Origin: Salinibacter pepae
Lineage (GTDB): Bacteria > Bacteroidota > Rhodothermia > Rhodothermales > Salinibacteraceae
Direction of reading: 5' to 3'
Assembly (NCBI RefSeq): GCF_947077775.1
Contig: NZ_CAMTTE010000001.1
Coordinates: 2,260,501-2,324,500 of the forward strand
DNA: 64,000 nucleotides
The notes below the pieces were generated by a model. The model searched no databases and was not told the DNA's origin. It worked only from the letters and a program-made list of their open reading frames with translations. Within the stretch, counting starts at the first letter, position 1. Every line of letters begins with the position of its first letter. The translations under genes were made by a program, and so were the position numbers. Positions 1 through 64,000 of the stretch are shown here, piece by piece.

Positions 1-1262
1 TGGGGCCGCTCGCCCTTCTCGAACATCTCGGCCCGCTGGGCCACCCCGAAGCGGTGCTGCTCGTCGACCACCGCGAGGCCGAGACGGTCGAACGCGACCT
101 CGTCCTGGATGAGGGCGTGCGTGCCGACGGCGACCGGGCTCTCGCCGGTGCGGACGGCCTGGAGGGCCGCCTCCCGCTCCGCCTTCGTCTGGCTCCCAAT
201 CAGCAGGCGGGGCTCCAGCCCCAGCGGGCGGAGGTAGTCCTGCAGGTTGGCGTGGTGCTGCTCGGCGAGGATCTCGGTGGGGGCCATGAAGGCGCTCTGG
301 TAGCCGCTGTCGTAGGCGTGCATCATGGCGGCCACGGCGACGACCGTTTTGCCGCTGCCCACGTCCCCCTGCAGGAGGCGGTTCATCTGCGTGCCCGTCT
401 GTACGTCGCCAATGATCTCGCGCAGGGCCCGGGTCTGGGCGCCCGTGAGCTCGAAGGGCAGCACCTCCCGTACAAACTCGCGGGTGTACGCGCCGGGGTC
501 GTCGAAGGCGGGCCCCGCCACCTCCTCCTGTTGCTCGTGCATCTGGGCCAGCAGGAGCTGGATGAAGAAAAGCTCCTCGAACTTGAGCCGCCGCTGCGCC
601 CGCGAGAGCTCCTGCTGGGTCTTCGGGAAGTGAATGGCCCGCAGCGCCACGCGGCCCTCCATGAGGGCGTACTCGTCCATGATCCAGTCGGGCATTGTCT
701 CCGTGAGCTTCAGGCCGTGCTCCTTGAACAGGTCGTACAGGACGCGGCGGACGGTCCGGCTCGTGAGGCCGACGTTGCTCATGGCCTCCCCGCCCGGGTA
801 GAGCGGCACGATGCGGCCCGTGTCGAGGAGGGGGCCCTCGTCGTTGAGGCGGTCGAAGTCCGGGTGGGTCATCGAGTGCCAGCGGCCGTACTTCTCCACC
901 GTGCCGTGGAAGGCCACGCGGTCGCCCTCGTCGAACGCCTTGCGTACCCACCAGACCCCCTGAAACCACGTCCCCTTCATGCGCCCGCCCTGCTCCCCCT
1001 CCAGGATGATTTCGAGCCGCTTCTGGTTGTTGCTGGGCACCACGTTGACGGAGCGGACGGTCCCGACGACCGTGACCGAGTCGGGGCCCTCCCGCAGCCG
1101 CCGCACCGGGGTTACGGTCGTGCGGTCGAGGTAGCGGCGGGGGTAGAAGCGCAGCAGGTCGTGCACCGTGCGCACGCCGTGCTGCTCGGCCCACACGTCG
1201 GCGCGCTTCTCCCCCACGCCCTTTACGTAGCGGACGTCTTGCTGAAGGAAGTCCTCACTCAT
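1..1262 (-). CDS. recG: ATP-dependent DNA helicase RecG (N-terminal part, runs off the window)
   Basis: Branched-DNA helicase that remodels stalled forks and Holliday junctions. About 420 residues are visible from the ATG at 1262; the gene continues beyond base 1, and family members are usually near 700 aa. The N-terminal part carries the wedge/OB region that binds junction DNA. The helicase core begins near residue 300, with Walker A GDVGSGKT and, close to the window edge, the DEQHRFGV box. The order wedge then helicase, and the DEQH box, are typical of RecG rather than Mfd or PriA. It is divergent from the phosphoesterase gene at 1475, with about 210 bp between them. Confidence 0.93.
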   Translation of the reverse strand, partial: MSEDFLQQDVRYVKGVGEKRADVWAEQHGVRTVHDLLRFYPRRYLDRTTVTPVRRLREGPDSVTVVGTVRSVNVVPSNNQKRLEIILEGEQGGRMKGTWFQGVWWVRKAFDEGDRVAFHGTVEKYGRWHSMTHPDFDRLNDEGPLLDTGRIVPLYPGGEAMSNVGLTSRTVRRVLYDLFKEHGLKLTETMPDWIMDEYALMEGRVALRAIHFPKTQQELSRAQRRLKFEELFFIQLLLAQMHEQQEEVAGPAFDDPGAYTREFVREVLPFELTGAQTRALREIIGDVQTGTQMNRLLQGDVGSGKTVVAVAAMMHAYDSGYQSAFMAPTEILAEQHHANLQDYLRPLGLEPRLLIGSQTKAEREAALQAVRTGESPVAVGTHALIQDEVAFDRLGLAVVDEQHRFGVAQRAEMFEKGERP

Positions 1263-1474
1263 GCCTGTAGGGTATGGGCCAGGTGACGGGCCGACCGATC
1301 AGTGGGGATGTGCGAACGATGTGTCTGGTCCTTCTCACACGAACAGTGGGGTGGCGTTCCGGGCAATCGTGCGGAAGAGACGGAAGAAAACGATAACGAT
1401 GAGATGATGATTTTCCCGCCGCGGCCCTGCATCTTGTGGCCGCGAACTGTCTTTCGCCTGCCCTCTCTACCGAC

Positions 1475-2989
1475 ATGTCTCCATCCCGCCGCGACTTCTT
1501 GAAGTACCTGGGCCTCACCGGGGCCGCCCTCAGCGCGCCCGGCGTGGCCGCCGCCTCGCCCCGCCTGGGCACCGACCGCCGGGCCGTGACGGTCACCGGC
1601 CGCGTGGCGGGCCCCGAGGGCGGCATCGAGGGGGTGCCCGTCACCGATGGCGTCGCCGTCACGCAGACCGGCCCCGACGGGCGCTACGAGCTGGCGGCCG
1701 CGCCCCGCCGGCCGTTTGTCTACCTCTCGGTGCCGAGCGGGTACCGCCTACCGACGCACGACACCGGCACGGCCCGCCTCTACCGATCCATCGACGCGTC
1801 CGGCGGCGGCACGGCGACGGCGTCGTTTCGGCTCACGCCCCTCGACCGCGACGACGAGCAGCACGCGTTCCTCTTCCTGGCCGATCCGCAGGCCCGGACG
1901 GCGGCGGAAATGCAGCAGTTCCGGGACGAGACGGTGCCGGACGTGCAGGAGGCCGTGCGGGCGCTCGGGGACCGTCCCGTCTTCGGGGTGGGCGGGGGCG
2001 ACCTCGTGTTCGACGACCTGTCGCTCTTCTCCGGCTACGAGGCGGCGGTTCAGGAGATGGGCATCCCGTTCGTGCAGGCGGTGGGCAACCACGACCTCAA
2101 CTTCGACGCGCCGGGCGACCCCGGCTCCACGGCCACCTTCCGCCGGCACTTCGGCCCCGAGTACTACTCGTTCGACCGCGGGGCCGTCCACTACGTCGTG
2201 CTCGACGACGTGTACTGGCCGGGGAGCGACGGCTTTGGGCGGGAGACCGGTGACTACCACGGCCACCTCGACGCCGCCCAGCTTGCGTGGCTGGAGCAGG
2301 ACCTCGCGCTCGTGGAGGACGGCCGCCCCGTCGTCGTGTTCACGCACATCCCGCCCCTCAGTACCGCCTACGAGCGGCGCGGGGAGGCGAGCCCGTCGGT
2401 CCGCGGGCGGATTGGAAACCGGGCCGCGCTCTACGAACTGCTCGATCCGTTCGACGCCCACATCGTCAGCGGGCACGTCCACGAAAACGAACACCGCTTT
2501 GCCGACGGGCCGCACGAGCACGTGGTGGGCACGGTGTGCGGCGCCTGGTGGACCGGCCCGGTCTGCTACGACGGCACGCCCAAGGGCTACGCGGTCTACG
2601 AGGTGGACGGGGAATCCGTCGCGTGGCGCTACAAGGCCACCGGCCGCGCCGCCGACCACCAGGTGCGGGCGTACCCGGCGGGGGCCGACCCCGAGGCGCC
2701 GGGCGAGTGGGTGGCCAACGTCTGGGACGCCACCGAGGACTGGACGGTCGTCTGGTACGAGGACGGCATCCGCACCGGCGCCATGGCCCGCCGCGTGGGC
2801 CTCGATCCGATGAGCCGGCGCCGCCACGACGGGGACGACCGGCCGGAGAAGCACCCGTGGGTGGAGCCCCAGCCCACCGCCCATCTGTACTACGCGCCCG
2901 CCAACCCCGACGCGAATCGGGTGCGCGTGGAGGCCACCGATCCCTTCGGGCGCACCTACGCGGCCCGCCCCTCCTCACACAGGGGATGA
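1475..2989 (+). CDS. Tat-exported calcineurin-like metallophosphoesterase
   Basis: Probable periplasmic or extracellular phosphohydrolase; substrate unknown. The ATG at 1475 is chosen because it places a twin-arginine signal (SRRDFLKYLG followed by a hydrophobic stretch and AAA-type cleavage region) at the N-terminus; an in-frame upstream ATG at 1436 would bury it. A beta-sandwich carboxypeptidase-regulatory-like domain follows at about residues 35-125, then the metal-binding core: ADPQ, GGGDLVFDD, GNHDLN, FTHIPP and GHVHENEH, matching the five metal motifs of the calcineurin superfamily. The C-terminal ~150 residues look like the extra beta domain of bacterial MetallophosN/MetallophosC proteins. 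About 504 aa. Confidence 0.85.
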   Translation: MSPSRRDFLKYLGLTGAALSAPGVAAASPRLGTDRRAVTVTGRVAGPEGGIEGVPVTDGVAVTQTGPDGRYELAAAPRRPFVYLSVPSGYRLPTHDTGTARLYRSIDASGGGTATASFRLTPLDRDDEQHAFLFLADPQARTAAEMQQFRDETVPDVQEAVRALGDRPVFGVGGGDLVFDDLSLFSGYEAAVQEMGIPFVQAVGNHDLNFDAPGDPGSTATFRRHFGPEYYSFDRGAVHYVVLDDVYWPGSDGFGRETGDYHGHLDAAQLAWLEQDLALVEDGRPVVVFTHIPPLSTAYERRGEASPSVRGRIGNRAALYELLDPFDAHIVSGHVHENEHRFADGPHEHVVGTVCGAWWTGPVCYDGTPKGYAVYEVDGESVAWRYKATGRAADHQVRAYPAGADPEAPGEWVANVWDATEDWTVVWYEDGIRTGAMARRVGLDPMSRRRHDGDDRPEKHPWVEPQPTAHLYYAPANPDANRVRVEATDPFGRTYAARPSSHRG

Positions 2990-3059
2990 ACCCGCCGGCT
3001 TGTCGGAAGGCCTCTCGCTGTCGGCGTTGCGGCCGTCGGGCGGGGCGTGAGGAGGACGG

Positions 3060-3527
3060 TCAGGGCCGGTCCGTGACCGTGACCGTGTCCGTCACGGCGG
3101 GCCGGCTGCCCTGGGGGACCCGCACGGCAAGGCGGCCCGGCTCAAACGGCGGGGAGGCCACATGCGTCGTGTCGAGCGGCACGATCGCCATCGTGCACGC
3201 CCGGTCGTCCGCGGTCGGGGGGCGGACCAGCGGCGTCAGCGTGAGCCGGCCAGGCGTGCGGCCCTCGTCGATCCGGGCGAGCGAGTAGCAGCCGTTGGGG
3301 CCCACGGTGCCGGACAGGTGGATCCGGAGGGTGTCGGAGGGCGCAATCTGGGCGGGCACGTTGATCCGCGCAACCCGGGCCGTATCGGGGACGGGCGCGT
3401 CGGTCGTCGTGGGGGGCTGGGCGGTGGTGGCAGTGGAGCCGCAGCCCGCTCCACTGAGGAGCAGAAGCCCGACGAGCATTGCGGCCGGTGCGGGGCAGCG
3501 GAAGCGCATGGGGCGACGTGGGGGCAT
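3060..3527 (-). CDS. Putative lipoprotein, unknown function
   Basis: Small secreted lipoprotein of about 155 aa. A start at 3527 gives a basic N-terminus (MPPRRPMRF), a hydrophobic core and a lipobox LSGAGC, so the mature protein would be acylated on Cys and anchored to a membrane. A Thr/Pro-rich linker follows, then a beta-rich region with two Cys (PNGCYSL and DRACTM) that could form a disulfide. No family is recognised. It lies alone on the minus strand between the phosphoesterase and the methyltransferase-like gene. Confidence 0.6.
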   Translation of the reverse strand: MPPRRPMRFRCPAPAAMLVGLLLLSGAGCGSTATTAQPPTTTDAPVPDTARVARINVPAQIAPSDTLRIHLSGTVGPNGCYSLARIDEGRTPGRLTLTPLVRPPTADDRACTMAIVPLDTTHVASPPFEPGRLAVRVPQGSRPAVTDTVTVTDRP

Positions 3528-3756
3528 GGTGGCGGAGAAGGGCGAATCTGAACGTACAACGCGGCGGGGCGCGTCACCGCCGGACGAGGTGCACCGCATG
3601 ACTCAAGGAGGCCCCAGCCCAGGCGGGCGCAGACGGCCGTCGGGTCGGGACCGAGAACAATCCGGGCCGAGTGGGAGCCCCGCAACGGGAGGAGTGCCGT
3701 TCCCCCCGGCGGGCAGCAGAGGGGAAAAGGGCAACGGGCCCACCCTCGGCCCCGGC

Positions 3757-4440
3757 TCACTGCACCTCCACCTCGTCGCTGATGTCCAGCAGGTCCTCGG
3801 GGACGGAGGCGGGGACGGTCCAGAGGTAGACCGTTTCCTGCCCAATCTTGCCCGGGCCGAGGTCGATGACCCGGTCCGGCTCCCAGTCGCCCATCCGAAA
3901 GTCGTGCGAGACGATCCGGTCCCCAGGCTCCAGTGTCCGGAGCAGCTTCGGGCGCAGCTTCACGTTGATCTCCGGCCACAGGTACAGGGTCACGACCGTC
4001 GCCTCGCCTAGGTCGGCCTCAAACAGGTCGCCCTGCCGAAACTCGACCAGGTCGGAGACCCCGGCCGCCTCCGCGTTCTCGCGGGCCTTGGCGACCAGCT
4101 CCGGATCGATCTCGACGCCGATGCCGCTGGCGCCGTGTCGTTGGGCGGCGGCAATCGGGATGCGCCCGTCGCCGCTACCGAGGTCGATCACCACGTCGTC
4201 GCTGGTCACCTGGGCCGCCTCGAGCATCCGGTTCACGACGCGCTGCGACGTGGAGACGTACGGGACGTCCTTCTCGACGGTGTCCGAGTCGGAGATGACG
4301 GCCGACTCGGTCAGCGGCTCCTCCTGCAGGATCGGCGGGAGCGGGTCCACGGTTTGACCGGTCCCCCGCAGGGGCAGAACAGCCCAGAGCACGAGGAGGG
4401 GCGCGACGAGAGAAATCGTTGTGGGACGCAAACGGGACAT
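3757..4440 (-). CDS. Exported class I SAM-dependent methyltransferase-fold protein
   Basis: The protein has a Rossmann methyltransferase core: DVVIDLGSGDGRIPI (motif I), GVEIDPEL (motif II acidic residue) and FRQGDLFEADL. Unusually, this is preceded by a hydrophobic leader (ISLVAPLLVLWAVLPL) that looks like a signal peptide or membrane anchor. The ATG at 4440 is used because it starts directly before that leader; the open frame continues upstream without coding character. About 227 aa. It resembles the small exported methyltransferase-like proteins of Bacteroidota. The substrate is unknown, and an extracytoplasmic location would be odd for a SAM user, so it may be a membrane-anchored cytoplasmic enzyme. 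Confidence 0.72.
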   Translation of the reverse strand: MSRLRPTTISLVAPLLVLWAVLPLRGTGQTVDPLPPILQEEPLTESAVISDSDTVEKDVPYVSTSQRVVNRMLEAAQVTSDDVVIDLGSGDGRIPIAAAQRHGASGIGVEIDPELVAKARENAEAAGVSDLVEFRQGDLFEADLGEATVVTLYLWPEINVKLRPKLLRTLEPGDRIVSHDFRMGDWEPDRVIDLGPGKIGQETVYLWTVPASVPEDLLDISDEVEVQ

Positions 4441-5028
4441 TGCTGAGGGGGCGAGAACGATCGGCAGAAGAGCGCGAGCGAGAAGCGGGGCTGGGGGCAT
4501 CGGAGAGCCCCCGGATATTGCCCCTCCCAAACGAGGCGGACGGACAGACAGGTCCCGACCCTCGGACGCTCGGCGTGCGGGGCGGAACGGGCAGCCGATG
4601 GGGCGCGTCGCTGTTTGGGCCCTGTTGTCGGGGGCACGCCCCCAAACGGGGGCTCGACACCCCACCCCAGCGGGCGGATCACGGAAAAGTAATCGAATCC
4701 CACGAGACCGATCCGTATAATGCCGTTGGCTCGTTTTCCCTCCTCCACGCAGACACGGCCAAACACGAGTCGCGTCCGACAGTCGAGCCGTGCCCGCACA
4801 ACTGGGCGCCGGGCCTGGGCGGTGCACGCGTTGCGCTCTTGTTCTCCTGGAGAACGGGAAGGCCCTGCCCGCTGTAACCCATCAAGGCCGGCAGAGACAG
4901 AGTGAAAACCGGCCGCGTTCTTCTGGACGGCGAAAGAAGAACGCCCCACGACCAGGCAGTGCCATCCGGGGAGCGACCCGCCCCGGATGGCAGTTTGATG
5001 ACACCCCCAACACACAGCACACCATTCC
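4441..5028. other. Intergenic region upstream of transketolase
   Basis: 588 bp with no convincing gene. It is divergent between the methyltransferase-like gene (minus) and transketolase (plus). Visible are a GC-rich hairpin GCCCCC/GGGGGC at 4638-4653 with no T tract, and a TATAAT hexamer at about 4714-4719 that could be a -10 box. No RNA family recognised. Confidence 0.5.
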
Positions 5029-7059
5029 ATGGCGACGGACCTCCTTGAGGAGACAGACATCGAGACCCAGACGATCAACACCATCCGGTTCTTGTCGGCC
5101 GACGCGGTCGAGCGGGCCCAGAGCGGGCACCCAGGGACGCCGATGGGGCTGGCGCCGGTGGCCTACGTCCTGTGGACCCGCCACCTGCGGCACAATCCGC
5201 AGGACCCAGACTGGCCGGGGCGGGACCGGTTCGTGCTGTCGGCGGGCCACGCCTCGATGCTTCTGTACAGCCTGCTCCACCTGACCGGCTACGACCTGCC
5301 GATGGAGGAGCTGAAAGGCTTCCGGCAGTGGGGCAGCCGGACGCCCGGCCACCCGGAGGCGCACCTGACGCCAGGCGTGGAGACGACGACCGGCCCGCTC
5401 GGGCAGGGCTTTGCCAACGGGATCGGGATGGCGATCGCCGAGCAGCTCCTGGCCGACGAGTTCAACGAGGAGGGCTTTCCGCTTTTCGACCACCACACGT
5501 ATGCCATCTGTTCGGACGGGGACCTGATGGAGGGCATCTCGCAGGAGGCCGCCTCCCTGGCGGGCCACCTCGGGCTGGGCAAGCTGGTGTACCTCTTCGA
5601 CGACAACGACATCACGATCGACGGCTCCACGGACCTGGCCTTCACCGAGGACGTGGCCGCCCGGTTTGAGGCCTACGGCTGGCACGTGGCCCACGTGGAG
5701 GACGCAAACGACCTGGAGGCGGTCGACGGCGCGATCGAGGAGGCGAAGGCCGAGACCGAGCGGCCCTCGCTGATCCGGGTCCAGTCCCACATCGGCTACG
5801 GCAGCCCGAACAAGCAGGACACCGCCGCGGCCCACGGGGCGCCGCTCGGCGAGGAGGAGCTTCGCGGGGCAAAGGAGGCGCTCGGCTGGCCCACCGAGGA
5901 GACGTTTTACGTCCCCGACGCGGTCTACGACCACATGCGGGCGGCGAAGACGGAGGGGCAGGAGGCCCAGCGCGAATGGGAGGGCCTCCGGGCCGACTAC
6001 GAAGAGGCCCACCCCGAACAGGCCGCCCGGCTGAAGCGCTGGATGAACCGGGAGCTGCCGGAGGGATGGGAGGAGGCCCTTCCTGCGTTCGAGCCGACGG
6101 CGGACACGGGGGAGGAGCGGGCCACCCGCAAGGCGAGCGGGCTCACCCTCGAGGCGCTGGCCCCGGAGGTGGGATACCTGATCGGCGGCTCGGCGGACCT
6201 CACCGGGTCGAACAAGACCGACGTGGAGGGGCGGGGCGACTTCCAGAAAGACAGCCGAAGCGGGCGGTACTTCCGGTTCGGGGTGCGGGAGCACGCGATG
6301 GCGGGACTCGCCAACGGGATGGCCCTGCACGGAGGCATCCAGCCCTACGCCGGCACGTTCCTCATCTTTAGCGACTACCTGCGTCCGTCCCTGCGGCTGA
6401 GTGCCCTGATGGAGCAGCCGGTCGTGTACGTGTTTACCCACGACTCGATTGGGCTTGGGGAGGACGGGCCGACGCACCAGCCGGTGGAGCACCTGATGGC
6501 GCTGCGGGCAATCCCCGGGGCGACCCTGATCCGGCCGGCCGACGCGAACGAGGCGGCCCGGGCGTGGGCGGCGGCGGTGACCCGGACCGGCGGGCCGACG
6601 GCGCTGGCCCTGACGCGGCAGACCCTGCCCATTTTCGACCGCACCGAGCTGACGACGGCGGAGGGGCTCCACCGCGGCGCCTACATTCTGCGGGAGGCGG
6701 CGGGGCAGCCGGACGCGGTGCTGATGGGGACCGGGAGCGAAGTCCAGCATGCCCTGCAGGCCGCCCGCGCCCTCGAGAAGGACGGCATCCAGGCGCAGGT
6801 GGTAAGCATGCCGAGCTGGGAGCTTTTCGAGGAGCAGTCCGAGACCTACCGGCGAAAGGTGCTGCCGCCGTCGGTCGAGGCGCGCGTCTCGATCGAGGCG
6901 GGCGTCACGCAGGGCTGGGAGCGCTACGTGGGCCCCGAGGGCACCGCGATCGGGGTGGACCGGTTCGGGGCGTCGGCGCCGGGGGAGCGGGTCATGGAGG
7001 CGTACGGCCTGACCGCCACGCGGGTCGCCGAGGAAGCCCGCTCGCTGGTGCGGGGGTAG
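5029..7059 (+). CDS. tkt: Transketolase
   Basis: Thiamine-diphosphate enzyme transferring two-carbon ketol units in the non-oxidative pentose phosphate pathway. At 676 aa it has normal family length. N-terminal ThDP domain with SGHPGTPMG (about residue 30), the GHASMLLY region and the ThDP/Mg motif [10 protein letters not shown] at about 163 continuing to [10 protein letters not shown]. The pyrimidine-binding domain carries [10 protein letters not shown] and the [16 protein letters not shown] segment typical of transketolases. Transaldolase follows on the same strand after 99 bp, so the two probably form a pentose phosphate unit. Confidence 0.96.
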
Positions 7060-7086
7060 GGCCCCGAGCCCCCCGCCCCGCACGCC

Positions 7087-7109
7087 GGACGGGCGCGATC
7101 GGCCCGTCC
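7087..7109 (+). other. Hairpin between tkt and tal
   Basis: Perfect 8-bp stem GGACGGGC / GCCCGTCC with a 7-nt loop, 28 nt after the tkt stop. No T tract follows directly (a T6 run lies about 20 nt later), so it is as likely an mRNA-stabilising or processing hairpin as a terminator. Confidence 0.4.
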
Positions 7110-7158
7110 CTGCACCCTCAGCAAGACGCATTTTTTAGGTCAACCAACCCGACTCGCT

Positions 7159-7839
7159 ATGAAGTTCTTTGTAGACACCGCCAACCTTGAAGACATCCGT
7201 GAAGCCAACGACATGGGCGTCCTCGACGGGGTGACCACGAACCCCTCCCTCGTGAAGGCGGAGGGCAACGTGGACTTCCACGAGCGCGTGCTGGAGATCT
7301 GCCAGACCGTGGGCGGAGATGTCTCCGCGGAGGTGACGGCGACGGAGTTCGACGGCATGATGGAGGAGGCCCACACCCTGGCCCAGATCCACGACAACGT
7401 CGTCGTCAAAATCCCGCTCATCAAAGACGGCATCAAGGCGCTCCGCGCCCTGGACGAGGAGGGAATCAAGACAAACTGCACGCTCTGCTTCTCGCCGACG
7501 CAGGCGCTCGTGGCGGCGAAGGCGGGGGCCGACTACATCAGCCCCTTTATCGGGCGCATCGACGACATCTCGTCCGACGGCATGGGCCTGATCGAGGAGA
7601 TCGTGCAGATCTACGACAACTACGGGTTTGAGACGGAGATCCTTGCCGCGTCGATCCGACACCCCACCCACGTGAAGCGGGCGGCCCTGGCGGGGGCGGA
7701 CGTGGCGACGATGCCGTTCGAGACGATGACGAAGCTGCTGGAGCATCCGCTCACGGACCGCGGGCTGGAGCGCTTCCTAGACGACTGGGAGGACTACAAG
7801 GAGGCCCGAGACGAGGCCCCCGCGACCACGACGGCGTAA
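7159..7839 (+). CDS. tal: Transaldolase (small, fructose-6-phosphate aldolase-like class)
   Basis: Transfers the dihydroxyacetone unit from sedoheptulose-7-phosphate via a Schiff-base lysine. The 226-aa length fits the short transaldolase/FSA class rather than the ~320-aa TalA/B class. Start [15 protein letters not shown], then GVTTNPSLV, and the catalytic Lys in NVVVKIPL at about residue 83, followed by [13 protein letters not shown] and the SPFIGRIDD phosphate-binding segment. It works with the preceding transketolase in the non-oxidative pentose phosphate pathway. Confidence 0.94.
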
Positions 7840-7919
7840 GACGTCTCCCCTGCACGTCTCCGGCGGCCCGCCGACACGTTCACGATCGCGCTGCCGGGAG
7901 CGAGCGCCGGACCCACAGC

Positions 7920-9542
7920 CTACCAGAAGAACGCGTAGAGCGCGGCGGTGATGGCGAGGATGCCGAAGGCCGCGACGTTGTAGATGGGGTCCCGTTCGCG
8001 CTCGATGCCCCCGACGTCGATCGCCTTCGGATGGTCCTCCCCCTCGTTCTCCAGCAGGGAGATCGCGACGATCAGGGCGACGGAGAGGAAAAACACGATC
8101 AGCATCCGGTTCAGAAACGCGACCCCCGGCGCCCAGAATTTGAAGGCCGCCGAGAGCGGAATGCTCAGGACCGCCGACACCAGGGCCGCGTTCGGGGTGG
8201 CCTTGCTCCAGAACAGCCCCAGCACGAAGATGGCGAGGACGCCCGGGCTCACAAACCCGGTGTACTCCTGAATGTACTGGAAGACCTGGTCGAGGTCGGC
8301 CAACTGCGGGGCCAGGGCGGCGGCCACCACAATGCAAATCAGTGCGACCGCCCGCCCAATCCGTACCAGGCGCCGCTCGGACACCGCCTCCTGGCTGGTG
8401 TAGTTGCGGTAGAGGTCCATCGTGAAAATTGTGGAGGCGCTGTTCATCATCGACGCCAGCGAGGAGATGATCGCCGCCACCAGCGCCGCGAAGGCCAGCC
8501 CGCGAAAGCCCGACCCCACGTACTCCCCCAGCAGCCAGGGATAGGCCTCGTCGCCCCGCTGGATGGGGGCGTCCAGCGCAAACGCCACGATGCCCGGCAC
8601 CACCACGATGAGGGGAAGGAGCAGCTTCAGGTAGCCGGCGAAGGCCAGGCCCCGCTGGGCCTCCTTCAGGCTCTTGGCGGCCAGGGCCCGCTGGATGATG
8701 TACTGGTTGCAGCCCCAGTAGAACAGGTTGGCCACCCACAGGCCCCCAAACAGCACGCTCAGGCCGGGAAGGAGCTGGTAGGCGTCTTTCAGGGCCCCCT
8801 CGTCGTTGCGGTACATCAGCTCCCCCTCGAACAGGATCATGTTGAACCGGCCCGAGGCGTCGCTCATCAGCTGCGTAAAGCCCCCGACGACCCCGGCCTC
8901 GCTGCCGCCGTAGGCGTCGAGCGCGACCCAGGTCGTGAGAAGCCCCCCGCCGACCAGCACCACCACCTGAACCACGTCGGTCCAGGCCACGGCCTTGAGG
9001 CCCCCGTACAGGCTGTAGGCGGTGGCGACCGCGGCCAGCCCGAGGACCGACGCCCAGAGCGGGAGGCCCATGATGACGTTGATCGACAGGCCGCCCATGT
9101 AGAGCACCGACGTCAGGTTCACGAACACGTACACCAGCAGCCAAAAAATAGCGAGCAGCATCCGCACCCGCCCGTCGTAGCGCTCCTCCAGGAACTGGGG
9201 CATCGTGTAGATCTCCTTCTCCAGGTAGATGGGCAGGAAGAACCAGGCGATCACCAGCAGCGTCACCGCCGCCATCCACTCGTAGGAGGCGATGGCCAGG
9301 CCCACCCGGAAGCCCGAGCCGCTCATGCCGATGAACTGCTCGGCGGAGATGTTGGCCGCGATGAGCGAGGACCCGATGGCCCAGAACGGAAGCGCCTTGC
9401 TGGCCAGGAAGTAGTCGGCGCTGTCTTTCTCCGTTCCCTCTTCCTCCCGGGACACCCAGAGGCCGAGCCCGACGATAACAAGCAGGTAGACGCCGAAGAT
9501 GATGTAGTCCAGCGTCGTAAACGCGACGGCGGCGGGGTCCAT
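7920..9542 (-). CDS. Sodium:solute symporter (SSS family, SGLT-like)
   Basis: Polytopic inner-membrane transporter of 540 aa with about 14 hydrophobic helices, probably moving a sugar or related solute with Na+, which suits a halophile. Family landmarks: DYFLASKALPFWAIGSSLIAANISAEQFIG after the first helix, SLYGGLKAVAWTDVVQ (the SSS signature region), YWGCNQYIIQRALAAKS and an SSLASMMNSASTIFTMD helix. These match vSGLT/SGLT-like rather than proline or pantothenate symporters. Converges on transaldolase. The substrate cannot be fixed from sequence alone. Confidence 0.9.
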   Translation of the reverse strand: MDPAAVAFTTLDYIIFGVYLLVIVGLGLWVSREEEGTEKDSADYFLASKALPFWAIGSSLIAANISAEQFIGMSGSGFRVGLAIASYEWMAAVTLLVIAWFFLPIYLEKEIYTMPQFLEERYDGRVRMLLAIFWLLVYVFVNLTSVLYMGGLSINVIMGLPLWASVLGLAAVATAYSLYGGLKAVAWTDVVQVVVLVGGGLLTTWVALDAYGGSEAGVVGGFTQLMSDASGRFNMILFEGELMYRNDEGALKDAYQLLPGLSVLFGGLWVANLFYWGCNQYIIQRALAAKSLKEAQRGLAFAGYLKLLLPLIVVVPGIVAFALDAPIQRGDEAYPWLLGEYVGSGFRGLAFAALVAAIISSLASMMNSASTIFTMDLYRNYTSQEAVSERRLVRIGRAVALICIVVAAALAPQLADLDQVFQYIQEYTGFVSPGVLAIFVLGLFWSKATPNAALVSAVLSIPLSAAFKFWAPGVAFLNRMLIVFFLSVALIVAISLLENEGEDHPKAIDVGGIERERDPIYNVAAFGILAITAALYAFFW

Positions 9543-9881
9543 GTATCAGTGCGCAGTGGTGAAACGGACGGAGAGCAGGGCACGCGCGCTTCCGATTTGG
9601 AGCGAGCGCTCCTAAAAAAGCGCTCCCGAGGCGCAGGCGCAAGGCGACGGGCGGCCGTTGCGGAGGGCAGAACAGCAGTGCGGCCCCCAGGGCCGGGGCC
9701 GCAGCGCGCAACAACGAGTCGGAGCTTGTCGGCGAGGGCGTCGCACCGCCGGTGTGGATGCCTCGTGTGGGGCCCCATGCCCTTGCCCCCGAGGGGAAAG
9801 CCTGCGGAAATGAAAATAGACGGAAGGCGGGTGCCTGGACGAGCCGGCGGCGAGAGGCAGTGGAGCCGGACGGCCCGCCGC
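9543..9881. other. Intergenic region upstream of the symporter
   Basis: 339 bp with no gene. It holds the promoter region of the minus-strand symporter. A perfect dyad GGAGCG-AG-CGCTCC at 9599-9612 is next to an A6 run and a second copy of AGCGCTCC. Whether this is an operator or a weak terminator of the upstream operon is not clear. Confidence 0.4.
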
Positions 9882-10871
9882 CTACCTCATTTCCTCCGGA
9901 ACCGACAGGTCGTCGAGCCCCTCCACGTCGTCCCCCACGGCCTCGGCGGCGGTCGTGCCGGTGTAGACGAGGAAGTTGAGGCCGCGGTCGAGCAGGCTCT
10001 GGGCGAGGAGCATGCTGGCGAGGGGCGCCTCCGGAATCTGGAGCGGCCCGGACAGGCCCACGCCCGCGCTCATGAACACGAGGCCCCGGGACGGCACGAA
10101 CGGGACCTGCTGGATCACGATGTACAGCGCGAGCAGCGTGATCCAGGTGCCCGCCGAGACCCCCGGGATGACCACGGCCCACTGCGTCACCTGCAGGCCG
10201 TTGTTGAGGACGAAACGAACAAAGTGGCCGGCGGCGAAGAGCCCCAGCAGCGACGAGGGGAGGGACAGGATGGAGCGCCGGAAGGCCACGACGGCGCTCA
10301 CGAGGATGATCAGCACGGCCACGCCGGCCCCGAGCGTGTAGGCCTCCGACGGCAGGTACTGGCGGAGCAGCTCAATCTGGCCGGTGAGGAAGAAGACGGC
10401 CAGCAGCCCGAAGGCCACGCTGGTGGACGCGACCGAGGAGATGACCACGTTGTCCTTCACGGTGCGGAGCACGGTTCCCGTGCCCAGGTTGGTCTCGCGG
10501 CGGGCCCACAGGTAGAAGTAGGCCTCCCCGGAGTAGCCGAGCACGTCGTTGTTCAGGACCCGTTTTCGGAAGAGGACGGGCAGGAGGTCGCGGTACTGGG
10601 CGCCCCAGGCCGTCCCGTAGAGGACCGCCTCGGTGAGGGGCAGGGTGCCGTACATGAGCAGCAGCAGGACGTAAAACCAGGGCGTAACGGGGAGGGCGCG
10701 TGCCACCTCCCCCCACCCGATGGCCGTAAGCTCGTAGGCCAGGTACGCCACGATGCCCCCCACGAACAGCCAGCGGAGGCCGGTCCGAACCCACGCCCCT
10801 ACGGGGCTTTCGGTGAACCGAGTCCAGCGGGCACGGAGGGTGGAAAGGGTCTCGTAGAACCGCTGGAGCAT
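9882..10871 (-). CDS. Polytopic membrane protein, LPG-synthase-TM / flippase-like
   Basis: 329 aa with about eight hydrophobic segments (for example WLFVGGIVAYLAY, FYVLLLLMYGTL, VAVLIILVSAVVAF). The overall pattern and the N-terminal AYLAYEL segment resemble the lysylphosphatidylglycerol-synthase transmembrane (UPF0104/YbhN-like) family, whose members act in lipid or polyprenyl-linked glycan handling; this is a weak assignment. It is the last gene of the sulfotransferase operon, 46 bp after the sulfotransferase, which suggests a role moving or presenting a sulfated surface molecule. Confidence 0.55.
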   Translation of the reverse strand: MLQRFYETLSTLRARWTRFTESPVGAWVRTGLRWLFVGGIVAYLAYELTAIGWGEVARALPVTPWFYVLLLLMYGTLPLTEAVLYGTAWGAQYRDLLPVLFRKRVLNNDVLGYSGEAYFYLWARRETNLGTGTVLRTVKDNVVISSVASTSVAFGLLAVFFLTGQIELLRQYLPSEAYTLGAGVAVLIILVSAVVAFRRSILSLPSSLLGLFAAGHFVRFVLNNGLQVTQWAVVIPGVSAGTWITLLALYIVIQQVPFVPSRGLVFMSAGVGLSGPLQIPEAPLASMLLAQSLLDRGLNFLVYTGTTAAEAVGDDVEGLDDLSVPEEMR

Positions 10872-10917
10872 GAGGGCCCGAAGAGCCGAGCGAAAGAAGA
10901 GGAGAGAACTACCGAGG

Positions 10918-11991
10918 TCAAAGGGGGGCGCGCTGCTTCAACGTCTCGTGCAGCGCAGCGGCGCGCCGTCGCGTTTCCGAAGAGAGGGCGGCGGTCTCGA
11001 CGGAATGGGAGCGGGGCGGACGCACCTGATCGGCCTGACCGGTGAGGGCGGATGGGTCCACAGAAATGAGATCGGCCAAACGAGAAAGGGTGGTGCGCGG
11101 TTCGTCAACGAGGCGGTCGTACGCGAGAAGGACCGTATTTTCGTCGGCGTGGGCCAGCACGTGCTGGTAGGCCGCGATCCAGTACCGGACCCAGAAGGCA
11201 AGGGTCGTCGGCTCGGGGGCGTCGTCGACCCAGCCGTCGAAGTTTACGGGGCGAAGGCCGTGCCCAAACTCATGGTGCCCGATGGCTTCCATGTATTCCC
11301 GCACGAAGTCATCGTCGTCGTGCAGCTGGAGGAAGCGTTCGTGCTGCTGCAGCATCGAGGCCGCCTGCTGGAGCGGGGCACGGAACGGGACCACGAACGT
11401 GCCGGCCTCAAGCGGCCGGGGGAGGGCTCCGAGACGGGCAATGTTGAGGTTGTTCTTCGAGAGGTAGCGCAAATCGGCCGAGGGGGCGTCCCGCCGTACG
11501 GCCACGACCTTGCGCATGTGGGACTCGTAAAACGTGTCGAACGCGGGGTCGTGGTCGTCGGCCGACCAGGGCTGGATGCAGTGGCCCCGATACGCGTCCG
11601 GCCAGAAGTGCTTCCAGATCATTTCCTCGAAGGCTTCGGGGCTCTTGCCCGACACCTGAAGCCCGTCGCCGTGTGCCCGTTCGGCCGTCTGGGTCCCGCC
11701 GTCGAACTGGTCGGAGAACCGGTCCCAGAACAGCGGGCACAGCAGAAACGGCATGTCCTGATACGTGTGACTCGCGAACCGGCCCGTGTTCCACAGGAGG
11801 CGCAGCACAATGGTCGTGCCCGAGCGGGGGAGCGCCGTGATAAAAACCGGATCGTCGACCGAAATCGAGCTGAGGGTGTCCCGGTACAGAATGTTCTCTA
11901 CGTCGGACAGGGCGTGCTGGGCCGTGCCGGCGCGGAAGGCCGTGCGGTGGAGAAGCCGGTCGAGCCATCCGTAGCGGTCCTCGAAAGTCAT
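10918..11991 (-). CDS. Sulfotransferase family protein (PAPS-dependent type)
   Basis: Cytoplasmic sulfotransferase of 357 aa. The 5'-phosphosulfate loop is seen as ITALPRSGTTIVLRLLW at about residue 50, and a 3'-phosphate region as FVVPFRAPLQQAASML near 195. An acidic tail and the W-rich middle resemble the Sulfotransfer_3 group that modifies lipids, glycans or peptides. The start codon overlaps the stop of the upstream 127-aa gene (ATGA at 11988-11991), indicating translational coupling. The acceptor is unknown; neighbours (arylsulfotransferase-like protein, membrane proteins, glycosyltransferases) point to a surface molecule. Confidence 0.82.
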   Translation of the reverse strand: MTFEDRYGWLDRLLHRTAFRAGTAQHALSDVENILYRDTLSSISVDDPVFITALPRSGTTIVLRLLWNTGRFASHTYQDMPFLLCPLFWDRFSDQFDGGTQTAERAHGDGLQVSGKSPEAFEEMIWKHFWPDAYRGHCIQPWSADDHDPAFDTFYESHMRKVVAVRRDAPSADLRYLSKNNLNIARLGALPRPLEAGTFVVPFRAPLQQAASMLQQHERFLQLHDDDDFVREYMEAIGHHEFGHGLRPVNFDGWVDDAPEPTTLAFWVRYWIAAYQHVLAHADENTVLLAYDRLVDEPRTTLSRLADLISVDPSALTGQADQVRPPRSHSVETAALSSETRRRAAALHETLKQRAPL

Positions 11992-12371
11992 GATGCACGG
12001 GTGCGTTGAACGAGGACGTATGCGAGCAGGCCGACCGCCGTCGTCACGGCGAGAAAATCAATGCGCTGCAAGGTGGCAAAAGTCTCACCAAATGAGCCGA
12101 TGCCCGCACGGCCAAGAAGCCAGACGCCCCCCAGAGGAAGCCCCAGTGCGAGGGCGCTCCCTCCCACCAGGCGGCCCAGAAGCCCGAAAAGCTTCCGGGC
12201 GCGATTCTGCAGGGCCGTTTCCTTCGCCGCGTCATCCAGGGAGTCGTCCCGAAGCACCCGAAGACAGGTGGTGCTGTGCCGCCCCACCTGGCGGGCGTGC
12301 CCGGGGAGGCGGAGGCGTTCGATGATGAGGGCAAAGCCGACCACGACGCCGGCGGCGAGAACAATGTTCAT
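11988..12371 (-). CDS. Small membrane protein of the sulfotransferase operon
   Basis: 127 aa. An N-terminal helix (MNIVLAAGVVVGFALII), a soluble segment LRLPGHARQVGRHSTTCLRVLRDDSLDDAAKETALQ, then two more hydrophobic helices near residues 65-85 and 105-122. The start at 12371 overlaps the stop of the preceding gene by ATGA and the stop overlaps the sulfotransferase start the same way, which fixes both ends well. No family recognised. Confidence 0.72.
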   Translation of the reverse strand: MNIVLAAGVVVGFALIIERLRLPGHARQVGRHSTTCLRVLRDDSLDDAAKETALQNRARKLFGLLGRLVGGSALALGLPLGGVWLLGRAGIGSFGETFATLQRIDFLAVTTAVGLLAYVLVQRTRAS

Positions 12372-12643
12372 TCGACCGAAGGATCTGCGTCCGAGGAGGA
12401 GGCCGCTGGGGCCGCGTGCTCCGGCTCCTCGTCGGTCGTGCTCTGGAGGAGACGCTTCAGGGGAAACCAGATGAAGCCGAAGAGAGAGGCGAGCAGGGCC
12501 GCAATCGCTGCGAGAAGGGCCCCGATGCCCGAAATCACGCTTCCGGGCCCCCCGTACGCGTGGGCGCTGTCCGGGAGCGCCAGGCAAAGGAGCGTGAAGG
12601 CGACGAAGGCGACGAGGAGTCGAGGGGCGGATCGTGTGGTCAT
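12368..12643 (-). CDS. Small exported/membrane protein of the sulfotransferase operon
   Basis: 91 aa. N-terminal signal-like segment (LLVAFVAFTLLCLALP) ending at AHA, then a Gly/Ala-rich hydrophobic helix (about residues 35-60) and a short acidic, Ser/Asp-rich tail. Start at 12643, 17 bp after the arylsulfotransferase-like stop; overlaps the next gene by 4 nt. No known family; probably a structural partner of the operon's membrane complex. Confidence 0.62.
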   Translation of the reverse strand: MTTRSAPRLLVAFVAFTLLCLALPDSAHAYGGPGSVISGIGALLAAIAALLASLFGFIWFPLKRLLQSTTDEEPEHAAPAASSSDADPSVE

Positions 12644-12659
12644 GGTGGTGTCGGTTGAG

Positions 12660-14000
12660 CTATTGTGGTGTGGGTGTGCGAACGAAGTCTTTCGAGGCGC
12701 AGGGCCACTCGTTGATCTCATCGGGAGACAGGTCGTACCGGGTGCCCTCCTGCACCGCAGGGACCGTCGAGCCCTCGTGGGGAGGATGGATCCACTCCCA
12801 GACCGTACGGCCGTCTGGGGCGACCTCCATGACTCGTCCCGCATGGTGCTCAGTCAGAAGCAGGTTGCCATTATCGAGCAACTGCCACTTCCCCCCCTTT
12901 TTGGTGTGGAAGGATTCAGACTGAGGCGTCGGGAAGATTTTTCTCGTGGAGTCAGTGTGAGGTTGAATTCCGATGATGCGGGTTCCCCCCTGCACAGTCC
13001 CCCGCTCGGTGAAGTCCCGGTTATTATCAAACACCCCGATCCAGCCGTCGCCGATGAAGTCGGGGTCGTGCTGCATGATAAAAGGCTCAGACGCGTGCCA
13101 CTTCACCGTTTCCGTCTCGGGGTCGAGGACGAACACGAGATGGACGTTGCGCAGAGAGACCAGGAGGTCCCCAGCCTCGAACAGCGGGTACGCGTCGGCC
13201 ATGGAGGGAGGCAGGGGCTCCACGTCATTCAAGTGCGTTGGGTCTGTGCTGGGCAGGTCAGACTCGGGGCTTTCCTGCTGTCCTGATATGTATGCCTTAC
13301 TGACGTAGCGGGCCAAATCACTGCCGTACAGTATGTCGAGGACACCGATGGTCTGGAGCACTTGGCCCTCCGGTGAGATGCGAGTAAGCCGATCGAAGTA
13401 GGCGGCCTCCAGTCCGGGATACCCGTCTGGATAGGCACTGCTCGTGCGACGAAGAGACTGTGTAAGGTCAGAAACCCAAAACGACCCATCCGCGGCCCGG
13501 TCGATGGAGTGGTGGGTGCCAATGGGCAAACGCCACTCTACGTTGCCGCAGGCATCCACACGTGCCGTTCCCCCGTGCTCCACGTTGAACAGCACGTCGC
13601 CGTTGGGAAGCAGGTGGGATCCGTGAAGGTAGTGCTTTCGGCTCAGGTCAAGAGAATCGGCGAAGAGGGCCGTCTCGTCAATCCGCCATTCGTGGAGCAC
13701 GTCGCCGGTCCGGTTGATGAGCCGAACGCGAGGCGACCATCCCTCCGGGCCCTTCCACGTGGAGGTAAGCAGCGTGACGCCGTCCTGCATCGCATCGGGC
13801 CGTTCGAGCCGGACGCCGCTGCGGTTGTGTACCCTGGGCTTTAGGAAGGTCGGGGGCTCGACCGTCGATCGGGCCTGCATCCATGCCTGTTTCAGAACAT
13901 CATTGGGAGGCACCCGGGCCGCCCGCACCGCGAAGCCAATCAAAAAGGCCAGCAGTGCCACCGAGGCAACAAACCAAACTTTCAAAAATTTGCTCGGCAT
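12660..14000 (-). CDS. Membrane-anchored arylsulfotransferase-like beta-propeller protein
   Basis: 446 aa from the ATG at 14000, preceded by an N-terminal anchor helix (VWFVASVALLAFLIGFAV). The rest is a propeller-like domain with arylsulfotransferase (ASST, Arylsulfotran_2-like) landmarks: HYLHGSHLLPNGDVLF, THHSIDRAADGSFWV, THLNDVEPL, QHDPDFIGDGWIGVFDNN and HHAGRVMEVAPDG with WEWIHP. ASST enzymes transfer sulfate between phenolic groups without PAPS, but some homologues have lost activity, so activity is not claimed. First gene of a five-gene operon that also holds a PAPS-type sulfotransferase. Confidence 0.7.
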   Translation of the reverse strand: MPSKFLKVWFVASVALLAFLIGFAVRAARVPPNDVLKQAWMQARSTVEPPTFLKPRVHNRSGVRLERPDAMQDGVTLLTSTWKGPEGWSPRVRLINRTGDVLHEWRIDETALFADSLDLSRKHYLHGSHLLPNGDVLFNVEHGGTARVDACGNVEWRLPIGTHHSIDRAADGSFWVSDLTQSLRRTSSAYPDGYPGLEAAYFDRLTRISPEGQVLQTIGVLDILYGSDLARYVSKAYISGQQESPESDLPSTDPTHLNDVEPLPPSMADAYPLFEAGDLLVSLRNVHLVFVLDPETETVKWHASEPFIMQHDPDFIGDGWIGVFDNNRDFTERGTVQGGTRIIGIQPHTDSTRKIFPTPQSESFHTKKGGKWQLLDNGNLLLTEHHAGRVMEVAPDGRTVWEWIHPPHEGSTVPAVQEGTRYDLSPDEINEWPCASKDFVRTPTPQ

Positions 14001-14168
14001 CGGGTGAGACGGGAAGAGGGAGCGAATTTTATGGAAAACTGGTACGCCGCTGCGACAAAAATATGTAAAGCAGGGCCACGAAGGCAACTGTTGTTACAGG
14101 GACGTTGTGTCCGTTCGCGGAGAAGACGAGGGGACGGCGGCCGCTCGAACCGGGTCACGTGGCGTTGA

Positions 14169-14415
14169 GAACCTGTTTGGCGGATGGATATTCAGCCGAG
14201 ACACAGCGGGCAACGTGCATGAACGGAGCCCAAACGAGCCCTGTAGCGGGGGCCGAGCAGAAGCGAGGTCATGCCTCTGATGCGCTACCGGGCGATGATG
14301 CGCCACCGGGCGAGTGCAGAAGCCGTTCTGCGCTGGGAACGCAGTGACCGAGTAGTGCCTGGGCTGCACGCGATCCGCGACATCGCAGGCCATAGACAGC
14401 CCGCCAAACAGGTTC
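14169..14415. mobile_element. 247-bp MITE-like element, IS5-family-type ends
   Basis: Perfect 15-bp terminal inverted repeats: GAACCTGTTTGGCGG at 14169-14183 and its complement at 14401-14415. They are flanked by the 3-bp direct repeat TGA (14166-14168 and 14416-14418), a TNA-type target duplication as made by IS5-family (IS427/IS1031-like) transposases. The interior has no convincing reading frame, so it is a non-autonomous derivative. It lies in the 440-bp gap between the sulfotransferase operon and the glycosyltransferase gene. Confidence 0.8.
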
Positions 14416-14441
14416 TGAGCCCTTTACGGACGGGGCCAGTG

Positions 14442-15587
14442 CTACGCCACCTCCGACAGCACCGCGTGGACGTTCCGGGCCACCTCCTGCCAGTTGGCCG
14501 TGCGCCGGGTGCGCGTGCGGCCCTGGCGCCCCAGGGTCGCGAGCCGCTCCGGGGCGTGCAGCAGAGAAGCGAGGGCGGAGGCCAGGGCGGTTGGGGCGGC
14601 CGGGGGCACGAGCAGGCCGGTCTCCCGATCCACGATCGCGTCCGGGATGCCCCCAGAGCGTGCCCCGACGGCGGGGGTGCCGCAGGCGTTGGCCTCCAGA
14701 AAAACGAGCCCGAATCCCTCCACGTCGGGCGGGGCCTCGCGGGCCGGCATGACGAAGAGGTCGGCCGCGGAGTAGTAGGCGGGCAACGCGTCGTCGGCCA
14801 CGTGCCCGACGAAGTGGACCCGGTCGGACACGCCCCGGCGAACGGCCAGCCGCTCCAGCCGACTGCGGGCGGGGCCGGTGCCGGCGACCACGTACCGCAC
14901 CTCCGGCACGGAGGCGGCGATGCGGGGAAGGGCCCGGAGAACCGTGTCGACGCCCTTCCGCGGGACCAATCGCCCGACCGTGAGCAGCATCGGGCGGGCC
15001 CCGATGCCGAGGCGGTCGCGGAGCGCCCTGCCCCCTCGGGGACGAAAGCGCTCCGGGTCCGTGCCGTTCGGCACCACGCGGAGACGGGCGGGCGGGACGC
15101 CCTGGTCTTCGAGGAGGCCCGCCGTATACCGACTCACCGGGAGGAGGGCGTCGGGCTGCGCCAGCGACCACCGCCGAAACCGGTCGTAGGCGGCCCCAAG
15201 CCCGGGGCGGCCCGACAGCGGGTTGAAGAGCAATTCGCGCCCGTGGGCGGCACAGACGATGCGGCGTGGGTAGCCGGTGAGCCATCGGGCGAGTGCGGAC
15301 GCCCCCACGGTTTGCCATTGGGCATGAACGGCCACGTCGGCCCGCAAACGAACGGCCCGCCGGGCGACAGTGGGAAGGGCGGTAACCGGCAGCCAGTCGG
15401 GGCGCCCGCGAACGCGGTTGACGGCGGGAGGCGCGGCCCGGTCGACCCTCGCGGCAGAGGGGCGACGGGGGGCGATCACCTCAAGGGCCTCCACCCGCTC
15501 GGCCAGCCGGGTCGCGACCTCCCAGGAGTACGTCTGAATGCCGCCTACGTCCGGCGGGAAGTCCTGGGTGACAAACAGGAGGCGCAT
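14442..15587 (-). CDS. Glycosyltransferase family 4 protein
   Basis: 381-aa GT-B glycosyltransferase. The N-terminal half starts LLFVTQDFPPDVGGIQTYSWE, with the Gly-rich acceptor loop. The C-terminal donor half has VVPNGTDPERF, LTVGRLVPRKGVD, FVGHVADDALPAYYSAADLFVMP and the EGFGLVFLEANACGTP sugar-nucleotide signature with its paired Glu residues. Probably adds a hexose to a surface polymer or lipid. It is the third gene of a minus-strand run with the two HTTM-associated genes upstream (53-bp gap). Confidence 0.9.
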   Translation of the reverse strand: MRLLFVTQDFPPDVGGIQTYSWEVATRLAERVEALEVIAPRRPSAARVDRAAPPAVNRVRGRPDWLPVTALPTVARRAVRLRADVAVHAQWQTVGASALARWLTGYPRRIVCAAHGRELLFNPLSGRPGLGAAYDRFRRWSLAQPDALLPVSRYTAGLLEDQGVPPARLRVVPNGTDPERFRPRGGRALRDRLGIGARPMLLTVGRLVPRKGVDTVLRALPRIAASVPEVRYVVAGTGPARSRLERLAVRRGVSDRVHFVGHVADDALPAYYSAADLFVMPAREAPPDVEGFGLVFLEANACGTPAVGARSGGIPDAIVDRETGLLVPPAAPTALASALASLLHAPERLATLGRQGRTRTRRTANWQEVARNVHAVLSEVA

Positions 15588-15640
15588 ACGAAGGGCACGA
15601 ACGCAAGGAGGCAGGGCGCGTCTCGCTCAGGGGGGGCGAC

Positions 15641-16555
15641 CTACGAGGACGCGACGGTGGCCGGCGCGCGGTCGAGGCCGTAGTCGATGAGCCGGTGCCA
15701 CGGCAGGCCCAGCAGAATGAGAAGAATGGTCGAGGCCTGAAAAAAGATGTTCATGCTGAACAAGATGCCGAAGTGCATGCCCACCACGAGCATAACCACG
15801 AGGTATCGGTACTTGCCCCACCACATGAGGAAGCTAACGGCCTCGGTGAGCAGGCCCACGAGCAGAATGAGCGTGCCGAAGTGGTAGTCGTAGAAAACCA
15901 GATCCTGGAGCATGGAGGCGTCAAAGCTCCCGAACCTGGAGAGGGTGTCGACCTTCCGTTCGCCGATCCACATCAGGAGGTGACGCCCGTCGGGCCACGT
16001 GATGCCGGTGCCGATGAGCTTGCACACGGCGGCGGAGGTGTAGCCGAGGCCGATGAAGAAGTAGAGGAAGCCGAACGTGAAGCGACGGCGCTGGCGTTCG
16101 CCCTGGAAGACAACGAGGGCCAGCCCCAGCCCGAGAACACCCATGCCGATGAGGTTGGACCCGTGTGAGATCTCGCCCAGGGAGTACCGGGCCACGTACT
16201 GCAGGTGAAAGGCCAGGAGGGCCCACAGGTAGGCCGGGCGCCAGAGCCGGAAAAACCCGACCAGCCCGAGCACGCCGACCAAAACGGCATTGATGAGGGC
16301 CACGTTGTGGTCGAACATGAACGACACGTCGATGTAGTTCGCCAGTCCCAAGGGGAGCAGGACCGAGCTGATATTTTGCTGGATGTAGACGCCCCAGGTC
16401 CAGCAGAAGTAAACGGCGTACCCCATGATGAACAGCTCCAGCCCCCGAAAGAAGAGGCGACGCCCCTTCGTGTCCGGCGGTGTGTTCTCGAAGAGTTCGT
16501 AGCGGAGGGTGTGCGCGAAGCGGGCCAGTGTAGACATGGGGGCGGCAACGGACAA
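15641..16555 (-). CDS. HTTM-like polytopic membrane protein
   Basis: 304 aa with about eight hydrophobic helices. The order and residues (GYAVYFCWTWGVYIQQN, NYIDVSFMFDHN, AAVCKLIGTGITWPDG, MHFGILFSMNIFFQ) resemble the HTTM (vitamin-K-dependent carboxylase-like) membrane fold, but this is a loose match. A second ATG seven codons in (16537) is an alternative start. The gene for a small partner ends 33 bp upstream, so the two are probably co-expressed. Confidence 0.6.
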   Translation of the reverse strand: MSVAAPMSTLARFAHTLRYELFENTPPDTKGRRLFFRGLELFIMGYAVYFCWTWGVYIQQNISSVLLPLGLANYIDVSFMFDHNVALINAVLVGVLGLVGFFRLWRPAYLWALLAFHLQYVARYSLGEISHGSNLIGMGVLGLGLALVVFQGERQRRRFTFGFLYFFIGLGYTSAAVCKLIGTGITWPDGRHLLMWIGERKVDTLSRFGSFDASMLQDLVFYDYHFGTLILLVGLLTEAVSFLMWWGKYRYLVVMLVVGMHFGILFSMNIFFQASTILLILLGLPWHRLIDYGLDRAPATVASS

Positions 16556-16588
16556 GGCGGAAGCACAGCGGACCGACCGACGAAGGCG

Positions 16589-17095
16589 TCAGGAGGGCGG
16601 GGAGGTAGACGCCACCGTGCGGGCCGTTGGGGAGGGGTTGAGCCGGGTCGTGTCGGGCTCGAAGAGGAGTACCGGTGTGGCGGTGACCCCCACAGAATCC
16701 GAGTCCAGTTTGCCGCGGACCCGAAAGATGAACAGCGGTGCCGAAAGGGACCGGCCCTTGGTGAAGAGACTCCGCAGCCCCTGCACACGTTCGTCGGACC
16801 ACCGGTCGGTCTTCGACACGTAGTTGGCCACGTCGTTCTGGTTGATGCCCTTCGGCGCCAGTGGGTAGGACGCGCCGGGAAGGCTCTGAAGCGATACCGC
16901 GTCCCACGAGAGGGTATCGGGGTCGGTCTGGGATGGCATCTCGCGGACCATGGCCCGGGTCCAGGGATTGCCCGCCTGCGAGAACATCGGGTAGATGCTA
17001 AACGGCCAAAATTCACCGAGGTGAGTAGCTACGAGCAGGGCGTAGACCACCAACACCCCACCCACAATTTGGAGGGCGCGCTTGGGAAAACCCAT
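16589..17095 (-). CDS. HTTM-associated membrane-anchored protein
   Basis: 168 aa. One N-terminal helix (IVGGVLVVYALLVA) followed at once by the conserved-looking WPFSIYPMFSQ motif and an extracytoplasmic domain with no Cys. I recognise the PFSIYPMFS-type motif as something that recurs next to HTTM-family genes, but it has no assigned function. It is the first gene of the run that leads into the HTTM-like and glycosyltransferase genes. Confidence 0.6.
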   Translation of the reverse strand: MGFPKRALQIVGGVLVVYALLVATHLGEFWPFSIYPMFSQAGNPWTRAMVREMPSQTDPDTLSWDAVSLQSLPGASYPLAPKGINQNDVANYVSKTDRWSDERVQGLRSLFTKGRSLSAPLFIFRVRGKLDSDSVGVTATPVLLFEPDTTRLNPSPTARTVASTSPPS

Positions 17096-17559
17096 GGGAC
17101 AAAAGGTCGACTACTGAGAGAATACCTGTCGAAAGAGGAAAACTGCCGGCTTGGGGGACGGCTCCCGGTGCTCTTCGGAGCGGACCCATCGAGGAACGGT
17201 ACGCCCGCAGAAAAGGGCCAGTGGAACGCAGCGTAAATTTCGGCACAACGGGACGTAGAAGTCAAGCCGTCCGGTCTGTAGGCGGGCACGGAAAGGAGGA
17301 CGTGTAGGACGAGCGCGAGTGCGCAATTGGTCTCGGAATTTGGTGTAAACGTTTCGGTGAGGGAGCACGCCGCAACCGTGTGTGTTTCTGTGGGGCCTCT
17401 TTGGAACTGCGCGGCTGGACCGAGGCGGCACCCGGCACAGTTACTTCTGAAAGGCCGGACGCGGCGTCATGGACGGAGCGTGGCCGTGAACGGAACGGAT
17501 CAGAACGCGCGAAGAATGGGGGAGAAGGTGCTCACTCCTTTTCAACCAAATGCTCTCCT
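17096..17559. other. Divergent intergenic region
   Basis: 464 bp between the minus-strand HTTM run and the plus-strand DUF3047 gene. No gene or RNA seen; it should hold two divergent promoters, but I could not single out boxes with confidence. Confidence 0.4.
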
Positions 17560-18336
17560 ATGCCCCACTCTATTCTTCCAACATACTCAGCGCTTTTTGG
17601 CGAGACGGTCCGTCGACTGGGACTGTGTGTCGGGGGGCTGGCTCTGGGGGTTGCCCTCTCTGCCCCTGAGGCCGGGCACGCACAGGAGGCGACTTCGAAT
17701 GAGAGGGACCCGGTGATTGTCGACAACTTCGAAGACGACACGCCCGGGACGTTTCCCGACGGATGGGTGTTCGTGAAGTCGGATGAGGACATCCAGTCGT
17801 ATGAGGAGAGTCGCAATCCGGGCGAGACCGTGGAGGTGCGGGAGGAGAACGAGAACCGCTACGTCCGGCTCATCACAGACGGAGAGGCGCTGCGGTACAC
17901 AAAGCGCAACGGCGTCGACTTTGAGTGGAACCTGAAGGACCACCCCCGCCTCACGTGGCGCTGGCGGGCGCAGCAGCTGCCGGAGGGCGCCAGCGAAAAA
18001 GGCCAGAACGACACCGGGGGTGCGGTGTACGTGACGTTCGGGTCAGACTGGCTGGGGCGGCCGAAGAGCATCAAGTACACCTACAGCTCCTCCCTGCCCG
18101 TGGGCACGACCGTCTCCTTCGGCCCGCTGAAAGTCATCGTCGTCGACTCGGCCCGTGAGCCGCGCACGGGGGAGTGGGAGACGGTGCAGCGGCGCATCCG
18201 GGACGACTACCGGCAGGTGTTTGGCGAGGATCCCCCCGATCGCCCGGTGTCGATCACGCTGTGGAGCGACTCGGACACCACCGGCGACGAGGCAAAGGTC
18301 GACGTCGACGACATCGAATTGCTTCCGCCCCGGTGA
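17560..18336 (+). CDS. Exported DUF3047 family protein
   Basis: 258 aa. The ATG at 17560 gives a signal peptide (LGLCVGGLALGVALSAPEAGHAQ). The mature domain begins with VDNFEDDTPGTFPDGWVFV and contains RLTWRWRAQQLPEGASE, AVYVTFGSDW, IKYTYSS and WETVQRRIRDDYRQVFGEDPP, the pattern of DUF3047 (jelly-roll-like, carbohydrate-binding-like fold). Likely periplasmic; function unknown. It precedes a glycosyltransferase-like gene by 95 bp. Confidence 0.78.
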   Translation: MPHSILPTYSALFGETVRRLGLCVGGLALGVALSAPEAGHAQEATSNERDPVIVDNFEDDTPGTFPDGWVFVKSDEDIQSYEESRNPGETVEVREENENRYVRLITDGEALRYTKRNGVDFEWNLKDHPRLTWRWRAQQLPEGASEKGQNDTGGAVYVTFGSDWLGRPKSIKYTYSSSLPVGTTVSFGPLKVIVVDSAREPRTGEWETVQRRIRDDYRQVFGEDPPDRPVSITLWSDSDTTGDEAKVDVDDIELLPPR

Positions 18337-18431
18337 GGCTCCGCGTGGCCGGTCGCGAGACATGAACCAATCGACGGGGCCCGCGTCTTGAAGGGCGTGT
18401 CCCGTCGAGTCAGCTTGCCCTTTCTGTTTTC

Positions 18432-19436
18432 ATGCCCACCCCCCGCGAAGGCTACGTCCTTCACAGCTACGGCCCCGATCGGTACGTGAAGCACGTCGTG
18501 GCGTCGGTCCACACGCTTCGTCGACACGACCCCGACCGGCCCGTGGCCCTCTTCTGTCCGGAGCATCATCGGGCATTGCTGGAGCGTCGGGGGCTGGATG
18601 CGCACTTCGACGTGCTCGAGGACCTGCCCCGAGAGCACCGGTCGATCGTCGGGTTCAAGCACCACCTCCACCGCTTCAAGGCCTTCGAGCGGTCGCTCTT
18701 CGTGGACGCGGACATCGTGTGGTGCCGCAACCCGGATCCCCTCTGGCGGCAGTTTTCGGCCTTCCCGTTTACCGCTACCGGCCTGCAGAACGCCGATCAC
18801 TTTTTTGGGGGGCCGAAGGGGCTCGGGGTCGTCGTCGACGTGCTGCTGGGGCGCCGCCGCCGCACGCTGCGTCGGCTTGGCCTCACCCGGTTGCCGCGCG
18901 TGCAGGCGGGCATGATCTACGCCCAGGACGACGCCTGCACCCGAGAGGTCGACGCGGCGGCCGCGTCCTTTCTCGATCGGGTGGGCAAGACGCACTTCCG
19001 GAGCCGGCTCGACGAGGGGCGCAGTGAGGAAACCTGCGAGTGGAGCATCGCCCTGGCCATGAGCAAGCTCGACCTGCACGTATTCCCGTGGCTGCAGGGG
19101 CGCAACAGCCCGCAGCTCGACTACATCGACAGCCTGACCGACCACGACCCGGACTTCAAGGAGGTGTCGTATCGCCTCTACACCAACCGGTTCGTATACA
19201 GCCTCCGCGGCATTTCGAACGCGTCGCTGCGCAACGCCCTACTGAGGGCGGCGGAGTCGTTGCCGAGGGCCGGCGAATACATGGAGCTGACGCCCTACGC
19301 CCTCCACTTCGGATGGCTTCACCAGAAAGAGACGTTTCGAGACTTCACCGAGCGCACCTGGGCCCGACTCGCCGAGGAGCGCACCCGGCCCCGACAGGTA
19401 ACGCCACCAACCCCGGACTCGGCGTCCGCGGAGTGA
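18432..19436 (+). CDS. GT-A fold nucleotide-sugar transferase-like protein
   Basis: 334 aa. N-terminal GYVLHSYGPDRYVKHVVASVHTLRRHDPDRPVALFC resembles the first Rossmann-like unit of GT8/GT-A enzymes, and LFVDADIVW near residue 95 is a good DxD metal motif. The C-terminal half has FRSRLDEGRSEETCEWSIALA and HFGWLHQKE. Likely a glycosyltransferase acting on a surface structure, with donor and acceptor unknown. Confidence 0.7.
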   Translation: MPTPREGYVLHSYGPDRYVKHVVASVHTLRRHDPDRPVALFCPEHHRALLERRGLDAHFDVLEDLPREHRSIVGFKHHLHRFKAFERSLFVDADIVWCRNPDPLWRQFSAFPFTATGLQNADHFFGGPKGLGVVVDVLLGRRRRTLRRLGLTRLPRVQAGMIYAQDDACTREVDAAAASFLDRVGKTHFRSRLDEGRSEETCEWSIALAMSKLDLHVFPWLQGRNSPQLDYIDSLTDHDPDFKEVSYRLYTNRFVYSLRGISNASLRNALLRAAESLPRAGEYMELTPYALHFGWLHQKETFRDFTERTWARLAEERTRPRQVTPPTPDSASAE

Positions 19437-19478
19437 GACGGGGCCCAGGACTTGCACGCAACGAGGAGGTCTGGATCT

Positions 19479-19943
19479 ATGGCAGGCGCGTACGAGACTG
19501 ACTTCCGGGCCCACCCGGAGGCCTACCGGTACGAGTCCAGCGAGCAGGGCGTGTTCAAGGTCCAGCCGTACAAGGACGAGCTGCTTCCCGACTGGGGCTT
19601 TAAGGACGAGGCCGCCGCGGAGGCCGCGGTGGAGGCCGTCCGGGAGGCGTACGAACGGTACCGGGCCGCGGACGACTTCGTGGGCATGGACATGGCGCGC
19701 AAGTACCTGCAGATGGGCTTCACCCGGGCCATGCGGTACGCAAAGTATCCGGGCGGACAGAAGTACGACGACGACGGCACCCAGCGAGAGCCCGAAGAGT
19801 GGGCCGACCCGGAGAAGCGGGCGGCGGCCGTCGTCTTCCGTGACGCGTGGCAGGCCCTCACGGACGACCCCGCGTACCAGCGCCGGAAAGAACACCACCA
19901 GAACGAGGTGTACGACCCGGACGCGAGCCCGATGGTGGGCTGA
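19479..19943 (+). CDS. DUF4385 family protein
   Basis: 154 aa, soluble and acidic. The start at 19479 skips a non-conserved 5' extension. Landmarks of the family: YETDFRAHPEAYRY, GVFKVQPYKDELLPDW and the strongly patterned DDFVGMDMARKYLQMGFTRAMRYAKYPGG segment. The function of DUF4385 is unknown; members occur in bacteria and phages. The a/b-hydrolase gene starts 54 bp later. Confidence 0.82.
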   Translation: MAGAYETDFRAHPEAYRYESSEQGVFKVQPYKDELLPDWGFKDEAAAEAAVEAVREAYERYRAADDFVGMDMARKYLQMGFTRAMRYAKYPGGQKYDDDGTQREPEEWADPEKRAAAVVFRDAWQALTDDPAYQRRKEHHQNEVYDPDASPMVG

Positions 19944-19997
19944 GGGGGAGGGTTGGGGGTCGGAGGGGTGAGCGGACACGATGAAAGTGAGACAGTG

Positions 19998-20888
19998 ATG
20001 GAGGACGATCCCGCGAATCATTTCTCGGTGTCTCTTGAGTGGCACTGGGTCGACCGTGAAGGGGTGCGACTGCATGTGCGGGCGGCGGGCCCCGAGGACG
20101 GCCCGCTCGTGGTGCTGCTCCACGGCTTTCCGGAGTTCTGGTACGGGTGGCGCCGTCAGATCCCGGCCCTCGCCGCGGCGGGCTACCGGGTCGTCGTGCC
20201 GGACCAGCGCGGCTACAACCGGAGCGACGCGCCGCGGGCCGTCGCCGCCTACGACCTGGACCGTCTCGTGGACGACGTGTGCGCGGTCATCGACGCCGCG
20301 GGCCGGGCTCGCGCCTCGGTCGTGGGGCACGACTGGGGCGCGATGGTGGGCTGGCACCTTGCCCACGCCCACCCGGAGCGCCTGCGGCGCCTCGCGGTCC
20401 TCAACGTGCCGCACCCCCGCGTTTTTCGGGACACGCTCCGCACGAGCCCCACGCAGCTGCTCCGGAGCACGTACGCGCTGTTCTTTCAGGTGCCCGGCCT
20501 GCCGGAGTGGCTGCTCGGGCGCAACGACGGCCAGGGCCTCGCCACGATGCTCCGGTGGAGCGGGCGCCCCGACACGTTTGCCGACGCGGACCTTGCGGCC
20601 TACCGCCGGGCGTGGCGCCGGCCGGGCCGGCTTCGGGGCATGCTCAACTGGTACCGGGCTGCGGGCCGGCGCGCCCTGCGGCGCATTCCGCCCTCGGATC
20701 CGATCGACGTGCCGACGCTCGTGGTGTGGGGCGCCCAGGACGTGGCCCTCGGCCGGCAGATGGCGGCCCCCAGCGCCGCGATGTGTGCCGACGGGCGCCT
20801 CCGGATAATCGACGACGCCACCCACTGGGTGCAGCACGACGCCCCGGCGACCGTCAACCGGCTGCTGCTCGGCCACCTAGAGGCGTAG
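19998..20888 (+). CDS. Alpha/beta hydrolase, epoxide-hydrolase-like
   Basis: About 296 aa from the ATG at 19998. Motifs: oxyanion HGFPEFWYGW, VVPDQRGYNRSD, nucleophile elbow VGHDWGAMVGW (Asp nucleophile), acid region VWGAQDVALG, and catalytic His in DATHWVQHD. Asp as nucleophile plus the DQRGYN segment suits epoxide hydrolases and haloalkane dehalogenases more than esterases. The lid lies between about residues 150 and 215. Substrate unknown. Confidence 0.85.
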   Translation: MEDDPANHFSVSLEWHWVDREGVRLHVRAAGPEDGPLVVLLHGFPEFWYGWRRQIPALAAAGYRVVVPDQRGYNRSDAPRAVAAYDLDRLVDDVCAVIDAAGRARASVVGHDWGAMVGWHLAHAHPERLRRLAVLNVPHPRVFRDTLRTSPTQLLRSTYALFFQVPGLPEWLLGRNDGQGLATMLRWSGRPDTFADADLAAYRRAWRRPGRLRGMLNWYRAAGRRALRRIPPSDPIDVPTLVVWGAQDVALGRQMAAPSAAMCADGRLRIIDDATHWVQHDAPATVNRLLLGHLEA

Positions 20889-20978
20889 GAGCGGAGGGCT
20901 GTGCGGACGTAACAGTGCCGGGGACCGGTACGTGGTCAGAACAGAGCCCAAAATTCTCACTCGGTCCGTCCTTTCCTC

Positions 20979-21296
20979 ATGCCAACCGTCCAAGGAGCAG
21001 TAGGGCCGGTCGTCCGGCGGCTTCGGGCCGTGCCGTTCGAGGCAGTCTTCTGGACGGCGGCCCTGCTCGGTGCGGCCAGCATCGACCCGCAGGCCCCCGG
21101 CGGCATCAACCTGTGCCTGATCGAGCACCTGGGCCTCCCGTGTCCGGGCGACGGCCTGGGGACCGCCATCGCGCACCTCGCCCGTGGGCACTGGACGGCG
21201 TCGTGGAACGCGCACCCGCTGGCGGGCCCCGTCGTCGGCGTGCTCGCGGTGCACGTCGTGTCGCTGTGCCGGGCGGCGCCCGCCCCGGCCCGCTGA
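20979..21296 (+). CDS. DUF2752 family small membrane protein
   Basis: 105 aa. Contains the DUF2752 pattern: a hydrophobic helix, then a Cys-containing loop GLPCPGDGLGTAIAHLARGHWTASWNAHPLAGP and a second helix. In the family this loop usually reads CPxCGxTRA; here the second Cys is replaced, so any metal or redox role may be lost. It is followed after 36 bp by a TM2-domain gene. Confidence 0.75.
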   Translation: MPTVQGAVGPVVRRLRAVPFEAVFWTAALLGAASIDPQAPGGINLCLIEHLGLPCPGDGLGTAIAHLARGHWTASWNAHPLAGPVVGVLAVHVVSLCRAAPAPAR

Positions 21297-21332
21297 GCCT
21301 CCCATTCTCTTGCACCGACCGCTTCCCGTGCC

Positions 21333-21719
21333 ATGTCCAACGTGCTCCGCTACCTCCCTGAACTCGAGGGCGACGAACAGGTCGAGGTCGCCCGCCTGCT
21401 CAACGACATGAGCGACGCGCAGGCCGAGCACTTCGCGCGCATCTACCGGTCGCGCCGCCGCGACCCGGCCCACATCCTGATTCTCGCGGCGGTGGGGTTT
21501 GTCGGCGCCGCGGGGCTACAGCGGCTCTACACGGAGAAGGTTGCCCTGGGGCTCGTCTACCTCTTCACGGGCGGGCTGTGCCTGATCGGGACGATCTACG
21601 ACGTCATCAAGTACCAGGACCTCGCCGTCCGCTACAACCGGGACGTGGCGCTGGAGGTGGCCCAGACCGTGCGGCAGGTGTACGACACCACCGATGATTC
21701 GGGCGGGGCCCAGAAGTGA
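21333..21719 (+). CDS. TM2 domain-containing membrane protein
   Basis: 128 aa. An amphipathic N-terminal region is followed by the TM2 hairpin: AHILILAAVGFVGAAGLQRLYTEKVALGLVYLFTGGLCLIGTIYDVI, two helices joined by the short basic loop typical of the family, then a charged C-terminal tail. The role of TM2 proteins in bacteria is unknown. Probably co-transcribed with the DUF2752 gene, a common pairing. Confidence 0.85.
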   Translation: MSNVLRYLPELEGDEQVEVARLLNDMSDAQAEHFARIYRSRRRDPAHILILAAVGFVGAAGLQRLYTEKVALGLVYLFTGGLCLIGTIYDVIKYQDLAVRYNRDVALEVAQTVRQVYDTTDDSGGAQK

Positions 21720-21843
21720 AGGCCCCGGAGCCGGCCTTCTTATGGGGGGCTGTGCGTTGAGGGGGGGGCACGCCCAGCTGCACGGAAGAGAAACCGTCTC
21801 GCCCCGAGTCTCCCCGACGTGCACTCCCCCCACCGACAACGCG

Positions 21844-23610
21844 CTAGTCCCGAATCTGCAGGCGCTGGCCGGGACGGATGCGCGTGCCGCTGAGGTCGTT
21901 CCAGGCCTGGAGCTCCCGGATGGACACCCCGAACCGTTGCGCAATCTCCCCGAGCGTGTCGCCCCGAGTCACGCGGTAGGACGTGGGGGCGGAGGCGGCC
22001 GTTTGGGGGCTGGAGGCGGGGGATGCGTCGGGCGGCCCGGACGTCGTGTCCGACGGGGCACGGGCCGTCTCGATCGCGTCGAGCGGGCGCGTGGGGGGCG
22101 ACGTGTCGTACTGCACGCGTAGGGGGCGCCGCTGGTCGGTCGCACTGAGGGCGCTCGCGTACTCCTGGACGGGCACCACCAGCCGGTCGCCCGGGCGGAT
22201 GATGGCGCCGTCGATGCCGTTGAGCCGCTTCAGGGTGGCGGTGGAGGTGCCGAAGCGCACGGCAATCTCGGAGAGCGTATCGCCCCGGCGCACCGCGTAG
22301 GTGGTGGCCGGCTGCTTCTTCTCGTCCGGCAGCGCGGCGTAGTTCCAGGCGAACCGCGGGTAGCTGCCCAGCGGAATGCGCACGTAGTACCGCTCCTTGG
22401 AGGGCGGCACGCGGCCCCGCCGCAGCTCAGGATTGAGCGACGCGATGGCACTGCGCGTGGTGTCGGCGAGGCGGGCCACGGTGCGGAGCGAGAGGCGGCT
22501 TCCGTGTACCGGGACGTAGTCGTAGGCGAGCGGCGAGGCCGGTTCGGGCGGGGCGAGGTCGAACGCCTCGGGGTTCTCCATCACGCGGGCCGCGGCGATG
22601 AACATGGGCACGTAGCCCTGCGTCTCGCGCGGCAGGTACTCGTGGGCGTCCCAGTACGACGGGGCCTCGGCGTCGGCCCGGCGGAGCGCGGAGCGCACAC
22701 AGCCGGCCCCACAGTTGAAGCCGGCCAGGGCGAGGTGCCAGTCGCCAAACTCGTCGTACAGGTCGCCCAGGTGCCGGGCGGCCGCCCGGGTGGCCTTTTC
22801 CGGGTCGCGCCGCTCGTCGACCCACGCGTTCACGGTGAGGCCGTACCGCCGGCCGGTGCCGGGCATGAACTGCCACATGCCCACGGCGCCGGCCCAGCTC
22901 CGGGCGTCGGGGTTGAGGCCGCTCTCGATCATGGCGAGGTACTTCAGCTCCTGCGGCACGCCCTCCTCCGCCAGAATGTGCTCGATCATGGGCCCGTATA
23001 CCTGCACACGCCGCCGCCAGTGGTTGACGTGCTCGCTGGGCTCCTCCTCGAGGGCGGTCGTGCTCTGCTTCACCAACCGGTTCGAGGTCATCGGAATCTC
23101 GGTCCCCTCCACCTCGGCCTCCGGACGGACGGGGGCGCCCTCCAGGAGCGGATTTTCGACGTCCTCCAGCTCCGCGAACAAGCGGGCCCGGACGGAGAAA
23201 ATCTGCCCCCGGGCCAGGAGCGTCGAGTCCGGGTCGCTGGGGTAGCCGTGGAAGCGCCGGTACTCGGCCGTGAGCCCCCCGTAGACCGACCGGACGGTGT
23301 TTTGCTCGAGGGCCTCCGGTCGGGTGCGGAGCAGGGTGGCCAGTTCCGCCATGGCCTGGTTCAGGAGGTGGGCCCGGCGCGTGCTGTCGTCCGCGGCCAG
23401 GAGCTCCGACTCCAGGGCGTACAGGCGCGCCACCTCCGGGGCGAGGGCGGTGGTGTCCGTGTCCGCCACCAGGATCGTATCCGCGGGCACCCGCTTCGGC
23501 TCGGGCGTCGGGGCGAGCGAGGAGAGCGAGCCGCCGCAGCCGGCGAGCACGAGCAGGGCGAGGCCGGCGCAGCCGCCGCGGAAGAGGGCACGAGAGAGAA
23601 CGGTCGGCAT
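21844..23610 (-). CDS. mltD: Membrane-bound lytic murein transglycosylase D
   Basis: 588-aa lipoprotein: signal with lipobox LAGCGG. The SLT domain is at about residues 215-335, with catalytic Glu in LAMIESGLNPDARSW, then GAVGMWQFMPGTGRRYGL and AGFNCGAGCV. Two LysM domains lie at the C-terminus (TYAVRRGDTLSEIA and SYRVTRGDTLGEIA), separated by a Pro/Ser/Thr-rich linker. It cleaves peptidoglycan glycan strands at the outer membrane inner face. Length and domain order match MltD. Confidence 0.92.
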   Translation of the reverse strand: MPTVLSRALFRGGCAGLALLVLAGCGGSLSSLAPTPEPKRVPADTILVADTDTTALAPEVARLYALESELLAADDSTRRAHLLNQAMAELATLLRTRPEALEQNTVRSVYGGLTAEYRRFHGYPSDPDSTLLARGQIFSVRARLFAELEDVENPLLEGAPVRPEAEVEGTEIPMTSNRLVKQSTTALEEEPSEHVNHWRRRVQVYGPMIEHILAEEGVPQELKYLAMIESGLNPDARSWAGAVGMWQFMPGTGRRYGLTVNAWVDERRDPEKATRAAARHLGDLYDEFGDWHLALAGFNCGAGCVRSALRRADAEAPSYWDAHEYLPRETQGYVPMFIAAARVMENPEAFDLAPPEPASPLAYDYVPVHGSRLSLRTVARLADTTRSAIASLNPELRRGRVPPSKERYYVRIPLGSYPRFAWNYAALPDEKKQPATTYAVRRGDTLSEIAVRFGTSTATLKRLNGIDGAIIRPGDRLVVPVQEYASALSATDQRRPLRVQYDTSPPTRPLDAIETARAPSDTTSGPPDASPASSPQTAASAPTSYRVTRGDTLGEIAQRFGVSIRELQAWNDLSGTRIRPGQRLQIRD

Positions 23611-23721
23611 GGGGGGCAGAGGGAACGAGGGAACAGCGGGAGGGGCCGAGGGCAGGATGATGGATACGGAATCCGCGGCCCATCGTCAATGCGATGCGTC
23701 GGTGCCGACGGTGAATATTCT

Positions 23722-24711
23722 CTACGAGGGCGGTCCGCCGGCCGCAGAGGCCCCCGCGTCCGATGCTCGCGTACGGGCAATCGAGCCCGCCTCCACAAAA
23801 ATGTACCGGATGCTGGGGTGGGCCTCCCGAATGGCGCGCTCCAGCCGATCGACGGCGGCCTCCACGGTGTTGGCATCGAGGTCGTCCCGGAAGCGCAGGT
23901 CCATGTTCAGGAGGAGGGCGCGAGGGCCCATGTGCATCGTGAGCAGGCGCTCGACCGACGCGATGTCCGCGTCGTCGTGGGCCAGCCGGCGGATGTCGTC
24001 CCGAATCTCGGGGGCCGCCGCCTCGCCGATCAGGAGCTTTTTGCTCTCCCAGATGAGAAAGGCGGCCACGCCACACAGGATGAGCCCGATGATGATGGAG
24101 GCAATCCCGTCGATCACGGGCATGTGGAGCAGGCTCGCAAGGTGAATGCCAACGAGCGCGACGACGAGGCCGGCCAGGGCGGCGGTGTCCTCGAACACGA
24201 CCGTGAAGGTCGTTGGGTCCTTGCTCGTCACGATGGCTTTGAAGAAGGGCGTGTCGCCGCGCTGCTTCTTGAACTCCTGAAGGGCGGTGCGCAGGGCGAG
24301 GGCCTCGAACACGATGGCGGCGCCGAGGACGACCGTGTTGAGCGTGAGGCCGCCGACCGTGATGCCGAGGACGGAGGTGGTGCTGGCGCCGCCGTGGCCG
24401 GGATCGAGCGTGTGGAGGATGCCTTCGTAGAGAGAAATGCCGCCGCCGAGCCCGAAGATGAGCACCGCGACGACGAGGGTGTAAAAGTAAAGCGACTTGC
24501 CGTAGCCGTAGGGGTGGTCCTCGTCTGGGGGCCGCTTGCTGCGACGAATGCCGAGCAGGAGCAGGCCGCCATTGCCGGTGTCCACGAGCGAGTGGATGCC
24601 CTCCGCCAGCATCGCGGAGCTGCCGCTGACGGCCGCCCCGAGAAACTTGGTGACGGCGATGGCGAAGTTGCCGAGAATCGCGGCGTAAATTGCCTTCTTC
24701 GACGAGGCCAT
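23722..24711 (-). CDS. Cation diffusion facilitator (CDF) transporter
   Basis: 329 aa. The ATG at 24711 is followed by AIYAAILGNFAIAVTKFLGA (TM1), HSLVDTGNGGLLLLG (TM2 metal site), HPYGYGKSLYFYTLVVA and FEDTAALAGLVVALVGIHLA (TM5 site with Glu-Asp in place of the usual His-Asp). A cytoplasmic dimer domain follows. The EDTAAL variant resembles the ZnT9-like branch. It probably exports Zn2+ or another divalent metal from the cytoplasm; the metal is not certain. Confidence 0.86.
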   Translation of the reverse strand: MASSKKAIYAAILGNFAIAVTKFLGAAVSGSSAMLAEGIHSLVDTGNGGLLLLGIRRSKRPPDEDHPYGYGKSLYFYTLVVAVLIFGLGGGISLYEGILHTLDPGHGGASTTSVLGITVGGLTLNTVVLGAAIVFEALALRTALQEFKKQRGDTPFFKAIVTSKDPTTFTVVFEDTAALAGLVVALVGIHLASLLHMPVIDGIASIIIGLILCGVAAFLIWESKKLLIGEAAAPEIRDDIRRLAHDDADIASVERLLTMHMGPRALLLNMDLRFRDDLDANTVEAAVDRLERAIREAHPSIRYIFVEAGSIARTRASDAGASAAGGPPS

Positions 24712-25205
24712 GTTGGTTTGGGCGCGGGGGGGAAGAGCGTGGAGTGGAAGGCGTGGGGGAGAGGGCGCGGCAGCGTGGGGGGACAGAGGCCCGCGTGCTC
24801 CCGCGCTCCCAGGCCCCCACGCCCTCAATCCAGTGCGTAGGGAGCAGTTCGTCCCGTGAAGGCTGAAAGAATTGGCATCGGTGGTACGAAGGGGGAGAAG
24901 AGGCGTTCGCCGGATGTCCGAGACCAGGTGTCGCCGGGAGGTCGCCCGGGCGCCCCTGCCGGACACGACCACGAGCGGGCGGCCGCGTCGGCTCGGAGAT
25001 GGCCCATCTCCACGCGCTGGTCGTGGAGGGGGGGGCGACGCCAAGAGCAGGCGATTTTCAAGTGCAGGCGGGCACGCCATGATGCAGGACGTGTTAGGGG
25101 GCTACGAGCACCACGAACATTTCCGAAACGTCGTGTCGTAGGAGTGCGGGACGCCGTAGAAGATTGAGCCCCTGCCTCCGTGTTCTTCATAGCCGCCCCC
25201 GCTCG
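24712..25205. other. Divergent intergenic region
   Basis: 494 bp between the CDF gene (minus) and recQ (plus). No convincing gene. A long inverted repeat CGTGGGGG / CCCCCACG (24774-24781 and 24814-24821) could form a hairpin in the CDF leader. Confidence 0.4.
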
Positions 25206-27029
25206 ATGGACGTCACCCACGCCGATCCCACGCACGTCCTCCAGTCCGTCTTCGGGTACGAGACGTTCCGCCCGTACCAGGAGCCGGTGGTGCAGCGGCT
25301 CGTGGACGGCGGAGACGCGCTCGTGCTCATGCCGACGGGCGGCGGGAAGTCGCTCTGCTACCAGATTCCGGCGATGGTGCGGGACGGCCCCGGCGTGGTC
25401 GTCTCGCCGCTCATCTCGCTGATGCAGGATCAGGTCGACGCCCTGCAACAGGTCGGGGTGAAGGCGGCGGTGCTCAACTCCAGCTTGGGCCGCAAGGAGC
25501 GAGAGGCGGTGGAGCACCGGCTCACGGCGGGCGAGCTCGACCTCTGCTACGTGGCCCCCGAGCGGGCCACCCGCGACCGCTTCAAAACCCTGCTGTCGCG
25601 GGCCCGGCCGTCCCTGCTCGCCATCGACGAGGCCCACTGCATCTCGCAGTGGGGGCACGACTTCCGCCCCGAGTACCTGGCGCTGGCCGACCTCCGGGGC
25701 GAATTCGCGCAGATTCCCTGCATCGCCGTCACCGCCACTGCCGACCCGCCCACGCAGCGGGTCGTCCTCGACCGCCTCGGCATGACGGACGAGGACCGGT
25801 TCGTGGCCGGCTTCGACCGCCCCAACATCCGCTACGTGGTGGAGCCGAAGGGAAACCGGCCCCGTCAACAACTACACGAGTTTATCGAGCGGGAGCACCC
25901 CGGCCAGAACGGCATCGTGTACTGCCTCAGCCGCAACGGCGTGGAGACGACCGCCGACTGGCTGACCGACCACGGCCACACCGCCGTGCCCTACCACGCC
26001 GGCCTCTCCGACCACAAGCGCAGCGAGCACCAGGACCGCTTTCTCCGCGAGGACGGCCTCATCGTGGTGGCCACCGTCGCGTTCGGGATGGGCATCGACA
26101 AGCCCGACGTGCGCTTCGTGGCCCACCTCGACGTCCCCAAGACGCTGGAGGCGTACTACCAGGAGACCGGCCGCGCCGGGCGCGACGGCCGCCCCGCCAC
26201 CGCCTGGATGGCGTACCGCCGCGGGGACGTGGTCCGCATGCGGCAGCTCATCGACGACTCCGCCGAGAACGACGAGCACCGCTGGACCCAGCGCCACAAG
26301 CTGAACGCCCTGCTCGGCTACTGCGAGGCGCCGGACTGCCGCCGCAAGGTGCTCCTGAACTACTTCGGCGAGGACATGGGGGGCGACACGTGCGACAACT
26401 GCGACAACTGCCTGCGCCCGCCCGACACCTGGGAGGGCACCACGGCCGCCCAGAAGGCGCTCTCCTGCATCGCCCGCACCGGCCAGCGCTTCGGCAGCGG
26501 CCACGTGACCGACGTGCTGCTGGGTAAGGACACCGAGAAAATCCAGCGCCACGACCACGACACCGTCTCCACCTACGGCATCGGGGCCGACCGGTCGAAG
26601 GCCGAGTGGCGCTCCATCCTCCGGCAGCTGGTGGCGAAGGGCATGGCGGAGGTGGACGTGATGGGGTACGGCGCGCTCACGCTCACCGAAGACTGCCGCC
26701 CGGTGCTGAAGGGCCGCGAGACGGTCGCCTTCCGCGACGGGGCCGCGGCGTCGGCCTCGCCCAACACCACGAAAACCGGGGCCGACGATCCCCTCCCGGC
26801 CGACGGCCCGGAACGGGCGCTGTTTGAGGCCCTCCGGGAGCGCCGCACGCAGATCGCCACGGACCAAGAAGTGCCGCCCTACGTCATCTTTAACGACAAA
26901 ACGCTCCGTGCCATGGTGGAGCACCGGCCGCAGACCAAAAGCGACTTCCGCGCCCTCCACGGCGTGGGGGACGTGAAGCTGGAACGGTACGGCCGTCAGT
27001 TCCTCGACACGATCCGCGAGCACACGTGA
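25206..27029 (+). CDS. recQ: ATP-dependent DNA helicase RecQ
   Basis: 3'-5' helicase for recombination and fork repair, about 607 aa from ATG 25206. Walker [15 protein letters not shown] (41-55), [17 protein letters not shown] (141-157), [18 protein letters not shown] and [10 protein letters not shown] motif VI. The zinc module uses CEAPDCRR and CDNCDNC, then winged helix and a C-terminal HRDC domain ending [16 protein letters not shown]. All domains of classical RecQ are present. The start skips a short in-frame extension. Confidence 0.95.
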
Positions 27030-27059
27030 ACGCACGAAGCACGTACGCACGAAGCACGT
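27030..27059. repeat. 15-bp tandem duplication after recQ
   Basis: Two exact copies of ACGCACGAAGCACGT (27030-27044, 27045-27059) directly behind the recQ stop codon, with a partial third copy (ACGCAC) a few bases on. No function evident. Confidence 0.7.
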
Positions 27060-27194
27060 GGACGCACAGAGGTAGCTCAGTGTCGTCTCCCCCCCAAAAA
27101 GGAGCCTGAGGGAGAGGGCGGTGTGACGAACGCGGGGCTCTGTGCGGCCATACGGATTCCAGAGCCGTTTCTCCCATTTGGACATCAAAGGCCC

Positions 27195-28580
27195 ATGCAC
27201 CGAACCGTGTCTGCCGGGCTCCGGCTTGTGCTGCTCGTTGGCGTGCTGTTGATCACCGGAGTGAGTTCGGGACAGGCGCAGGCCCCCCGCGGGGCGGGCG
27301 ACGGGACGGCGGCCCTCGAAGGCTGGCCCCGCTCGCTGCTCACCCTCCTCGACGAGATGGGACAGGACGCGCCGTACCTGCTGCCCCGCATCGACTCGAT
27401 GGCGCTCGACTACCGATACGCCGCGACCGACACCACGTCGCGGTGGTCGTTCGTCGTGAGTTGGCGCCCCGCCGAGCGGGTGCTCTACGAAGGCGAGGTC
27501 CTGCCCTGGCGCGAGCGGCCGGCGGGCATCCGCATGACGAACGTCGAGCTCCGGGCCAACGTGCGGGTGGGCGGCGAGAAGCGCGCCGAGATGATCATCG
27601 GCGTCGACAGCATGGCGCTCCGTCCCGTCCCCGACCGCTTTGCGTTCAACGTGACGGTGCGCCACGACCGCGTCTTCCTCGACACGTCGCCCACCGAGGC
27701 GCGCCGCATTCTGTCAGAGGGGGCGACGCTGGAGGGGCTCGTCGTCGAACGCATGGGCTTCGCGTCGGACGCCGAGCAGCGCCGGTCCAGCACAGGAGAC
27801 CGAGAGGCCCGCGAACGGCCGCCGGAGCCGTCCCGATCGCCGAGCCTCTACAGGCCTCGGTCGCGCATCTCCCTCGGCTGGCGGGTGGCGCCGCGCCCGT
27901 ACTACGTCGGGGGGCAGGACGAGGACGACGCCCGCACCCGACGCCCCCGAGGGGAAACGGTGGGCCGCTCGGCGGCGGACACGGAGCGGTCGGAGAGGAC
28001 GGGCCGAGACGAACAACCAGAGGGGGAACGGGGCGCCAGGGATGATTCCGGGGAGGAGGGCGAGGACGACGAGGCAGACACGGAGGGCCGCTCCCGCGTT
28101 GAGGAGATGCTCTCGGACGAGGACGACGAGGAAGACGACGACGAGGAGGAGACCGACCTTGGCATTCCCGCGCTCGGGGCGGCGGCCGCCGTAGGCATTG
28201 TCGCGTTTGCGGGGGGCACGGCCGGCCTGTACGGGCGGGGCGACACCCCCATCGGATTGGCCTCCGGCTACACGCATCCACGGGGCGGCGTCCAGCTTCA
28301 GGCAGCCGTCAACAGTGCCGTCCTGGAGGACGGCCCCGATCAGGAACTCAGCGTCCGCGCCCTTGGCTTCTACGACGTGTTCGACTCGCGCGTCCAGCCG
28401 GCCTTCGGGCTCGGGGTGCACATCGACCCGCAAGCGGGGCGCGACTGGGATCCGGTCGTCTCGGCCGGGGTCGTGGGCAACCTCGGACGGGTCGTGCTCT
28501 ACGGCGGGCTCGATGTGGTGCAGGGGGCGCCCGAGATTGGCATTGCGTACAACTTCCGGTACGGCGGCGGGGACGAATGA
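27195..28580 (+). CDS. Exported protein with acidic low-complexity region and C-terminal beta domain
   Basis: 461 aa. The ATG at 27195 starts a signal peptide (LVLLVGVLLITGVSSGQAQA). The N-terminal domain (about 25-200) is alternating beta, rich in Arg and Asp. Residues about 240-325 are a charged low-complexity stretch ending in a run of Asp and Glu (DEDDEEDDDEEE), then a hydrophobic Gly/Ala segment (GIPALGAAAAVGIVAFAGGTAG) and a beta-rich C-terminus ending YNFRYGGGDE, suggestive of a small barrel-like or porin-like end. No known family. The acidic run suits a salt-adapted, calcium-binding or periplasmic role. Confidence 0.6.
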   Translation: MHRTVSAGLRLVLLVGVLLITGVSSGQAQAPRGAGDGTAALEGWPRSLLTLLDEMGQDAPYLLPRIDSMALDYRYAATDTTSRWSFVVSWRPAERVLYEGEVLPWRERPAGIRMTNVELRANVRVGGEKRAEMIIGVDSMALRPVPDRFAFNVTVRHDRVFLDTSPTEARRILSEGATLEGLVVERMGFASDAEQRRSSTGDREARERPPEPSRSPSLYRPRSRISLGWRVAPRPYYVGGQDEDDARTRRPRGETVGRSAADTERSERTGRDEQPEGERGARDDSGEEGEDDEADTEGRSRVEEMLSDEDDEEDDDEEETDLGIPALGAAAAVGIVAFAGGTAGLYGRGDTPIGLASGYTHPRGGVQLQAAVNSAVLEDGPDQELSVRALGFYDVFDSRVQPAFGLGVHIDPQAGRDWDPVVSAGVVGNLGRVVLYGGLDVVQGAPEIGIAYNFRYGGGDE

Positions 28581-28721
28581 GCGCCCGTGGCGGGACAGAG
28601 GGGATGCCCCTGTCTATGACGCCCCTGTCTACTAGGAGGGAGCCGGGTCAAAGACCGGGGGGCGACCCCCGTGCGTCCTGTCCACGCGGAGCGGCGCCGA
28701 ACAGGAATCCCCCAGCGTGAT

Positions 28722-28763
28722 CAATAACAGTAATAGAAAGCGGTCCCCTGGTACGAGGGCGCC
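28722..28763. repeat. 42-bp direct repeat, copy 1
   Basis: Begins CAATAACAGTAATA and ends GGGCGCC. Aligned without gaps to the copy at 29190-29231, 32 of 42 bases agree by hand count. Differences include three 3-base blocks, and read on the minus strand both give APxYQxTAxYYCY. Confidence 0.6.
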
Positions 28764-29189
28764 GACGTCGGTCCGTGGCCGAAGACCGTCTCGGCCTGCC
28801 CCGGGCAGGTCAGCGTCCGCATTTCATCGAGCTGGGGGATGTCTCTAGTGGCGAGGGCTCGGTCGAACGCCTGATTGAAGCCACCTGGTTGGGAAGCAGC
28901 GACCGAAAGCCCCCAGATCCGGACAACCACGGCAGGGGGCCGCTTTCGTCCGTCCCTTGGTGCGAGGGTGTGGTCGAGGGAGCACCGCCCCCATTTCTAC
29001 GACCGTCAGATCACCACCCGCTCCGGACGAGAATTTCTCGTATGTGGAGCCGGTTCGAAGAGGAGACCCAGGCTCCGTGAGATTCTGTGGCGGCGTGAGG
29101 CCAGACGCACACGGATCGAGGAATTCACAAAGCCACGTTCCCGCACGACCTTCCCGCATCGGCGCTGAAGAAGGGTTTTCGCAGTGAAA

Positions 29190-29231
29190 CAATAACAGTA
29201 ATAAGCAGCGGTCATTTGATACTTTGGCGCC
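29190..29231. repeat. 42-bp direct repeat, copy 2
   Basis: Begins CAATAACAGTAATA and ends TGGCGCC; partner of 28722-28763, about 470 bp away in the same orientation and 38 bp before the riboswitch P1 helix. Confidence 0.6.
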
Positions 29232-29268
29232 AGAAACCTACCGTACAAGACACGCTTAGTGAGCACGT

Positions 29269-29401
29269 GCTCTCCGGGGTCGTGCTGTCGTGGCACGGCG
29301 GTAGGAACGCGCCGATGGGCGCTCCTGCGTCACGGGGAAAGTCCGGTGGAAGGCCGGCGCTGCCGCGCAACGGTTCCAGCCCGAATGCCCGCTCGGAGAG
29401 C
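29269..29401 (+). promoter_or_regulatory. Cobalamin riboswitch upstream of nrdJ
   Basis: Core sequence matches the cobalamin class: GGGAA at 29335-29339, CCGGTGGAAGGCCGG (29343-29357), then GCTGCCGCGCAACGG (29359-29373), and the B12 box AGCCCGAATGCCCGC at 29378-29392. A perfect 8-bp P1 helix joins GCTCTCCG (29269-29276) to CGGAGAGC (29394-29401), which sets the limits. It is a compact form of about 133 nt. The downstream gene is the adenosylcobalamin-dependent ribonucleotide reductase, a sensible target: B12 would report cofactor supply. Repression or activation cannot be read directly, but a terminator-like hairpin lies before the gene. Confidence 0.88.
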
Positions 29402-29571
29402 GATCACGTCCCTTGCCGGCCGCCCGGTCGGAGAGGGAAGCCCTGCGCGTCTCAAGGGCATGTGGTCCGCGGCGTACGAGTTGATTGACGGCATTGGCCG
29501 GACCGTTCCGGGCAGTTCGCTCCTGCTGCCGGGGGCAGTCCTGTATTGCATCGCCTCTCTCAGCGCGCCCT

Positions 29572-29610
29572 GACCTCCGCGACGCGCGCCAACCGTCCGA
29601 GGTCCTTTTT
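29572..29610 (+). terminator. Possible riboswitch expression platform (terminator-like hairpin)
   Basis: Stem GACCTC (29572-29577) / GAGGTC (29599-29604), 21-nt loop, followed at once by CTTTTT. It lies 22 nt before the nrdJ start and about 170 nt after the aptamer. Short stem and large loop, so uncertain. Confidence 0.4.
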
Positions 29611-29631
29611 CTACTAATCGAGCGCTCAGCT

Positions 29632-32355
29632 ATGTCCCAAAATCCTTCTTCTCCAGACTCCGCAGCGGCCGATGTGACCGCCCCGGCCGAATCGACCAAC
29701 GGGCACGCCTCCAACGGCCACCGCGTCAACACCCGGTCGGGACGAAACGGGTCGCGCCAGTACCAGCTGTCCAACAGCGACCTTATCACGGACGACCGGA
29801 CGAACGACGACATCTTCGAGACCGAGATCTCCGAAGAGGTCTACGGACAAAACTACCAGTACGGCACTGACGACCGGGTGCCGGACACCTGGTACCGCAA
29901 CGCGCGGGCCATGGCCCAGGTCGAAGACGACACCGACGTGTGGACCCAGCGCTTCTATCAGCTTCTGAGCGGGAAAGGCCTGGGCACCGGCCCCTTCCCC
30001 TTCACCCCCGGCGGCCGCATCTTCGCCAACGCGGGCACCGGCCTCGGCAAGGCCACGCTCATCAACTGTTTCGTATCGGGGTTCCAGGGCCACGACCAGG
30101 ACTCGATGGACGAGATCCAGGCGGAGCTGACCCGCCAGGCCAAGATTCTGGCCTCGGAGGGGGGCTACGGGTTCTGCGCCCACATCATGCGGCCCCGCGG
30201 GGCGCGCATCGGGGGCGTCGGATCGATGACGCCCGGCGCGGTGCAGATGCTCGACGTCTGGAATAAGCAGGCCGCCACCATCGTCGCCGGCTCCGGCATG
30301 AAGTCCGACCGCGACGACGTGAAGGACAAGATCCGGAAGGGCGCCCAGATGGTGACCATGGGCATCTGGCACCCCGACATCATCGAGTTCATCGAGGCGA
30401 AGCAGGAGCCCGGGCGCCTCCACAAGTTCAACATGTCGGTCCTCATCACCGACGCGTTCATGGAGGCGGTCAAGAACGACGACACGTGGGCGCTCCGCTT
30501 CCCGGACTACGAGAACGAGAAGGAGTTCTACAAGCAGCACTGGGACGGCAACCTGAAGGCCTACCAGGAGAAGGGCGGCACGGTGAAGACGTGGAAGGAC
30601 CCGGCCACCGGAGAGCCCGCCGTCTACGAGGCGCGGGAGATCTGGAATCGGATCATGGATTCCACCTACAACCGCAACGAGCCCGGTGTCATCTTCGTCG
30701 ACACCATCAACAAGGAGAACAACCTGGGCTACGTCGAGCACATCAACGCCACCAACCCGTGTGGCGAGCAGGTCCTCCCCGTCGGCGGCGTGTGCTTGCT
30801 GGGCAACCTCAACGTGACGCAGCTCGTGGACCGGGAGGCGGGCACGATCGACTACGACCTGGTCGACGACCTCGTCCCGCGTGCGGTGCGCTTCCTCGAC
30901 AACGTCAACGACCTCAGCTACGTCCCGCTGGAGGAGCAGCAGCGCAACCTGCAGGAGAAGCGCCGCATCGGCCTCGGCCACTACGGCGACGGCTCGGCCC
31001 TCATGATGATGAAGACCCGCTACGGCTCCGAGGAGGGCGCCCGCGTGATGCGCGAGTTCCAGGAGCACCTCGCCAACCGGGCCTACCAGGCCAGCGCGCG
31101 CCTCGCCGAGGAGAAGGGCGCGTTCCCGCTCTTCGACAAGGACGAGTACCTGTCGAGTCCCTTCGTCCAGCGCCTCTCGGACAAGACGAAGGAGATGATT
31201 GGCGACCTGGGGCTCCGCAACAGCCACCTGCTTAGCATCCAGCCGACGGGCAACACCTCCACGTTGGGCAACGCGCCGTCGAGCGGCATCGAGCCGGTGT
31301 TCATGCACAGCTACATCCGGACGTCCGAGCAGCCGGCGCTGCCCGACGGCATCACCCGCCCGCCGATGTCCCCGAACGCCTACGAGGTGGGGCAGGACAT
31401 CGACGCCGACGGCACGGCCTGGACCGCCGAGGAGCAGGGCGACGAGACGGTGCTCCGCTGCCAGGAAGAGGGCCACACCCACTGGCAGATTCACCCGACC
31501 CGCGACATCTGCAAGGACCAGGAGGTGAAGGACTACGCGGTGCGCCACATGGAGACGGACGGCACCTGGGACCCGGACGCCGACTGGGCCGTCACGACCC
31601 GCGACCTGGACGTGGACGACCACCTCACCCAGATGAAGGCCCTGGCGCCGTTCGTGGACTCCTCGATGTCCAAGACGGTGAACGTTCCCAACGACTACCC
31701 CTTCGAGGACTTCAAGGAGCTCTACAAGAAGGCCCACGACACGGGCGTCATCAAGGGCGTGACCACGTACCGGGCCGGCACCATGAGTGCCGTGCTTTCC
31801 GGCGACGACGGGGACGACGACCGGACCGTGCCCCGCACCGAGGCGCCCGACCGCCCGGAGACCCTGCCGTGCGCCATCCACCGCGTGCGGTACCAGGGCG
31901 ACCACTGGACCATCCTGGTCGGCTTTCTGGAGGACCACCCCTACGAGGTCTTCGCGTTCAAGTCGGAAGGGGAGGCCCCGCTCTTCGGCGACGACAGCGA
32001 GCGTGTCGACGAGGGCTACATCCGGAAGAACGAGAGCCGCCACTACTCGCTTCTGGGCCCGGACGGCACGGTCGTGATCGGCGACATCACCAGTCACATG
32101 CCGTCCGACGACGTGCGCGTAGAGACGCGGCTCGTGTCCACGGCGCTGCGCCACGGCTCCAAGATTGACTTCCTCGTGGAGCAGCTTGAGAAGGCGGAGG
32201 GCTCGATTGCGTCCTTCGGCCAGTCGATGGCGAAGGCCCTGCGCGCCCACGCCACCGACCACGAGGTCACCTGCGACAAGTGCGGGTCCGCAAACGTGCG
32301 CCACGTCGAGGGCTGCATGGAGTGCGCGGACTGCGGGCACTCGCGGTGCAGCTAG
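29632..32355 (+). CDS. nrdJ: Adenosylcobalamin-dependent ribonucleotide reductase (class II)
   Basis: Makes deoxyribonucleotides using a B12-generated thiyl radical, needing no oxygen or second subunit. 907 aa from ATG 29632 (frame is open upstream, but the leader carries the riboswitch). Landmarks: FPFTPGGRIFANAGTG, NCFVSGFQGHDQDSMDEI, FCAHIMRPRGARIGGVGS, NPCGEQ near residue 375, SSGIEPVF and the C-terminal Cys-rich tail CDKCGSANVRHVEGCMECADCG, a zinc-ribbon-like end that in this family shuttles electrons to the active site. The 65-residue N-terminal extension is Ser/Asn/Asp-rich. A strong terminator follows. Confidence 0.95.
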   Translation: MSQNPSSPDSAAADVTAPAESTNGHASNGHRVNTRSGRNGSRQYQLSNSDLITDDRTNDDIFETEISEEVYGQNYQYGTDDRVPDTWYRNARAMAQVEDDTDVWTQRFYQLLSGKGLGTGPFPFTPGGRIFANAGTGLGKATLINCFVSGFQGHDQDSMDEIQAELTRQAKILASEGGYGFCAHIMRPRGARIGGVGSMTPGAVQMLDVWNKQAATIVAGSGMKSDRDDVKDKIRKGAQMVTMGIWHPDIIEFIEAKQEPGRLHKFNMSVLITDAFMEAVKNDDTWALRFPDYENEKEFYKQHWDGNLKAYQEKGGTVKTWKDPATGEPAVYEAREIWNRIMDSTYNRNEPGVIFVDTINKENNLGYVEHINATNPCGEQVLPVGGVCLLGNLNVTQLVDREAGTIDYDLVDDLVPRAVRFLDNVNDLSYVPLEEQQRNLQEKRRIGLGHYGDGSALMMMKTRYGSEEGARVMREFQEHLANRAYQASARLAEEKGAFPLFDKDEYLSSPFVQRLSDKTKEMIGDLGLRNSHLLSIQPTGNTSTLGNAPSSGIEPVFMHSYIRTSEQPALPDGITRPPMSPNAYEVGQDIDADGTAWTAEEQGDETVLRCQEEGHTHWQIHPTRDICKDQEVKDYAVRHMETDGTWDPDADWAVTTRDLDVDDHLTQMKALAPFVDSSMSKTVNVPNDYPFEDFKELYKKAHDTGVIKGVTTYRAGTMSAVLSGDDGDDDRTVPRTEAPDRPETLPCAIHRVRYQGDHWTILVGFLEDHPYEVFAFKSEGEAPLFGDDSERVDEGYIRKNESRHYSLLGPDGTVVIGDITSHMPSDDVRVETRLVSTALRHGSKIDFLVEQLEKAEGSIASFGQSMAKALRAHATDHEVTCDKCGSANVRHVEGCMECADCGHSRCS

Positions 32356-32455
32356 GCCGCGCGCCGGTGCGGCAGTGGGGGCGCGGGTCGGAACGAGGCC
32401 GGTCCGAAGTGCGCTCCTCACACGTGATCGGGACGTACGAGAATGATTTTCGCGG

Positions 32456-32491
32456 CGCCCTCCCGATGTGGAGGGCGTCGCGTCGTTTTTT
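32456..32491 (+). terminator. Intrinsic terminator after nrdJ
   Basis: Perfect 8-bp stem CGCCCTCC / GGAGGGCG with a 6-nt loop, then TCGCGTCG and TTTTTT. It lies 100 nt after the nrdJ stop and 23 nt before lysC-lysA, so it may also attenuate the next gene. Confidence 0.75.
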
Positions 32492-32514
32492 GTGCAGAAG
32501 GGAGTTGAAGAGTG

Positions 32515-35124
32515 ATGCCAGCGTCAGGTCGTCCGTGGGTCGTCTGCAAATTTGGGGGCACGAGCGTGTCGAGCCGGGCCCGGTGGGACACGATCGTCGA
32601 GGTGGTACATGCGCACCGCGCGGAGGGGCGCGTCCCCTTTCTCGTCTGTTCGGCCCTGCAGGGCCTCTCGGATCAGCTGGAGGCGCTGTGCGCGCAGCTC
32701 GCGTCCGCTGAGCCCGGCGCCCCGGAATCGACGCTCGACACCATCCGGGAGCGGCACCGGGCACTGGGGCAGGACCTCGGCGTGGAGGCCGAGGCGGTGC
32801 TGTCGGGCGAGCTTGCGCGCCTGGAGCGGTGGGTCGACGAGATTCAGGAGACCGACGGGCCGTCGCCGCGGCAGCGGGCCGCCGTCCTGGCCACGGGCGA
32901 GCTGCTGTCGACCCGCCTCGGCGCGGCCTACCTGTCGGCCCAGGGGCTGCCGGCGGAGTGGCTTGACGCGCGCGAGTTCCTGCGGGCCACCGACGACCCG
33001 CACCTGCCGCCGCGGCGCCAGTACCTGGCCGCAAACTGCACGTCGCACGCCGACCCGGGGCTGCAGGCCCGTCTTGCCGACGCCCCGGAGGCCGTCTACC
33101 TCACGCAGGGCTTCATCGCGAGCAATGCCCTCGACGAGACCGTCCTGCTCGGGCGGGGCGGCTCGGACACGTCGGCGGCCCACTTCGCGGCCAAGCTGGA
33201 GGCCGAGCGGACCGAGGTATGGACCGACGTGCCGGGCCTGTTCACGGCGAATCCGGGCGAGGTGCCGTCGGGGCGGCTGCTGCGCCGCCTGGACTACGAC
33301 GAGGCCCAGGAGCTGGCCACGATGGGCGCGCGGGTGCTTCACCCCCGTTGCCTCGACCCGGCGCGGCGCCACCAGATCCCCCTCCACGTCCGCAGCACCG
33401 AGGCCCCCTCCCTCGACGGCACGATCGTGAGCGGCGAGGGGCCCGATGTGGGGCCCCAGGTGAAGGCCATCTCGGCCAAAACCAACATCACGGCCGTCAG
33501 CATGGACACGCTGGGCATGTGGCAGGAGGTGGGCTTTCTGGCCGACGTCTTTCAGGTGTTCAAGCACCACGGCCTGTCGGTCGACCTGATGGCCACCTCG
33601 GAGTCGAACGTGACGGTGACGCTCGACCCGGTGGCCAATGCCCTCGACCCGGACATCCTCGACCGGCTGCTGCACGACCTGAACCGGTACTGCGACGCCG
33701 AGCTGATCGACCCGTGTGCCATCGTCAGCCTCGTGGGGCGCCACATCCGCTCTCTGCTGAGCGAGCTGGGCCCGGCGTTCGAGGTGTTCGACGAGCAGAA
33801 GGTCCACCTCGTCACCCAGGCCGCGAGCGACCTCAACATGAGCTTCGTGGTGGACGAGGACCAGGCCTCACGCCTCGTCCGCGAGCTGCACGCGCAGTTC
33901 TTCGGCCACCGAGCCCCGGACGCCGTCTTTGGGCCGCGGTGGCAGGAGCTGGTCGAGGACGGCACGCCCGAAGAGACGCCGGACGTGTGGTGGCGGGAGC
34001 GCCGCGAGGCCCTGCTGCGCCTGGCGGACGACGAGTCGCCGCGCTACGTCTACGACCCGGAGGTGGTGACGGCCCGCAGCGACGAGGTGCAGGGGCTCGG
34101 GCCGATCGACCAATCGTTTTACGCGGTGAAGGCCAACCCGCACCCCGAGGTGCTCCGCCTGCTGGAGCGGCGGGGCCTCGGCTTCGAGTGCGTGTCCCCC
34201 GGCGAGCTGGATCGCGTCTTCGAGGCGTGCCCGGGCCTCGACCCGGCGCGCGTCCTGTTCCAGCCCAACTTTGCAGCCCCCGCCGAGTACGCCGACGCCT
34301 TCGAGCGCGGCGTGCACGTGACGGTCGACAACGTGCAGCCCCTGGCCCAGCACCCGGACGTGTTTGCGGGCGAGGAGCTGTTTGTGCGGGTGGACCCGGG
34401 ACAGGGCGAGGGCCATCACCGCAAGGTGCGCACGGCAGGGGCCCAGTCGAAGTTCGGGGTCGTCCCCGACGACTTGGGGCGACTGCGCGCGGCCGTCGAC
34501 CAGGCGGGGGCGACCGTCGTTGGGCTGCACGCGCACGTCGGGAGCGGCATTACGGACGAGAACACGTGGGCCGGCCTCGTGGACCTGCTGGCCAGCCTCG
34601 CCGCCGAGTTCCCGGCCGTCCGTGCGCTGAACGTGGGGGGCGGGCTGGGCGTGCCGAATGCTTCGGGCGGCCGCCCGCTCGACCTCGACGCGCTCGACGC
34701 TGCCTTGGGGGAGGCCGCCGCCCGGCACCCGCAGTACGACCTCTGGATGGAGCCGGGGCGCTACCTGGTGGCGGAAGCCGGCGTGCTGCTGGCCCGCGTC
34801 ACGCAGACGAAAACGAAGGACGCGGCGGCGTACGTGGGGCTCGACACGGGCATGAATAGCCTCCTGCGCCCGGCCCTCTACGGCGCCCACCACGAGATCG
34901 TCAACCTCAGCCGCCTCGACGAACCGCCCGCCATGACGGCGGACGTGGTGGGGCCGGTGTGCGAGACCGGCGACGTGCTGGGCCACGACCGCCGCCTGCC
35001 GCCCACGGAGCCGGGCGACACGCTGCTCGTGGCGACGACGGGCGCCTACGGGGCGAGCATGAGCAACCGGTACAACCTGCGCGAGCCCGCCTCGGAGGTC
35101 ATGCTGGCCCCCGAACCGGCGTGA
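32515..35124 (+). CDS. Bifunctional aspartate kinase / diaminopimelate decarboxylase
   Basis: A fusion of the first and last enzymes of lysine synthesis, about 869 aa. Aspartate kinase (about 1-450): CKFGGTSVSS at the N-terminus, LLGRGGSDTSAAHFA near 220, ATMGARVLHPRC, then ACT domains (ITAVSMDTLGMWQEVGFLADVF, VSLVGRHI) for allosteric control. DAP decarboxylase (about 480-869): PLP-lysine YAVKANPHP near 538, HAHVGSGITD near 674, NVGGGLGV, EPGRYLVAEAG and GPVCETGD near 815. All catalytic landmarks of both halves are intact. Similar fusions are known in Xanthomonas/Xylella. A GTG at 32512 is an alternative start. Confidence 0.93.
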   Translation: MPASGRPWVVCKFGGTSVSSRARWDTIVEVVHAHRAEGRVPFLVCSALQGLSDQLEALCAQLASAEPGAPESTLDTIRERHRALGQDLGVEAEAVLSGELARLERWVDEIQETDGPSPRQRAAVLATGELLSTRLGAAYLSAQGLPAEWLDAREFLRATDDPHLPPRRQYLAANCTSHADPGLQARLADAPEAVYLTQGFIASNALDETVLLGRGGSDTSAAHFAAKLEAERTEVWTDVPGLFTANPGEVPSGRLLRRLDYDEAQELATMGARVLHPRCLDPARRHQIPLHVRSTEAPSLDGTIVSGEGPDVGPQVKAISAKTNITAVSMDTLGMWQEVGFLADVFQVFKHHGLSVDLMATSESNVTVTLDPVANALDPDILDRLLHDLNRYCDAELIDPCAIVSLVGRHIRSLLSELGPAFEVFDEQKVHLVTQAASDLNMSFVVDEDQASRLVRELHAQFFGHRAPDAVFGPRWQELVEDGTPEETPDVWWRERREALLRLADDESPRYVYDPEVVTARSDEVQGLGPIDQSFYAVKANPHPEVLRLLERRGLGFECVSPGELDRVFEACPGLDPARVLFQPNFAAPAEYADAFERGVHVTVDNVQPLAQHPDVFAGEELFVRVDPGQGEGHHRKVRTAGAQSKFGVVPDDLGRLRAAVDQAGATVVGLHAHVGSGITDENTWAGLVDLLASLAAEFPAVRALNVGGGLGVPNASGGRPLDLDALDAALGEAAARHPQYDLWMEPGRYLVAEAGVLLARVTQTKTKDAAAYVGLDTGMNSLLRPALYGAHHEIVNLSRLDEPPAMTADVVGPVCETGDVLGHDRRLPPTEPGDTLLVATTGAYGASMSNRYNLREPASEVMLAPEPA

Positions 35125-35297
35125 ATCGTCAGAGTGTGGAGCGTAGTCCCACGGGCGGCCTCTCGTGAAAGGGGAGACATTGCGACTGCGGTGTCCCTTT
35201 GCTCCTGGCCCCGTCCATGTTCTACGCTCGCAGTCTGTCCGCCCTCATTGTTGGCCTGTCAGCGCGATCTCAAAATCCCAGCGCAGGTCGCCCTGAG

Positions 35298-35336
35298 GCC
35301 GCCCGAAGAGCCTCCTCGAAGGGGTGCGGCTTTTTT
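35298..35336 (+). terminator. Probable intrinsic terminator after the lysC-lysA fusion
   Basis: Stem GCCGC (35298-35302, extended by CC) pairing with GG-T-GCGGC (to 35330), long loop, then TTTTTT at 35331-35336. It lies 174 nt after the stop codon; the stem has one bulge. Confidence 0.5.
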
Positions 35337-35337
35337 G

Positions 35338-35389
35338 AAGAGATCTTTCGGCGTCGCTCAAGATGACGTGCCGGTGATTGGATCTTGAG
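35338..35389. repeat. Dispersed-repeat fragment with inverted repeat
   Basis: On the minus strand it reads GTCATCTTGAGCGACG then GAAAGATCTCT, the pattern of a widely dispersed bacterial intergenic repeat; a related copy is at 47216. It also carries an 8-bp inverted repeat CTCAAGAT (35357-35364) / ATCTTGAG (35382-35389). Confidence 0.5.
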
Positions 35390-35423
35390 AGCGCTCTTGC
35401 CCGCACAAACGGCTGACGTAGCA

Positions 35424-35930
35424 CTAGAGAGCGTTCGGAAAGTCGGGGGCCCGGGCCGACTGCTCCAGCTCCTCGTCCGCGAAGAAGTGAACGCGGCTCG
35501 TCTCATCCACGACCCACACCTCATCGGCCCCGGCGTCTCGATAGAGGGCAATTTTCTCCTCCATCTCGTCCCAGTCATTCGAGGCGCTCATCACCTCAAC
35601 GCAGATCTCCGGGGCGAGCGTCGGCGGCTCCCCGGTTTCCTCCATGTTTTCGAATCGGGGCTCCGATGCCCAGATCACGTCGGCCTGCTTTGTCCCACCG
35701 GCCGTCGCAATGGGCCATTCCGAAAACGCCTCTCCAGTGTCAAGAAGCGTGTCGAGCGTCTCCTGAATACGCTTTTGCTGGCGGGCGTGGTGTGTGGTGT
35801 GTGGACTCAAGACGATCTGGCCTCGTTGATTGGTCTCGACCTTGTAGGGGAGGTCGCGGAGGATCGGATCGGCGACAATCTCCTGCCATTGCTCCTGGTG
35901 TTCCTCCGCACGGGTTTTGGTTGTGGGCAT
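35424..35930 (-). CDS. Uma2 family (DUF820) putative endonuclease
   Basis: 168 aa from ATG 35930. The PD-(D/E)XK-like Uma2 core is seen: VLSPHTTHHARQQKRI, ATAGGTKQADVIWA (the metal Asp), APEICVEVMSASNDWDEMEEKIALYRDAGADEVWVVD (the E-x-E strand plus the conserved Lys, then the closing beta-strand). Uma2 proteins are numerous in cyanobacteria and other bacteria and have no settled function. The gene stands alone on the minus strand between lysC-lysA and the AIM24-like gene. Confidence 0.82.
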   Translation of the reverse strand: MPTTKTRAEEHQEQWQEIVADPILRDLPYKVETNQRGQIVLSPHTTHHARQQKRIQETLDTLLDTGEAFSEWPIATAGGTKQADVIWASEPRFENMEETGEPPTLAPEICVEVMSASNDWDEMEEKIALYRDAGADEVWVVDETSRVHFFADEELEQSARAPDFPNAL

Positions 35931-36141
35931 GGCGTCTGGGACCAGTCTTGAGGACAGCAACGGGGATAAGAACAAACGGTGAAGGTGGAGGATCCCCCTT
36001 TGTTCGAAGGGCCGCCGGTCCCGCGCACGGTTCGTCGGCCCCCTTTCTTCCATCGCTGCTGCTTCGCATATTGAAAACCAAACCGGCTGCGGCCCATGGC
36101 GCCGCGGCACGTCCCCTTCCACGCACCAACATCCCAGTCCA

Positions 36142-36909
36142 ATGAGCACCATCCGCACCGACGGCATCGACTACGACATCATCGGCGACGACATGCAGCT
36201 CGTGGAGGTGGAGCTCGACCCCCAGGAGGGCGTGCGCGCCGAGGCCGGCACCATGATCTCCATGGACGACGGCGTCCGCATGCAGACCGACACCGGGGGC
36301 GGCCTCTTCAAGGGCTTCAAGCGGATGGTGTCCGGGGAGAGCTTCTTCATCACCACGTTCGTCCACGAGGGGCAGGGCAAAAGTCACGTTGCGTTTGCGG
36401 CCCCGTATCCCGGCAAGATCATTCCCGTCCAGCTCAACGACTTTGGCGGCGAGTTCCTGTGCCAGAAAGACGCGTTCCTCTGCGCCAACGCCAACGTCGA
36501 GATCGAAGTGGCCTTCACCAAGCGCATGGGCGCGGGCCTCTTCGGCGGCGAGGGGTTCATCCTGCAGCGCCTCACGGGGCAAGGCTGGACCTTTATCCAC
36601 GCCGGGGGCACCGTCGTCGAGCGCACGCTCGAGGCCGGCGAGACGTTGCGGATCGACACCGGCTGTCTCGCGGCGTTTTCCAGCAGCGTCGACTACGACA
36701 TCGAGTTCATCGGCGGCTTCAAGAACGCGCTCTTTGGCGGCGAGGGCCTCTTCCTGACCACGCTCACCGGGCCCGGCACCGTGTATCTGCAGAGCCTTCC
36801 GTTCTCTCGCCTTGCCGACCGCATCGTGGCCGGCGAGCTTGCCAATCGGGGAGAGAGTGAGGGCCCGGGCGGGACGGGCATCCTCGGCGACCTCATTTCC
36901 GGCAGCTAG
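36142..36909 (+). CDS. AIM24 / TIGR00266 family protein
   Basis: 255 aa. Beta-rich protein with the TIGR00266 pattern: DMQLVEVELDPQEGVRAEAGTMISMDDGVRMQT near the start, GGLFKGFKRMVSGESFFITTF, and a repeat-like LFGGEGFILQRLTG / LFGGEGLFLTTLTGPG pair in the second half. The family is found in bacteria, archaea and yeast mitochondria; its biochemical role is not known. No signal peptide. Confidence 0.88.
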   Translation: MSTIRTDGIDYDIIGDDMQLVEVELDPQEGVRAEAGTMISMDDGVRMQTDTGGGLFKGFKRMVSGESFFITTFVHEGQGKSHVAFAAPYPGKIIPVQLNDFGGEFLCQKDAFLCANANVEIEVAFTKRMGAGLFGGEGFILQRLTGQGWTFIHAGGTVVERTLEAGETLRIDTGCLAAFSSSVDYDIEFIGGFKNALFGGEGLFLTTLTGPGTVYLQSLPFSRLADRIVAGELANRGESEGPGGTGILGDLISGS

Positions 36910-37033
36910 CCCCCTGTTTCCATGCAGGCCTCGGGGCCCCGAGCGGCCTCGCCTCCCCCCGGTCGAAGGGGCCCTCCTGCGAGGGAACGTCGACATGCCA
37001 GGTTCTGAGGCGTGCGGGGACTGGAAGAAAGAG

Positions 37034-37066
37034 CATGTTTGAAATATGTGTGCTGGTTTGTATTGT
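37034..37066 (+). promoter_or_regulatory. Candidate umuDC promoter with operator-like palindrome
   Basis: TTGAAA (37039-37044) and TATTGT (37061-37066) are spaced 16 bp, a fair sigma70-type promoter. The -35 box lies inside the near-perfect palindrome CATGTTTGAAATATG (37034-37048; CATnTTTnAAAnATG), where a repressor would block RNA polymerase. LexA control is expected for umuDC, so this may be the local SOS box; that is inference. Confidence 0.5.
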
Positions 37067-37083
37067 GGTGGGGCATCGACGCC

Positions 37084-37596
37084 ATGCCCCGCTCAGCAGA
37101 CCCCACCGCGCCCATGTCGCTTTTGTGCAGTGCCGATGACCCGCCCCCCTCCTCTGTCCAGTCCGACGTCGTCGTGACGGCCGCGCGTCCGGCCCGTCAC
37201 ACGCCGCGCCTACGCCAGCCCTTTTTCCTGACCCGGGTCGAGGCCGGCTTCCCGTCGCCCGCCTCCGACTACGTGGAAACCGAGCTGGACCTGGCCGAGC
37301 ACCTGATTGAGCACGAGGCCGCGACCTACTACCTCCGGGTGTCGGGGACGTCCATGACACGGGCGGGCATTCACGACGGGGACATCCTGGTGGTCGACCG
37401 GGCCGTGGAGCCCGCGGACGGAGACGTCGTGGTGGCCGCGCTCGACGCCGAGCTGACCGTCAAGCGGCTCCGGACGCGCGACGGACGGGCCGTCCTCGTC
37501 CCCGAGAGCCAGCACCACGACCCCATTCCGGTCCGGGACGGGCAGGAGCTCGTGGTGTGGGGCGTCGTGCAACACGTGGTCCATGAAGTGTCGTGA
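37084..37596 (+). CDS. umuD: UmuD-like S24 peptidase (DNA polymerase V accessory subunit)
   Basis: LexA-superfamily self-cleaving protein that activates UmuC. About 170 aa from ATG 37084; a second ATG at 37114 is possible. Cleavage site seen as EAGFPSPASDY (Ala-Gly bond), catalytic Ser in RVSGTSMTRAGIHDGD and Lys in ELTVKRLRT. The N-terminal arm before the cleavage site is longer than the 24 residues of E. coli UmuD and rich in Pro/Ser/Arg. umuC follows 54 bp later. Confidence 0.88.
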   Translation: MPRSADPTAPMSLLCSADDPPPSSVQSDVVVTAARPARHTPRLRQPFFLTRVEAGFPSPASDYVETELDLAEHLIEHEAATYYLRVSGTSMTRAGIHDGDILVVDRAVEPADGDVVVAALDAELTVKRLRTRDGRAVLVPESQHHDPIPVRDGQELVVWGVVQHVVHEVS

Positions 37597-37650
37597 CGGC
37601 CCGCCCCACGCGTCCTCGCGTCGTCCCGTCCAGTTTGCTGCCTCCTGCCC

Positions 37651-38931
37651 GTGGATTCCGTCATCGCCCTCATCGACTGCCAGGCCTTCTACGTTAGCTG
37701 CGAGCGCGTCTTCGACCCCGCGCTCCGCGGCCGCCCCACCGTCGTGCTGTCCAACAACGACGGCTGCGCCATCGCCCGCTCCGCGGCGGTAAAGGCGGCG
37801 GGCGTGCCGATGGGCGCGCCGGTGTTCAAGTGGCGGGACGAGCTGGAGGCGATGGACGCGGCGGTCCTGTCGAGCAACTACGCGCTCTACGCCGACCTGA
37901 GCCGTCGCGTGGCCGCGGTGCTCGAGACGATGAGCATCGACCTGGAGCGGTACTCCATCGACGAGTGCTTCGTGACGCTGCCCGCGCTCGACCGCGACGC
38001 CCTCCGGGCGCTGGGCGAGCGCATCCGCCGTCGCGTGCGGGACTGGGTCGGGATCCCGGTGCGCGTGGCGATCGGGCCCACCAAGTCGCTCGCCAAAATC
38101 GCGGACGAGAAGGCCAAGGCCGACAAGCGGGCGGGCGACGGGACGGGGGTGTACGTGTGCCCGCCGGAGCCGGACCTCGACGTGCTGCTCTCCCGCACCG
38201 ACGTGGGGGACGTGTGGGGCATTGGGCCGAGCTACGAAGAGACGCTGCGCGAGCACGGGGTCACCACGGCGGCGGAATTCCGGGCGCTGCCGGACCCGTG
38301 GCTCCGGTCGACGATGACGGTGGTGGGGCTGCGCCTCGCCCGCGAGCTGCGGGGACAGCGGTGTCTCGACCTGGACCTCGTGGGGCCCGACCGCCAATCG
38401 CTCGTCCGGTCCCGCTCGTTCGGCGCGCCCGTGGAGGCGAAGGCGGAGCTGCGGCAGGCCCTCGCCAAGCACGCGCAGCGGGCCGCCGAGAAGCTGCGGG
38501 AGGAGGACCTCGTGGCCCGAGGGATCAGTGCGTTTATCACCACCAAGACGCACGGCCCGCCGCCCCACTACGCGGACGAGGCCCAGGCCACGCTCGACGA
38601 GCACACCGCGGCGGCCTCGCCCTTCGTCCGGTCGTCCCGTCGCCTTTTGGACGTCCTCTACCGGGCGGGCCCGGCCTACCGGAAGGCCGGCGTCATGCTG
38701 TACGCGATCCGGCCCCGGCGGCCCCATCAGGGCAGCCTGTTCGGCCGCCCCCTCCAGGACGACGAGGCCCTCATGCAGGCCGTAGATCGGATCAACGGCA
38801 CCATGGGGCGGGGCACCATCGGGGTCGCGGCGGCGGGCCTGCCGGGCGACCGCGACTGGACCATGACGCGCGACCACACCTCCCCCCGCTACACGACCCG
38901 GTGGGACGAGCTGCCGGTGGCGAGGGCGTGA
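37651..38931 (+). CDS. umuC: DNA polymerase V catalytic subunit UmuC
   Basis: Y-family translesion polymerase, 426 aa, starting at GTG 37651. Palm/fingers motifs: ALIDCQAFYVSCERVFDP at the N-terminus (metal Asp), VVLSNNDGCAIARS and RYSIDECFV (metal Asp-Glu). Thumb GIPVRVAIGPTKSLAKIA, helix-hairpin DVWGIGPSYEETL, then little finger and the UmuC-specific C-terminal DUF4113-like end (GTMGRGTIGVAAAG, SPRYTTRWDELP). Forms an SOS mutagenesis operon with umuD. Confidence 0.94.
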   Translation: MDSVIALIDCQAFYVSCERVFDPALRGRPTVVLSNNDGCAIARSAAVKAAGVPMGAPVFKWRDELEAMDAAVLSSNYALYADLSRRVAAVLETMSIDLERYSIDECFVTLPALDRDALRALGERIRRRVRDWVGIPVRVAIGPTKSLAKIADEKAKADKRAGDGTGVYVCPPEPDLDVLLSRTDVGDVWGIGPSYEETLREHGVTTAAEFRALPDPWLRSTMTVVGLRLARELRGQRCLDLDLVGPDRQSLVRSRSFGAPVEAKAELRQALAKHAQRAAEKLREEDLVARGISAFITTKTHGPPPHYADEAQATLDEHTAAASPFVRSSRRLLDVLYRAGPAYRKAGVMLYAIRPRRPHQGSLFGRPLQDDEALMQAVDRINGTMGRGTIGVAAAGLPGDRDWTMTRDHTSPRYTTRWDELPVARA

Positions 38932-39091
38932 GCATGTGGGGGCTCCTGCAGGCCGCTCCATGCACCCGACTCGCAGTGCGGAGAGTGAAGGAGGAGAAAA
39001 CGAGACGGGTCGAGGAACGAGCGTACGGTGAGGGCCCGTTGCCGCCCACCGATCATGCTAGACTGAACTTCCCGCCGAGCCAACGACACCC

Positions 39092-40738
39092 GTGGTCAAC
39101 AGCTACTACACCCTTCGCGCCCTCGCCCGCGAATGGCACGCCGACCTGGAGGGCACGACGGTTCGGGACGTCTACTCGCAGACGAAGAATGAGCTGACCG
39201 TCGCGCTGAGTGGAGCAGAGCAGGACTGGATGGTGCGCGGCTCGGTGCAGCGGCCGTTTCTGTACCTGTTTCGCCGCCCCGGCTACCACAAGGCCCGGCG
39301 CAACGTCGCCACCCTCTTCGAGGACGTCATCGGCCGGTCCGTGGCGGGGGTGTCCATCGCCGACCGGGACCGGCTCGTGTCCATCGAGTTGGGCGGCGGG
39401 GGCCGGATTCTGTGGCAGCTCTTCGGGGCGCGCGCCAACGCCTTCCACGTGGCGCCCGACGGCACGGTCGTTGCCGCCTTCCAGCGCCACGACGCGCTCA
39501 CCGGAACGGCGGCGCCGGAGCCGTACGCCGCGCCGATGCCGGACACGTTCGAGGGGTTCGAGGACCGATGGAAGCCCAACCGCAACAAGACGCGCCAGGC
39601 GGTCCAGTCGGCCGTGTCGCTCTTTGGGGGCGACCTGGCGCGGGAGACGCTGCACCGGGCCGGCGTGACGACCGACGCGCCCGCAGACTGCACGGCGGCC
39701 GAGCGGCGGGCCCTCTTCGAGGCGTCGATGGCCCTCCGCGAGGCGCTACAGGACCCGGCCCCCGTACTCTACGGCGCGGGGCAGTTCCCGGACGCGTTCT
39801 CGCTGATCCCGCTGCGTCACCGCGAAGACGAGCCTGCCGAGCGGTTCGACACGGTGGACGCCGCGGCGGCCGACTTCGTGCGGCGCACGCTGGCGGAGCA
39901 GCACTTCCACCGCCTCTACGACCCGTTGGAGGAGGCCCTCGAATCGGCGGCCGAGCACGAACGCCGCAGCGCCGAGCGCATGGTGGAGGAGCTTCAAAGC
40001 GAGAGCCGGGCGGGGCGCTACGAGCGATGGGGCCACCTCCTCATGGCCCAGCAGGACCAGGTGCCCGACGGGGCGGAGGAGGTCGAGTTGCCCGACCTGT
40101 TCGAGGAGGGGGCGCCCGTCACCATCCCGGTGGACCCCGCCAAGTCGCCCGTCGAGAACGCCGAGCACTACTACGACCGGGCCCGGAGCACGCGGCGGTC
40201 GCGGGAGGAGGCGGAGGGCCGACTGGACGACACGATCGAGCGGGCCGAACGGGCCGAGGCGCTCCTCCAGGCCCTCCGCCAGATCGACACGCTCGACGGC
40301 ATCAAGGCCTTCCGGGACGAGCGGGAGGCCGAGCTGCTGCCGTTCGTGGAGCGGGACGACGCGGATGTGGACGACTTCCCGTTCCGCCGGTTCGACCTCG
40401 GGGAGGGCTTCGAGGTGTGGGTCGGCAAAAACGCGCGCCAGAACCACGACCTCACGTTTCACGCCAGCCAGCCCTACGACCTGTGGCTGCATGCGCGCGG
40501 GGTGCCGGGCGCCCACACCGTGCTCCACCGCCCGAACCGCGACGCCGAGCCCGGCAAACGCCGCCGCTACGTCGCCGCGGCCATCGCCGCCCACTACAGC
40601 AAATCGAAAGGCAGCGACGTGGCCCCCGTCATGATGACCGAGCGCAAGTACGTCACCAGCCCGACCGGCGCGGACCCCGGCGTGGTGCGCGTCGACCGCG
40701 AGGACGTGCTCATGGTGGAGCCGGGCCTGCCGGAGTGA
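39092..40738 (+). CDS. NFACT-family protein, RqcH/Rqc2-like
   Basis: 548 aa, GTG start at 39092. N-terminal NFACT-N domain (about 1-180) with DRDRLVSIEL at 91-100, which holds an Asp-Arg pair as in RqcH, then helix-hairpin-helix and a long coiled coil (about 250-420). The C-terminal NFACT-R domain is clear: FRRFDLGEGFEVWVGKNARQNHDLTF, DLWLHARGVPGAHTVLH and YVTSPTGADPGVVRV. RqcH recruits Ala-tRNA to stalled 50S subunits and adds C-terminal Ala tails for degradation. Length (RqcH ~570 aa) fits. Confidence 0.85.
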   Translation: MVNSYYTLRALAREWHADLEGTTVRDVYSQTKNELTVALSGAEQDWMVRGSVQRPFLYLFRRPGYHKARRNVATLFEDVIGRSVAGVSIADRDRLVSIELGGGGRILWQLFGARANAFHVAPDGTVVAAFQRHDALTGTAAPEPYAAPMPDTFEGFEDRWKPNRNKTRQAVQSAVSLFGGDLARETLHRAGVTTDAPADCTAAERRALFEASMALREALQDPAPVLYGAGQFPDAFSLIPLRHREDEPAERFDTVDAAAADFVRRTLAEQHFHRLYDPLEEALESAAEHERRSAERMVEELQSESRAGRYERWGHLLMAQQDQVPDGAEEVELPDLFEEGAPVTIPVDPAKSPVENAEHYYDRARSTRRSREEAEGRLDDTIERAERAEALLQALRQIDTLDGIKAFRDEREAELLPFVERDDADVDDFPFRRFDLGEGFEVWVGKNARQNHDLTFHASQPYDLWLHARGVPGAHTVLHRPNRDAEPGKRRRYVAAAIAAHYSKSKGSDVAPVMMTERKYVTSPTGADPGVVRVDREDVLMVEPGLPE

Positions 40739-40740
40739 GG

Positions 40741-40815
40741 CGTGATGTGTGATACGTGATGTGTGATGCGTGAGGGGGGAGCAGCACGAACATCACGTTT
40801 CACGCCTCACGTATC
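40741..40815. repeat. CGTGA-rich tandem and inverted repeat between convergent genes
   Basis: Two 14-bp units CGTGATGTGTGATA and CGTGATGTGTGATG (40741-40768) plus CGTGA, then an imperfect inverted copy ending CACGTATCAG. The left TGATACGTGA (from 40750) pairs with TCACGTATCA at the right end. It lies between two converging genes and overlaps the last codons of the minus-strand gene, so a bidirectional terminator is plausible. Confidence 0.6.
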
Positions 40816-43800
40816 AGAAGCCCGGGGAGATGCGAAAGCCCAGCTCCCAGGTCGTGTCGCGGCGCTGGAACGGGCGCGCGTAGTAGGCCTCCAGCAGGAA
40901 ACTGCCCAGGATGTTGAAGCGGGCGGAGACGCCGGTGCTGACGACGGGAATGGTCGTGTCGGCGCTGTCGGTGGCGAACGTGAAGAGGTCCGGCCCCGCG
41001 TCGTTCGTCCAGGTCACGCCCGCGTCGACGAACGGCGCCAGCGTGGTGGGCAGGTACCGGAACGGGATGAGGCTAAGGCGCTCCGGGCCCAGCAGCGGAA
41101 TTCGAATCTCGGCCCGCGTCGTGAGGGCCCGCGTGCCGAAGAGGCGGTCGATCTCGGCGCACGGCGACGTGGTGGGGGCGTCGCCGACCCGGGTGCAGCC
41201 GCCGTTCTCCCGGATGCCGTTCGCGATGCTCTGCACGCTGTAGCCGCGCACGAAGCCCTGGCCGTAGGGGTAGCCGATGTATTCGTTCCCGATGCCAAAC
41301 GCGTCGCTGAACGAGGCGCCGTAATTCCCCACGTGGAGCGCCTGGAAGGCAACCGTGAATGGCTCGGCGTAGAAATACCGGCGCACGTCGGCGCGGGCCG
41401 TGACGAAGTTTTGTGAGCCCACCGTCGGCGTGACGCCGATCCGCCACCGCCCGCCCTGGAGGGGGCCCGTGAGGCCGTTCGTGGTAAAGTCGCGCACGTA
41501 CGCCGCGTTCGCCGTCGCGAGGTACTTCGGGTCCCGGCCGCCGAATTGGTCGTCCAGGGTTGCCTCCGTCCCGTCGGGGACGAGGCCCGCGGTGCGCACG
41601 TTCGTCCCGAAGCCGTAGCGCGTGCCCCCGAGCGAGAACTCGAACCGTCGGGTGGGGCTCAGGGGGTAGGAGGCGTTGCCACTGGCGGAGGTGATGTAGG
41701 CGCGCTGCACCACACTTCCGAGGCCGACGACCCGTCCGGCGTCGTTCCGAAATGGAACCGTGTTGGCGGAGAAGATGAGCGGCGTGTGGCTGAGGGAGCC
41801 GCCCCAGTTGAGTTGGCCGCGCTGGTTCATGTACGACACCCCACCACCGATGTCGCGGAAGGAGCCCTGGGCCTGTACGGCCACCCCGAGGGTCCGGTGC
41901 CCCAGCATGTCGCCAAACCGGAGCCCGATGCCCCCGGCCAGGCCGCCCCCGAACGGGCCGCCGACGGAGACGCCAATGCCGCTGGCCCGGGAAATGGACT
42001 CCAGCGACAGCGTCGGGGCGTAGGGGGCGGCGTCGTAGTGGGTGGAGTCGGGCGGAAGGCCGGTGGTGGCGTCGCGGAGGTTCGCGGCGATGAGGCCGTC
42101 CTGCGCGGCGGCGGGGGAGGGGAGGAGACCGGCGACGCGCGAGGTATCGGCGGATTGCGTGCCCGCCTCGTCTGTCGTCGTGTCGGCCGCGGCCGGAACG
42201 CGAGCAGCGGAGGCCCCCCCTGCCGTGGACGCAGCCCTCAGGGGCGTGCCCTGCGCCTCAGGGGCGGGCCGACGCACCCCGGTGTAATTGCCGTCCGCGA
42301 AGACGGACAGCATCATGTCGCCGCTCTGGGCGGCGACCGACAGCGCCGGGGACAGCGCCGTGATGCCGCTCACGCCCGTCTTGAGTCGGGTCACGCGGAA
42401 GCGCTCGCCGCTCGACAGGTCCATGCGGTACACGTCCTTGAACCCGTCCTGGTCGCTGATGAAGTAGAGGCTCTGTCCGTCCGGGGCGAACTGCGGGTTG
42501 TGGTGCAGGGCATCCCCGAACGGCGCCCGGACCGTCACCTCCCCGCTCGACACGTCCACCAGCCCGAGGTCCATGTTCGAGGACGGGCTCAGCGTCTCCA
42601 AATTCGTCTCCGCCCGGTCGGTCGCAAAGGCGATCGTCTCCCCGTCGGGCGCCCACGTGGGCTGGAGGTCCGCGTAGCGGTCGTTGGTGAGCTGCCGCAC
42701 CGACTCCGTCTCCAGGTCCAGCACGTAGAGGTCGCTAATGCCCCCGTCGGTGCCCGCGAAGGCGAGCCGTGCGCCGTCGGGGGACCACGCCGGGTTCTTC
42801 ATCGACGTGACGCCGTCCACCGAAAAGCTGCGCTCAATTTCCTCGTCCACGACGTTCCAGACCGTGATCTGATTGTCGCCGTCCTCGGAGCTGACGAAGG
42901 CGAGGCGCCGCCCGTCGGGCGACCACGTACCGGAGGAGCTGATGAAGCGCAGGGCATTGAAGTGGCCAGTCGTGCCGGCCCGGTCCAGCTCCGCGATGAC
43001 CTCCCCGGTCTCGGCGTCCGCCACGTACAGGTTGAAGGAAAACAGCTCCCGCTCCGAAATGAACGCGACGTAGCGCCCGTCCGGGCTCAGCGACGGGGCG
43101 ATGTTGATGCGTCCGCCGTTCGTTTCCGGGGCGAGCACCGTCTGCCCGGCCGCGTCGGGCGGCGTGCGGCCCTCCATGAGCGGCCCGTACGCATCGCGGG
43201 TGGCCCGGGCCCACTCGTTGGTGAGCGAGTCCGCCGACACGCCGAAGAGCTCCACGTAGGCGGAGTCGAGCCCCACCTGTCCGCCACGTTTGAAGAGGTC
43301 CGTGACGGCCTGGTCGCCGTACTTGCCACCGATGTACGCGAGGTACGCCTGGCCGTAGCGGTAGGGAAAGTACTCGCGGGGATTGGCGAGCCCCTCAAAC
43401 GAGGGCATGTCGTCCCGGCGCACCGCGTCGCGCATCCACATGGCCGTGTGCGAATCCTGCCGCCCCACCGACAGGTACTCGGCCATTCCTTCGATGAGCC
43501 ACGTCGGGAGGTTGCCAAGCTGAATGCCCAGGCTGTCCGCGTTGAGGCCGAGGTCGAACTGAAAGGAGTGCACCAACTCGTGGCCCAGCACGTGGTCCGT
43601 CTCCCCGTACGACGACGCGAACGGCATGACCACGCGCTCTCGCAGCGGCTCGGTGAGCCCGCCGGTGCCCGGACTGATCGGCCGCGGGGTCACGTTGGTC
43701 TGCTGAAAGTCCGCGTCGTTGGCGTAGAAGATAATCGGCTTCTTCTCGTCGAAGCGGTGCAGAAAGACCTCCGTGTGGCGGTCGTACCAGCGCTCGGCCA

Positions 43801-44005
43801 TCCGGGCGGCGTCGCGCACGGCCTGCTCCTCCTCCGGGTAGAAGTGGAAGACGAAGTGCTCCGTCTCCAGCGTCCGAAAGTCGAACTGGTCGTACTGCAC
43901 TTTATTCTGCCCGAAGTACTGCGCCCGGGCGTCCGGCACGCCGAGGAGCGCAAGGCCTGCGAGGACGAACGCAAACAGGGAGGCAGCGGGGGCAACAGAT
44001 CGCAT
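40814..44005 (-). CDS. Surface metallopeptidase with TolB-like propeller and C-terminal outer-membrane barrel
   Basis: 1063 aa from ATG 44005, which starts a signal peptide (LFAFVLAGLALLGVPDARAQ). Region 1 (about 20-270) is a peptidase-MA-like zinc protease: LGHELVHSFQFD gives HExxH near 139 and LIEGMAEYLS supplies the third-ligand Glu near 169. Region 2 (about 290-560) has repeated SPDGxxLAF-type PD40/TolB blades. Region 3 (about 680-1063) alternates beta strands and ends WELGFRISPGF, with terminal Phe as recognised by the Bam machinery. This suggests a barrel-anchored protease facing the periplasm or surface. Substrate unknown. Confidence 0.8.
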   Translation of the reverse strand: MRSVAPAASLFAFVLAGLALLGVPDARAQYFGQNKVQYDQFDFRTLETEHFVFHFYPEEEQAVRDAARMAERWYDRHTEVFLHRFDEKKPIIFYANDADFQQTNVTPRPISPGTGGLTEPLRERVVMPFASSYGETDHVLGHELVHSFQFDLGLNADSLGIQLGNLPTWLIEGMAEYLSVGRQDSHTAMWMRDAVRRDDMPSFEGLANPREYFPYRYGQAYLAYIGGKYGDQAVTDLFKRGGQVGLDSAYVELFGVSADSLTNEWARATRDAYGPLMEGRTPPDAAGQTVLAPETNGGRINIAPSLSPDGRYVAFISERELFSFNLYVADAETGEVIAELDRAGTTGHFNALRFISSSGTWSPDGRRLAFVSSEDGDNQITVWNVVDEEIERSFSVDGVTSMKNPAWSPDGARLAFAGTDGGISDLYVLDLETESVRQLTNDRYADLQPTWAPDGETIAFATDRAETNLETLSPSSNMDLGLVDVSSGEVTVRAPFGDALHHNPQFAPDGQSLYFISDQDGFKDVYRMDLSSGERFRVTRLKTGVSGITALSPALSVAAQSGDMMLSVFADGNYTGVRRPAPEAQGTPLRAASTAGGASAARVPAAADTTTDEAGTQSADTSRVAGLLPSPAAAQDGLIAANLRDATTGLPPDSTHYDAAPYAPTLSLESISRASGIGVSVGGPFGGGLAGGIGLRFGDMLGHRTLGVAVQAQGSFRDIGGGVSYMNQRGQLNWGGSLSHTPLIFSANTVPFRNDAGRVVGLGSVVQRAYITSASGNASYPLSPTRRFEFSLGGTRYGFGTNVRTAGLVPDGTEATLDDQFGGRDPKYLATANAAYVRDFTTNGLTGPLQGGRWRIGVTPTVGSQNFVTARADVRRYFYAEPFTVAFQALHVGNYGASFSDAFGIGNEYIGYPYGQGFVRGYSVQSIANGIRENGGCTRVGDAPTTSPCAEIDRLFGTRALTTRAEIRIPLLGPERLSLIPFRYLPTTLAPFVDAGVTWTNDAGPDLFTFATDSADTTIPVVSTGVSARFNILGSFLLEAYYARPFQRRDTTWELGFRISPGF

Positions 44006-44086
44006 GTCGGGTAGGGGCCTGCGACAGAGCAATCGCGTGGGGGGCCTTCGTCGTCAAGGAAAAACCAACGTGCGCGGCGGGGGCAG

Positions 44087-44118
44087 TATTATTGTGGGAG
44101 CATATTATTGTGGGAGCA
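44087..44118. repeat. Exact 16-bp tandem duplication in divergent promoter region
   Basis: TATTATTGTGGGAGCA occurs twice in tandem (44087-44102, 44103-44118), then TAGGATTG. AT-rich against its surroundings and located 82 bp upstream of the minus-strand peptidase gene, so it may be a doubled -10 region or operator. Confidence 0.7.
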
Positions 44119-44189
44119 TAGGATTGCGGGCCGTGGGTGTGCATGGACGAAGCATCGTTACGGCACGGCCCATCTCATGCCTCCGGCGC

Positions 44190-44516
44190 CGAGGAGGTCG
44201 TCGAACACAACGACATCAGCGGCCGCAACGGCGCGCCGCTCATCGACCCAACCGCCCGCACCTGAAGGGCGACGAGCAGACGCACGTCGTTGCGGTCGAC
44301 GCCGCCAACGTCACCATCGAGGGATTCCGCATTTCCGGGTTGGGCACGGACCTGGGCGACGACCACGCCGGCGTGATGGTGCGGGCGCCCCGAGCGACAA
44401 TCCGCGACAATCGCCTGTCCGACGTGCTGCACGGGGTCGACGTGAAGGGAAAAGACCGGGCGGTCGTCGTGGAGAATGTGATTGAGGGGCCCCCGTGTGG
44501 GGTGCGTGCGCATTGA
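44190..44516 (+). pseudogene. NosD-like beta-helix protein remnant
   Basis: The stretch from about 44269 reads HLKGDEQTHVVAVDAANV, TIEGFRISGLGTDLGDDHAG, VMVRAPRATIRDNRLSDVL and HGVDVKGKDRAVVVENVIEG, then stops at 44514-44516. This is the right-handed beta-helix repeat pattern of NosD, the periplasmic copper/nitrous-oxide reductase accessory protein. In another frame just upstream, EVVEHNDISGRNGAPLIDPT continues the similarity, so at least one frameshift separates the pieces. No signal peptide or most of the ~400-aa protein remains. A decayed fragment is the best explanation. Confidence 0.7.
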
Positions 44517-44714
44517 GCGGCGCCCGGCCACGGCGTAGGCGCGGGGCCCCAGGCGGGGAGTGGGGGAACGCCCCACCCGATTGTTCAAGAGCGTAGGGTT
44601 GCGGGAAGAGATGCTGAATCGTACCATAGTTGTGAGAAACACGGCACGTGTGCCTGTTGGGGCCGCGTCGGCCGCTTCCGTTCGCCGTTCTCCCGAATTG
44701 TGTGTCTGCTCTTC

Positions 44715-44918
44715 ATGCCGACCGACGAGTCCGACGCCTCGACCGACGGTGCTGCGGCGGGGGACGACTCGGGCAAGGCCCGAGACCTTTCCCTCGACGA
44801 GTTCCAGCCCTACGGGACCCTTGCGGTCACGGGGGCCTACTTCATTCTTCTGCTCGTGCTGTACGCGCTGCTGTACTTCGTCGAGTTTGCCACGCACGCC
44901 CCCCACATCATTGAGTAA
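44715..44918 (+). CDS. Cytochrome c oxidase subunit 2A (ba3-type small subunit)
   Basis: 67 aa. An acidic N-terminus (TDESDASTDG), a short motif FQPYGTLAVTGAYFILLLVLYALLYFVEF forming a single membrane helix, and a short tail. Small one-helix subunits of this form occur in ba3-type (B-family) oxidases directly before subunit II, as here (13-bp gap). Start at 44715 chosen over an ATG-less upstream extension. Confidence 0.8.
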   Translation: MPTDESDASTDGAAAGDDSGKARDLSLDEFQPYGTLAVTGAYFILLLVLYALLYFVEFATHAPHIIE

Positions 44919-44931
44919 GCCCTGATCGACC

Positions 44932-45453
44932 ATGCACGTTCATCGTTTTGAGAAGCTCTGGATCGGGCTCTCCCTGCTCCTCATCGCCGCCTTCATCGGG
45001 ATTGTGCTCTTCGGGTTCACGGTGATGAACCTGAAGGTGCCCGGCGTCGAAACGGGCGAGACCGTCGACCCGGCGACCGTCCTGTCGGAGGGGCCGTTTG
45101 CAAAGCCCGGGGTGCGGAAGATCAGTGACGACCACTACGAGGTCTACATGCTGGCCCAGCAGTTTATCTTTCGCCCCGGAAGCACCCGGCCTCTAACCCT
45201 GCCGGCCAAGACCAAGATAACCTTCCACATGACGAGCCCGGACGTCATGCACGGGTTCGAGGTGCCGGGAAGCGGCCTGAACTCGACGGTCATCCCGGGG
45301 CAGGTCGCGACCTTCACCACCCGGTTCCCGGAGGCCAAAAGCTACGGCATCATCTGCCACCAGTACTGTGGCTCGGCCCACCACAACATGCAGGGCGAAA
45401 TCAAGGCCGTCCCCCCATCCGAGTTTGACGAGAGCAACTTAATATCACAATGA
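44932..45453 (+). CDS. ba3-type cytochrome c oxidase subunit II (CuA)
   Basis: 173 aa. One N-terminal helix (LWIGLSLLLIAAFIGIVLFGF) and a cupredoxin domain with the dinuclear CuA site: HGFEVPGSGL upstream His, then ICHQYCGSAHHNM near residue 140, giving both Cys, His and Met ligands. The single helix, rather than two, is typical of B-family subunit II. Its stop overlaps the subunit I start (ATGA at 45450). Confidence 0.93.
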   Translation: MHVHRFEKLWIGLSLLLIAAFIGIVLFGFTVMNLKVPGVETGETVDPATVLSEGPFAKPGVRKISDDHYEVYMLAQQFIFRPGSTRPLTLPAKTKITFHMTSPDVMHGFEVPGSGLNSTVIPGQVATFTTRFPEAKSYGIICHQYCGSAHHNMQGEIKAVPPSEFDESNLISQ

Positions 45454-47123
45454 CGTTTGTCAACCACTACCCGAAAGCGGCGCGCATCGTCAAGGCCAAC
45501 TTGATCGTCGCGTTCGTGGCCCTCGCCATTGGGGGCTTCTTCGGCCTCATTCAGGCGCTGCACCGCACGGACGTCTTTCGGGGCTTTGTCTCCTCGGTGC
45601 AGTACTACGATGTGCTCACCGGCCACGGCGTCCTGCTGGCGCTCGTGTTCACCACGTTCTTTATCACGGGGCTGTACCAGTGGGGCGTCACGCGCACCAT
45701 GGAGCGCGAGCCGGAGAGCTCAGCGTTCTCGTGGAGCTGGTTCGTAATGATGGTGGTGGGGACGACCATGACGGCCACGGCCATCCTGGGCGGGCTCGTG
45801 CCGGGCAGCGGCCTAAGTGCAGCGGTCCTCTACACGTTCTACCCGCCGCTGCAGGCGCACCCGCTTTTCTACATCGGGGCGGCGCTGCTGGTCGTGGGCT
45901 CGTGGCTGGCCGGGGCGGACTGGTTCTGGACGTACCGGAAGTGGCGGGCCGAGAACCCCGACGCCCGGATCCCACTGCAGACCTACATGGTGATCTTCAC
46001 GTGGCTCATGTGGTACCTCTGCTCGCTGGGGCTGGCGCTGGAGGTGGTCGTGCTCCTCATTCCGTGGTCGCTCGGCATCGTCGAGAAGATTGATCCGCTG
46101 CTGCCCCGCACGCTCTTCTGGTACTTCGGGCACGCGGTGGTGTACTTCTGGCTGCTGCCGGCCTACTTCGTGTGGTACTCCATTCTGCCGAAGCTCTCGG
46201 GCGGACGTCTCTTCAGCGATCCGCTCGCCCGCGTCGTCTTCATCTTCTTCCTGCTCTTGTCCACGCCCATCGGCTACCACCACCAGTACGCGGACCCGGG
46301 CATCAGCCTGGTCTACAAGATGTGGGCGCTCATCATGACACTCGTCATTCTGCTGCCGAGCCTCATGACGGCCTTCACGGTGATCTCGTCGATGGAGCAC
46401 GGGGCGCGGCAGCGCGGCGGCAGCGGCTACTTCGCCTGGATGGGGGCGCTGCCGTGGGGCCAGCCCGCCTTCGTGGGCTGTGCGCTGGCCGGCATCATGT
46501 TCGCCGCGGGGGGCTTCAGCGGCATGATTAACGCCTCGCTCAACATCGACATGCTGGTCCACAACACCGCGTGGATCCCCGGCCACTTCCACCTCACGGT
46601 GGGCACGGCGGTGGCCCTCACCTTCATGGCCATCACCTACTGGCTGCTGCCGCAGCTGACGGGGAAGGCGCTCAAGTTCAAAAACCTGGCCCTGGCCCAG
46701 CCCTACACCTGGTTCATCGGGATGACACTGATGTCCAACGCGCTCCACCGGCAGGGCCTGGCGGGCGTGCCGCGCCGCGTGGCGGAGCCCCAGTACGCGG
46801 GCATCGACTACGAGGTGCCGTTCGGCACGATGGCGGAGATGGACTGGCAGGTGGCCATCGGGGGCACCATTCTCTTCGTGTCGATGGTGCTCTTCCTCGT
46901 GGTAATCGGGGGCACGTGGTGGAGCGGCGCCCCCGCCACCAACGTGGACGACGTGATCCCGCCTCCCCTCTCGGGGCCGGAGCACTCGCCGAAGATCCTG
47001 GACAACCTGAAATTGTGGATGGGGGTGGCCGTGGCGCTGGTGCTCATCGCCTACACGCTGCCGCTGGCCGAGATGGTCATGGACGGGCTCTTCTCGCCGG
47101 GGGCGTTCCCGGCGCCGATGTAG
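45450..47123 (+). CDS. ba3-type cytochrome c oxidase subunit I
   Basis: 557 aa, about 13 helices. Haem and CuB ligands: GHGVLLALVF (low-spin haem His), FWYFGHAVVYFWLLPAY (CuB His, Tyr), HHQYADPG (CuB His pair) and HNTAWIPGHFHLTVG (high- and low-spin haem His). The VY...PAY spacing and lack of the A-type D-channel match B-family oxidases, which have high oxygen affinity and a lower proton yield, useful at low oxygen as in brine. Translationally coupled to subunit II. Confidence 0.95.
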   Translation: MTFVNHYPKAARIVKANLIVAFVALAIGGFFGLIQALHRTDVFRGFVSSVQYYDVLTGHGVLLALVFTTFFITGLYQWGVTRTMEREPESSAFSWSWFVMMVVGTTMTATAILGGLVPGSGLSAAVLYTFYPPLQAHPLFYIGAALLVVGSWLAGADWFWTYRKWRAENPDARIPLQTYMVIFTWLMWYLCSLGLALEVVVLLIPWSLGIVEKIDPLLPRTLFWYFGHAVVYFWLLPAYFVWYSILPKLSGGRLFSDPLARVVFIFFLLLSTPIGYHHQYADPGISLVYKMWALIMTLVILLPSLMTAFTVISSMEHGARQRGGSGYFAWMGALPWGQPAFVGCALAGIMFAAGGFSGMINASLNIDMLVHNTAWIPGHFHLTVGTAVALTFMAITYWLLPQLTGKALKFKNLALAQPYTWFIGMTLMSNALHRQGLAGVPRRVAEPQYAGIDYEVPFGTMAEMDWQVAIGGTILFVSMVLFLVVIGGTWWSGAPATNVDDVIPPPLSGPEHSPKILDNLKLWMGVAVALVLIAYTLPLAEMVMDGLFSPGAFPAPM

Positions 47124-47215
47124 ACGCGCATGGGCGCCAGAACGGAGGCGCCCGGCGCTCCTGTGCTGGGACGGAGAGGCCTATGTAAACACGCAGAAAT
47201 ACGTTTATTCGAGAG

Positions 47216-47396
47216 TCATTCTGAGCGACCGACGACCGGAGGGAAAGGCGAGTCGACGAATCTTACTGGGTCCAGCGCGAACGCTGATTGGGAAATATAC
47301 CGGCCCGAAGGTCGCTTCTGCTGATCTTCGAAGAGATTGATTTCATCAGTCGCTTCGCTCGGGTCTCGACCCCGCTTCGCTGCGCCCGGAATGACT
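47216..47396. repeat. Dispersed intergenic repeat with inverted ends
   Basis: Starts GAGTCATTCTGAGCGACC and later GTCGACGAATCTT; ends CGCTGCGCCCGGAATGAC, the complement of the start pattern (GTCATTC...GCG). About 180 bp folding back on itself, without gene. It fills most of the 353-bp gap after the ba3 genes (47124-47476). A related fragment is at 35338. Confidence 0.55.
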
Positions 47397-47476
47397 TGTT
47401 GGGAAGGGTCTTTTGCGTGTCTACTTAGATTGCACCCGTCCGGTGGCTGTCTCGACGATTCCTGGACTTCTGTTCG

Positions 47477-48085
47477 ATGGACGATTCCCCTTCTTCCGAG
47501 ACGGACGATGCCCCGTCCCCGTCTGTGCCCGACGAGGTCAACCCCTGGGTGGTCCGCTTCTTTCTCATTCTCGCGTTCGGGCTCGCGTTCGGGATTGAGG
47601 GCATGACTCTGGTGCGTAGCTACCTGCTGAGTGGGGAGGAGGGGGCGGGGCCGGTGGCCGAGGAACAGGAGTCCCCGGCCGACACGCTGGGGACCCGGTC
47701 GCCCGACGCCCCCCTCCGGATCGGCGACGACCTGCTGCCGGCCACCGACGTGACGGAGCGCGTGGTGGCAATGCAGGTGCGGGCCCAGTCGTCCGGGCCC
47801 TGGACCTTCCGGCTCGCCGTCGCGGTGGACAACCGCACGGAGACGCCCTACCGCCTTACCCTGCGGGCCCTGAAGACGGACGACGGCACGGTGCTCGACG
47901 AGGGGCGGACGGCGACGTGGCCCCCCGGCGACTCGACGCGGTTCCGGGCCGCCTGGCCGATGGGGGCCGACGCCCGCCCGCAGTCACTCACCGCCGAGGC
48001 GCAGCTGCAACACGCCCCGGGTTCCACCCGCACCGTGCGCCGGCGCATTTCGTTCGGGCACGTGCCGGTGCAGATGGAGCGCTAG
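47477..48085 (+). CDS. Membrane-anchored protein of unknown function
   Basis: 202 aa. A Ser/Asp/Pro-rich N-terminus, one helix (VVRFFLILAFGLAFGIEGMTLV) near residues 24-46 and an outside beta-rich domain (VVAMQVRAQSSGPWTFRLAV, RISFGHVPVQ), probably an Ig-like fold. No known family; it may be an accessory of the ba3 oxidase nearby, but a 350-bp repeat region separates them. Confidence 0.55.
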   Translation: MDDSPSSETDDAPSPSVPDEVNPWVVRFFLILAFGLAFGIEGMTLVRSYLLSGEEGAGPVAEEQESPADTLGTRSPDAPLRIGDDLLPATDVTERVVAMQVRAQSSGPWTFRLAVAVDNRTETPYRLTLRALKTDDGTVLDEGRTATWPPGDSTRFRAAWPMGADARPQSLTAEAQLQHAPGSTRTVRRRISFGHVPVQMER

Positions 48086-48307
48086 TCGGTGGGAGCGATC
48101 CGTCTTCCACCGCGAAATGCCCCGGGCCCGGAATTGGTCTTTTCCCCTGAGGCTCGGTGGCTCCCGGGGCGGGGCGGCCGATCTGATTCTGACGAGGCGA
48201 GGCGGGCACCCCTCCCCCGAGTAGGGATCTTCCCCTATGTTCTCCTGTTGTGACATGGCTACTCTTTTGGCCCCACGCACTGTCGTCACCACCAGACGAG
48301 GCCCTTC

Positions 48308-49117
48308 ATGGAGCTTGAGTCGGGACGCCCGCGCCACGAACAGATCAGCGACTGGCTGCGCGAGCAGATTGAGCAGGACACGTACGAGGTCGACGAGAAA
48401 CTCCCCTCCGAAAAGCAACTGGGGGACCGGTTTGACGTGAGCCGGGTGACGGTGCGGCGGGCCCTGCAGACGCTTGAGAATGAGGACTACATCTACCGCC
48501 GGCAGGGGCTCGGCTCGTTCGTCAAGGAGCGCCGGGCCGCGCAGGGCCTCGTGCGCCTCACGGACTTTGCGCAGGACATGGCACAGGCGGGCCTCGAAGC
48601 GTCCTCTCAGGTTGAGCATCACGCCCCGGAGTCCCCCCCGCCCGCGGTTGCCGTCCACCTGGATACGGACGACCAGACCGTGATGCGACTCGACCGCCTC
48701 CGCCTCGGGGACGGGCGGCCCGTTGCGTTTGACCGGACGTGGCTCCCCATGTTCTACGCGCAGCTCCTGGAGGGCCACGACCTGGAGGAGGAGACGATCT
48801 ACCATATTCTCGAAGCGGAGTACGACATTCCCGTCCTGCGCGGCCACTACCGCATCACGGCCGCCAACGCGGACGCCCCCAGTGCGGACCTGCTCGGCGT
48901 GGACGCCGGGGAGGCCCTGCTCCTCATTGAGCGCCTGTCGCTGACGGAGGGCGACAAGCGCGTCTACTTCCAGCGGCGGTACTACCGAAGCGACCGGGTG
49001 GCCTACGAGCTCGAACTGGCCCGCGACACCACCCGGCACGATGCGGTAGAGCACGGCATGCCCCTCCGTGAGTTTGAGCCCGTCTTCGACGATGATGTGG
49101 ACGCGCACCAGGAGTAG
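48308..49117 (+). CDS. GntR-family transcriptional regulator (HutC/UTRA type)
   Basis: 269 aa. N-terminal winged helix: QISDWLREQIEQDTYEVDEKLPSEKQLGDRFDVSRVTVRRALQTLENEDYIYRRQGLGSFV, the full GntR signature. The C-terminal UTRA effector domain (about 85-245) has VMRLDRLRLGDGRPVAFDRTWLP and LLLIERLSLTEGDKRVYFQRRYYRSDR. UTRA proteins usually bind a sugar, amino acid or related ligand. The target operon is unknown; it is convergent with the sqr operon. Confidence 0.92.
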   Translation: MELESGRPRHEQISDWLREQIEQDTYEVDEKLPSEKQLGDRFDVSRVTVRRALQTLENEDYIYRRQGLGSFVKERRAAQGLVRLTDFAQDMAQAGLEASSQVEHHAPESPPPAVAVHLDTDDQTVMRLDRLRLGDGRPVAFDRTWLPMFYAQLLEGHDLEEETIYHILEAEYDIPVLRGHYRITAANADAPSADLLGVDAGEALLLIERLSLTEGDKRVYFQRRYYRSDRVAYELELARDTTRHDAVEHGMPLREFEPVFDDDVDAHQE

Positions 49118-49202
49118 GCACTACGTCGGGGCGCTGCGTCGGGGCGCCATGTCGCGGGACGGGGAGGGGACACACATCCGCCGGCGGCCGAGGCCACGGC
49201 GA

Positions 49203-50402
49203 CTACATCCGCCCCTTCAGCATGCCGTTCCAGTACATGCGGGGCAGGCCGTAGGCCTTCAGGGCATACATGCTGTACCGCTCTTCCGTCTGGTCGAACG
49301 GAAAGCTCTCCTCCGGCTCCTTGTCATAATCGAACTCGGCGAGCACCAGCTTGCCGTAGCCGGTCACCAACGGACAGGACGTGTAGCCGTTGTAGGTGCC
49401 ATTGACGGGAGAGGCATCGTTAATCGTGGACATCAAATGATCCACCAGCACGGGGGCTTGCTTCCGAATGGCCGCCCCGGTCTTCGAGGTCGGCAGATTC
49501 GAGTTGTCGCCGAGCGCAAACACAGTGTCGTACCGCGTGTGCTGGAGTGTGCCCGGATCCACGTCCACCCACCCCTCCTCGTCGGAGAGGGGGCTGTCGG
49601 CAATGAAGTCGGGCGCGGACATCGGGGGCACCACGTGGATCAGGTCGTAGTCGATCGTCTCCTCCTCGCCGGACTCCAGGTGCTGAAACGTCGCCTGCTT
49701 TTTCGACGGCTCCAATGCCGTCAGTTCGGTCATGAGGTTGAGGTCGATGTCCTTCCGCTCAACCACGTCGTAGAGCGTCTCCTCGTAGGGCGGGGAGGAG
49801 AAGAGACTCCCTTTCGCCTTCATGAACGCGATGCGGCTGCCCTCGCGCACATCCTGGCGGCGGAAGGCATCGTCGGAGAGGTACATGATCTTCTGCGGGG
49901 CCCCGCCGCACTTGACGCCCATTGTGGGCTCGGTAAACAGGGCGGTGCCGCCCTTCGGAAAATTCTGAATCGCGTCCCAGGTGGTCTCGCAGGTGTCGTA
50001 CGAGTAGTTGCTCACCACCCCCGTGCCGGGCTGGCCCACGGACTCGGCAAGCCCCGGAATGCCGTCCCAGTCGATCTGGATGCCGGCGGCCATGACGAGG
50101 TGGTCGTAGCCGTAGGTATCGCCGCCCTGAGTGGTGACGGTACTGCCCTCGGGGTCGACCTCCGCGGCGGCGTCCTGGATCCATGTTGCCCCGCTCGGCA
50201 TCACCTCCCTCATGGGACGGGCGGATTCTTCTTTGTCGAAGACCCCGCCCCCGATGAGGGTCCAAAGGGGTTGGTAGTAGTGGGTGTCGGCGGGCTCAAG
50301 GACGGCCACCTCGGGGGCGTCGTCCCGAGAGAGGAGCTGCGAGGCAACGGTAAGGCCGCCGGTGCCGCCGCCGACGATGAGAACCTGATGGGTGTCTGTC
50401 AT
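49203..50402 (-). CDS. sqr: Sulfide:quinone oxidoreductase
   Basis: 399-aa flavoprotein that oxidises sulfide and passes electrons to quinone. FAD-binding VLIVGGGTGGLTVAS at the N-terminus, HYYQPLWTLIGGG after it, then Cys in SYDTCETTW (~137), VKCGGAPQK (~166) and TSCPLVTGYGK (~342), which match the paired redox Cys of SQRs. The VKCGGAPQKIMYL and SCPLVTGYGKLVLAEFDY segments resemble the mitochondrial (SQRDL/type II) branch. Second gene of an operon with the DUF1641 gene (89-bp gap). Products are persulfides, substrates for the CstB-like enzyme at 58211. Confidence 0.9.
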   Translation of the reverse strand: MTDTHQVLIVGGGTGGLTVASQLLSRDDAPEVAVLEPADTHYYQPLWTLIGGGVFDKEESARPMREVMPSGATWIQDAAAEVDPEGSTVTTQGGDTYGYDHLVMAAGIQIDWDGIPGLAESVGQPGTGVVSNYSYDTCETTWDAIQNFPKGGTALFTEPTMGVKCGGAPQKIMYLSDDAFRRQDVREGSRIAFMKAKGSLFSSPPYEETLYDVVERKDIDLNLMTELTALEPSKKQATFQHLESGEEETIDYDLIHVVPPMSAPDFIADSPLSDEEGWVDVDPGTLQHTRYDTVFALGDNSNLPTSKTGAAIRKQAPVLVDHLMSTINDASPVNGTYNGYTSCPLVTGYGKLVLAEFDYDKEPEESFPFDQTEERYSMYALKAYGLPRMYWNGMLKGRM

Positions 50403-50491
50403 GGGTCTGAAGGGGGTGTGTGCACGAAATCAAACGGAAGAAGTCCACTGAACGGAGGACCCCCGCGGGCATCTGGGGCTCAGGGCCTGAC

Positions 50492-51412
50492 TCACGAGCG
50501 GAGGTTCCGGCCGAACTTCTTGGCAAAGGTGGTGATGAAGCCGACGGCCCGCTGCACGTCGGGGTCGCGAAGGGCGCCGAGCAGGCCGAAGACCCCCTGG
50601 GATGGGGTGTCCCCGCGCTGGGCCTCCTTTTGGGTGTCGACGAGCGCCGAGCCGAGGCTGCCGACGGCCTCGAGGGCCTCGGGGTCGAGCACACCGGAGT
50701 GGAGGAGGGCCTCGAACTCGTCGGTCTGGAACAGCGTCCCGAGCCGGCTCAGGGCGCCAAAGGCCTGACGGAGGGTGCGCTCTGGGTCGTAGCCCTGTGC
50801 GGCGGCCCGGGCGTATTCGGCATCGAGGATGTCGACGACCGTGGCGATGGCGTCGGGGGCGTTCTCGGCGAGGGCCGCCAACTCGTCGATCTGGTCGGAC
50901 CGGTCCAGAAGGTGCTCAAGCGCCGCGGCGGTCTCCGGCTCCGTCAGTTTCTCGAGCAGCCGGAGGCCCTCCCGGGCCCGCTCGTCAACGACCACGCCCC
51001 GGTCGGCGGCCCGCGTGAGCGCCTCATCGATCGTGTCTACCGTGACGGTGGCGGCCGCGGGGACCTGCTCGGCCAGGTCGGCGAGATTGTCGAGGTGGTC
51101 GAGCCGGTCGATAAGGGCCGACAGCACCTCGACGGTCTCCGGCTCCGTCAGCTTCTCGGCAAGCCGCAGCGCCTCGCCGGCCCGTTCGTCGAGCACCACG
51201 CCGCGGTCCGCCGCCCGGGTTAACTCGTCGTCGACCACGTCGGCGGTGGTTTGAAGAAGAGGGGGCACCTCGCCCTCGATGCGGTCGAGCCGGTCGAGGG
51301 CCGCCTCGATCGTATCGAGCTTGTCGAGGAGACGGTGAAGCGTCTGACGAGTGTCGTGGTCTTGTAAGCGCTTTTCTAGAGAGGGGGCGCCGTCTGTGTG
51401 TACGTCGTCCAT
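50492..51412 (-). CDS. DUF1641 family protein with triplicated repeat
   Basis: 306 aa, soluble and acidic, helical. DUF1641 proteins are often encoded next to sulfide:quinone or formate-type redox enzymes; their role is unknown. The C-terminal part holds the family core (AVGFITTFAKKFGRN). Upstream is an internal repeat of period 68: LTRAADRGVVLDERAGEALR (64), LTRAADRGVVVDERAREGLR (132) and a decayed YARAAAQGYDPERTLRQ (200). First gene of the operon with sqr; a candidate operator lies 67 bp upstream. Confidence 0.8.
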   Translation of the reverse strand: MDDVHTDGAPSLEKRLQDHDTRQTLHRLLDKLDTIEAALDRLDRIEGEVPPLLQTTADVVDDELTRAADRGVVLDERAGEALRLAEKLTEPETVEVLSALIDRLDHLDNLADLAEQVPAAATVTVDTIDEALTRAADRGVVVDERAREGLRLLEKLTEPETAAALEHLLDRSDQIDELAALAENAPDAIATVVDILDAEYARAAAQGYDPERTLRQAFGALSRLGTLFQTDEFEALLHSGVLDPEALEAVGSLGSALVDTQKEAQRGDTPSQGVFGLLGALRDPDVQRAVGFITTFAKKFGRNLRS

Positions 51413-51478
51413 GGGCCCTTCGAGTTGGCTGTCAACGAGAGAGGCGAACGGTCACCGATGCTCTCAGTCTGGTATTTA

Positions 51479-51492
51479 CTTGTATTTACAAC
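51479..51492 (-). promoter_or_regulatory. Candidate operator, DUF1641-sqr operon
   Basis: CTTGTATTTACAAC, one of four CWTGTANNTACAWG-like dyads in this window; 13 of 14 positions fit. It lies 67 bp upstream of the DUF1641 start. A partial second copy (TATTTAC) precedes it at 51473. Confidence 0.5.
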
Positions 51493-51548
51493 CCGCGATG
51501 GTGTTTCAGGACCGTTGCAAGATAAGTCCCAGAAGGCGCACAGGCTGC

Positions 51549-52095
51549 CTAAAACTCATCCTCGACGCTTGTATCCGGGACGAAGACTGCGTGGACGCCT
51601 TGCAGGTTTCCGTCGTCGAACCCGTACGCCCGGTCCTCGGGATGGTCCTTCTTTACGAACGCGGGGCGCTCGTCTTTGGGGGCGTGGCACGCCAGGCAGG
51701 ACGGCTGCACCGTAATTCGGTGGGCGTAGCGCCAGCCCTCGTGGCCGCTGTGGGGGGTTCGGGTCCACCGCCCGGTGAACACGGGGGATGTGACAAACTC
51801 CTCGTGGAGGCGGTGCGCCGCCGCGTCGGGCCCCTGGGCGGGATTTCGATACTTCGTGGCGAGCTGCTGCACCGCCCATTCGCGGTCCGCGCCACGTTGA
51901 GGGGTGCGCGTTCCTACGGGGGCGCGCATCTCATTCGCGCATCCCATTCAGCGACGCGATGGAGTGCTCCACGTCCCGCCGGACAGAGTCGGGCGGCGTC
52001 TGGGAGCTAGCGGGGGCCGAATCGGACCCGCCGCATCCGACGATGAGAAGGGGGATGCTGAGGATCAAAAGCCGAAGAACCGAGAGCGAACGCAT
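51549..52095 (-). pseudogene. c-haem DUF3365-type lipoprotein gene split by a 1-nt frameshift
   Basis: From ATG 52095 the frame gives a lipoprotein signal (LLILSIPLLIVGCGG, Cys anchor) and VRRDVEHSIASLNGMRE, then meets TGA at 51931-51933. The next frame continues at once with EMRAPVGTRTPQRGADREWAVQQ and runs to a c-haem site PSCLACHAPK and a C-terminal DGNLQGVHAVFVP, the usual end of DUF3365 (Tll0287-like) haem proteins. Removing one T in GAATGAG would join MRE to EMRAPVG. So this is one gene broken by a single-base insertion, or a sequencing error. It sits between sqr and cbb3 genes and may be a redox sensor or carrier. Confidence 0.7.
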
Positions 52096-52185
52096 CGGTT
52101 AAAATGATCTGATTGTGAAGATCAGTAGGACGACCACCATCGAGGATCCTTCCGGGACCGTCCGGCTTCAACGCACTGGTTCATA

Positions 52186-52199
52186 CCTGTAAACACAAG
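52186..52199 (+). promoter_or_regulatory. Candidate operator, cbb3 oxidase cluster
   Basis: CCTGTAAACACAAG; fits the shared dyad with two differences. It lies 25 bp upstream of the first small gene at 52225, so binding could block transcription or recruit polymerase. Confidence 0.45.
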
Positions 52200-52224
52200 C
52201 AAGAGGGCCGCCGCTTCTCCTTCC

Positions 52225-52446
52225 ATGTCTGATCCGCAGTTTGACGTTGAGCGGGCCACGGCCGGTCTCGTCCTGGCCCTTTTCCTTGCCGCTTCCCTGC
52301 TGGTGGGGGCGATGTACTACTTCGTCCTGCGCGACATGGAGGCACGCGCCGGCGCATCCGATGCGTCCCAGGCCGTGCGCGTTGATCATCCCCCGGCAGG
52401 GCCCCCTGCGTCGGCTCCCATTCCTGCGTCTGAACACCGCGCATGA
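52225..52446 (+). CDS. Small membrane protein at the head of the cbb3 cluster
   Basis: 73 aa. One N-terminal helix (AGLVLALFLAASLLVGAMYYFVL) and a short Pro/Ala-rich tail. Its stop overlaps the ccoS start by ATGA, showing coupling. It may play a CcoH/CcoQ-like role in oxidase assembly, but there is no sequence match I can claim. Confidence 0.6.
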   Translation: MSDPQFDVERATAGLVLALFLAASLLVGAMYYFVLRDMEARAGASDASQAVRVDHPPAGPPASAPIPASEHRA

Positions 52447-52661
52447 GCTACACGCCCTTGTTGACCATTCTGCTCGTTCTGGTGGTCGGCGCCGCGATCA
52501 CCTTGACGGTGCTGTTTTACGCCCAGCGGAAGGGGCACTTTGACAATCTGAAATCGGAGGCCTACGTCATCTTCGACGACGATGAGCCGGTGGGGGAGCC
52601 GCAGGATCAGGTGTTCGACGCCCCAGACGAGCCGACCGGCACGCCTGATCCGGAGGCCTGA
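52443..52661 (+). CDS. ccoS: cbb3 oxidase assembly protein CcoS
   Basis: 72 aa. N-terminal helix (LLTILLVLVVGAAITLTVLFY) followed by the CcoS motif YAQRKGHFDNLKSEAYVIFDDDEP and an acidic, Pro-rich tail. CcoS is needed for cofactor insertion into CcoN. The gene precedes ccoN by 30 bp in the order ccoS-N-O-P-I seen here. Confidence 0.85.
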   Translation: MSYTPLLTILLVLVVGAAITLTVLFYAQRKGHFDNLKSEAYVIFDDDEPVGEPQDQVFDAPDEPTGTPDPEA

Positions 52662-52691
52662 CCCGTTTCTTCCCAACGTTCTTCCTGTGCG

Positions 52692-54203
52692 ATGCCCGAC
52701 GATTCGTCCACGCCCGCGCCCTCGGCGGGCACGTCCCAATCAGACGTCAAGTGGCGTCGCGTTGTCGACGCGTCGACGCGCTGGCCCGTCATCGCGTTCG
52801 TTGTGAGCGGGACCTTCTGGCTCGTCGCGGGCTCCCTGCTGGCCCTCATCGCCAGCTTCAAGTTCCAGTTTCCGGACTGGTGGACCCAGCAGGCGTGGCT
52901 CACCTTCGGCCGCGTGCGCCCCGCCCACCTCAACACGATGATCTACGGCTGGATTTCGATGGCGGGGGTGGGGGTGAGCGCGTGGCTCTGGGCCCGTCTG
53001 CTGAAGACCAAACTTCGGGGCCGCGGGCTTCTGCTTCTCAGTGCGGCGCTCTGGAACGTAGGGGTGCTGGTGGGCACCATCGGCATCCTGGCGGGCTACT
53101 CCCGCGCCATCGAATGGGTGGAGATGCCCTACGCGGCGTTTGCGTTCATCGTCCCGGCCATGGGGCTGTTGGTCGTGTCGTTTGTCCGCACCCTCTGGCA
53201 CCGGCACGCACGCCACCTGTACATCTCCGTCTGGTACCTGGGCGCGGCCATCCTGTGGGGCCCGCTCCTCGTGATTGCCATTCTGCTTCCCATTTACAGC
53301 GGGGTGCCGGAGGCGACGGCCAACTGGTGGTACGCCCACAACATCCTGGGGCTCTGGATCACCCCGCCGGGCCTGGCGGCCGCCTACTACCTGATTCCGA
53401 AGGTCATCGGGCGGCCCGTGCACAGCTACCACCTGTCGTATCTGGGCTTCTGGACGCTGGCCCTCTTCTACAACTGGGCCGGGGTGCACCACCTGGTGGG
53501 AGGACCTGCGCCGCAGTGGGTGGCGACCGTGTCGATCGTGTTTAGCGCGATGATGATCATTCCGGTCATCGTGGTGGCGGTCAACCACCACCTCACCGTC
53601 GTGGGGCACTTCAAAAAGCTGAAGTACAGCCCGACGCTCCGGTTCGTGGTCTTCGGGGCCATGAGCTACACGGCCGTTAGCCTGCAGGGCTCGCTCCAGT
53701 CGTTTCGGTACTGGCAGGAGGTCACCCACTTCACGCACTACACCATTGCGCACTCGCACCTGGGGGTCTACGCGTTTGCGACGATGATCGCATTCGGGGC
53801 CATCTACTACATCATGCCGCGCGTGACGAACTGGGAGTGGGGGAGCAAGCGCCTCGTAAGCCTCCACTTCTGGACCACGGGCCTCGGCATTGGGGCGTAC
53901 GTTACGGCCCTCACCATCGGCGGCGTCATTCAGGGCCTGCAGCTGCTCGATCCCGACGTGGCCTTCCTGACGATCGTGGAGGACACCAAGCCCTGGCTCG
54001 TCGTGCGGTCGGTGTCCGGCACGCTCATGACGGTGGGGCACCTTGTGTTTGCGTACCTGCTCGCCAAAATCGTCGTGCAGAGCGGCGAGCGCCCGGAGGG
54101 CCCCACGTACTTCCACCCGGTGCCGGCGGGCACCTTCGATCACGTCGGCGGGGACGGGGCCCGCTCCGTCCCGTCGGGCCCGGCGGAGGAGAGTGCACAG
54201 TAG
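52692..54203 (+). CDS. ccoN: cbb3-type cytochrome c oxidase subunit I
   Basis: 503 aa, about 12 helices. Ligands: VRPAHLNTMIYGW (low-spin haem His), WWYAHNILGLWITPPGLAAAYYLIPK (CuB His), YNWAGVHHLVGGP (CuB pair) and IAHSHLGVYAF (haem b / b3 His). These match CcoN, the catalytic subunit of the high-affinity C-family oxidase. N-terminal 20 residues are an extra hydrophilic extension. Confidence 0.95.
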   Translation: MPDDSSTPAPSAGTSQSDVKWRRVVDASTRWPVIAFVVSGTFWLVAGSLLALIASFKFQFPDWWTQQAWLTFGRVRPAHLNTMIYGWISMAGVGVSAWLWARLLKTKLRGRGLLLLSAALWNVGVLVGTIGILAGYSRAIEWVEMPYAAFAFIVPAMGLLVVSFVRTLWHRHARHLYISVWYLGAAILWGPLLVIAILLPIYSGVPEATANWWYAHNILGLWITPPGLAAAYYLIPKVIGRPVHSYHLSYLGFWTLALFYNWAGVHHLVGGPAPQWVATVSIVFSAMMIIPVIVVAVNHHLTVVGHFKKLKYSPTLRFVVFGAMSYTAVSLQGSLQSFRYWQEVTHFTHYTIAHSHLGVYAFATMIAFGAIYYIMPRVTNWEWGSKRLVSLHFWTTGLGIGAYVTALTIGGVIQGLQLLDPDVAFLTIVEDTKPWLVVRSVSGTLMTVGHLVFAYLLAKIVVQSGERPEGPTYFHPVPAGTFDHVGGDGARSVPSGPAEESAQ

Positions 54204-54247
54204 GCCCGCCCCACGCTGCGTTTTGCACCACGAACTTCCCATCCACG

Positions 54248-54844
54248 ATGACCCGGATTGCACTGATTTTTCTGGGGGCGTTTGCGGCAATCGCGATGAG
54301 CTTTACGGCCCTCACGCTGCTGCCGCGCCTGCAGCTCTCAACGGTCGAGCCCACACCGGGCACCACCGACTACACCTACTCCGAGCAGCTGGGGCGCGAC
54401 GTCTACAAGCAGGAGGGCTGTATGTACTGCCACAGCCAGCAGGTGCGGCCGGAGGACTTCGGGTCCGACGTGGCCCGCGGATGGGGGCCGCGGGGGTCCC
54501 GCCCCGGCGACTACGTGTACGACGAGACCCATCAACTGGGCACGATGCGGACGGGGCCGGACCTCCACGACATCGCCAGCCGCCAGCCCAGTCGCGACTG
54601 GCACCTGGCTCACCTCTACCAGCCCCGCTCGGTGAGCCCGGGCTCGGTGATGCCGGCGTATCCGTACCTCTTCGAGGTGAAGAAGAAGTCGAGCGTCATG
54701 GCGTCGGAGACGACGGTGCCCATCAGTCCAGAGTACGCGCCGCCGGGCGACAGCGTGGTGGTGGCCACCGAAAGAGCCCTCGCCCTCTACGACTACCTCA
54801 TGACCCTGGAGCTTGAACCCATGGATCGTGAGGCCTCCAACTGA
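54248..54844 (+). CDS. ccoO: cbb3-type cytochrome c oxidase subunit II
   Basis: 198 aa from ATG 54248. N-terminal helix (RIALIFLGAFAAIAMSFTALTLLP), then one c-type haem site EGCMYCHSQQVRPE near residue 58, GPRGSRPGDYVYDETHQLGTMRTGPDL and LYQPRSVSPGSVMPAYPYLFE. The Met in VMPAYP is the second axial ligand. It passes electrons to CcoN. Confidence 0.94.
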   Translation: MTRIALIFLGAFAAIAMSFTALTLLPRLQLSTVEPTPGTTDYTYSEQLGRDVYKQEGCMYCHSQQVRPEDFGSDVARGWGPRGSRPGDYVYDETHQLGTMRTGPDLHDIASRQPSRDWHLAHLYQPRSVSPGSVMPAYPYLFEVKKKSSVMASETTVPISPEYAPPGDSVVVATERALALYDYLMTLELEPMDREASN

Positions 54845-54900
54845 TCCGGCACCGCGACGCCGCGTCGAGCACTCCACTCTTCCCGTCTCCCCCACGCATC

Positions 54901-55680
54901 ATGGCCGACGACCCTTCGTCCCCGCCCGAGCCGGACCCGGAGCAGCGCAGCGACCCCGACCGGTCGCCCGAGCCGATTGACATGCTGCGCCCCCTCTTCC
55001 GCGAGGAGCCCCTGCCGCCGGAAGGGGGAGAGCCCCCGAAGATGTGGCTCTGGATTTTGATCTTCGGCGTCCTGCTCTTCAGTACGTTCTACCTGGGGGC
55101 CTACATGGGCGACTTCAGCCCCGATCCGTGGCTCCAGTCCCCGGAGCCCGTGGCCCAGCGCACCGGGCCGCCCGAGCCGGAGCCGGTGAGCGGCGCGCAG
55201 GTGTACAGCGCCCGCTGCGCGAGCTGTCACCAGTCCAACGGGCAGGGCATCTCGGGGGCATTCCCGACGCTGATCGGGACGCGGTGGGTGGAAAACAAGG
55301 GCCAGGTGATCCGCATCCTGCTCCACGGCCTGCAGGGCGAAATTGAAGTCCAAGGGGCGACCTACAACGGCAACATGCCCGCCTGGGGCTCCACGCTCAG
55401 CGACAAGGAGATCGCCGCGGTCATCACGCACATCCGGCAGTCCTGGGACAACGACTACGGGGAGGTCACCCCCGACGAGGTGGCGTCCGTGCGGGCGGCG
55501 ACCGAGGGACGGTCCGACACGTGGTCGCCCGACGAACTGAAGGCCTCCGAGAATCAGACCGTGCCCGGCGGCAATGACGACACCGCCGCCCGGGGCCCGT
55601 CGGGAGCGGTCGGCCCGGCCCTGTACGACCGTCTCGTCGCGCAGGCGTCGCCGAACCGGATGCCCGCCCCTGCCCGATAG
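54901..55680 (+). CDS. CcoP-like cytochrome c subunit with a single haem
   Basis: 259 aa. An acidic N-terminus, one helix (KMWLWILIFGVLLFSTFYLGAYMGD) and one c-type haem motif ARCASCHQSNGQG near 105, with a Met ligand in NGNMPAWG. Classical CcoP carries two haem domains; only one CxxCH is present here, followed by a long hydrophilic tail of about 85 residues. Place in the cluster (after ccoO, before ccoI) makes it the third subunit. Confidence 0.85.
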   Translation: MADDPSSPPEPDPEQRSDPDRSPEPIDMLRPLFREEPLPPEGGEPPKMWLWILIFGVLLFSTFYLGAYMGDFSPDPWLQSPEPVAQRTGPPEPEPVSGAQVYSARCASCHQSNGQGISGAFPTLIGTRWVENKGQVIRILLHGLQGEIEVQGATYNGNMPAWGSTLSDKEIAAVITHIRQSWDNDYGEVTPDEVASVRAATEGRSDTWSPDELKASENQTVPGGNDDTAARGPSGAVGPALYDRLVAQASPNRMPAPAR

Positions 55681-55725
55681 CGCCTCCCCCTGCTTGCCGT
55701 CCGCCCCTCGCACGCCGATTGTCCC

Positions 55726-57858
55726 ATGCAGCGCTGCGACCACTGCGACATGCCCATCTCCGGGACGGAGGACACCGCCGTCTCCGGCGTGGCCGGCCGC
55801 ACGCACTACTGCTGCTACGGGTGTCGCATGCGGGCCGAGACGCTTGGCGACGAGGAGGCGACCCGTTCCGACGAGCAGCAGACCCTCCTCGTGCGGCTCT
55901 TCGCCGGCGTCCTCATGGCGGGGTTCGTCATGGTCTTCAGCCTGGCGATCAGCTCGGGGTACGGGTTCGGGGCCCTGCGGCGGCTGGAGCACGAGGTGGG
56001 AACGGCCCACTGGGTGCTGCTGCTGGCGGCCGTGCCGGCGCTTCTGCTGCTCGGGCCGCCGCTCCTCCGCTCCGCCTGGGACGACCTGAGAGGAGGAGGG
56101 CTCACCCTGAACGTGCTGTTTACGCTCGGCACCACGAGCGCAGTCGTCGTAAGCGGGGTGAGCTACGCCCGGGGCACCGGCCCCATCTACCTCGAAACGG
56201 CCGTCATGCTGCTGGCGCTCTATACGCTGGGCCGGTACCTCACGGCCCGCGCCAAGGACACCACCACGCGCGTGCTGCGCCGCCTCGTGCAGGTGCCCGA
56301 CACCACGTACGTGCGCCTGGGCCCCGACCCTGGGGAGGTCGTTCCCGACGACCTGCGAGTGGACGACCGGATTCGGGTGCCGGCGGGGGACGTCATCCCG
56401 GTCGACGGAACGGTGGTGGGGGGGCGGAGCTACGTGGACGAGAGCAGCCTGACGGGCGAGTCGCAGCCGGTCGTCAAAGAGGCGGGCGATACGGTGTACG
56501 CCGGCACGACGGCCCAGGACGGGGCCCTCACGGTCGACGCAACGGCGGTGGCGGAGGACCGGCGCCTCGCCCGCGTGGCGCAAATGATGCACCGGGCCCT
56601 GGAGCAGCCCCCGCGCCTCGCCCGCCTCACCGATCGCATTCTCCGGTGGCTCATTCCCGGCGTCGTGGGGCTGGCGCTCGTCGCGTTTGCGGGCTGGTGG
56701 GGGGCGGTCGGGTTCTCAAAGGCGCTCTACGTGGCGCTCAGCGTCGTCCTCATTACCTGCCCCTGTGCCCTCGGGATCGCCATCCCCCTCTCGCTCACCG
56801 TGGCCCTGGAGCAGGCCGGGCGGAAGGGAGTGCTGGTGCGCTCGGGCCGCACGCTGCTGGACCTCGCCCGGGCCACGGCCGTGACGTTCGACAAGACGGG
56901 TACGCTGAGCACACTCACGGCGCCCTCGGTGCGGGTGCTGCGCCCGGAGACGGTTCCTGTGAAGGAAGCTCCGGCGCCGGCGGACGACGCGGTGCTCCGG
57001 CGGGCCGCCGCCGTGGAGCAGGGCACGAACCACGCCCTCGCGACGGCCGTCGTGGAGGCGGCGGGGGACCGGGACCTGTCGCTCCCGGCGGTCGCCGACG
57101 TGACGACCCACCCCGGGGCGGGCGTGGTGGGCCGGGTGCAGGTGAACGGGCGGATGCGTCGGGTGGGCGTGGGCAACGAGCGACTGCTCGATGCGCTGGG
57201 CGTGCCCGGCGCGCCGCGTCTCCACGAGGCGTTTGCCGACGAGGCGGACGCGGGGCGCACCCCGCTCTACGTGGTGGACGAGGCCGCCGTAGTGGGCCTC
57301 CTGAGCATCGAGGAGCGCGTGGCGCCGCACGCTGAGGCCGTAGTGGGGGCCGTCCGGGAGCGATCCGAGGCCGTATCGGTGCTTACGGGCGACCGGCCCG
57401 CGGCGGCGCGGCGGCTGGAGGACCGGCTCGGGGTGCGCGCGGAGGCGGGGCTTGCCCCGGACGAGAAGGTCGACCGGCTCGCGGCCCTTCGAGACACGCA
57501 CGGGCCGGTCGTGATGGTGGGCGACGGGATCAACGACGCGGCCGCGCTGGCCGAGGCGGACGTGGGCATCGCGCTGTCGTCGGGGGCCTCGGTGTCCATG
57601 GAGGCCGCGGACGTGACCCTCTACAACCCCGACCTCCGGCTCGTCCCGTGGCTCCAGCACCTCGGCCGCCGCACCCACCGCGTCATCCAGCAGAATCTGT
57701 GGTGGACGTTCGGCTACAACGCCATCGGCCTCGGCCTCGCCGTTGCGGGCCTGTTGCATCCGATCGCCGCGGTCGTCATTATGACGCTGAGCAGTATTCT
57801 CGTGACGGGCAACGCCTTTCGGCTCCGACGAACAGCCTCCCCGGAGGCACTCCCGTAG
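55726..57858 (+). CDS. ccoI: Copper-translocating P-type ATPase CcoI/FixI
   Basis: 710 aa. The N-terminal Cys-rich domain (CDHCDMPI and THYCCYGCRM) is the metal-binding form found in CcoI rather than a CxxC ferredoxin-like domain. The membrane ion site is ITCPCALGIA (CPC near 346). Cytoplasmic motifs: DESSLTGES, FDKTGTLS (phosphorylated Asp), GTNHALA and GDGINDAAALAEADVGIAL. CcoI supplies copper for cbb3 assembly. 45 bp after the CcoP-like gene. Confidence 0.93.
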   Translation: MQRCDHCDMPISGTEDTAVSGVAGRTHYCCYGCRMRAETLGDEEATRSDEQQTLLVRLFAGVLMAGFVMVFSLAISSGYGFGALRRLEHEVGTAHWVLLLAAVPALLLLGPPLLRSAWDDLRGGGLTLNVLFTLGTTSAVVVSGVSYARGTGPIYLETAVMLLALYTLGRYLTARAKDTTTRVLRRLVQVPDTTYVRLGPDPGEVVPDDLRVDDRIRVPAGDVIPVDGTVVGGRSYVDESSLTGESQPVVKEAGDTVYAGTTAQDGALTVDATAVAEDRRLARVAQMMHRALEQPPRLARLTDRILRWLIPGVVGLALVAFAGWWGAVGFSKALYVALSVVLITCPCALGIAIPLSLTVALEQAGRKGVLVRSGRTLLDLARATAVTFDKTGTLSTLTAPSVRVLRPETVPVKEAPAPADDAVLRRAAAVEQGTNHALATAVVEAAGDRDLSLPAVADVTTHPGAGVVGRVQVNGRMRRVGVGNERLLDALGVPGAPRLHEAFADEADAGRTPLYVVDEAAVVGLLSIEERVAPHAEAVVGAVRERSEAVSVLTGDRPAAARRLEDRLGVRAEAGLAPDEKVDRLAALRDTHGPVVMVGDGINDAAALAEADVGIALSSGASVSMEAADVTLYNPDLRLVPWLQHLGRRTHRVIQQNLWWTFGYNAIGLGLAVAGLLHPIAAVVIMTLSSILVTGNAFRLRRTASPEALP

Positions 57859-57924
57859 AAGAGGGGCCACACCCGTGACCGGAACCATTTCCATCTCCCA
57901 AAAATACAATTACGCGAGCTTGTG

Positions 57925-57938
57925 CTTGTTAATACATG
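57925..57938 (+). promoter_or_regulatory. Candidate operator upstream of the persulfide dioxygenase
   Basis: CTTGTTAATACATG; fits the shared dyad with one difference in the left half. It is in an AT-rich island (57900-57950) of the 352-bp gap between ccoI and the CstB-like gene, 273 bp from that start, so a fairly long leader is implied. Confidence 0.45.
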
Positions 57939-58086
57939 AAATAACATACCGGAAGGCCGACGCGCGGCGTGCCGGCCGCGCGAGTTTTCGGTAGAAATGG
58001 ACCGGGGCCTCGGACACGGCGAGGGAAACCTAGAGTCGAGTGGGATGGGGGACGTGGCCCCTGAGTGGGGCGTGTGGGACGGACGC

Positions 58087-58120
58087 CCCTACGCTTCACG
58101 ACACCCTACGCTTCACAACA
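58087..58120. repeat. 17-bp tandem repeat in the leader of the CstB-like gene
   Basis: CCCTACGCTTCACGACA and CCCTACGCTTCACAACA, adjacent, one base different. Lies in the 352-bp stretch 57859-58210, which has no gene. Confidence 0.65.
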
Positions 58121-58210
58121 CGATGTGCGGAGGGGGGCTCCGCGCGTCGCCCCCTGTCCATTGTTTCATGCCCCCTCTTCTGCCCTTCCGAACCCAACCA
58201 ATTCTCTCCC

Positions 58211-59674
58211 ATGCTATTCCGACAGATCAACGACGCGAAGCTCGCGCAGTACGCGTACCTCATCGGGTGCCAAGAGACCGGCGAGGCGCTTTTGGTGGAC
58301 CCGGAGCGCGACATCGACCGCTACCTCGACCTTGCCGAACGCGAGGGCCTCGAAATTACGGCCGTCACCGAAACCCACATCCACGCCGACTTCTTGTCCG
58401 GTGCCCGCGAGCTGGCCGAGCGGTTCGACACGACGCTTTACCTCTCGGACGAGGGGGACGAGAACTGGAAGTACGAGTGGGCACAGGGGCCGAAACAAAG
58501 CGGCGGGGACTACGACGTGACGTGGCTCTACGACGGCGACACGTTCACGGTTGGCAACATCGAGATTACGGCCCTTCACACGCCGGGCCACACGCCGGAG
58601 CACCTGTCCTTCCTCGTGATGGACCGCGGCGGTGGGGCGGACGAGCCGATGGGCCTTCTGACCGGCGACTTTGTGTTCGTCGGCGACCTCGGGCGGCCGG
58701 ACCTTCTGGAGTCGGCGGCGCAGGTGGAGGGGGCGATGGAGCCGTCGGCGCGCACCCTGTACGCGTCGGTGCAGCGCGTGCTCGAGATGCCGGATCACCT
58801 GCAGGTGTGGCCGGCGCACGGGGCCGGATCGGCCTGCGGCAAGGCCCTCGGCGCGGTGCCGCAGTCCACGCTCGGGTACGAGAAGCAGTTCAACCCGATG
58901 ATCGACGCGGCCCGCGAGGACGAAGATGCGTTCGTCGACGCGATCCTGGCCGACCAGCCGGAGCCGCAGATCTACTTCGCCCGCATGAAGCGGGACAACA
59001 AGGAGGGGATGCCGGTGCTCGGCTCGCTGCCCTCCCCGCGCGAGCTGACGGTGCGCGAACTCAAGGACGCCACCGCGGACGAGGCGCCCCTCATCATCGA
59101 CACGCGGCTCGACCGGTCGGCCTACATGGCCCACCACATTCCCGGCAGCCTCTATGCGCCGATGAACGACACCTTCAACACGGTGGTCGGCTCGCTGGTG
59201 GAGGACGAGACCACCCCCATCGTGCTGATCGCAGACGACGGGGACGTGGAGGAGGCCGTTCGCGACCTGGTGCGCATCGGATACGACAACGTGACGGGCT
59301 TTGCAGAGATCGATACGCTCCAGCGCTACTTCCAGGCGGGCGGCCCGAGCGAGACGATCGACGAGATCACGTTTGCGGACTTCGACGCCGAGCTGCAGGA
59401 CGAGGCGACGGCCGTGCTCGACGTGCGCTACCGCTCGGAGTTCGAGGAGGGACACGTGGAGGGGGCGTTGAACGCGTCCTACACCCGCATGCCGGAGTAC
59501 GAGACGGAGCTGCCCACCGACAAGACGCTGCTCGTGCACTGCGGCAGCGGGGCGCGGGCGGCGGCCGCCTCCTCGTACCTGGCGCGGACGGGGCACTCGG
59601 TGAAGTACGTGAACGACCACTTCGCAAACTACGAGGCCGACGAATCCACGTCCGAGGAGCCGGTGGCGGCATAG
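58211..59674 (+). CDS. CstB-like persulfide dioxygenase / rhodanese fusion
   Basis: 487 aa from ATG 58211. A metallo-beta-lactamase-fold dioxygenase (about 1-245): THIHADFLSG, HTPGHTPEHLSF, TGDFVFVGDLGRPD and WPAHGAGSACG. It is followed by a first rhodanese domain (about 290-375) with no active Cys (IVLIADDGD in its place) and a second rhodanese domain (about 385-475) with a good active loop LLVHCGSGARAAAAS. The MBL + dead rhodanese + active rhodanese order is that of CstB, which turns persulfides into thiosulfate. It would use the product of the sqr gene at 49203. A terminator follows. Confidence 0.9.
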   Translation: MLFRQINDAKLAQYAYLIGCQETGEALLVDPERDIDRYLDLAEREGLEITAVTETHIHADFLSGARELAERFDTTLYLSDEGDENWKYEWAQGPKQSGGDYDVTWLYDGDTFTVGNIEITALHTPGHTPEHLSFLVMDRGGGADEPMGLLTGDFVFVGDLGRPDLLESAAQVEGAMEPSARTLYASVQRVLEMPDHLQVWPAHGAGSACGKALGAVPQSTLGYEKQFNPMIDAAREDEDAFVDAILADQPEPQIYFARMKRDNKEGMPVLGSLPSPRELTVRELKDATADEAPLIIDTRLDRSAYMAHHIPGSLYAPMNDTFNTVVGSLVEDETTPIVLIADDGDVEEAVRDLVRIGYDNVTGFAEIDTLQRYFQAGGPSETIDEITFADFDAELQDEATAVLDVRYRSEFEEGHVEGALNASYTRMPEYETELPTDKTLLVHCGSGARAAAASSYLARTGHSVKYVNDHFANYEADESTSEEPVAA

Positions 59675-59697
59675 GGCCTCCCCTGCCTCCGCGGCGG

Positions 59698-59729
59698 AAA
59701 GGCGTCCGGGGCTGTCCCGGGCGCCTTTT
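59698..59729 (+). terminator. Strong intrinsic terminator after the CstB-like gene
   Basis: Stem AAAGGCGTCCGGG / CCCGGGCGCCTTT (13 bp with one T-G pair), 5-nt loop, ending in TTTT. It begins 24 nt after the stop. Confidence 0.8.
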
Positions 59730-59840
59730 CGGGTTTGGCGGAAACTGGGGATTGCGGGTGGGGGGCACGGCCCACTCTGGGGGCCGTACCCGCCGTTTTC
59801 GTGCCTGAGCCCATGGTGCTCACGTTGGACTTGATTCGGA

Positions 59841-61577
59841 ATGCCGGACCGCATGTCGTTCTTCTCCCGCCTTTTTCCACTTGCCCAGCAACTGACCGAC
59901 TACGGACGCGACCAGCTGCGTGGGGATCTGTCTGCGGGCCTGACGGTGGGGGTCATGCTCATCCCCCAGGGCATGGCGTACGCCCTCATTGCCGGCCTGC
60001 CGCCGATCTACGGGCTGTACGCCTCGCTCGTCCCGCTGGCCGTGTACTCCCTGTTTGGAACCTCACGGCAACTGGCGGTGGGCCCCGTGGCCATGGTGTC
60101 GCTGCTGGTGGCGGCGGCCGTGGGGCCGCTGGCCAACGGAGACCCCGCACTCTACATCGGACTGACCCTGCTGCTGTCGCTCATGGTGGGGGTGCTCCAG
60201 TTCGGGCTCGGCGTGGCTCGCTTCGGCTTTCTGGTCAACTTTCTCTCGCACCCGGTCCTGAGCGGGTTTACCTCGGCCGCGGCGCTCATCATCGGGTTCA
60301 GTCAGCTGAAGCATCTGCTCGGCATCGACCTGCCACGGTCCAATTACATCCACGAGATTCTGTGGGCGGCGGCCGGGCGGGTTGGGCAGATCGATCCGTT
60401 GACGGTACTGCTGGGAGTGGGCAGCATTCTTCTTCTGGTGGGCCTCCGTCAGCTAAACCCTTCCATTCCCGGGGCACTGGTGGCCGTCATGACGACTACA
60501 GGGCTCGTATGGGCCTTCGGGCTGGACGAACACGGTGTCAGCATTGTGGGAAGTGTGCCGGGCGGGCTTCCGGCCCCGTCGCTGCCGCCGCTCGGGATGG
60601 AGAATGTCTGGGCCCTGACGCCGAGTGCCCTTGCAATTGGGCTCGTCGGGTTTATGGAGTCCATCGCGGTGGCCAAGGTGTATGCGGGGCGGCACCGGTA
60701 CGACATCGACGCCAATCAAGAGCTGATTGGTCTCGGCCTGGCCAACATCGCCGGGGCCTTTTTTAGCGCGTACCCCACCACGGGCGGGTTTTCGCGAACG
60801 GCCGTGAACGACGAGGCCGGGGCCCGGACGACCCTCGCGGGGCTCGTCGCTGCGGGCGTCATCGCCCTCACCCTGCTTCTTCTCACTCCCCTCTTCTACT
60901 ACCTGCCAAACGCCGTCCTGGCCGCCATCATCATGGTGGCGGTCTCGGGGCTCATCGAATGGAAAGAGGCCCTGCACCTCTGGGACGTGGATCGGAAGGA
61001 CCTGGGCCTGATGGCCCTTACCTTCGTGGCGACCCTCGCCCTGGGAATTGAAGAGGGCATTCTTGCAGGGGTGATCGTCTCCCTCATCGTGGTGATCTAC
61101 CAGAGTTCGACCCCGCATACAGCCATCATGGGGCGTCTCCCCGGCACCGACACGTACCGCAACCTCAAGCGCAACCCGGAGGCCCTGACGCAAAGCAATG
61201 TGGTGGTGGCACGGATGGACGCCAACCTGTATTTCGCGACTGCGTCCGCGTTTCAGGACCTCGTGCGGCGGATCGACACGCAGGACCCCTCCCTCCAGGC
61301 GGCCGTGGTGGACATGTACCCGGTCAACCGCATCGACTCCACCGGCGTGGGGGCCCTGAAGAAGGTGATCGAAACCTGCCGGCGGCACAATGTCGCCCTC
61401 TACCTGGCCGGCGTGAAGGGACCGGTGAAGGACATGCTCGATGAGGCGGGCGTGACGAGAATGCTGGGGGAGGACCGGTTTTTCTTCGAGGTGTCCGGCG
61501 CGGTGGATGCGGCTGAGGCGGACGTGGAGCCCACGGATTCGGGGGTCGAGAGCCCCCTGCCGGACACGCCTGCCTGA
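59841..61577 (+). CDS. SulP family inorganic anion transporter
   Basis: 578 aa. About 12-14 helices: SAGLTVGVMLIPQGMAYALIAGLPPIYGLYAS (the SulP signature), SHPVLSGFTSAAALIIGFSQ, ANIAGAFFSAYPTTGGFSRTAVN, and a C-terminal STAS domain (about 445-560) with VVDMYPVNRIDSTGVGAL. SulP members carry sulfate, bicarbonate or other anions. Next to the sqr/CstB-like pair it may move sulfate or thiosulfate, but bicarbonate is also possible. Start ATG 59841; the second Met (MSFFSR) is an alternative. Confidence 0.92.
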   Translation: MPDRMSFFSRLFPLAQQLTDYGRDQLRGDLSAGLTVGVMLIPQGMAYALIAGLPPIYGLYASLVPLAVYSLFGTSRQLAVGPVAMVSLLVAAAVGPLANGDPALYIGLTLLLSLMVGVLQFGLGVARFGFLVNFLSHPVLSGFTSAAALIIGFSQLKHLLGIDLPRSNYIHEILWAAAGRVGQIDPLTVLLGVGSILLLVGLRQLNPSIPGALVAVMTTTGLVWAFGLDEHGVSIVGSVPGGLPAPSLPPLGMENVWALTPSALAIGLVGFMESIAVAKVYAGRHRYDIDANQELIGLGLANIAGAFFSAYPTTGGFSRTAVNDEAGARTTLAGLVAAGVIALTLLLLTPLFYYLPNAVLAAIIMVAVSGLIEWKEALHLWDVDRKDLGLMALTFVATLALGIEEGILAGVIVSLIVVIYQSSTPHTAIMGRLPGTDTYRNLKRNPEALTQSNVVVARMDANLYFATASAFQDLVRRIDTQDPSLQAAVVDMYPVNRIDSTGVGALKKVIETCRRHNVALYLAGVKGPVKDMLDEAGVTRMLGEDRFFFEVSGAVDAAEADVEPTDSGVESPLPDTPA

Positions 61578-61650
61578 AGAGCCCCCAACCGTTTTCATTT
61601 GCAAGGCCGACCCTGCTCCGTCTTGTCCCTGCGGTGCGTCGCCGGAGGAG

Positions 61651-61875
61651 ATGCTCTCCGAGCCGACCATTGACACCCGTGCCGACCGGCTCGAGGCGCT
61701 CGCCAGCCCGGTCCGGCTGCGGATGGTGGACCTCATCTACCGCGGCGCCGGCGAGATCTGCGTCTGCGAGTTTATGGACCGCTTCGACCTGAGCCGGTCG
61801 ACGATCCCCCACCCCCTCGAAGTGCTGTAGGAGGCGGGGCTCATCCAGAGCCGACAGGAGGGAACGATGCGGGGG
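61651..61875 (+). pseudogene. ArsR-type regulator disrupted by a nonsense codon
   Basis: From ATG 61651 the protein reads RADRLEALASPVRLRMVDLI, then GEICVCEFMDRFDLSRSTIP (an As/Sb-binding-like CxC helix and the recognition helix) and HPLEVL, then meets TAG at 61828-61830. The frame resumes EAGLIQSRQEGTM, which is where functional ArsR proteins have LREAGLVxSRREG. After that the similarity stops: the C-terminal strand is lost. One base change (CAG or CGG class codon to TAG) plus truncation explains it. The ZIP gene follows 120 bp later. Confidence 0.75.
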
Positions 61876-61996
61876 CGCCGACAACAATCAAATGCGAGAG
61901 GGGCCGCGTGCGACCCGGGCCGGGCCGAGAGGCATCCGCCTGGGGGACGCCGTTGCCCCCCCTCAGCCTTCCACGCTCTTCCATACTCCACTGGCA

Positions 61997-62746
61997 ATGG
62001 TTGTCGAAACCAGCGTCTGGGTCGTTCTCTTCGGCGCCACCATTACGGCCGTCGCCACCGGCCTGGGCGCGGTGCCCTTCCTGTTCGTGCGGGACGTGGG
62101 CGACTGGTGGCTCGGCGTGTTCAACGCCGCCGCGGGCGGGCTCATGCTGGCGGCCAGTCACAGCCTCATCGCTGAGGGATCTGTGCTGAGCACGGGCCGC
62201 ACCCTGGTCGGCATTCTGGTCGGTCTGGTCCTCATCCTGGGGGCCAACACCTTTATCAGCCGGGGCGACGACCGCGACGTGGCCGAGCTTGCGGGGGCCG
62301 ACGCCCGGAAGGCGCTGCTCATCCTGGGGATCATGACGGCGCACTCGTTTGCCGAAGGGGTGGGGGTGGGCGTCTCCTACGGGGGCGGCGACGAGCTGGG
62401 GGCGTTCATTACCGCGGCCATCGCCGTTCACAACATTCCGGAGGGCCTGGCCATCAGCCTGGTGCTCGTGCCGCGCGGCACGCCCCTCTGGAAGGCGGCC
62501 GGGTGGAGCATCTTTACGAGCCTGCCGCAGCCCCTCATGGCGGTCCCCGCCTTTCTGTTCGTGCTCGTCTTCGAGCCGTTTTTGCCGGTTGGCTTCGGGC
62601 TGGCGGCCGGCGCGATGATCTGGATGGTCTTCGCGGAGCTCATCCCGGATGCGCTGGAGGATGTGCCCGGGCCTACCGCGGGGGCGGCCGCCACGCTGGC
62701 GTTCGCCGCCCTCTTCGCATTCCAGCATTTCGCGCTGCACGTGTAG
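61997..62746 (+). CDS. ZIP family metal transporter
   Basis: 249 aa from ATG 61997. Eight helices; ZIP metal-site helices IV and V are seen as GIMTAHSFAEGVGVGVSYGG and AIAVHNIPEGLAISLVL, with His, Glu and His-Asn-x-x-Glu ligands. Helix VII carries WMVFAELIPDALED. It probably imports Zn2+, Fe2+ or Mn2+. It lies just downstream of a dead arsR-type regulator. Confidence 0.9.
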   Translation: MVVETSVWVVLFGATITAVATGLGAVPFLFVRDVGDWWLGVFNAAAGGLMLAASHSLIAEGSVLSTGRTLVGILVGLVLILGANTFISRGDDRDVAELAGADARKALLILGIMTAHSFAEGVGVGVSYGGGDELGAFITAAIAVHNIPEGLAISLVLVPRGTPLWKAAGWSIFTSLPQPLMAVPAFLFVLVFEPFLPVGFGLAAGAMIWMVFAELIPDALEDVPGPTAGAAATLAFAALFAFQHFALHV

Positions 62747-62833
62747 GGCGGATCGCAGCCGTCCGCCGCCCCGCCACGATCGGGCAGACGCGCCAACGTA
62801 GGCTTCACACGGCCCGGCCGCCCATAAGAAACA

Positions 62834-62847
62834 CATGTAAATACAAG
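62834..62847 (+). promoter_or_regulatory. Candidate operator upstream of dps
   Basis: CATGTAAATACAAG, the best fit to the dyad CWTGTANNTACAWG (all positions). Located 97 bp upstream of the dps start. Confidence 0.55.
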
Positions 62848-62944
62848 TAGTTGCAGAAAGTGCACGACACCGAAGGGGCCCACAGGCCTCCGACGACGGC
62901 TGGTTCGCGGTATTCTCGCCACAAAACCCGACCCCCTGACCCTT

Positions 62945-63454
62945 ATGTCCGCTCCCGACCCCAACACGACGACCGCTTCCGCCCCTAGCACGGACGTCGC
63001 CCCGGAGAGGGCGGAGGCCGACGTAACGACGGGGCTGAACGACCTTCTGGCCGACGCCACGGTGTTCTACCAGAAGGTGCGGCACTACCACTGGAATGTG
63101 ACCGGTCCCCACTTCTTTACGCTCCACGAGGAGTTCGAGACGCTTTACACCTTCTGGAACGATGCCATCGACGCGATCGCCGAGCAGGTGCGCAGCCGGG
63201 GCGACCGGCCCGTCCACACCCTCGCCGACATTCTGGATCTGGCCTCTCTGGAGGAGGACCCGAGCACCCCGGCGGCCGAAGAGATGGTCGAGGTCGTAAT
63301 CGCGGACCTCGCGGCCCTCGACGAGCAGGTGCAGCATCTCGCCGAGCGGGCCGAGGAGGCCGACGACGCCGGTGCGGTCTCCGTGCTCGAGGACCTCAGT
63401 GAGCAGATTGAAGAGGACCGCTGGATGCTGCGCGCCTGGCTCAACGACCTGTAG
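62945..63454 (+). CDS. dps: Dps family ferritin-like DNA-protection protein
   Basis: 169 aa. Ferroxidase signature YQKVRHYHWNVTGPHFFTLHEEFETLYTFWNDAIDAIAEQVRSRG contains the His and Asp/Glu residues of the inter-subunit iron site. Residues about 1-28 form a Ser/Thr/Asp/Pro-rich tail before the four-helix bundle. Acts in iron storage and peroxide detoxification, and may bind DNA. Terminator directly after. Confidence 0.93.
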   Translation: MSAPDPNTTTASAPSTDVAPERAEADVTTGLNDLLADATVFYQKVRHYHWNVTGPHFFTLHEEFETLYTFWNDAIDAIAEQVRSRGDRPVHTLADILDLASLEEDPSTPAAEEMVEVVIADLAALDEQVQHLAERAEEADDAGAVSVLEDLSEQIEEDRWMLRAWLNDL

Positions 63455-63477
63455 TCCCGCCGGGACGTGCAGACTTG

Positions 63478-63511
63478 GCCCCCGTTTCCGGACCGGGAGC
63501 GGGGGCTTTTT
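63478..63511 (+). terminator. Intrinsic terminator after dps
   Basis: Stem GCCCCCG / CGGGGGC with a 15-nt loop, itself containing TCCGGACCGGGA, then TTTTT. It begins 24 nt after the dps stop. Confidence 0.78.
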
Positions 63512-63608
63512 CTGTTTGTAGCCGCTTCTCGTCGCAGCGCCTCTCCCTCACGTCGATGAATCGCCAGGAGGGGGCATTGCCCCACTCCGCTTTCCCCTCT
63601 AGTGTCTC

Positions 63609-64000
63609 ATGAACCGCGCCATTGACTGGTTTGCGCGTCACGGCGTGGCGGCCAACCTGCTTATGATGCTCCTCCTGGTCGGCGGGGGCGTGGCCGGGGG
63701 GCTCGTGGTGCAGGAGAACTTTCCCGAGTTCAGCCTCGACGCCGTGGAGGTGCGCGTGCGCTACCCCGGCGCTGCCCCCGAGGACGTGGAGGACGACATC
63801 ATTCGGCGCGTGGAGGACCGCATCGAGGGCGTCGAGGGCATCGACCGGCTGCTGGGCACCGCGGCGGACAACATTGGGGTGGTGACCGCGGAGCTGAAGC
63901 GCGGCACCAACCTGGACCGCGCCCGCACCGACATCAAGTCGGAGGTCGATCGCGTCACGTCGTTTCCCGAAAACGCGGAGGAGCCGGTCGTGACGGAGGT
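63609..64000 (+). CDS. RND-family efflux transporter permease (N-terminal part, runs off the window)
   Basis: 130 codons are visible from ATG 63609. The N-terminus AIDWFARHGVAANLLMMLLL is the typical first helix of HAE1/AcrB-type pumps, followed by ENFPEFSLDAVEVRVRYPGAAPEDVEDDIIRRVEDRIEGVEGI, the porter-domain start of RND proteins. The long PEDVEDDIIRRVED form resembles the HAE1-like (multidrug) rather than the CzcA metal group, but the rest is not in view. Confidence 0.85.
   Translation, partial: MNRAIDWFARHGVAANLLMMLLLVGGGVAGGLVVQENFPEFSLDAVEVRVRYPGAAPEDVEDDIIRRVEDRIEGVEGIDRLLGTAADNIGVVTAELKRGTNLDRARTDIKSEVDRVTSFPENAEEPVVTE

What the first reader, a model, noticed from the sequence alone, without database searches (positions are those of the whole stretch)
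29269..29610. Compact cobalamin riboswitch on class II ribonucleotide reductase, with long leader
The aptamer core and B12 box fit, with an 8-bp P1, but the form is short (about 133 nt) and the gene starts 230 nt further on, with a terminator-like hairpin just before it. Control of the B12-dependent RNR by B12 itself is counter-intuitive if the switch is of the usual OFF type: in Streptomyces, B12 represses the class I enzyme, not the B12-dependent one. An ON switch, or an additional class I enzyme elsewhere, should be considered.
Basis: partly seen in the sequence, partly recalled or inferred. Interest (0 to 1): 0.5.

Follow-up and report, generated by a model that had tools for sequence, protein, structure and literature searches.

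The report
B12 riboswitch on B12-dependent ribonucleotide reductase
In the salt-loving bacterium Salinibacter and its relatives, an RNA switch that senses vitamin B12 sits in front of the DNA-building-block enzyme that itself needs B12, and it carries the parts of an off-switch, the opposite of what textbook logic would predict.

Summary
Window 29269-29401 is a cobalamin riboswitch aptamer of the AdoCbl-II group (36.8 bits, cut-off 36.5) with an 8-bp P1, 230 nt before nrdJ (class II RNR). The same genome has a class I RNR (nrdB-nrdA) behind a homologous riboswitch. In 114 genomes of the order a model of this aptamer finds 34 copies in 27 genomes: 20 on class I RNR operons (one by leader similarity only), 3 before metE, 1 on a thioesterase-like gene, 1 on a plasmid-size contig, 9 on nrdJ. 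Nine of 14 nrdJ orthologues have it. In two near-complete genomes NrdJ is the only class I/II RNR found.

Downstream lie a P13 hairpin whose loop can kiss L5, and a separate terminator-like hairpin with a U-tract whose 5' arm can pair with the P13 loop. This is the repressing layout known from Priestia megaterium metE; the activating layout is not met. Most likely AdoCbl turns nrdJ off, as it does the class I operon. Antiterminator evidence is strong for class I leaders, weak to mixed for nrdJ. Ligand and sign are untested. My searches listed no report of a cobalamin riboswitch on nrdJ.

The parts
29216..29244 (+). Promoter-like TTGATA-N17-TACCGT, start of transcription expected near 29251
   Evidence: Own pattern TTGA[CT]N-N16-18-TA matches at this place in 9 of 9 riboswitch-bearing nrdJ leaders and in 5 of 13 nrdB leaders. 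The strict sigma-70 scan finds none.
29269..29401 (+). Cobalamin riboswitch aptamer, P1 to P1 (AdoCbl-II group)
   Evidence: RF01689 36.8 bits; model R1 141.7 bits, site in training set; covariation
29269..29276 (+). P1 5' strand, pairs with 29394-29401
   Evidence: sequence; two-sided changes in 7 of the 8 pairs of the P1 block across 18 homologues
29394..29401 (+). P1 3' strand
29278..29299 (+). Extra hairpin after P1 with conserved loop UGUCGUG
   Evidence: covarying stem
29300..29328 (+). P2 hairpin, variable in sequence and length
   Evidence: sequence and fold; 3 pairs with two-sided changes
29333..29391 (+). Conserved binding core: P3, P4, P5 with L5, P6, J6/3
   Evidence: 42 of the 43 invariant columns of the 18-row alignment lie here
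29362..29369 (+). L5 strand GCCGCGCA; can kiss the P13 loop
   Evidence: 5 of 6 positions complementary to L13 in 20 leaders and 6 of 6 in two, of 22
29402..29407 (+). Helix Px 5' strand GAUCAC, pairs with 29462-29467
   Evidence: read by eye from leaders; the script that tried to tally it did not locate this strand in most leaders, so it is not counted
29440..29459 (+). P13 hairpin, loop L13 GCGCGUC at 29445-29451
   Evidence: 12 strand combinations in 22 leaders; own strands 0.94 paired, swapped mean 0.83, max 0.90 of 2000; strands were picked by eye, which favours own pairing
29462..29467 (+). Helix Px 3' strand GUGGUC
   Evidence: read by eye
29572..29604 (+). Terminator-like hairpin
   Evidence: -12.7 kcal/mol, z -1.68; conserved CCUUCG...CGUCCGAAGG type in relatives
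29581..29587 (+). Terminator 5' arm segment GACGCGC, complementary to L13 (antiterminator pairing)
   Evidence: 7 of 7 pairs; duplex -15.2 kcal/mol
29605..29612 (+). U-tract CUUUUUCU
   Evidence: sequence
29562..29566 (+). Outer helix 5' strand AGCGC around the terminator
   Evidence: outer helix: 9 strand combinations in 18 leaders, own 0.94 paired, swapped mean 0.54, max 0.77 of 2000; strands were picked by eye, which favours own pairing
29622..29626 (+). Outer helix 3' strand GCGCU, just before the start codon
   Evidence: fold
29632..32355 (+). nrdJ, adenosylcobalamin-dependent class II ribonucleotide reductase, 907 aa
   Evidence: TIGR02504 433.7 bits over cut-off 399.95; NrdE_NrdA 232.4 under its cut-off; PF02867

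Best explanation
This is a cobalamin riboswitch that attenuates transcription of nrdJ and represses it. Shown by sequence: promoter-like element, aptamer, L5 and L13 complementarity, P13, a separate hairpin with U-tract, and nrdJ. Inferred: when AdoCbl binds, L5 and L13 kiss, P13 is locked, and the terminator before nrdJ forms (OFF). Without AdoCbl, L13 (in Salinivenus also the 5' side of P13) pairs with the terminator's 5' arm and transcription reads through (ON). The leader has the same build as the one on the class I operon nrdBA of the same genome, so B12 would lower both RNRs. Proposed purpose (speculation): compensation, with more NrdJ apoenzyme made when its cofactor is scarce and less when each molecule is saturated, holding dNTP supply steady in an organism that imports B12.
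For: The aptamer is real. The layout equals the repressing P. megaterium metE switch: L5-L13 kiss, P13 side pairing with the terminator 5' side (PMC10653944; abstract, passages, sections 9 and 14 seen). In the full-length fold nine of nine nrdB leaders gain the hairpin when L5 and L13 are blocked.50 to 1.49 to 1.46 to .89, 0 to 1.17 to .89, 0 to 1.53 to .99, 0 to .52.06 to .83 (the last two, G016 and G022, have no U-tract); the two Salinivenus nrdJ leaders do the same.66 to 1.0 and .66 to .95 (18 of 22 leaders tested). Folding only P13 to the terminator loop (so without the Px 5' strand), L13:arm pairing has probability .84-1.00 in the same 18 leaders. As a pseudoknot with P13 kept, L13:arm is favoured by 8.4-10.6 kcal/mol before any pseudoknot penalty in the six ruber-type nrdJ leaders (15 of 22 tested). 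23 of 34 copies of this aptamer stand before B12-independent isozymes (20 class I RNR, one of them by leader similarity only, and 3 metE), the usual targets of OFF switches. Importer: no CbiC in the genome; a TonB receptor and a periplasmic binding protein lie behind the third cobalamin riboswitch.
Against: In the full-length fold five of six ruber-type nrdJ leaders keep the terminator in both states (.93-1.0 free.94-1.0 bound), the sixth (G007) goes the other way.60 to .28, and G018 stays at 0 in both with my definition of its 3' arm. In the platform-only fold the state with L13 blocked is as stable as or slightly more stable than the antiterminator in four of nine nrdJ leaders (G001, G003, G007, G012). 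With L13 blocked the terminator forms only at .23 in G011. The length of the L13:arm match in nrdJ leaders is not exceptional: 11-71 per 1000 shuffles in five, 135 and 150 in two, 506 and 539 in the Salinivenus pair, and 1-14 other sites of the same leader match as well, against 0-16 per 1000 and 0-3 other sites in nine nrdB leaders. Repressing a B12-dependent enzyme with B12 has no obvious benefit, and 5 of 14 nrdJ orthologues lack the aptamer. The terminator scan found nothing. No ligand or expression data.
Confidence: 0.6

Rival explanations
1. ON switch: AdoCbl binding prevents the terminator, so the B12-dependent RNR is made only when its cofactor is present, while the paralogous switch turns class I off. 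The pair would be a toggle.
For: Makes biological sense. A natural activating corrinoid riboswitch exists (A. halodurans cobT, PMC10653944). One nrdJ leader (G007) shows a lower terminator probability with L5 and L13 blocked.60 to .28. The antiterminator match is weaker in nrdJ than in nrdB leaders.
Against: The activating layout needs P13 to share bases with the terminator; here they are 112 nt apart and no other U-tract lies in the leader. L13:arm complementarity is kept through a G-C to A-U exchange between the ruber-type nrdJ and most nrdB leaders (GCGCGUC/GACGCGC and ACGCGUC/GACGCGU), with G-U variants in G018, G009, G016 and G022; only the Salinivenus pair has 4 of 7. In genomes with NrdJ alone an ON switch gains little (inference).
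Confidence: 0.15
2. A captured or decaying leader: the aptamer came along with a riboswitch leader copied from another operon and no longer controls nrdJ appreciably.
For: 5 of 14 nrdJ orthologues have no aptamer, and one of them (G008) still has a terminator-like hairpin without a U-tract (by eye). Full-length folds of ruber-type leaders do not switch to OFF on binding. A further copy stands on a plasmid-size contig.
Against: Binding core invariant across nrdJ and nrdB rows; P1 covaries; aptamer kept in nrdJ orthologues at 79-98% protein identity, one in another genus.
Confidence: 0.17
3. Repression at translation rather than at termination: the outer helix that ends a few bases before the start codon closes over the initiation region in the bound state.
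For: The outer helix differs in sequence but stays paired among leaders (strands picked by eye). G016 and G022 keep hairpin and outer helix without a U-tract, and the Rhodothermus-type leaders L012 and L013 show a start-proximal hairpin without a U-tract (by eye).
Against: U-tracts of 4-7 U in 9 of 9 nrdJ leaders that carry the aptamer; in five nrdB leaders (G000, G003, G004, G007, G009) the start codon lies far beyond the outer helix.
Confidence: 0.08

Closest known systems
AdoCbl-II riboswitch, Rfam RF01689 (cobalamin clan CL00101)
   Same: Same core; match over the gathering score; L5 and P13 kissing-loop anatomy
   Different: Own outer P1 enclosing an extra 5' hairpin, a helix Px around P13 (by eye), and a target gene (nrdJ) that needs B12
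Priestia megaterium metE corrinoid riboswitch (PMC10653944)
   Same: Layout of P13, separate terminator, antiterminator from P13 side and terminator 5' arm
   Different: Controls a B12-independent enzyme; here mainly the loop L13 rather than the 3' side of P13 makes the alternative pairing
Alkalihalobacillus halodurans cobT activating corrinoid riboswitch (PMC10653944)
   Same: Kissing loop and intrinsic terminator
   Different: There P13 is itself the antiterminator and shares bases with the terminator; here it does not
Cobalamin riboswitch on class I or III RNR beside an nrdJ without one: P. acnes nrdAB and nrdDG (PMC3848588, passage), delta-proteobacterial nrdDG (PMC545781, passage; it does not say whether nrdJ has one), Streptomyces nrdABS (Borovok 2006, cited in PMC5962746, not read)
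   Same: Cobalamin riboswitch on the B12-independent RNR, as on nrdBA here
   Different: In P. acnes nrdRJ is stated to have no cobalamin riboswitch; here nrdJ has one
nrdJ RNA motif RF03034 (listed for Streptomyces lividans in PMC8079986, passage)
   Same: A leader RNA on nrdJ
   Different: Different family; no match here

Membership tests
AdoCbl-II riboswitch RF01689 | Covariance-model score over the curated gathering score | tested here: met
   36.8 against 36.5, narrowly; up to 50.3 in relatives
AdoCbl-II riboswitch RF01689 | Conserved core with P3 to P6 and kissing loop L5-L13 | tested here: met
   by sequence only:
AdoCbl-II riboswitch RF01689 | Binds adenosylcobalamin | not testable with these tools
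   needs in-line probing or a reporter
Repressing corrinoid attenuator (P. megaterium metE type) | Terminator separate from P13 | tested here: met
   29440-29459 against 29572-29604
Repressing corrinoid attenuator (P. megaterium metE type) | P13 side or loop pairs with the terminator 5' arm when unbound | tested here: inconclusive
   7 of 7 complementary; favoured in platform-only and pseudoknot estimates, not in the full-length fold of this leader
Activating corrinoid riboswitch (A. halodurans cobT type) | P13 and terminator share bases | tested here: not met
   112 nt apart; single U-tract
Class II RNR NrdJ (TIGR02504) | Score over curated cut-off, best of the RNR families, no NrdB beside it | tested here: met
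   433.7 against 399.95, NrdE_NrdA 232.4 under 341.05; next gene is aspartate kinase/DAP decarboxylase. Caution: the Rhodothermus-type class I NrdA also passes this cut-off (411.8), though its best family is class I
nrdJ RNA motif RF03034 | Covariance-model match | tested here: not met
   no match in the window at gathering

The most novel reading that the evidence does not exclude
The two paralogous riboswitches of one genome work with opposite signs: AdoCbl turns the class I RNR operon off and the B12-dependent NrdJ on, a natural AdoCbl-activated switch on an AdoCbl enzyme, evolved from a repressing leader by weakening its antiterminator.
Probability: 0.15. Interest if true: 0.8.

Novelty: new variant of a known kind. 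Interest (0 to 1): 0.5.

Why it matters
Cobalamin riboswitch regulons have been sorted into B12 synthesis, B12 transport, cobalt transport and isozymes of B12-dependent enzymes (PMC3766115, passages). Here a riboswitch of the same build sits on the B12-dependent isozyme as well, in some genomes on what may be the only RNR. If it represses, it is a cofactor-compensation circuit on an essential enzyme; if it activates, one genome holds an ON and an OFF switch of common descent. Either way the pair gives a clean natural test of how expression platforms set the sign of a riboswitch, in a harmless halophile.

Tried and rejected
First candidate for the L5 partner (GCGGC near 29466) was dropped: the P13 loop is complementary to L5 in all 22 leaders. 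Pairing of the pre-terminator strand with P1 was considered and dropped by eye, because that strand matches the one after the U-tract better across leaders. A tree of 30 aptamers (129 columns) was too weakly supported to order the nrdJ and nrdB copies. A tree of NrdJ proteins (12 of 14 orthologues plus an outgroup; G005 and G011 left out as broken up) needs 3 gains or losses of the riboswitch and is weakly supported. A degenerate aptamer in the five riboswitch-less nrdJ loci was sought with R1, filters off: 27 matches up to E 5, best 10.7 bits (E 0.23, far upstream on the other strand), best in a leader 7.3 bits (E 1.3). Thirty further NrdJ_Z loci from a 198-genome phylum sample (drawn from its best-scoring matches; many more were not fetched) have no Rfam match at gathering and no R1 match; four of them (L109, L110, L112, L114) are NrdJ-type genes of the Rhodothermus-type family. 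The search for related loci for NrdJ found 10 loci (76-96% identity), 6 of them with an R1 match. The Px tally failed in the script and is not counted. The promoter pattern missed 8 of 13 nrdB leaders; in three of these (G008, G009, G010) my anchor was wrong and the element is visible by eye. RF01689 also matches G027 below its cut-off (28.6 bits); R1 does not. Not run: structure prediction, viral or metagenome scans.

Full report
CHECK OF THE OBSERVATION. The window lies in a 3.63-Mb, 3-contig genome (C1:2260501-2324500). Rfam gives one match at gathering in the 64-kb window: AdoCbl-II RF01689 at 29322-29398(+), 36.8 bits against 36.5. The Rfam model pairs other bases there, which partly explains the marginal score. 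In an 18-row alignment of homologous leaders (9 nrdJ, 9 nrdB; 18 of the 22 held, the near-duplicate nrdB row of G003 and the nrdB rows of G014, G021 and G022 left out) the consensus has 33 pairs. Seventeen have two-sided changes that keep the pair, all in P1, the 5' hairpin and P2; P3 to P6 hardly vary. Model R1 from these rows scores the window site 141.7 bits, the next window match 10.4 bits; the site is in the training set.

GENE. The ORF from ATG 29632 (907 aa) is NrdJ: TIGR02504 433.7 bits over cut-off 399.95, class I families under theirs. The next gene is aspartate kinase/diaminopimelate decarboxylase. S. ruber DSM 13855 is listed with nrdB-nrdA and NrdJ in PMC3019208 (passages).

THE REST OF THE GENOME. 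The genome also has nrdB (C1:2067475-2068446) and nrdA, with a riboswitch of the same kind upstream (C1:2066833-2066982, R1 144.6 bits; RF01689 44.1 bits). A third cobalamin riboswitch (RF00174, 44.8 bits) precedes a TonB-dependent receptor and, further on, a periplasmic binding protein. CbiC was not found (0 of 1 genome; the control rang in 7 of 14), so the organism probably imports B12.

DISTRIBUTION. R1 finds 34 copies in 27 of 114 genomes of the order, all in the window's family and in the Rhodothermus-type family f3 (stricter filters). The name Rhodothermus is my guess for f3. By downstream gene: 13 nrdB; 7 in f3 before NrdA-like ORFs (G026 confirmed by NCBIfam with NrdB behind it; G040, G066, G067, G069 and G070 by their ORF starts; G068 runs into a contig end and is assigned by leader similarity only); 3 before metE (G019, G020, G080; an ATP-cone ORF lies between in G019, and in G080 an ORF that resembles the G014 thioesterase by eye); 1 before a thioesterase-like ORF (G014, under its family cut-off); 1 on a 35,505-base contig of G003; 9 before nrdJ. 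Of 27 genomes in the family, 14 have an nrdJ orthologue at 75-100% identity over the best stretch of its first 323 residues. Eight genomes had only weaker matches to distant RNRs (20-123 bits), which I dropped, and five had none. Nine of the 14 have the riboswitch (G000, G001, G003, G004, G005, G007, G011, G012, G018) and five do not (G002, G006, G008, G009, G010). G008, G009 and G010 have the riboswitch on nrdB instead, the usual arrangement. Class III RNR was not searched. G011, G018 and G005 look the same but are less complete, and the G005 gene is cut at a contig end.

ANATOMY OF THE LEADER. 9 of 9 riboswitch-bearing nrdJ leaders have a promoter-like TTGA(T/C)A-N17-TA element just upstream of P1; the strict scan does not report it. 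After P1 come helix Px (by eye), a variable hairpin, and P13 with loop RCGCGYC. L13 is complementary to L5 in 5 of 6 positions in 20 leaders and 6 of 6 in two (G014, G021), 22 in all, mostly through an invariant CGCG, so covariation here is slight. P13 strands vary and stay paired. About 110 nt further on is a hairpin of the type CCUUCG(u)GACGCG...CGUCCGAAGG with a U-tract. In nrdJ leaders and in four nrdB leaders (G008, G010, G016, G022) a start codon follows at once; in five others (G000, G003, G004, G007, G009) nrdB starts much further on. In four of 13 nrdB leaders (G014, G015, G021, G080) I recognised no such hairpin and left them out of the switching tests; G016 and G022 have it without a U-tract. 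An outer helix around hairpin and U-tract varies in sequence and stays paired: own strands 0.94 paired, swapped mean 0.54, maximum 0.77 of 2000 (18 leaders). The strands for this test were picked by eye, which favours own pairing.

DIRECTION OF THE SWITCH. Procknow et al. 2023 (PMC10653944; abstract, passages, sections 9 and 14 seen) define two layouts. Repressing: a P13 side pairs with the terminator 5' arm when no ligand is bound. Activating: P13 shares bases with the terminator. The nrdJ leader fits the first: no overlap, one U-tract, and L13 GCGCGUC against arm GACGCGC. In most nrdB leaders the pair is ACGCGUC against GACGCGU, a G-C to A-U exchange between the groups; G009, G016, G018 and G022 have G-U variants and the Salinivenus pair only 4 of 7. 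Tests: (a) full-length fold, bound state mimicked by blocking L5 and L13 (18 of 22 leaders): 9 of 9 nrdB leaders gain the hairpin on binding, and so do the two Salinivenus nrdJ leaders; five of six ruber-type nrdJ leaders keep it at .93-1.0 in both states, G007 falls from .60 to .28, and G018 stays at 0 with my definition of its 3' arm while its L13:arm pairing is .99. (b) P13 to terminator loop only, without the Px 5' strand (same 18): L13:arm probability .84-1.00 in all; with the full hairpin, the antiterminator is more stable than the L13-blocked state in five of nine nrdJ leaders and level or slightly less stable in four. (c) Pseudoknot estimate (15 of 22): -8.4 to -10.6 kcal/mol before penalty in the six ruber-type nrdJ leaders, -4.8 to +0.4 in seven nrdB leaders, +2.0 in the two Salinivenus leaders, whose P13 strand may take part instead. 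In the same test the terminator forms only at .23 in G011 with L13 blocked (.83-1.00 in the other 14). (d) Chance control: the L13:arm run is rare by shuffle in nrdB (0-16 per 1000) but not in nrdJ (11-539 per 1000). I read this as a repressing layout kept in nrdJ with weaker sequence evidence. Confidence 0.6.

WHAT IS KNOWN. The usual account is that B12 represses the B12-independent isozyme and leaves the B12-dependent one in use (PMC545781 passage on nrdDG; PMC3848588 passage: nrdAB and nrdDG have the riboswitch, nrdRJ does not). Searches for 'cobalamin riboswitch' with 'nrdJ' (11 papers), 'riboswitch' with 'nrdJ' (22), 'riboswitch' with 'class II ribonucleotide reductase' (10), and 'Salinibacter ruber' with 'riboswitch' (2) list no paper whose title or abstract start reports a cobalamin riboswitch on nrdJ. 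I opened passages of ten of these papers; twelve of the 22 stayed unopened (paper cap reached). One passage bears on novelty: PMC5962746 counts 'vitamin B12-dependent enzymes', some RNRs of other microorganisms among them, as usually regulated by a B12 riboswitch, citing Vitreschak 2003 and Borovok 2006, which I did not read. It also reports that added B12 slightly lowered expression of all three nrd operons of P. aeruginosa independently of a riboswitch. The library lacks most subscription papers.

STATUS OF CLAIMS. Shown: aptamer, gene, second RNR with homologous leader, distribution. Inferred: ligand, sign, antitermination, physiological purpose. 

Noticed in passing
L085 (G003:C2, 35,505-base contig), match G003:C2:22508-22654(-): A third copy of the nrdJ-type leader with a changed L5 (UUCGCAAAAC) and changed L13 (UGCGUGUC) stands before a 265-aa ORF with a weak restriction-nuclease-like match (PF18741, E 0.0017, under cut-off; no PADLOC match).
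   Followed up: partly
L047, L051, L053, L055 (nrdJ of G006, G018, G009, G011); L096, L098, L099: Open frames of 1182-1702 aa and matches spanning 3.6-3.75 kb against 2.7 kb here suggest inserted in-frame elements such as inteins in some nrdJ genes.
   Followed up: no
G003:C1:175396-177015, G004:C1:172283-173905, G009:C19:288856-290481: One nrdA match is stretched by about 1.1 kb without stops in three genomes; PMC3019208 (passage) reports a group I intron in S. ruber nrdA.
   Followed up: no
L083:1834-2205(+): A 124-aa ATP-cone-like ORF sits between a cobalamin riboswitch and metE in G019.
   Followed up: no
L054 (nrdJ leader of G008): Leader without aptamer keeps a hairpin GCCTTCG...CGTCCGAAGGC without a U-tract, perhaps a relic of the terminator (by eye).
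   Followed up: partly
L016, L079 (nrdB leaders of G016, G022): Hairpin and outer helix kept but no U-tract, a start codon directly behind: a possible change from termination to translation control.
   Followed up: partly
window 29278-29299: Extra hairpin between P1 and P2 with a conserved loop UGUCGUG in most aligned copies; its role is unknown.
   Followed up: no
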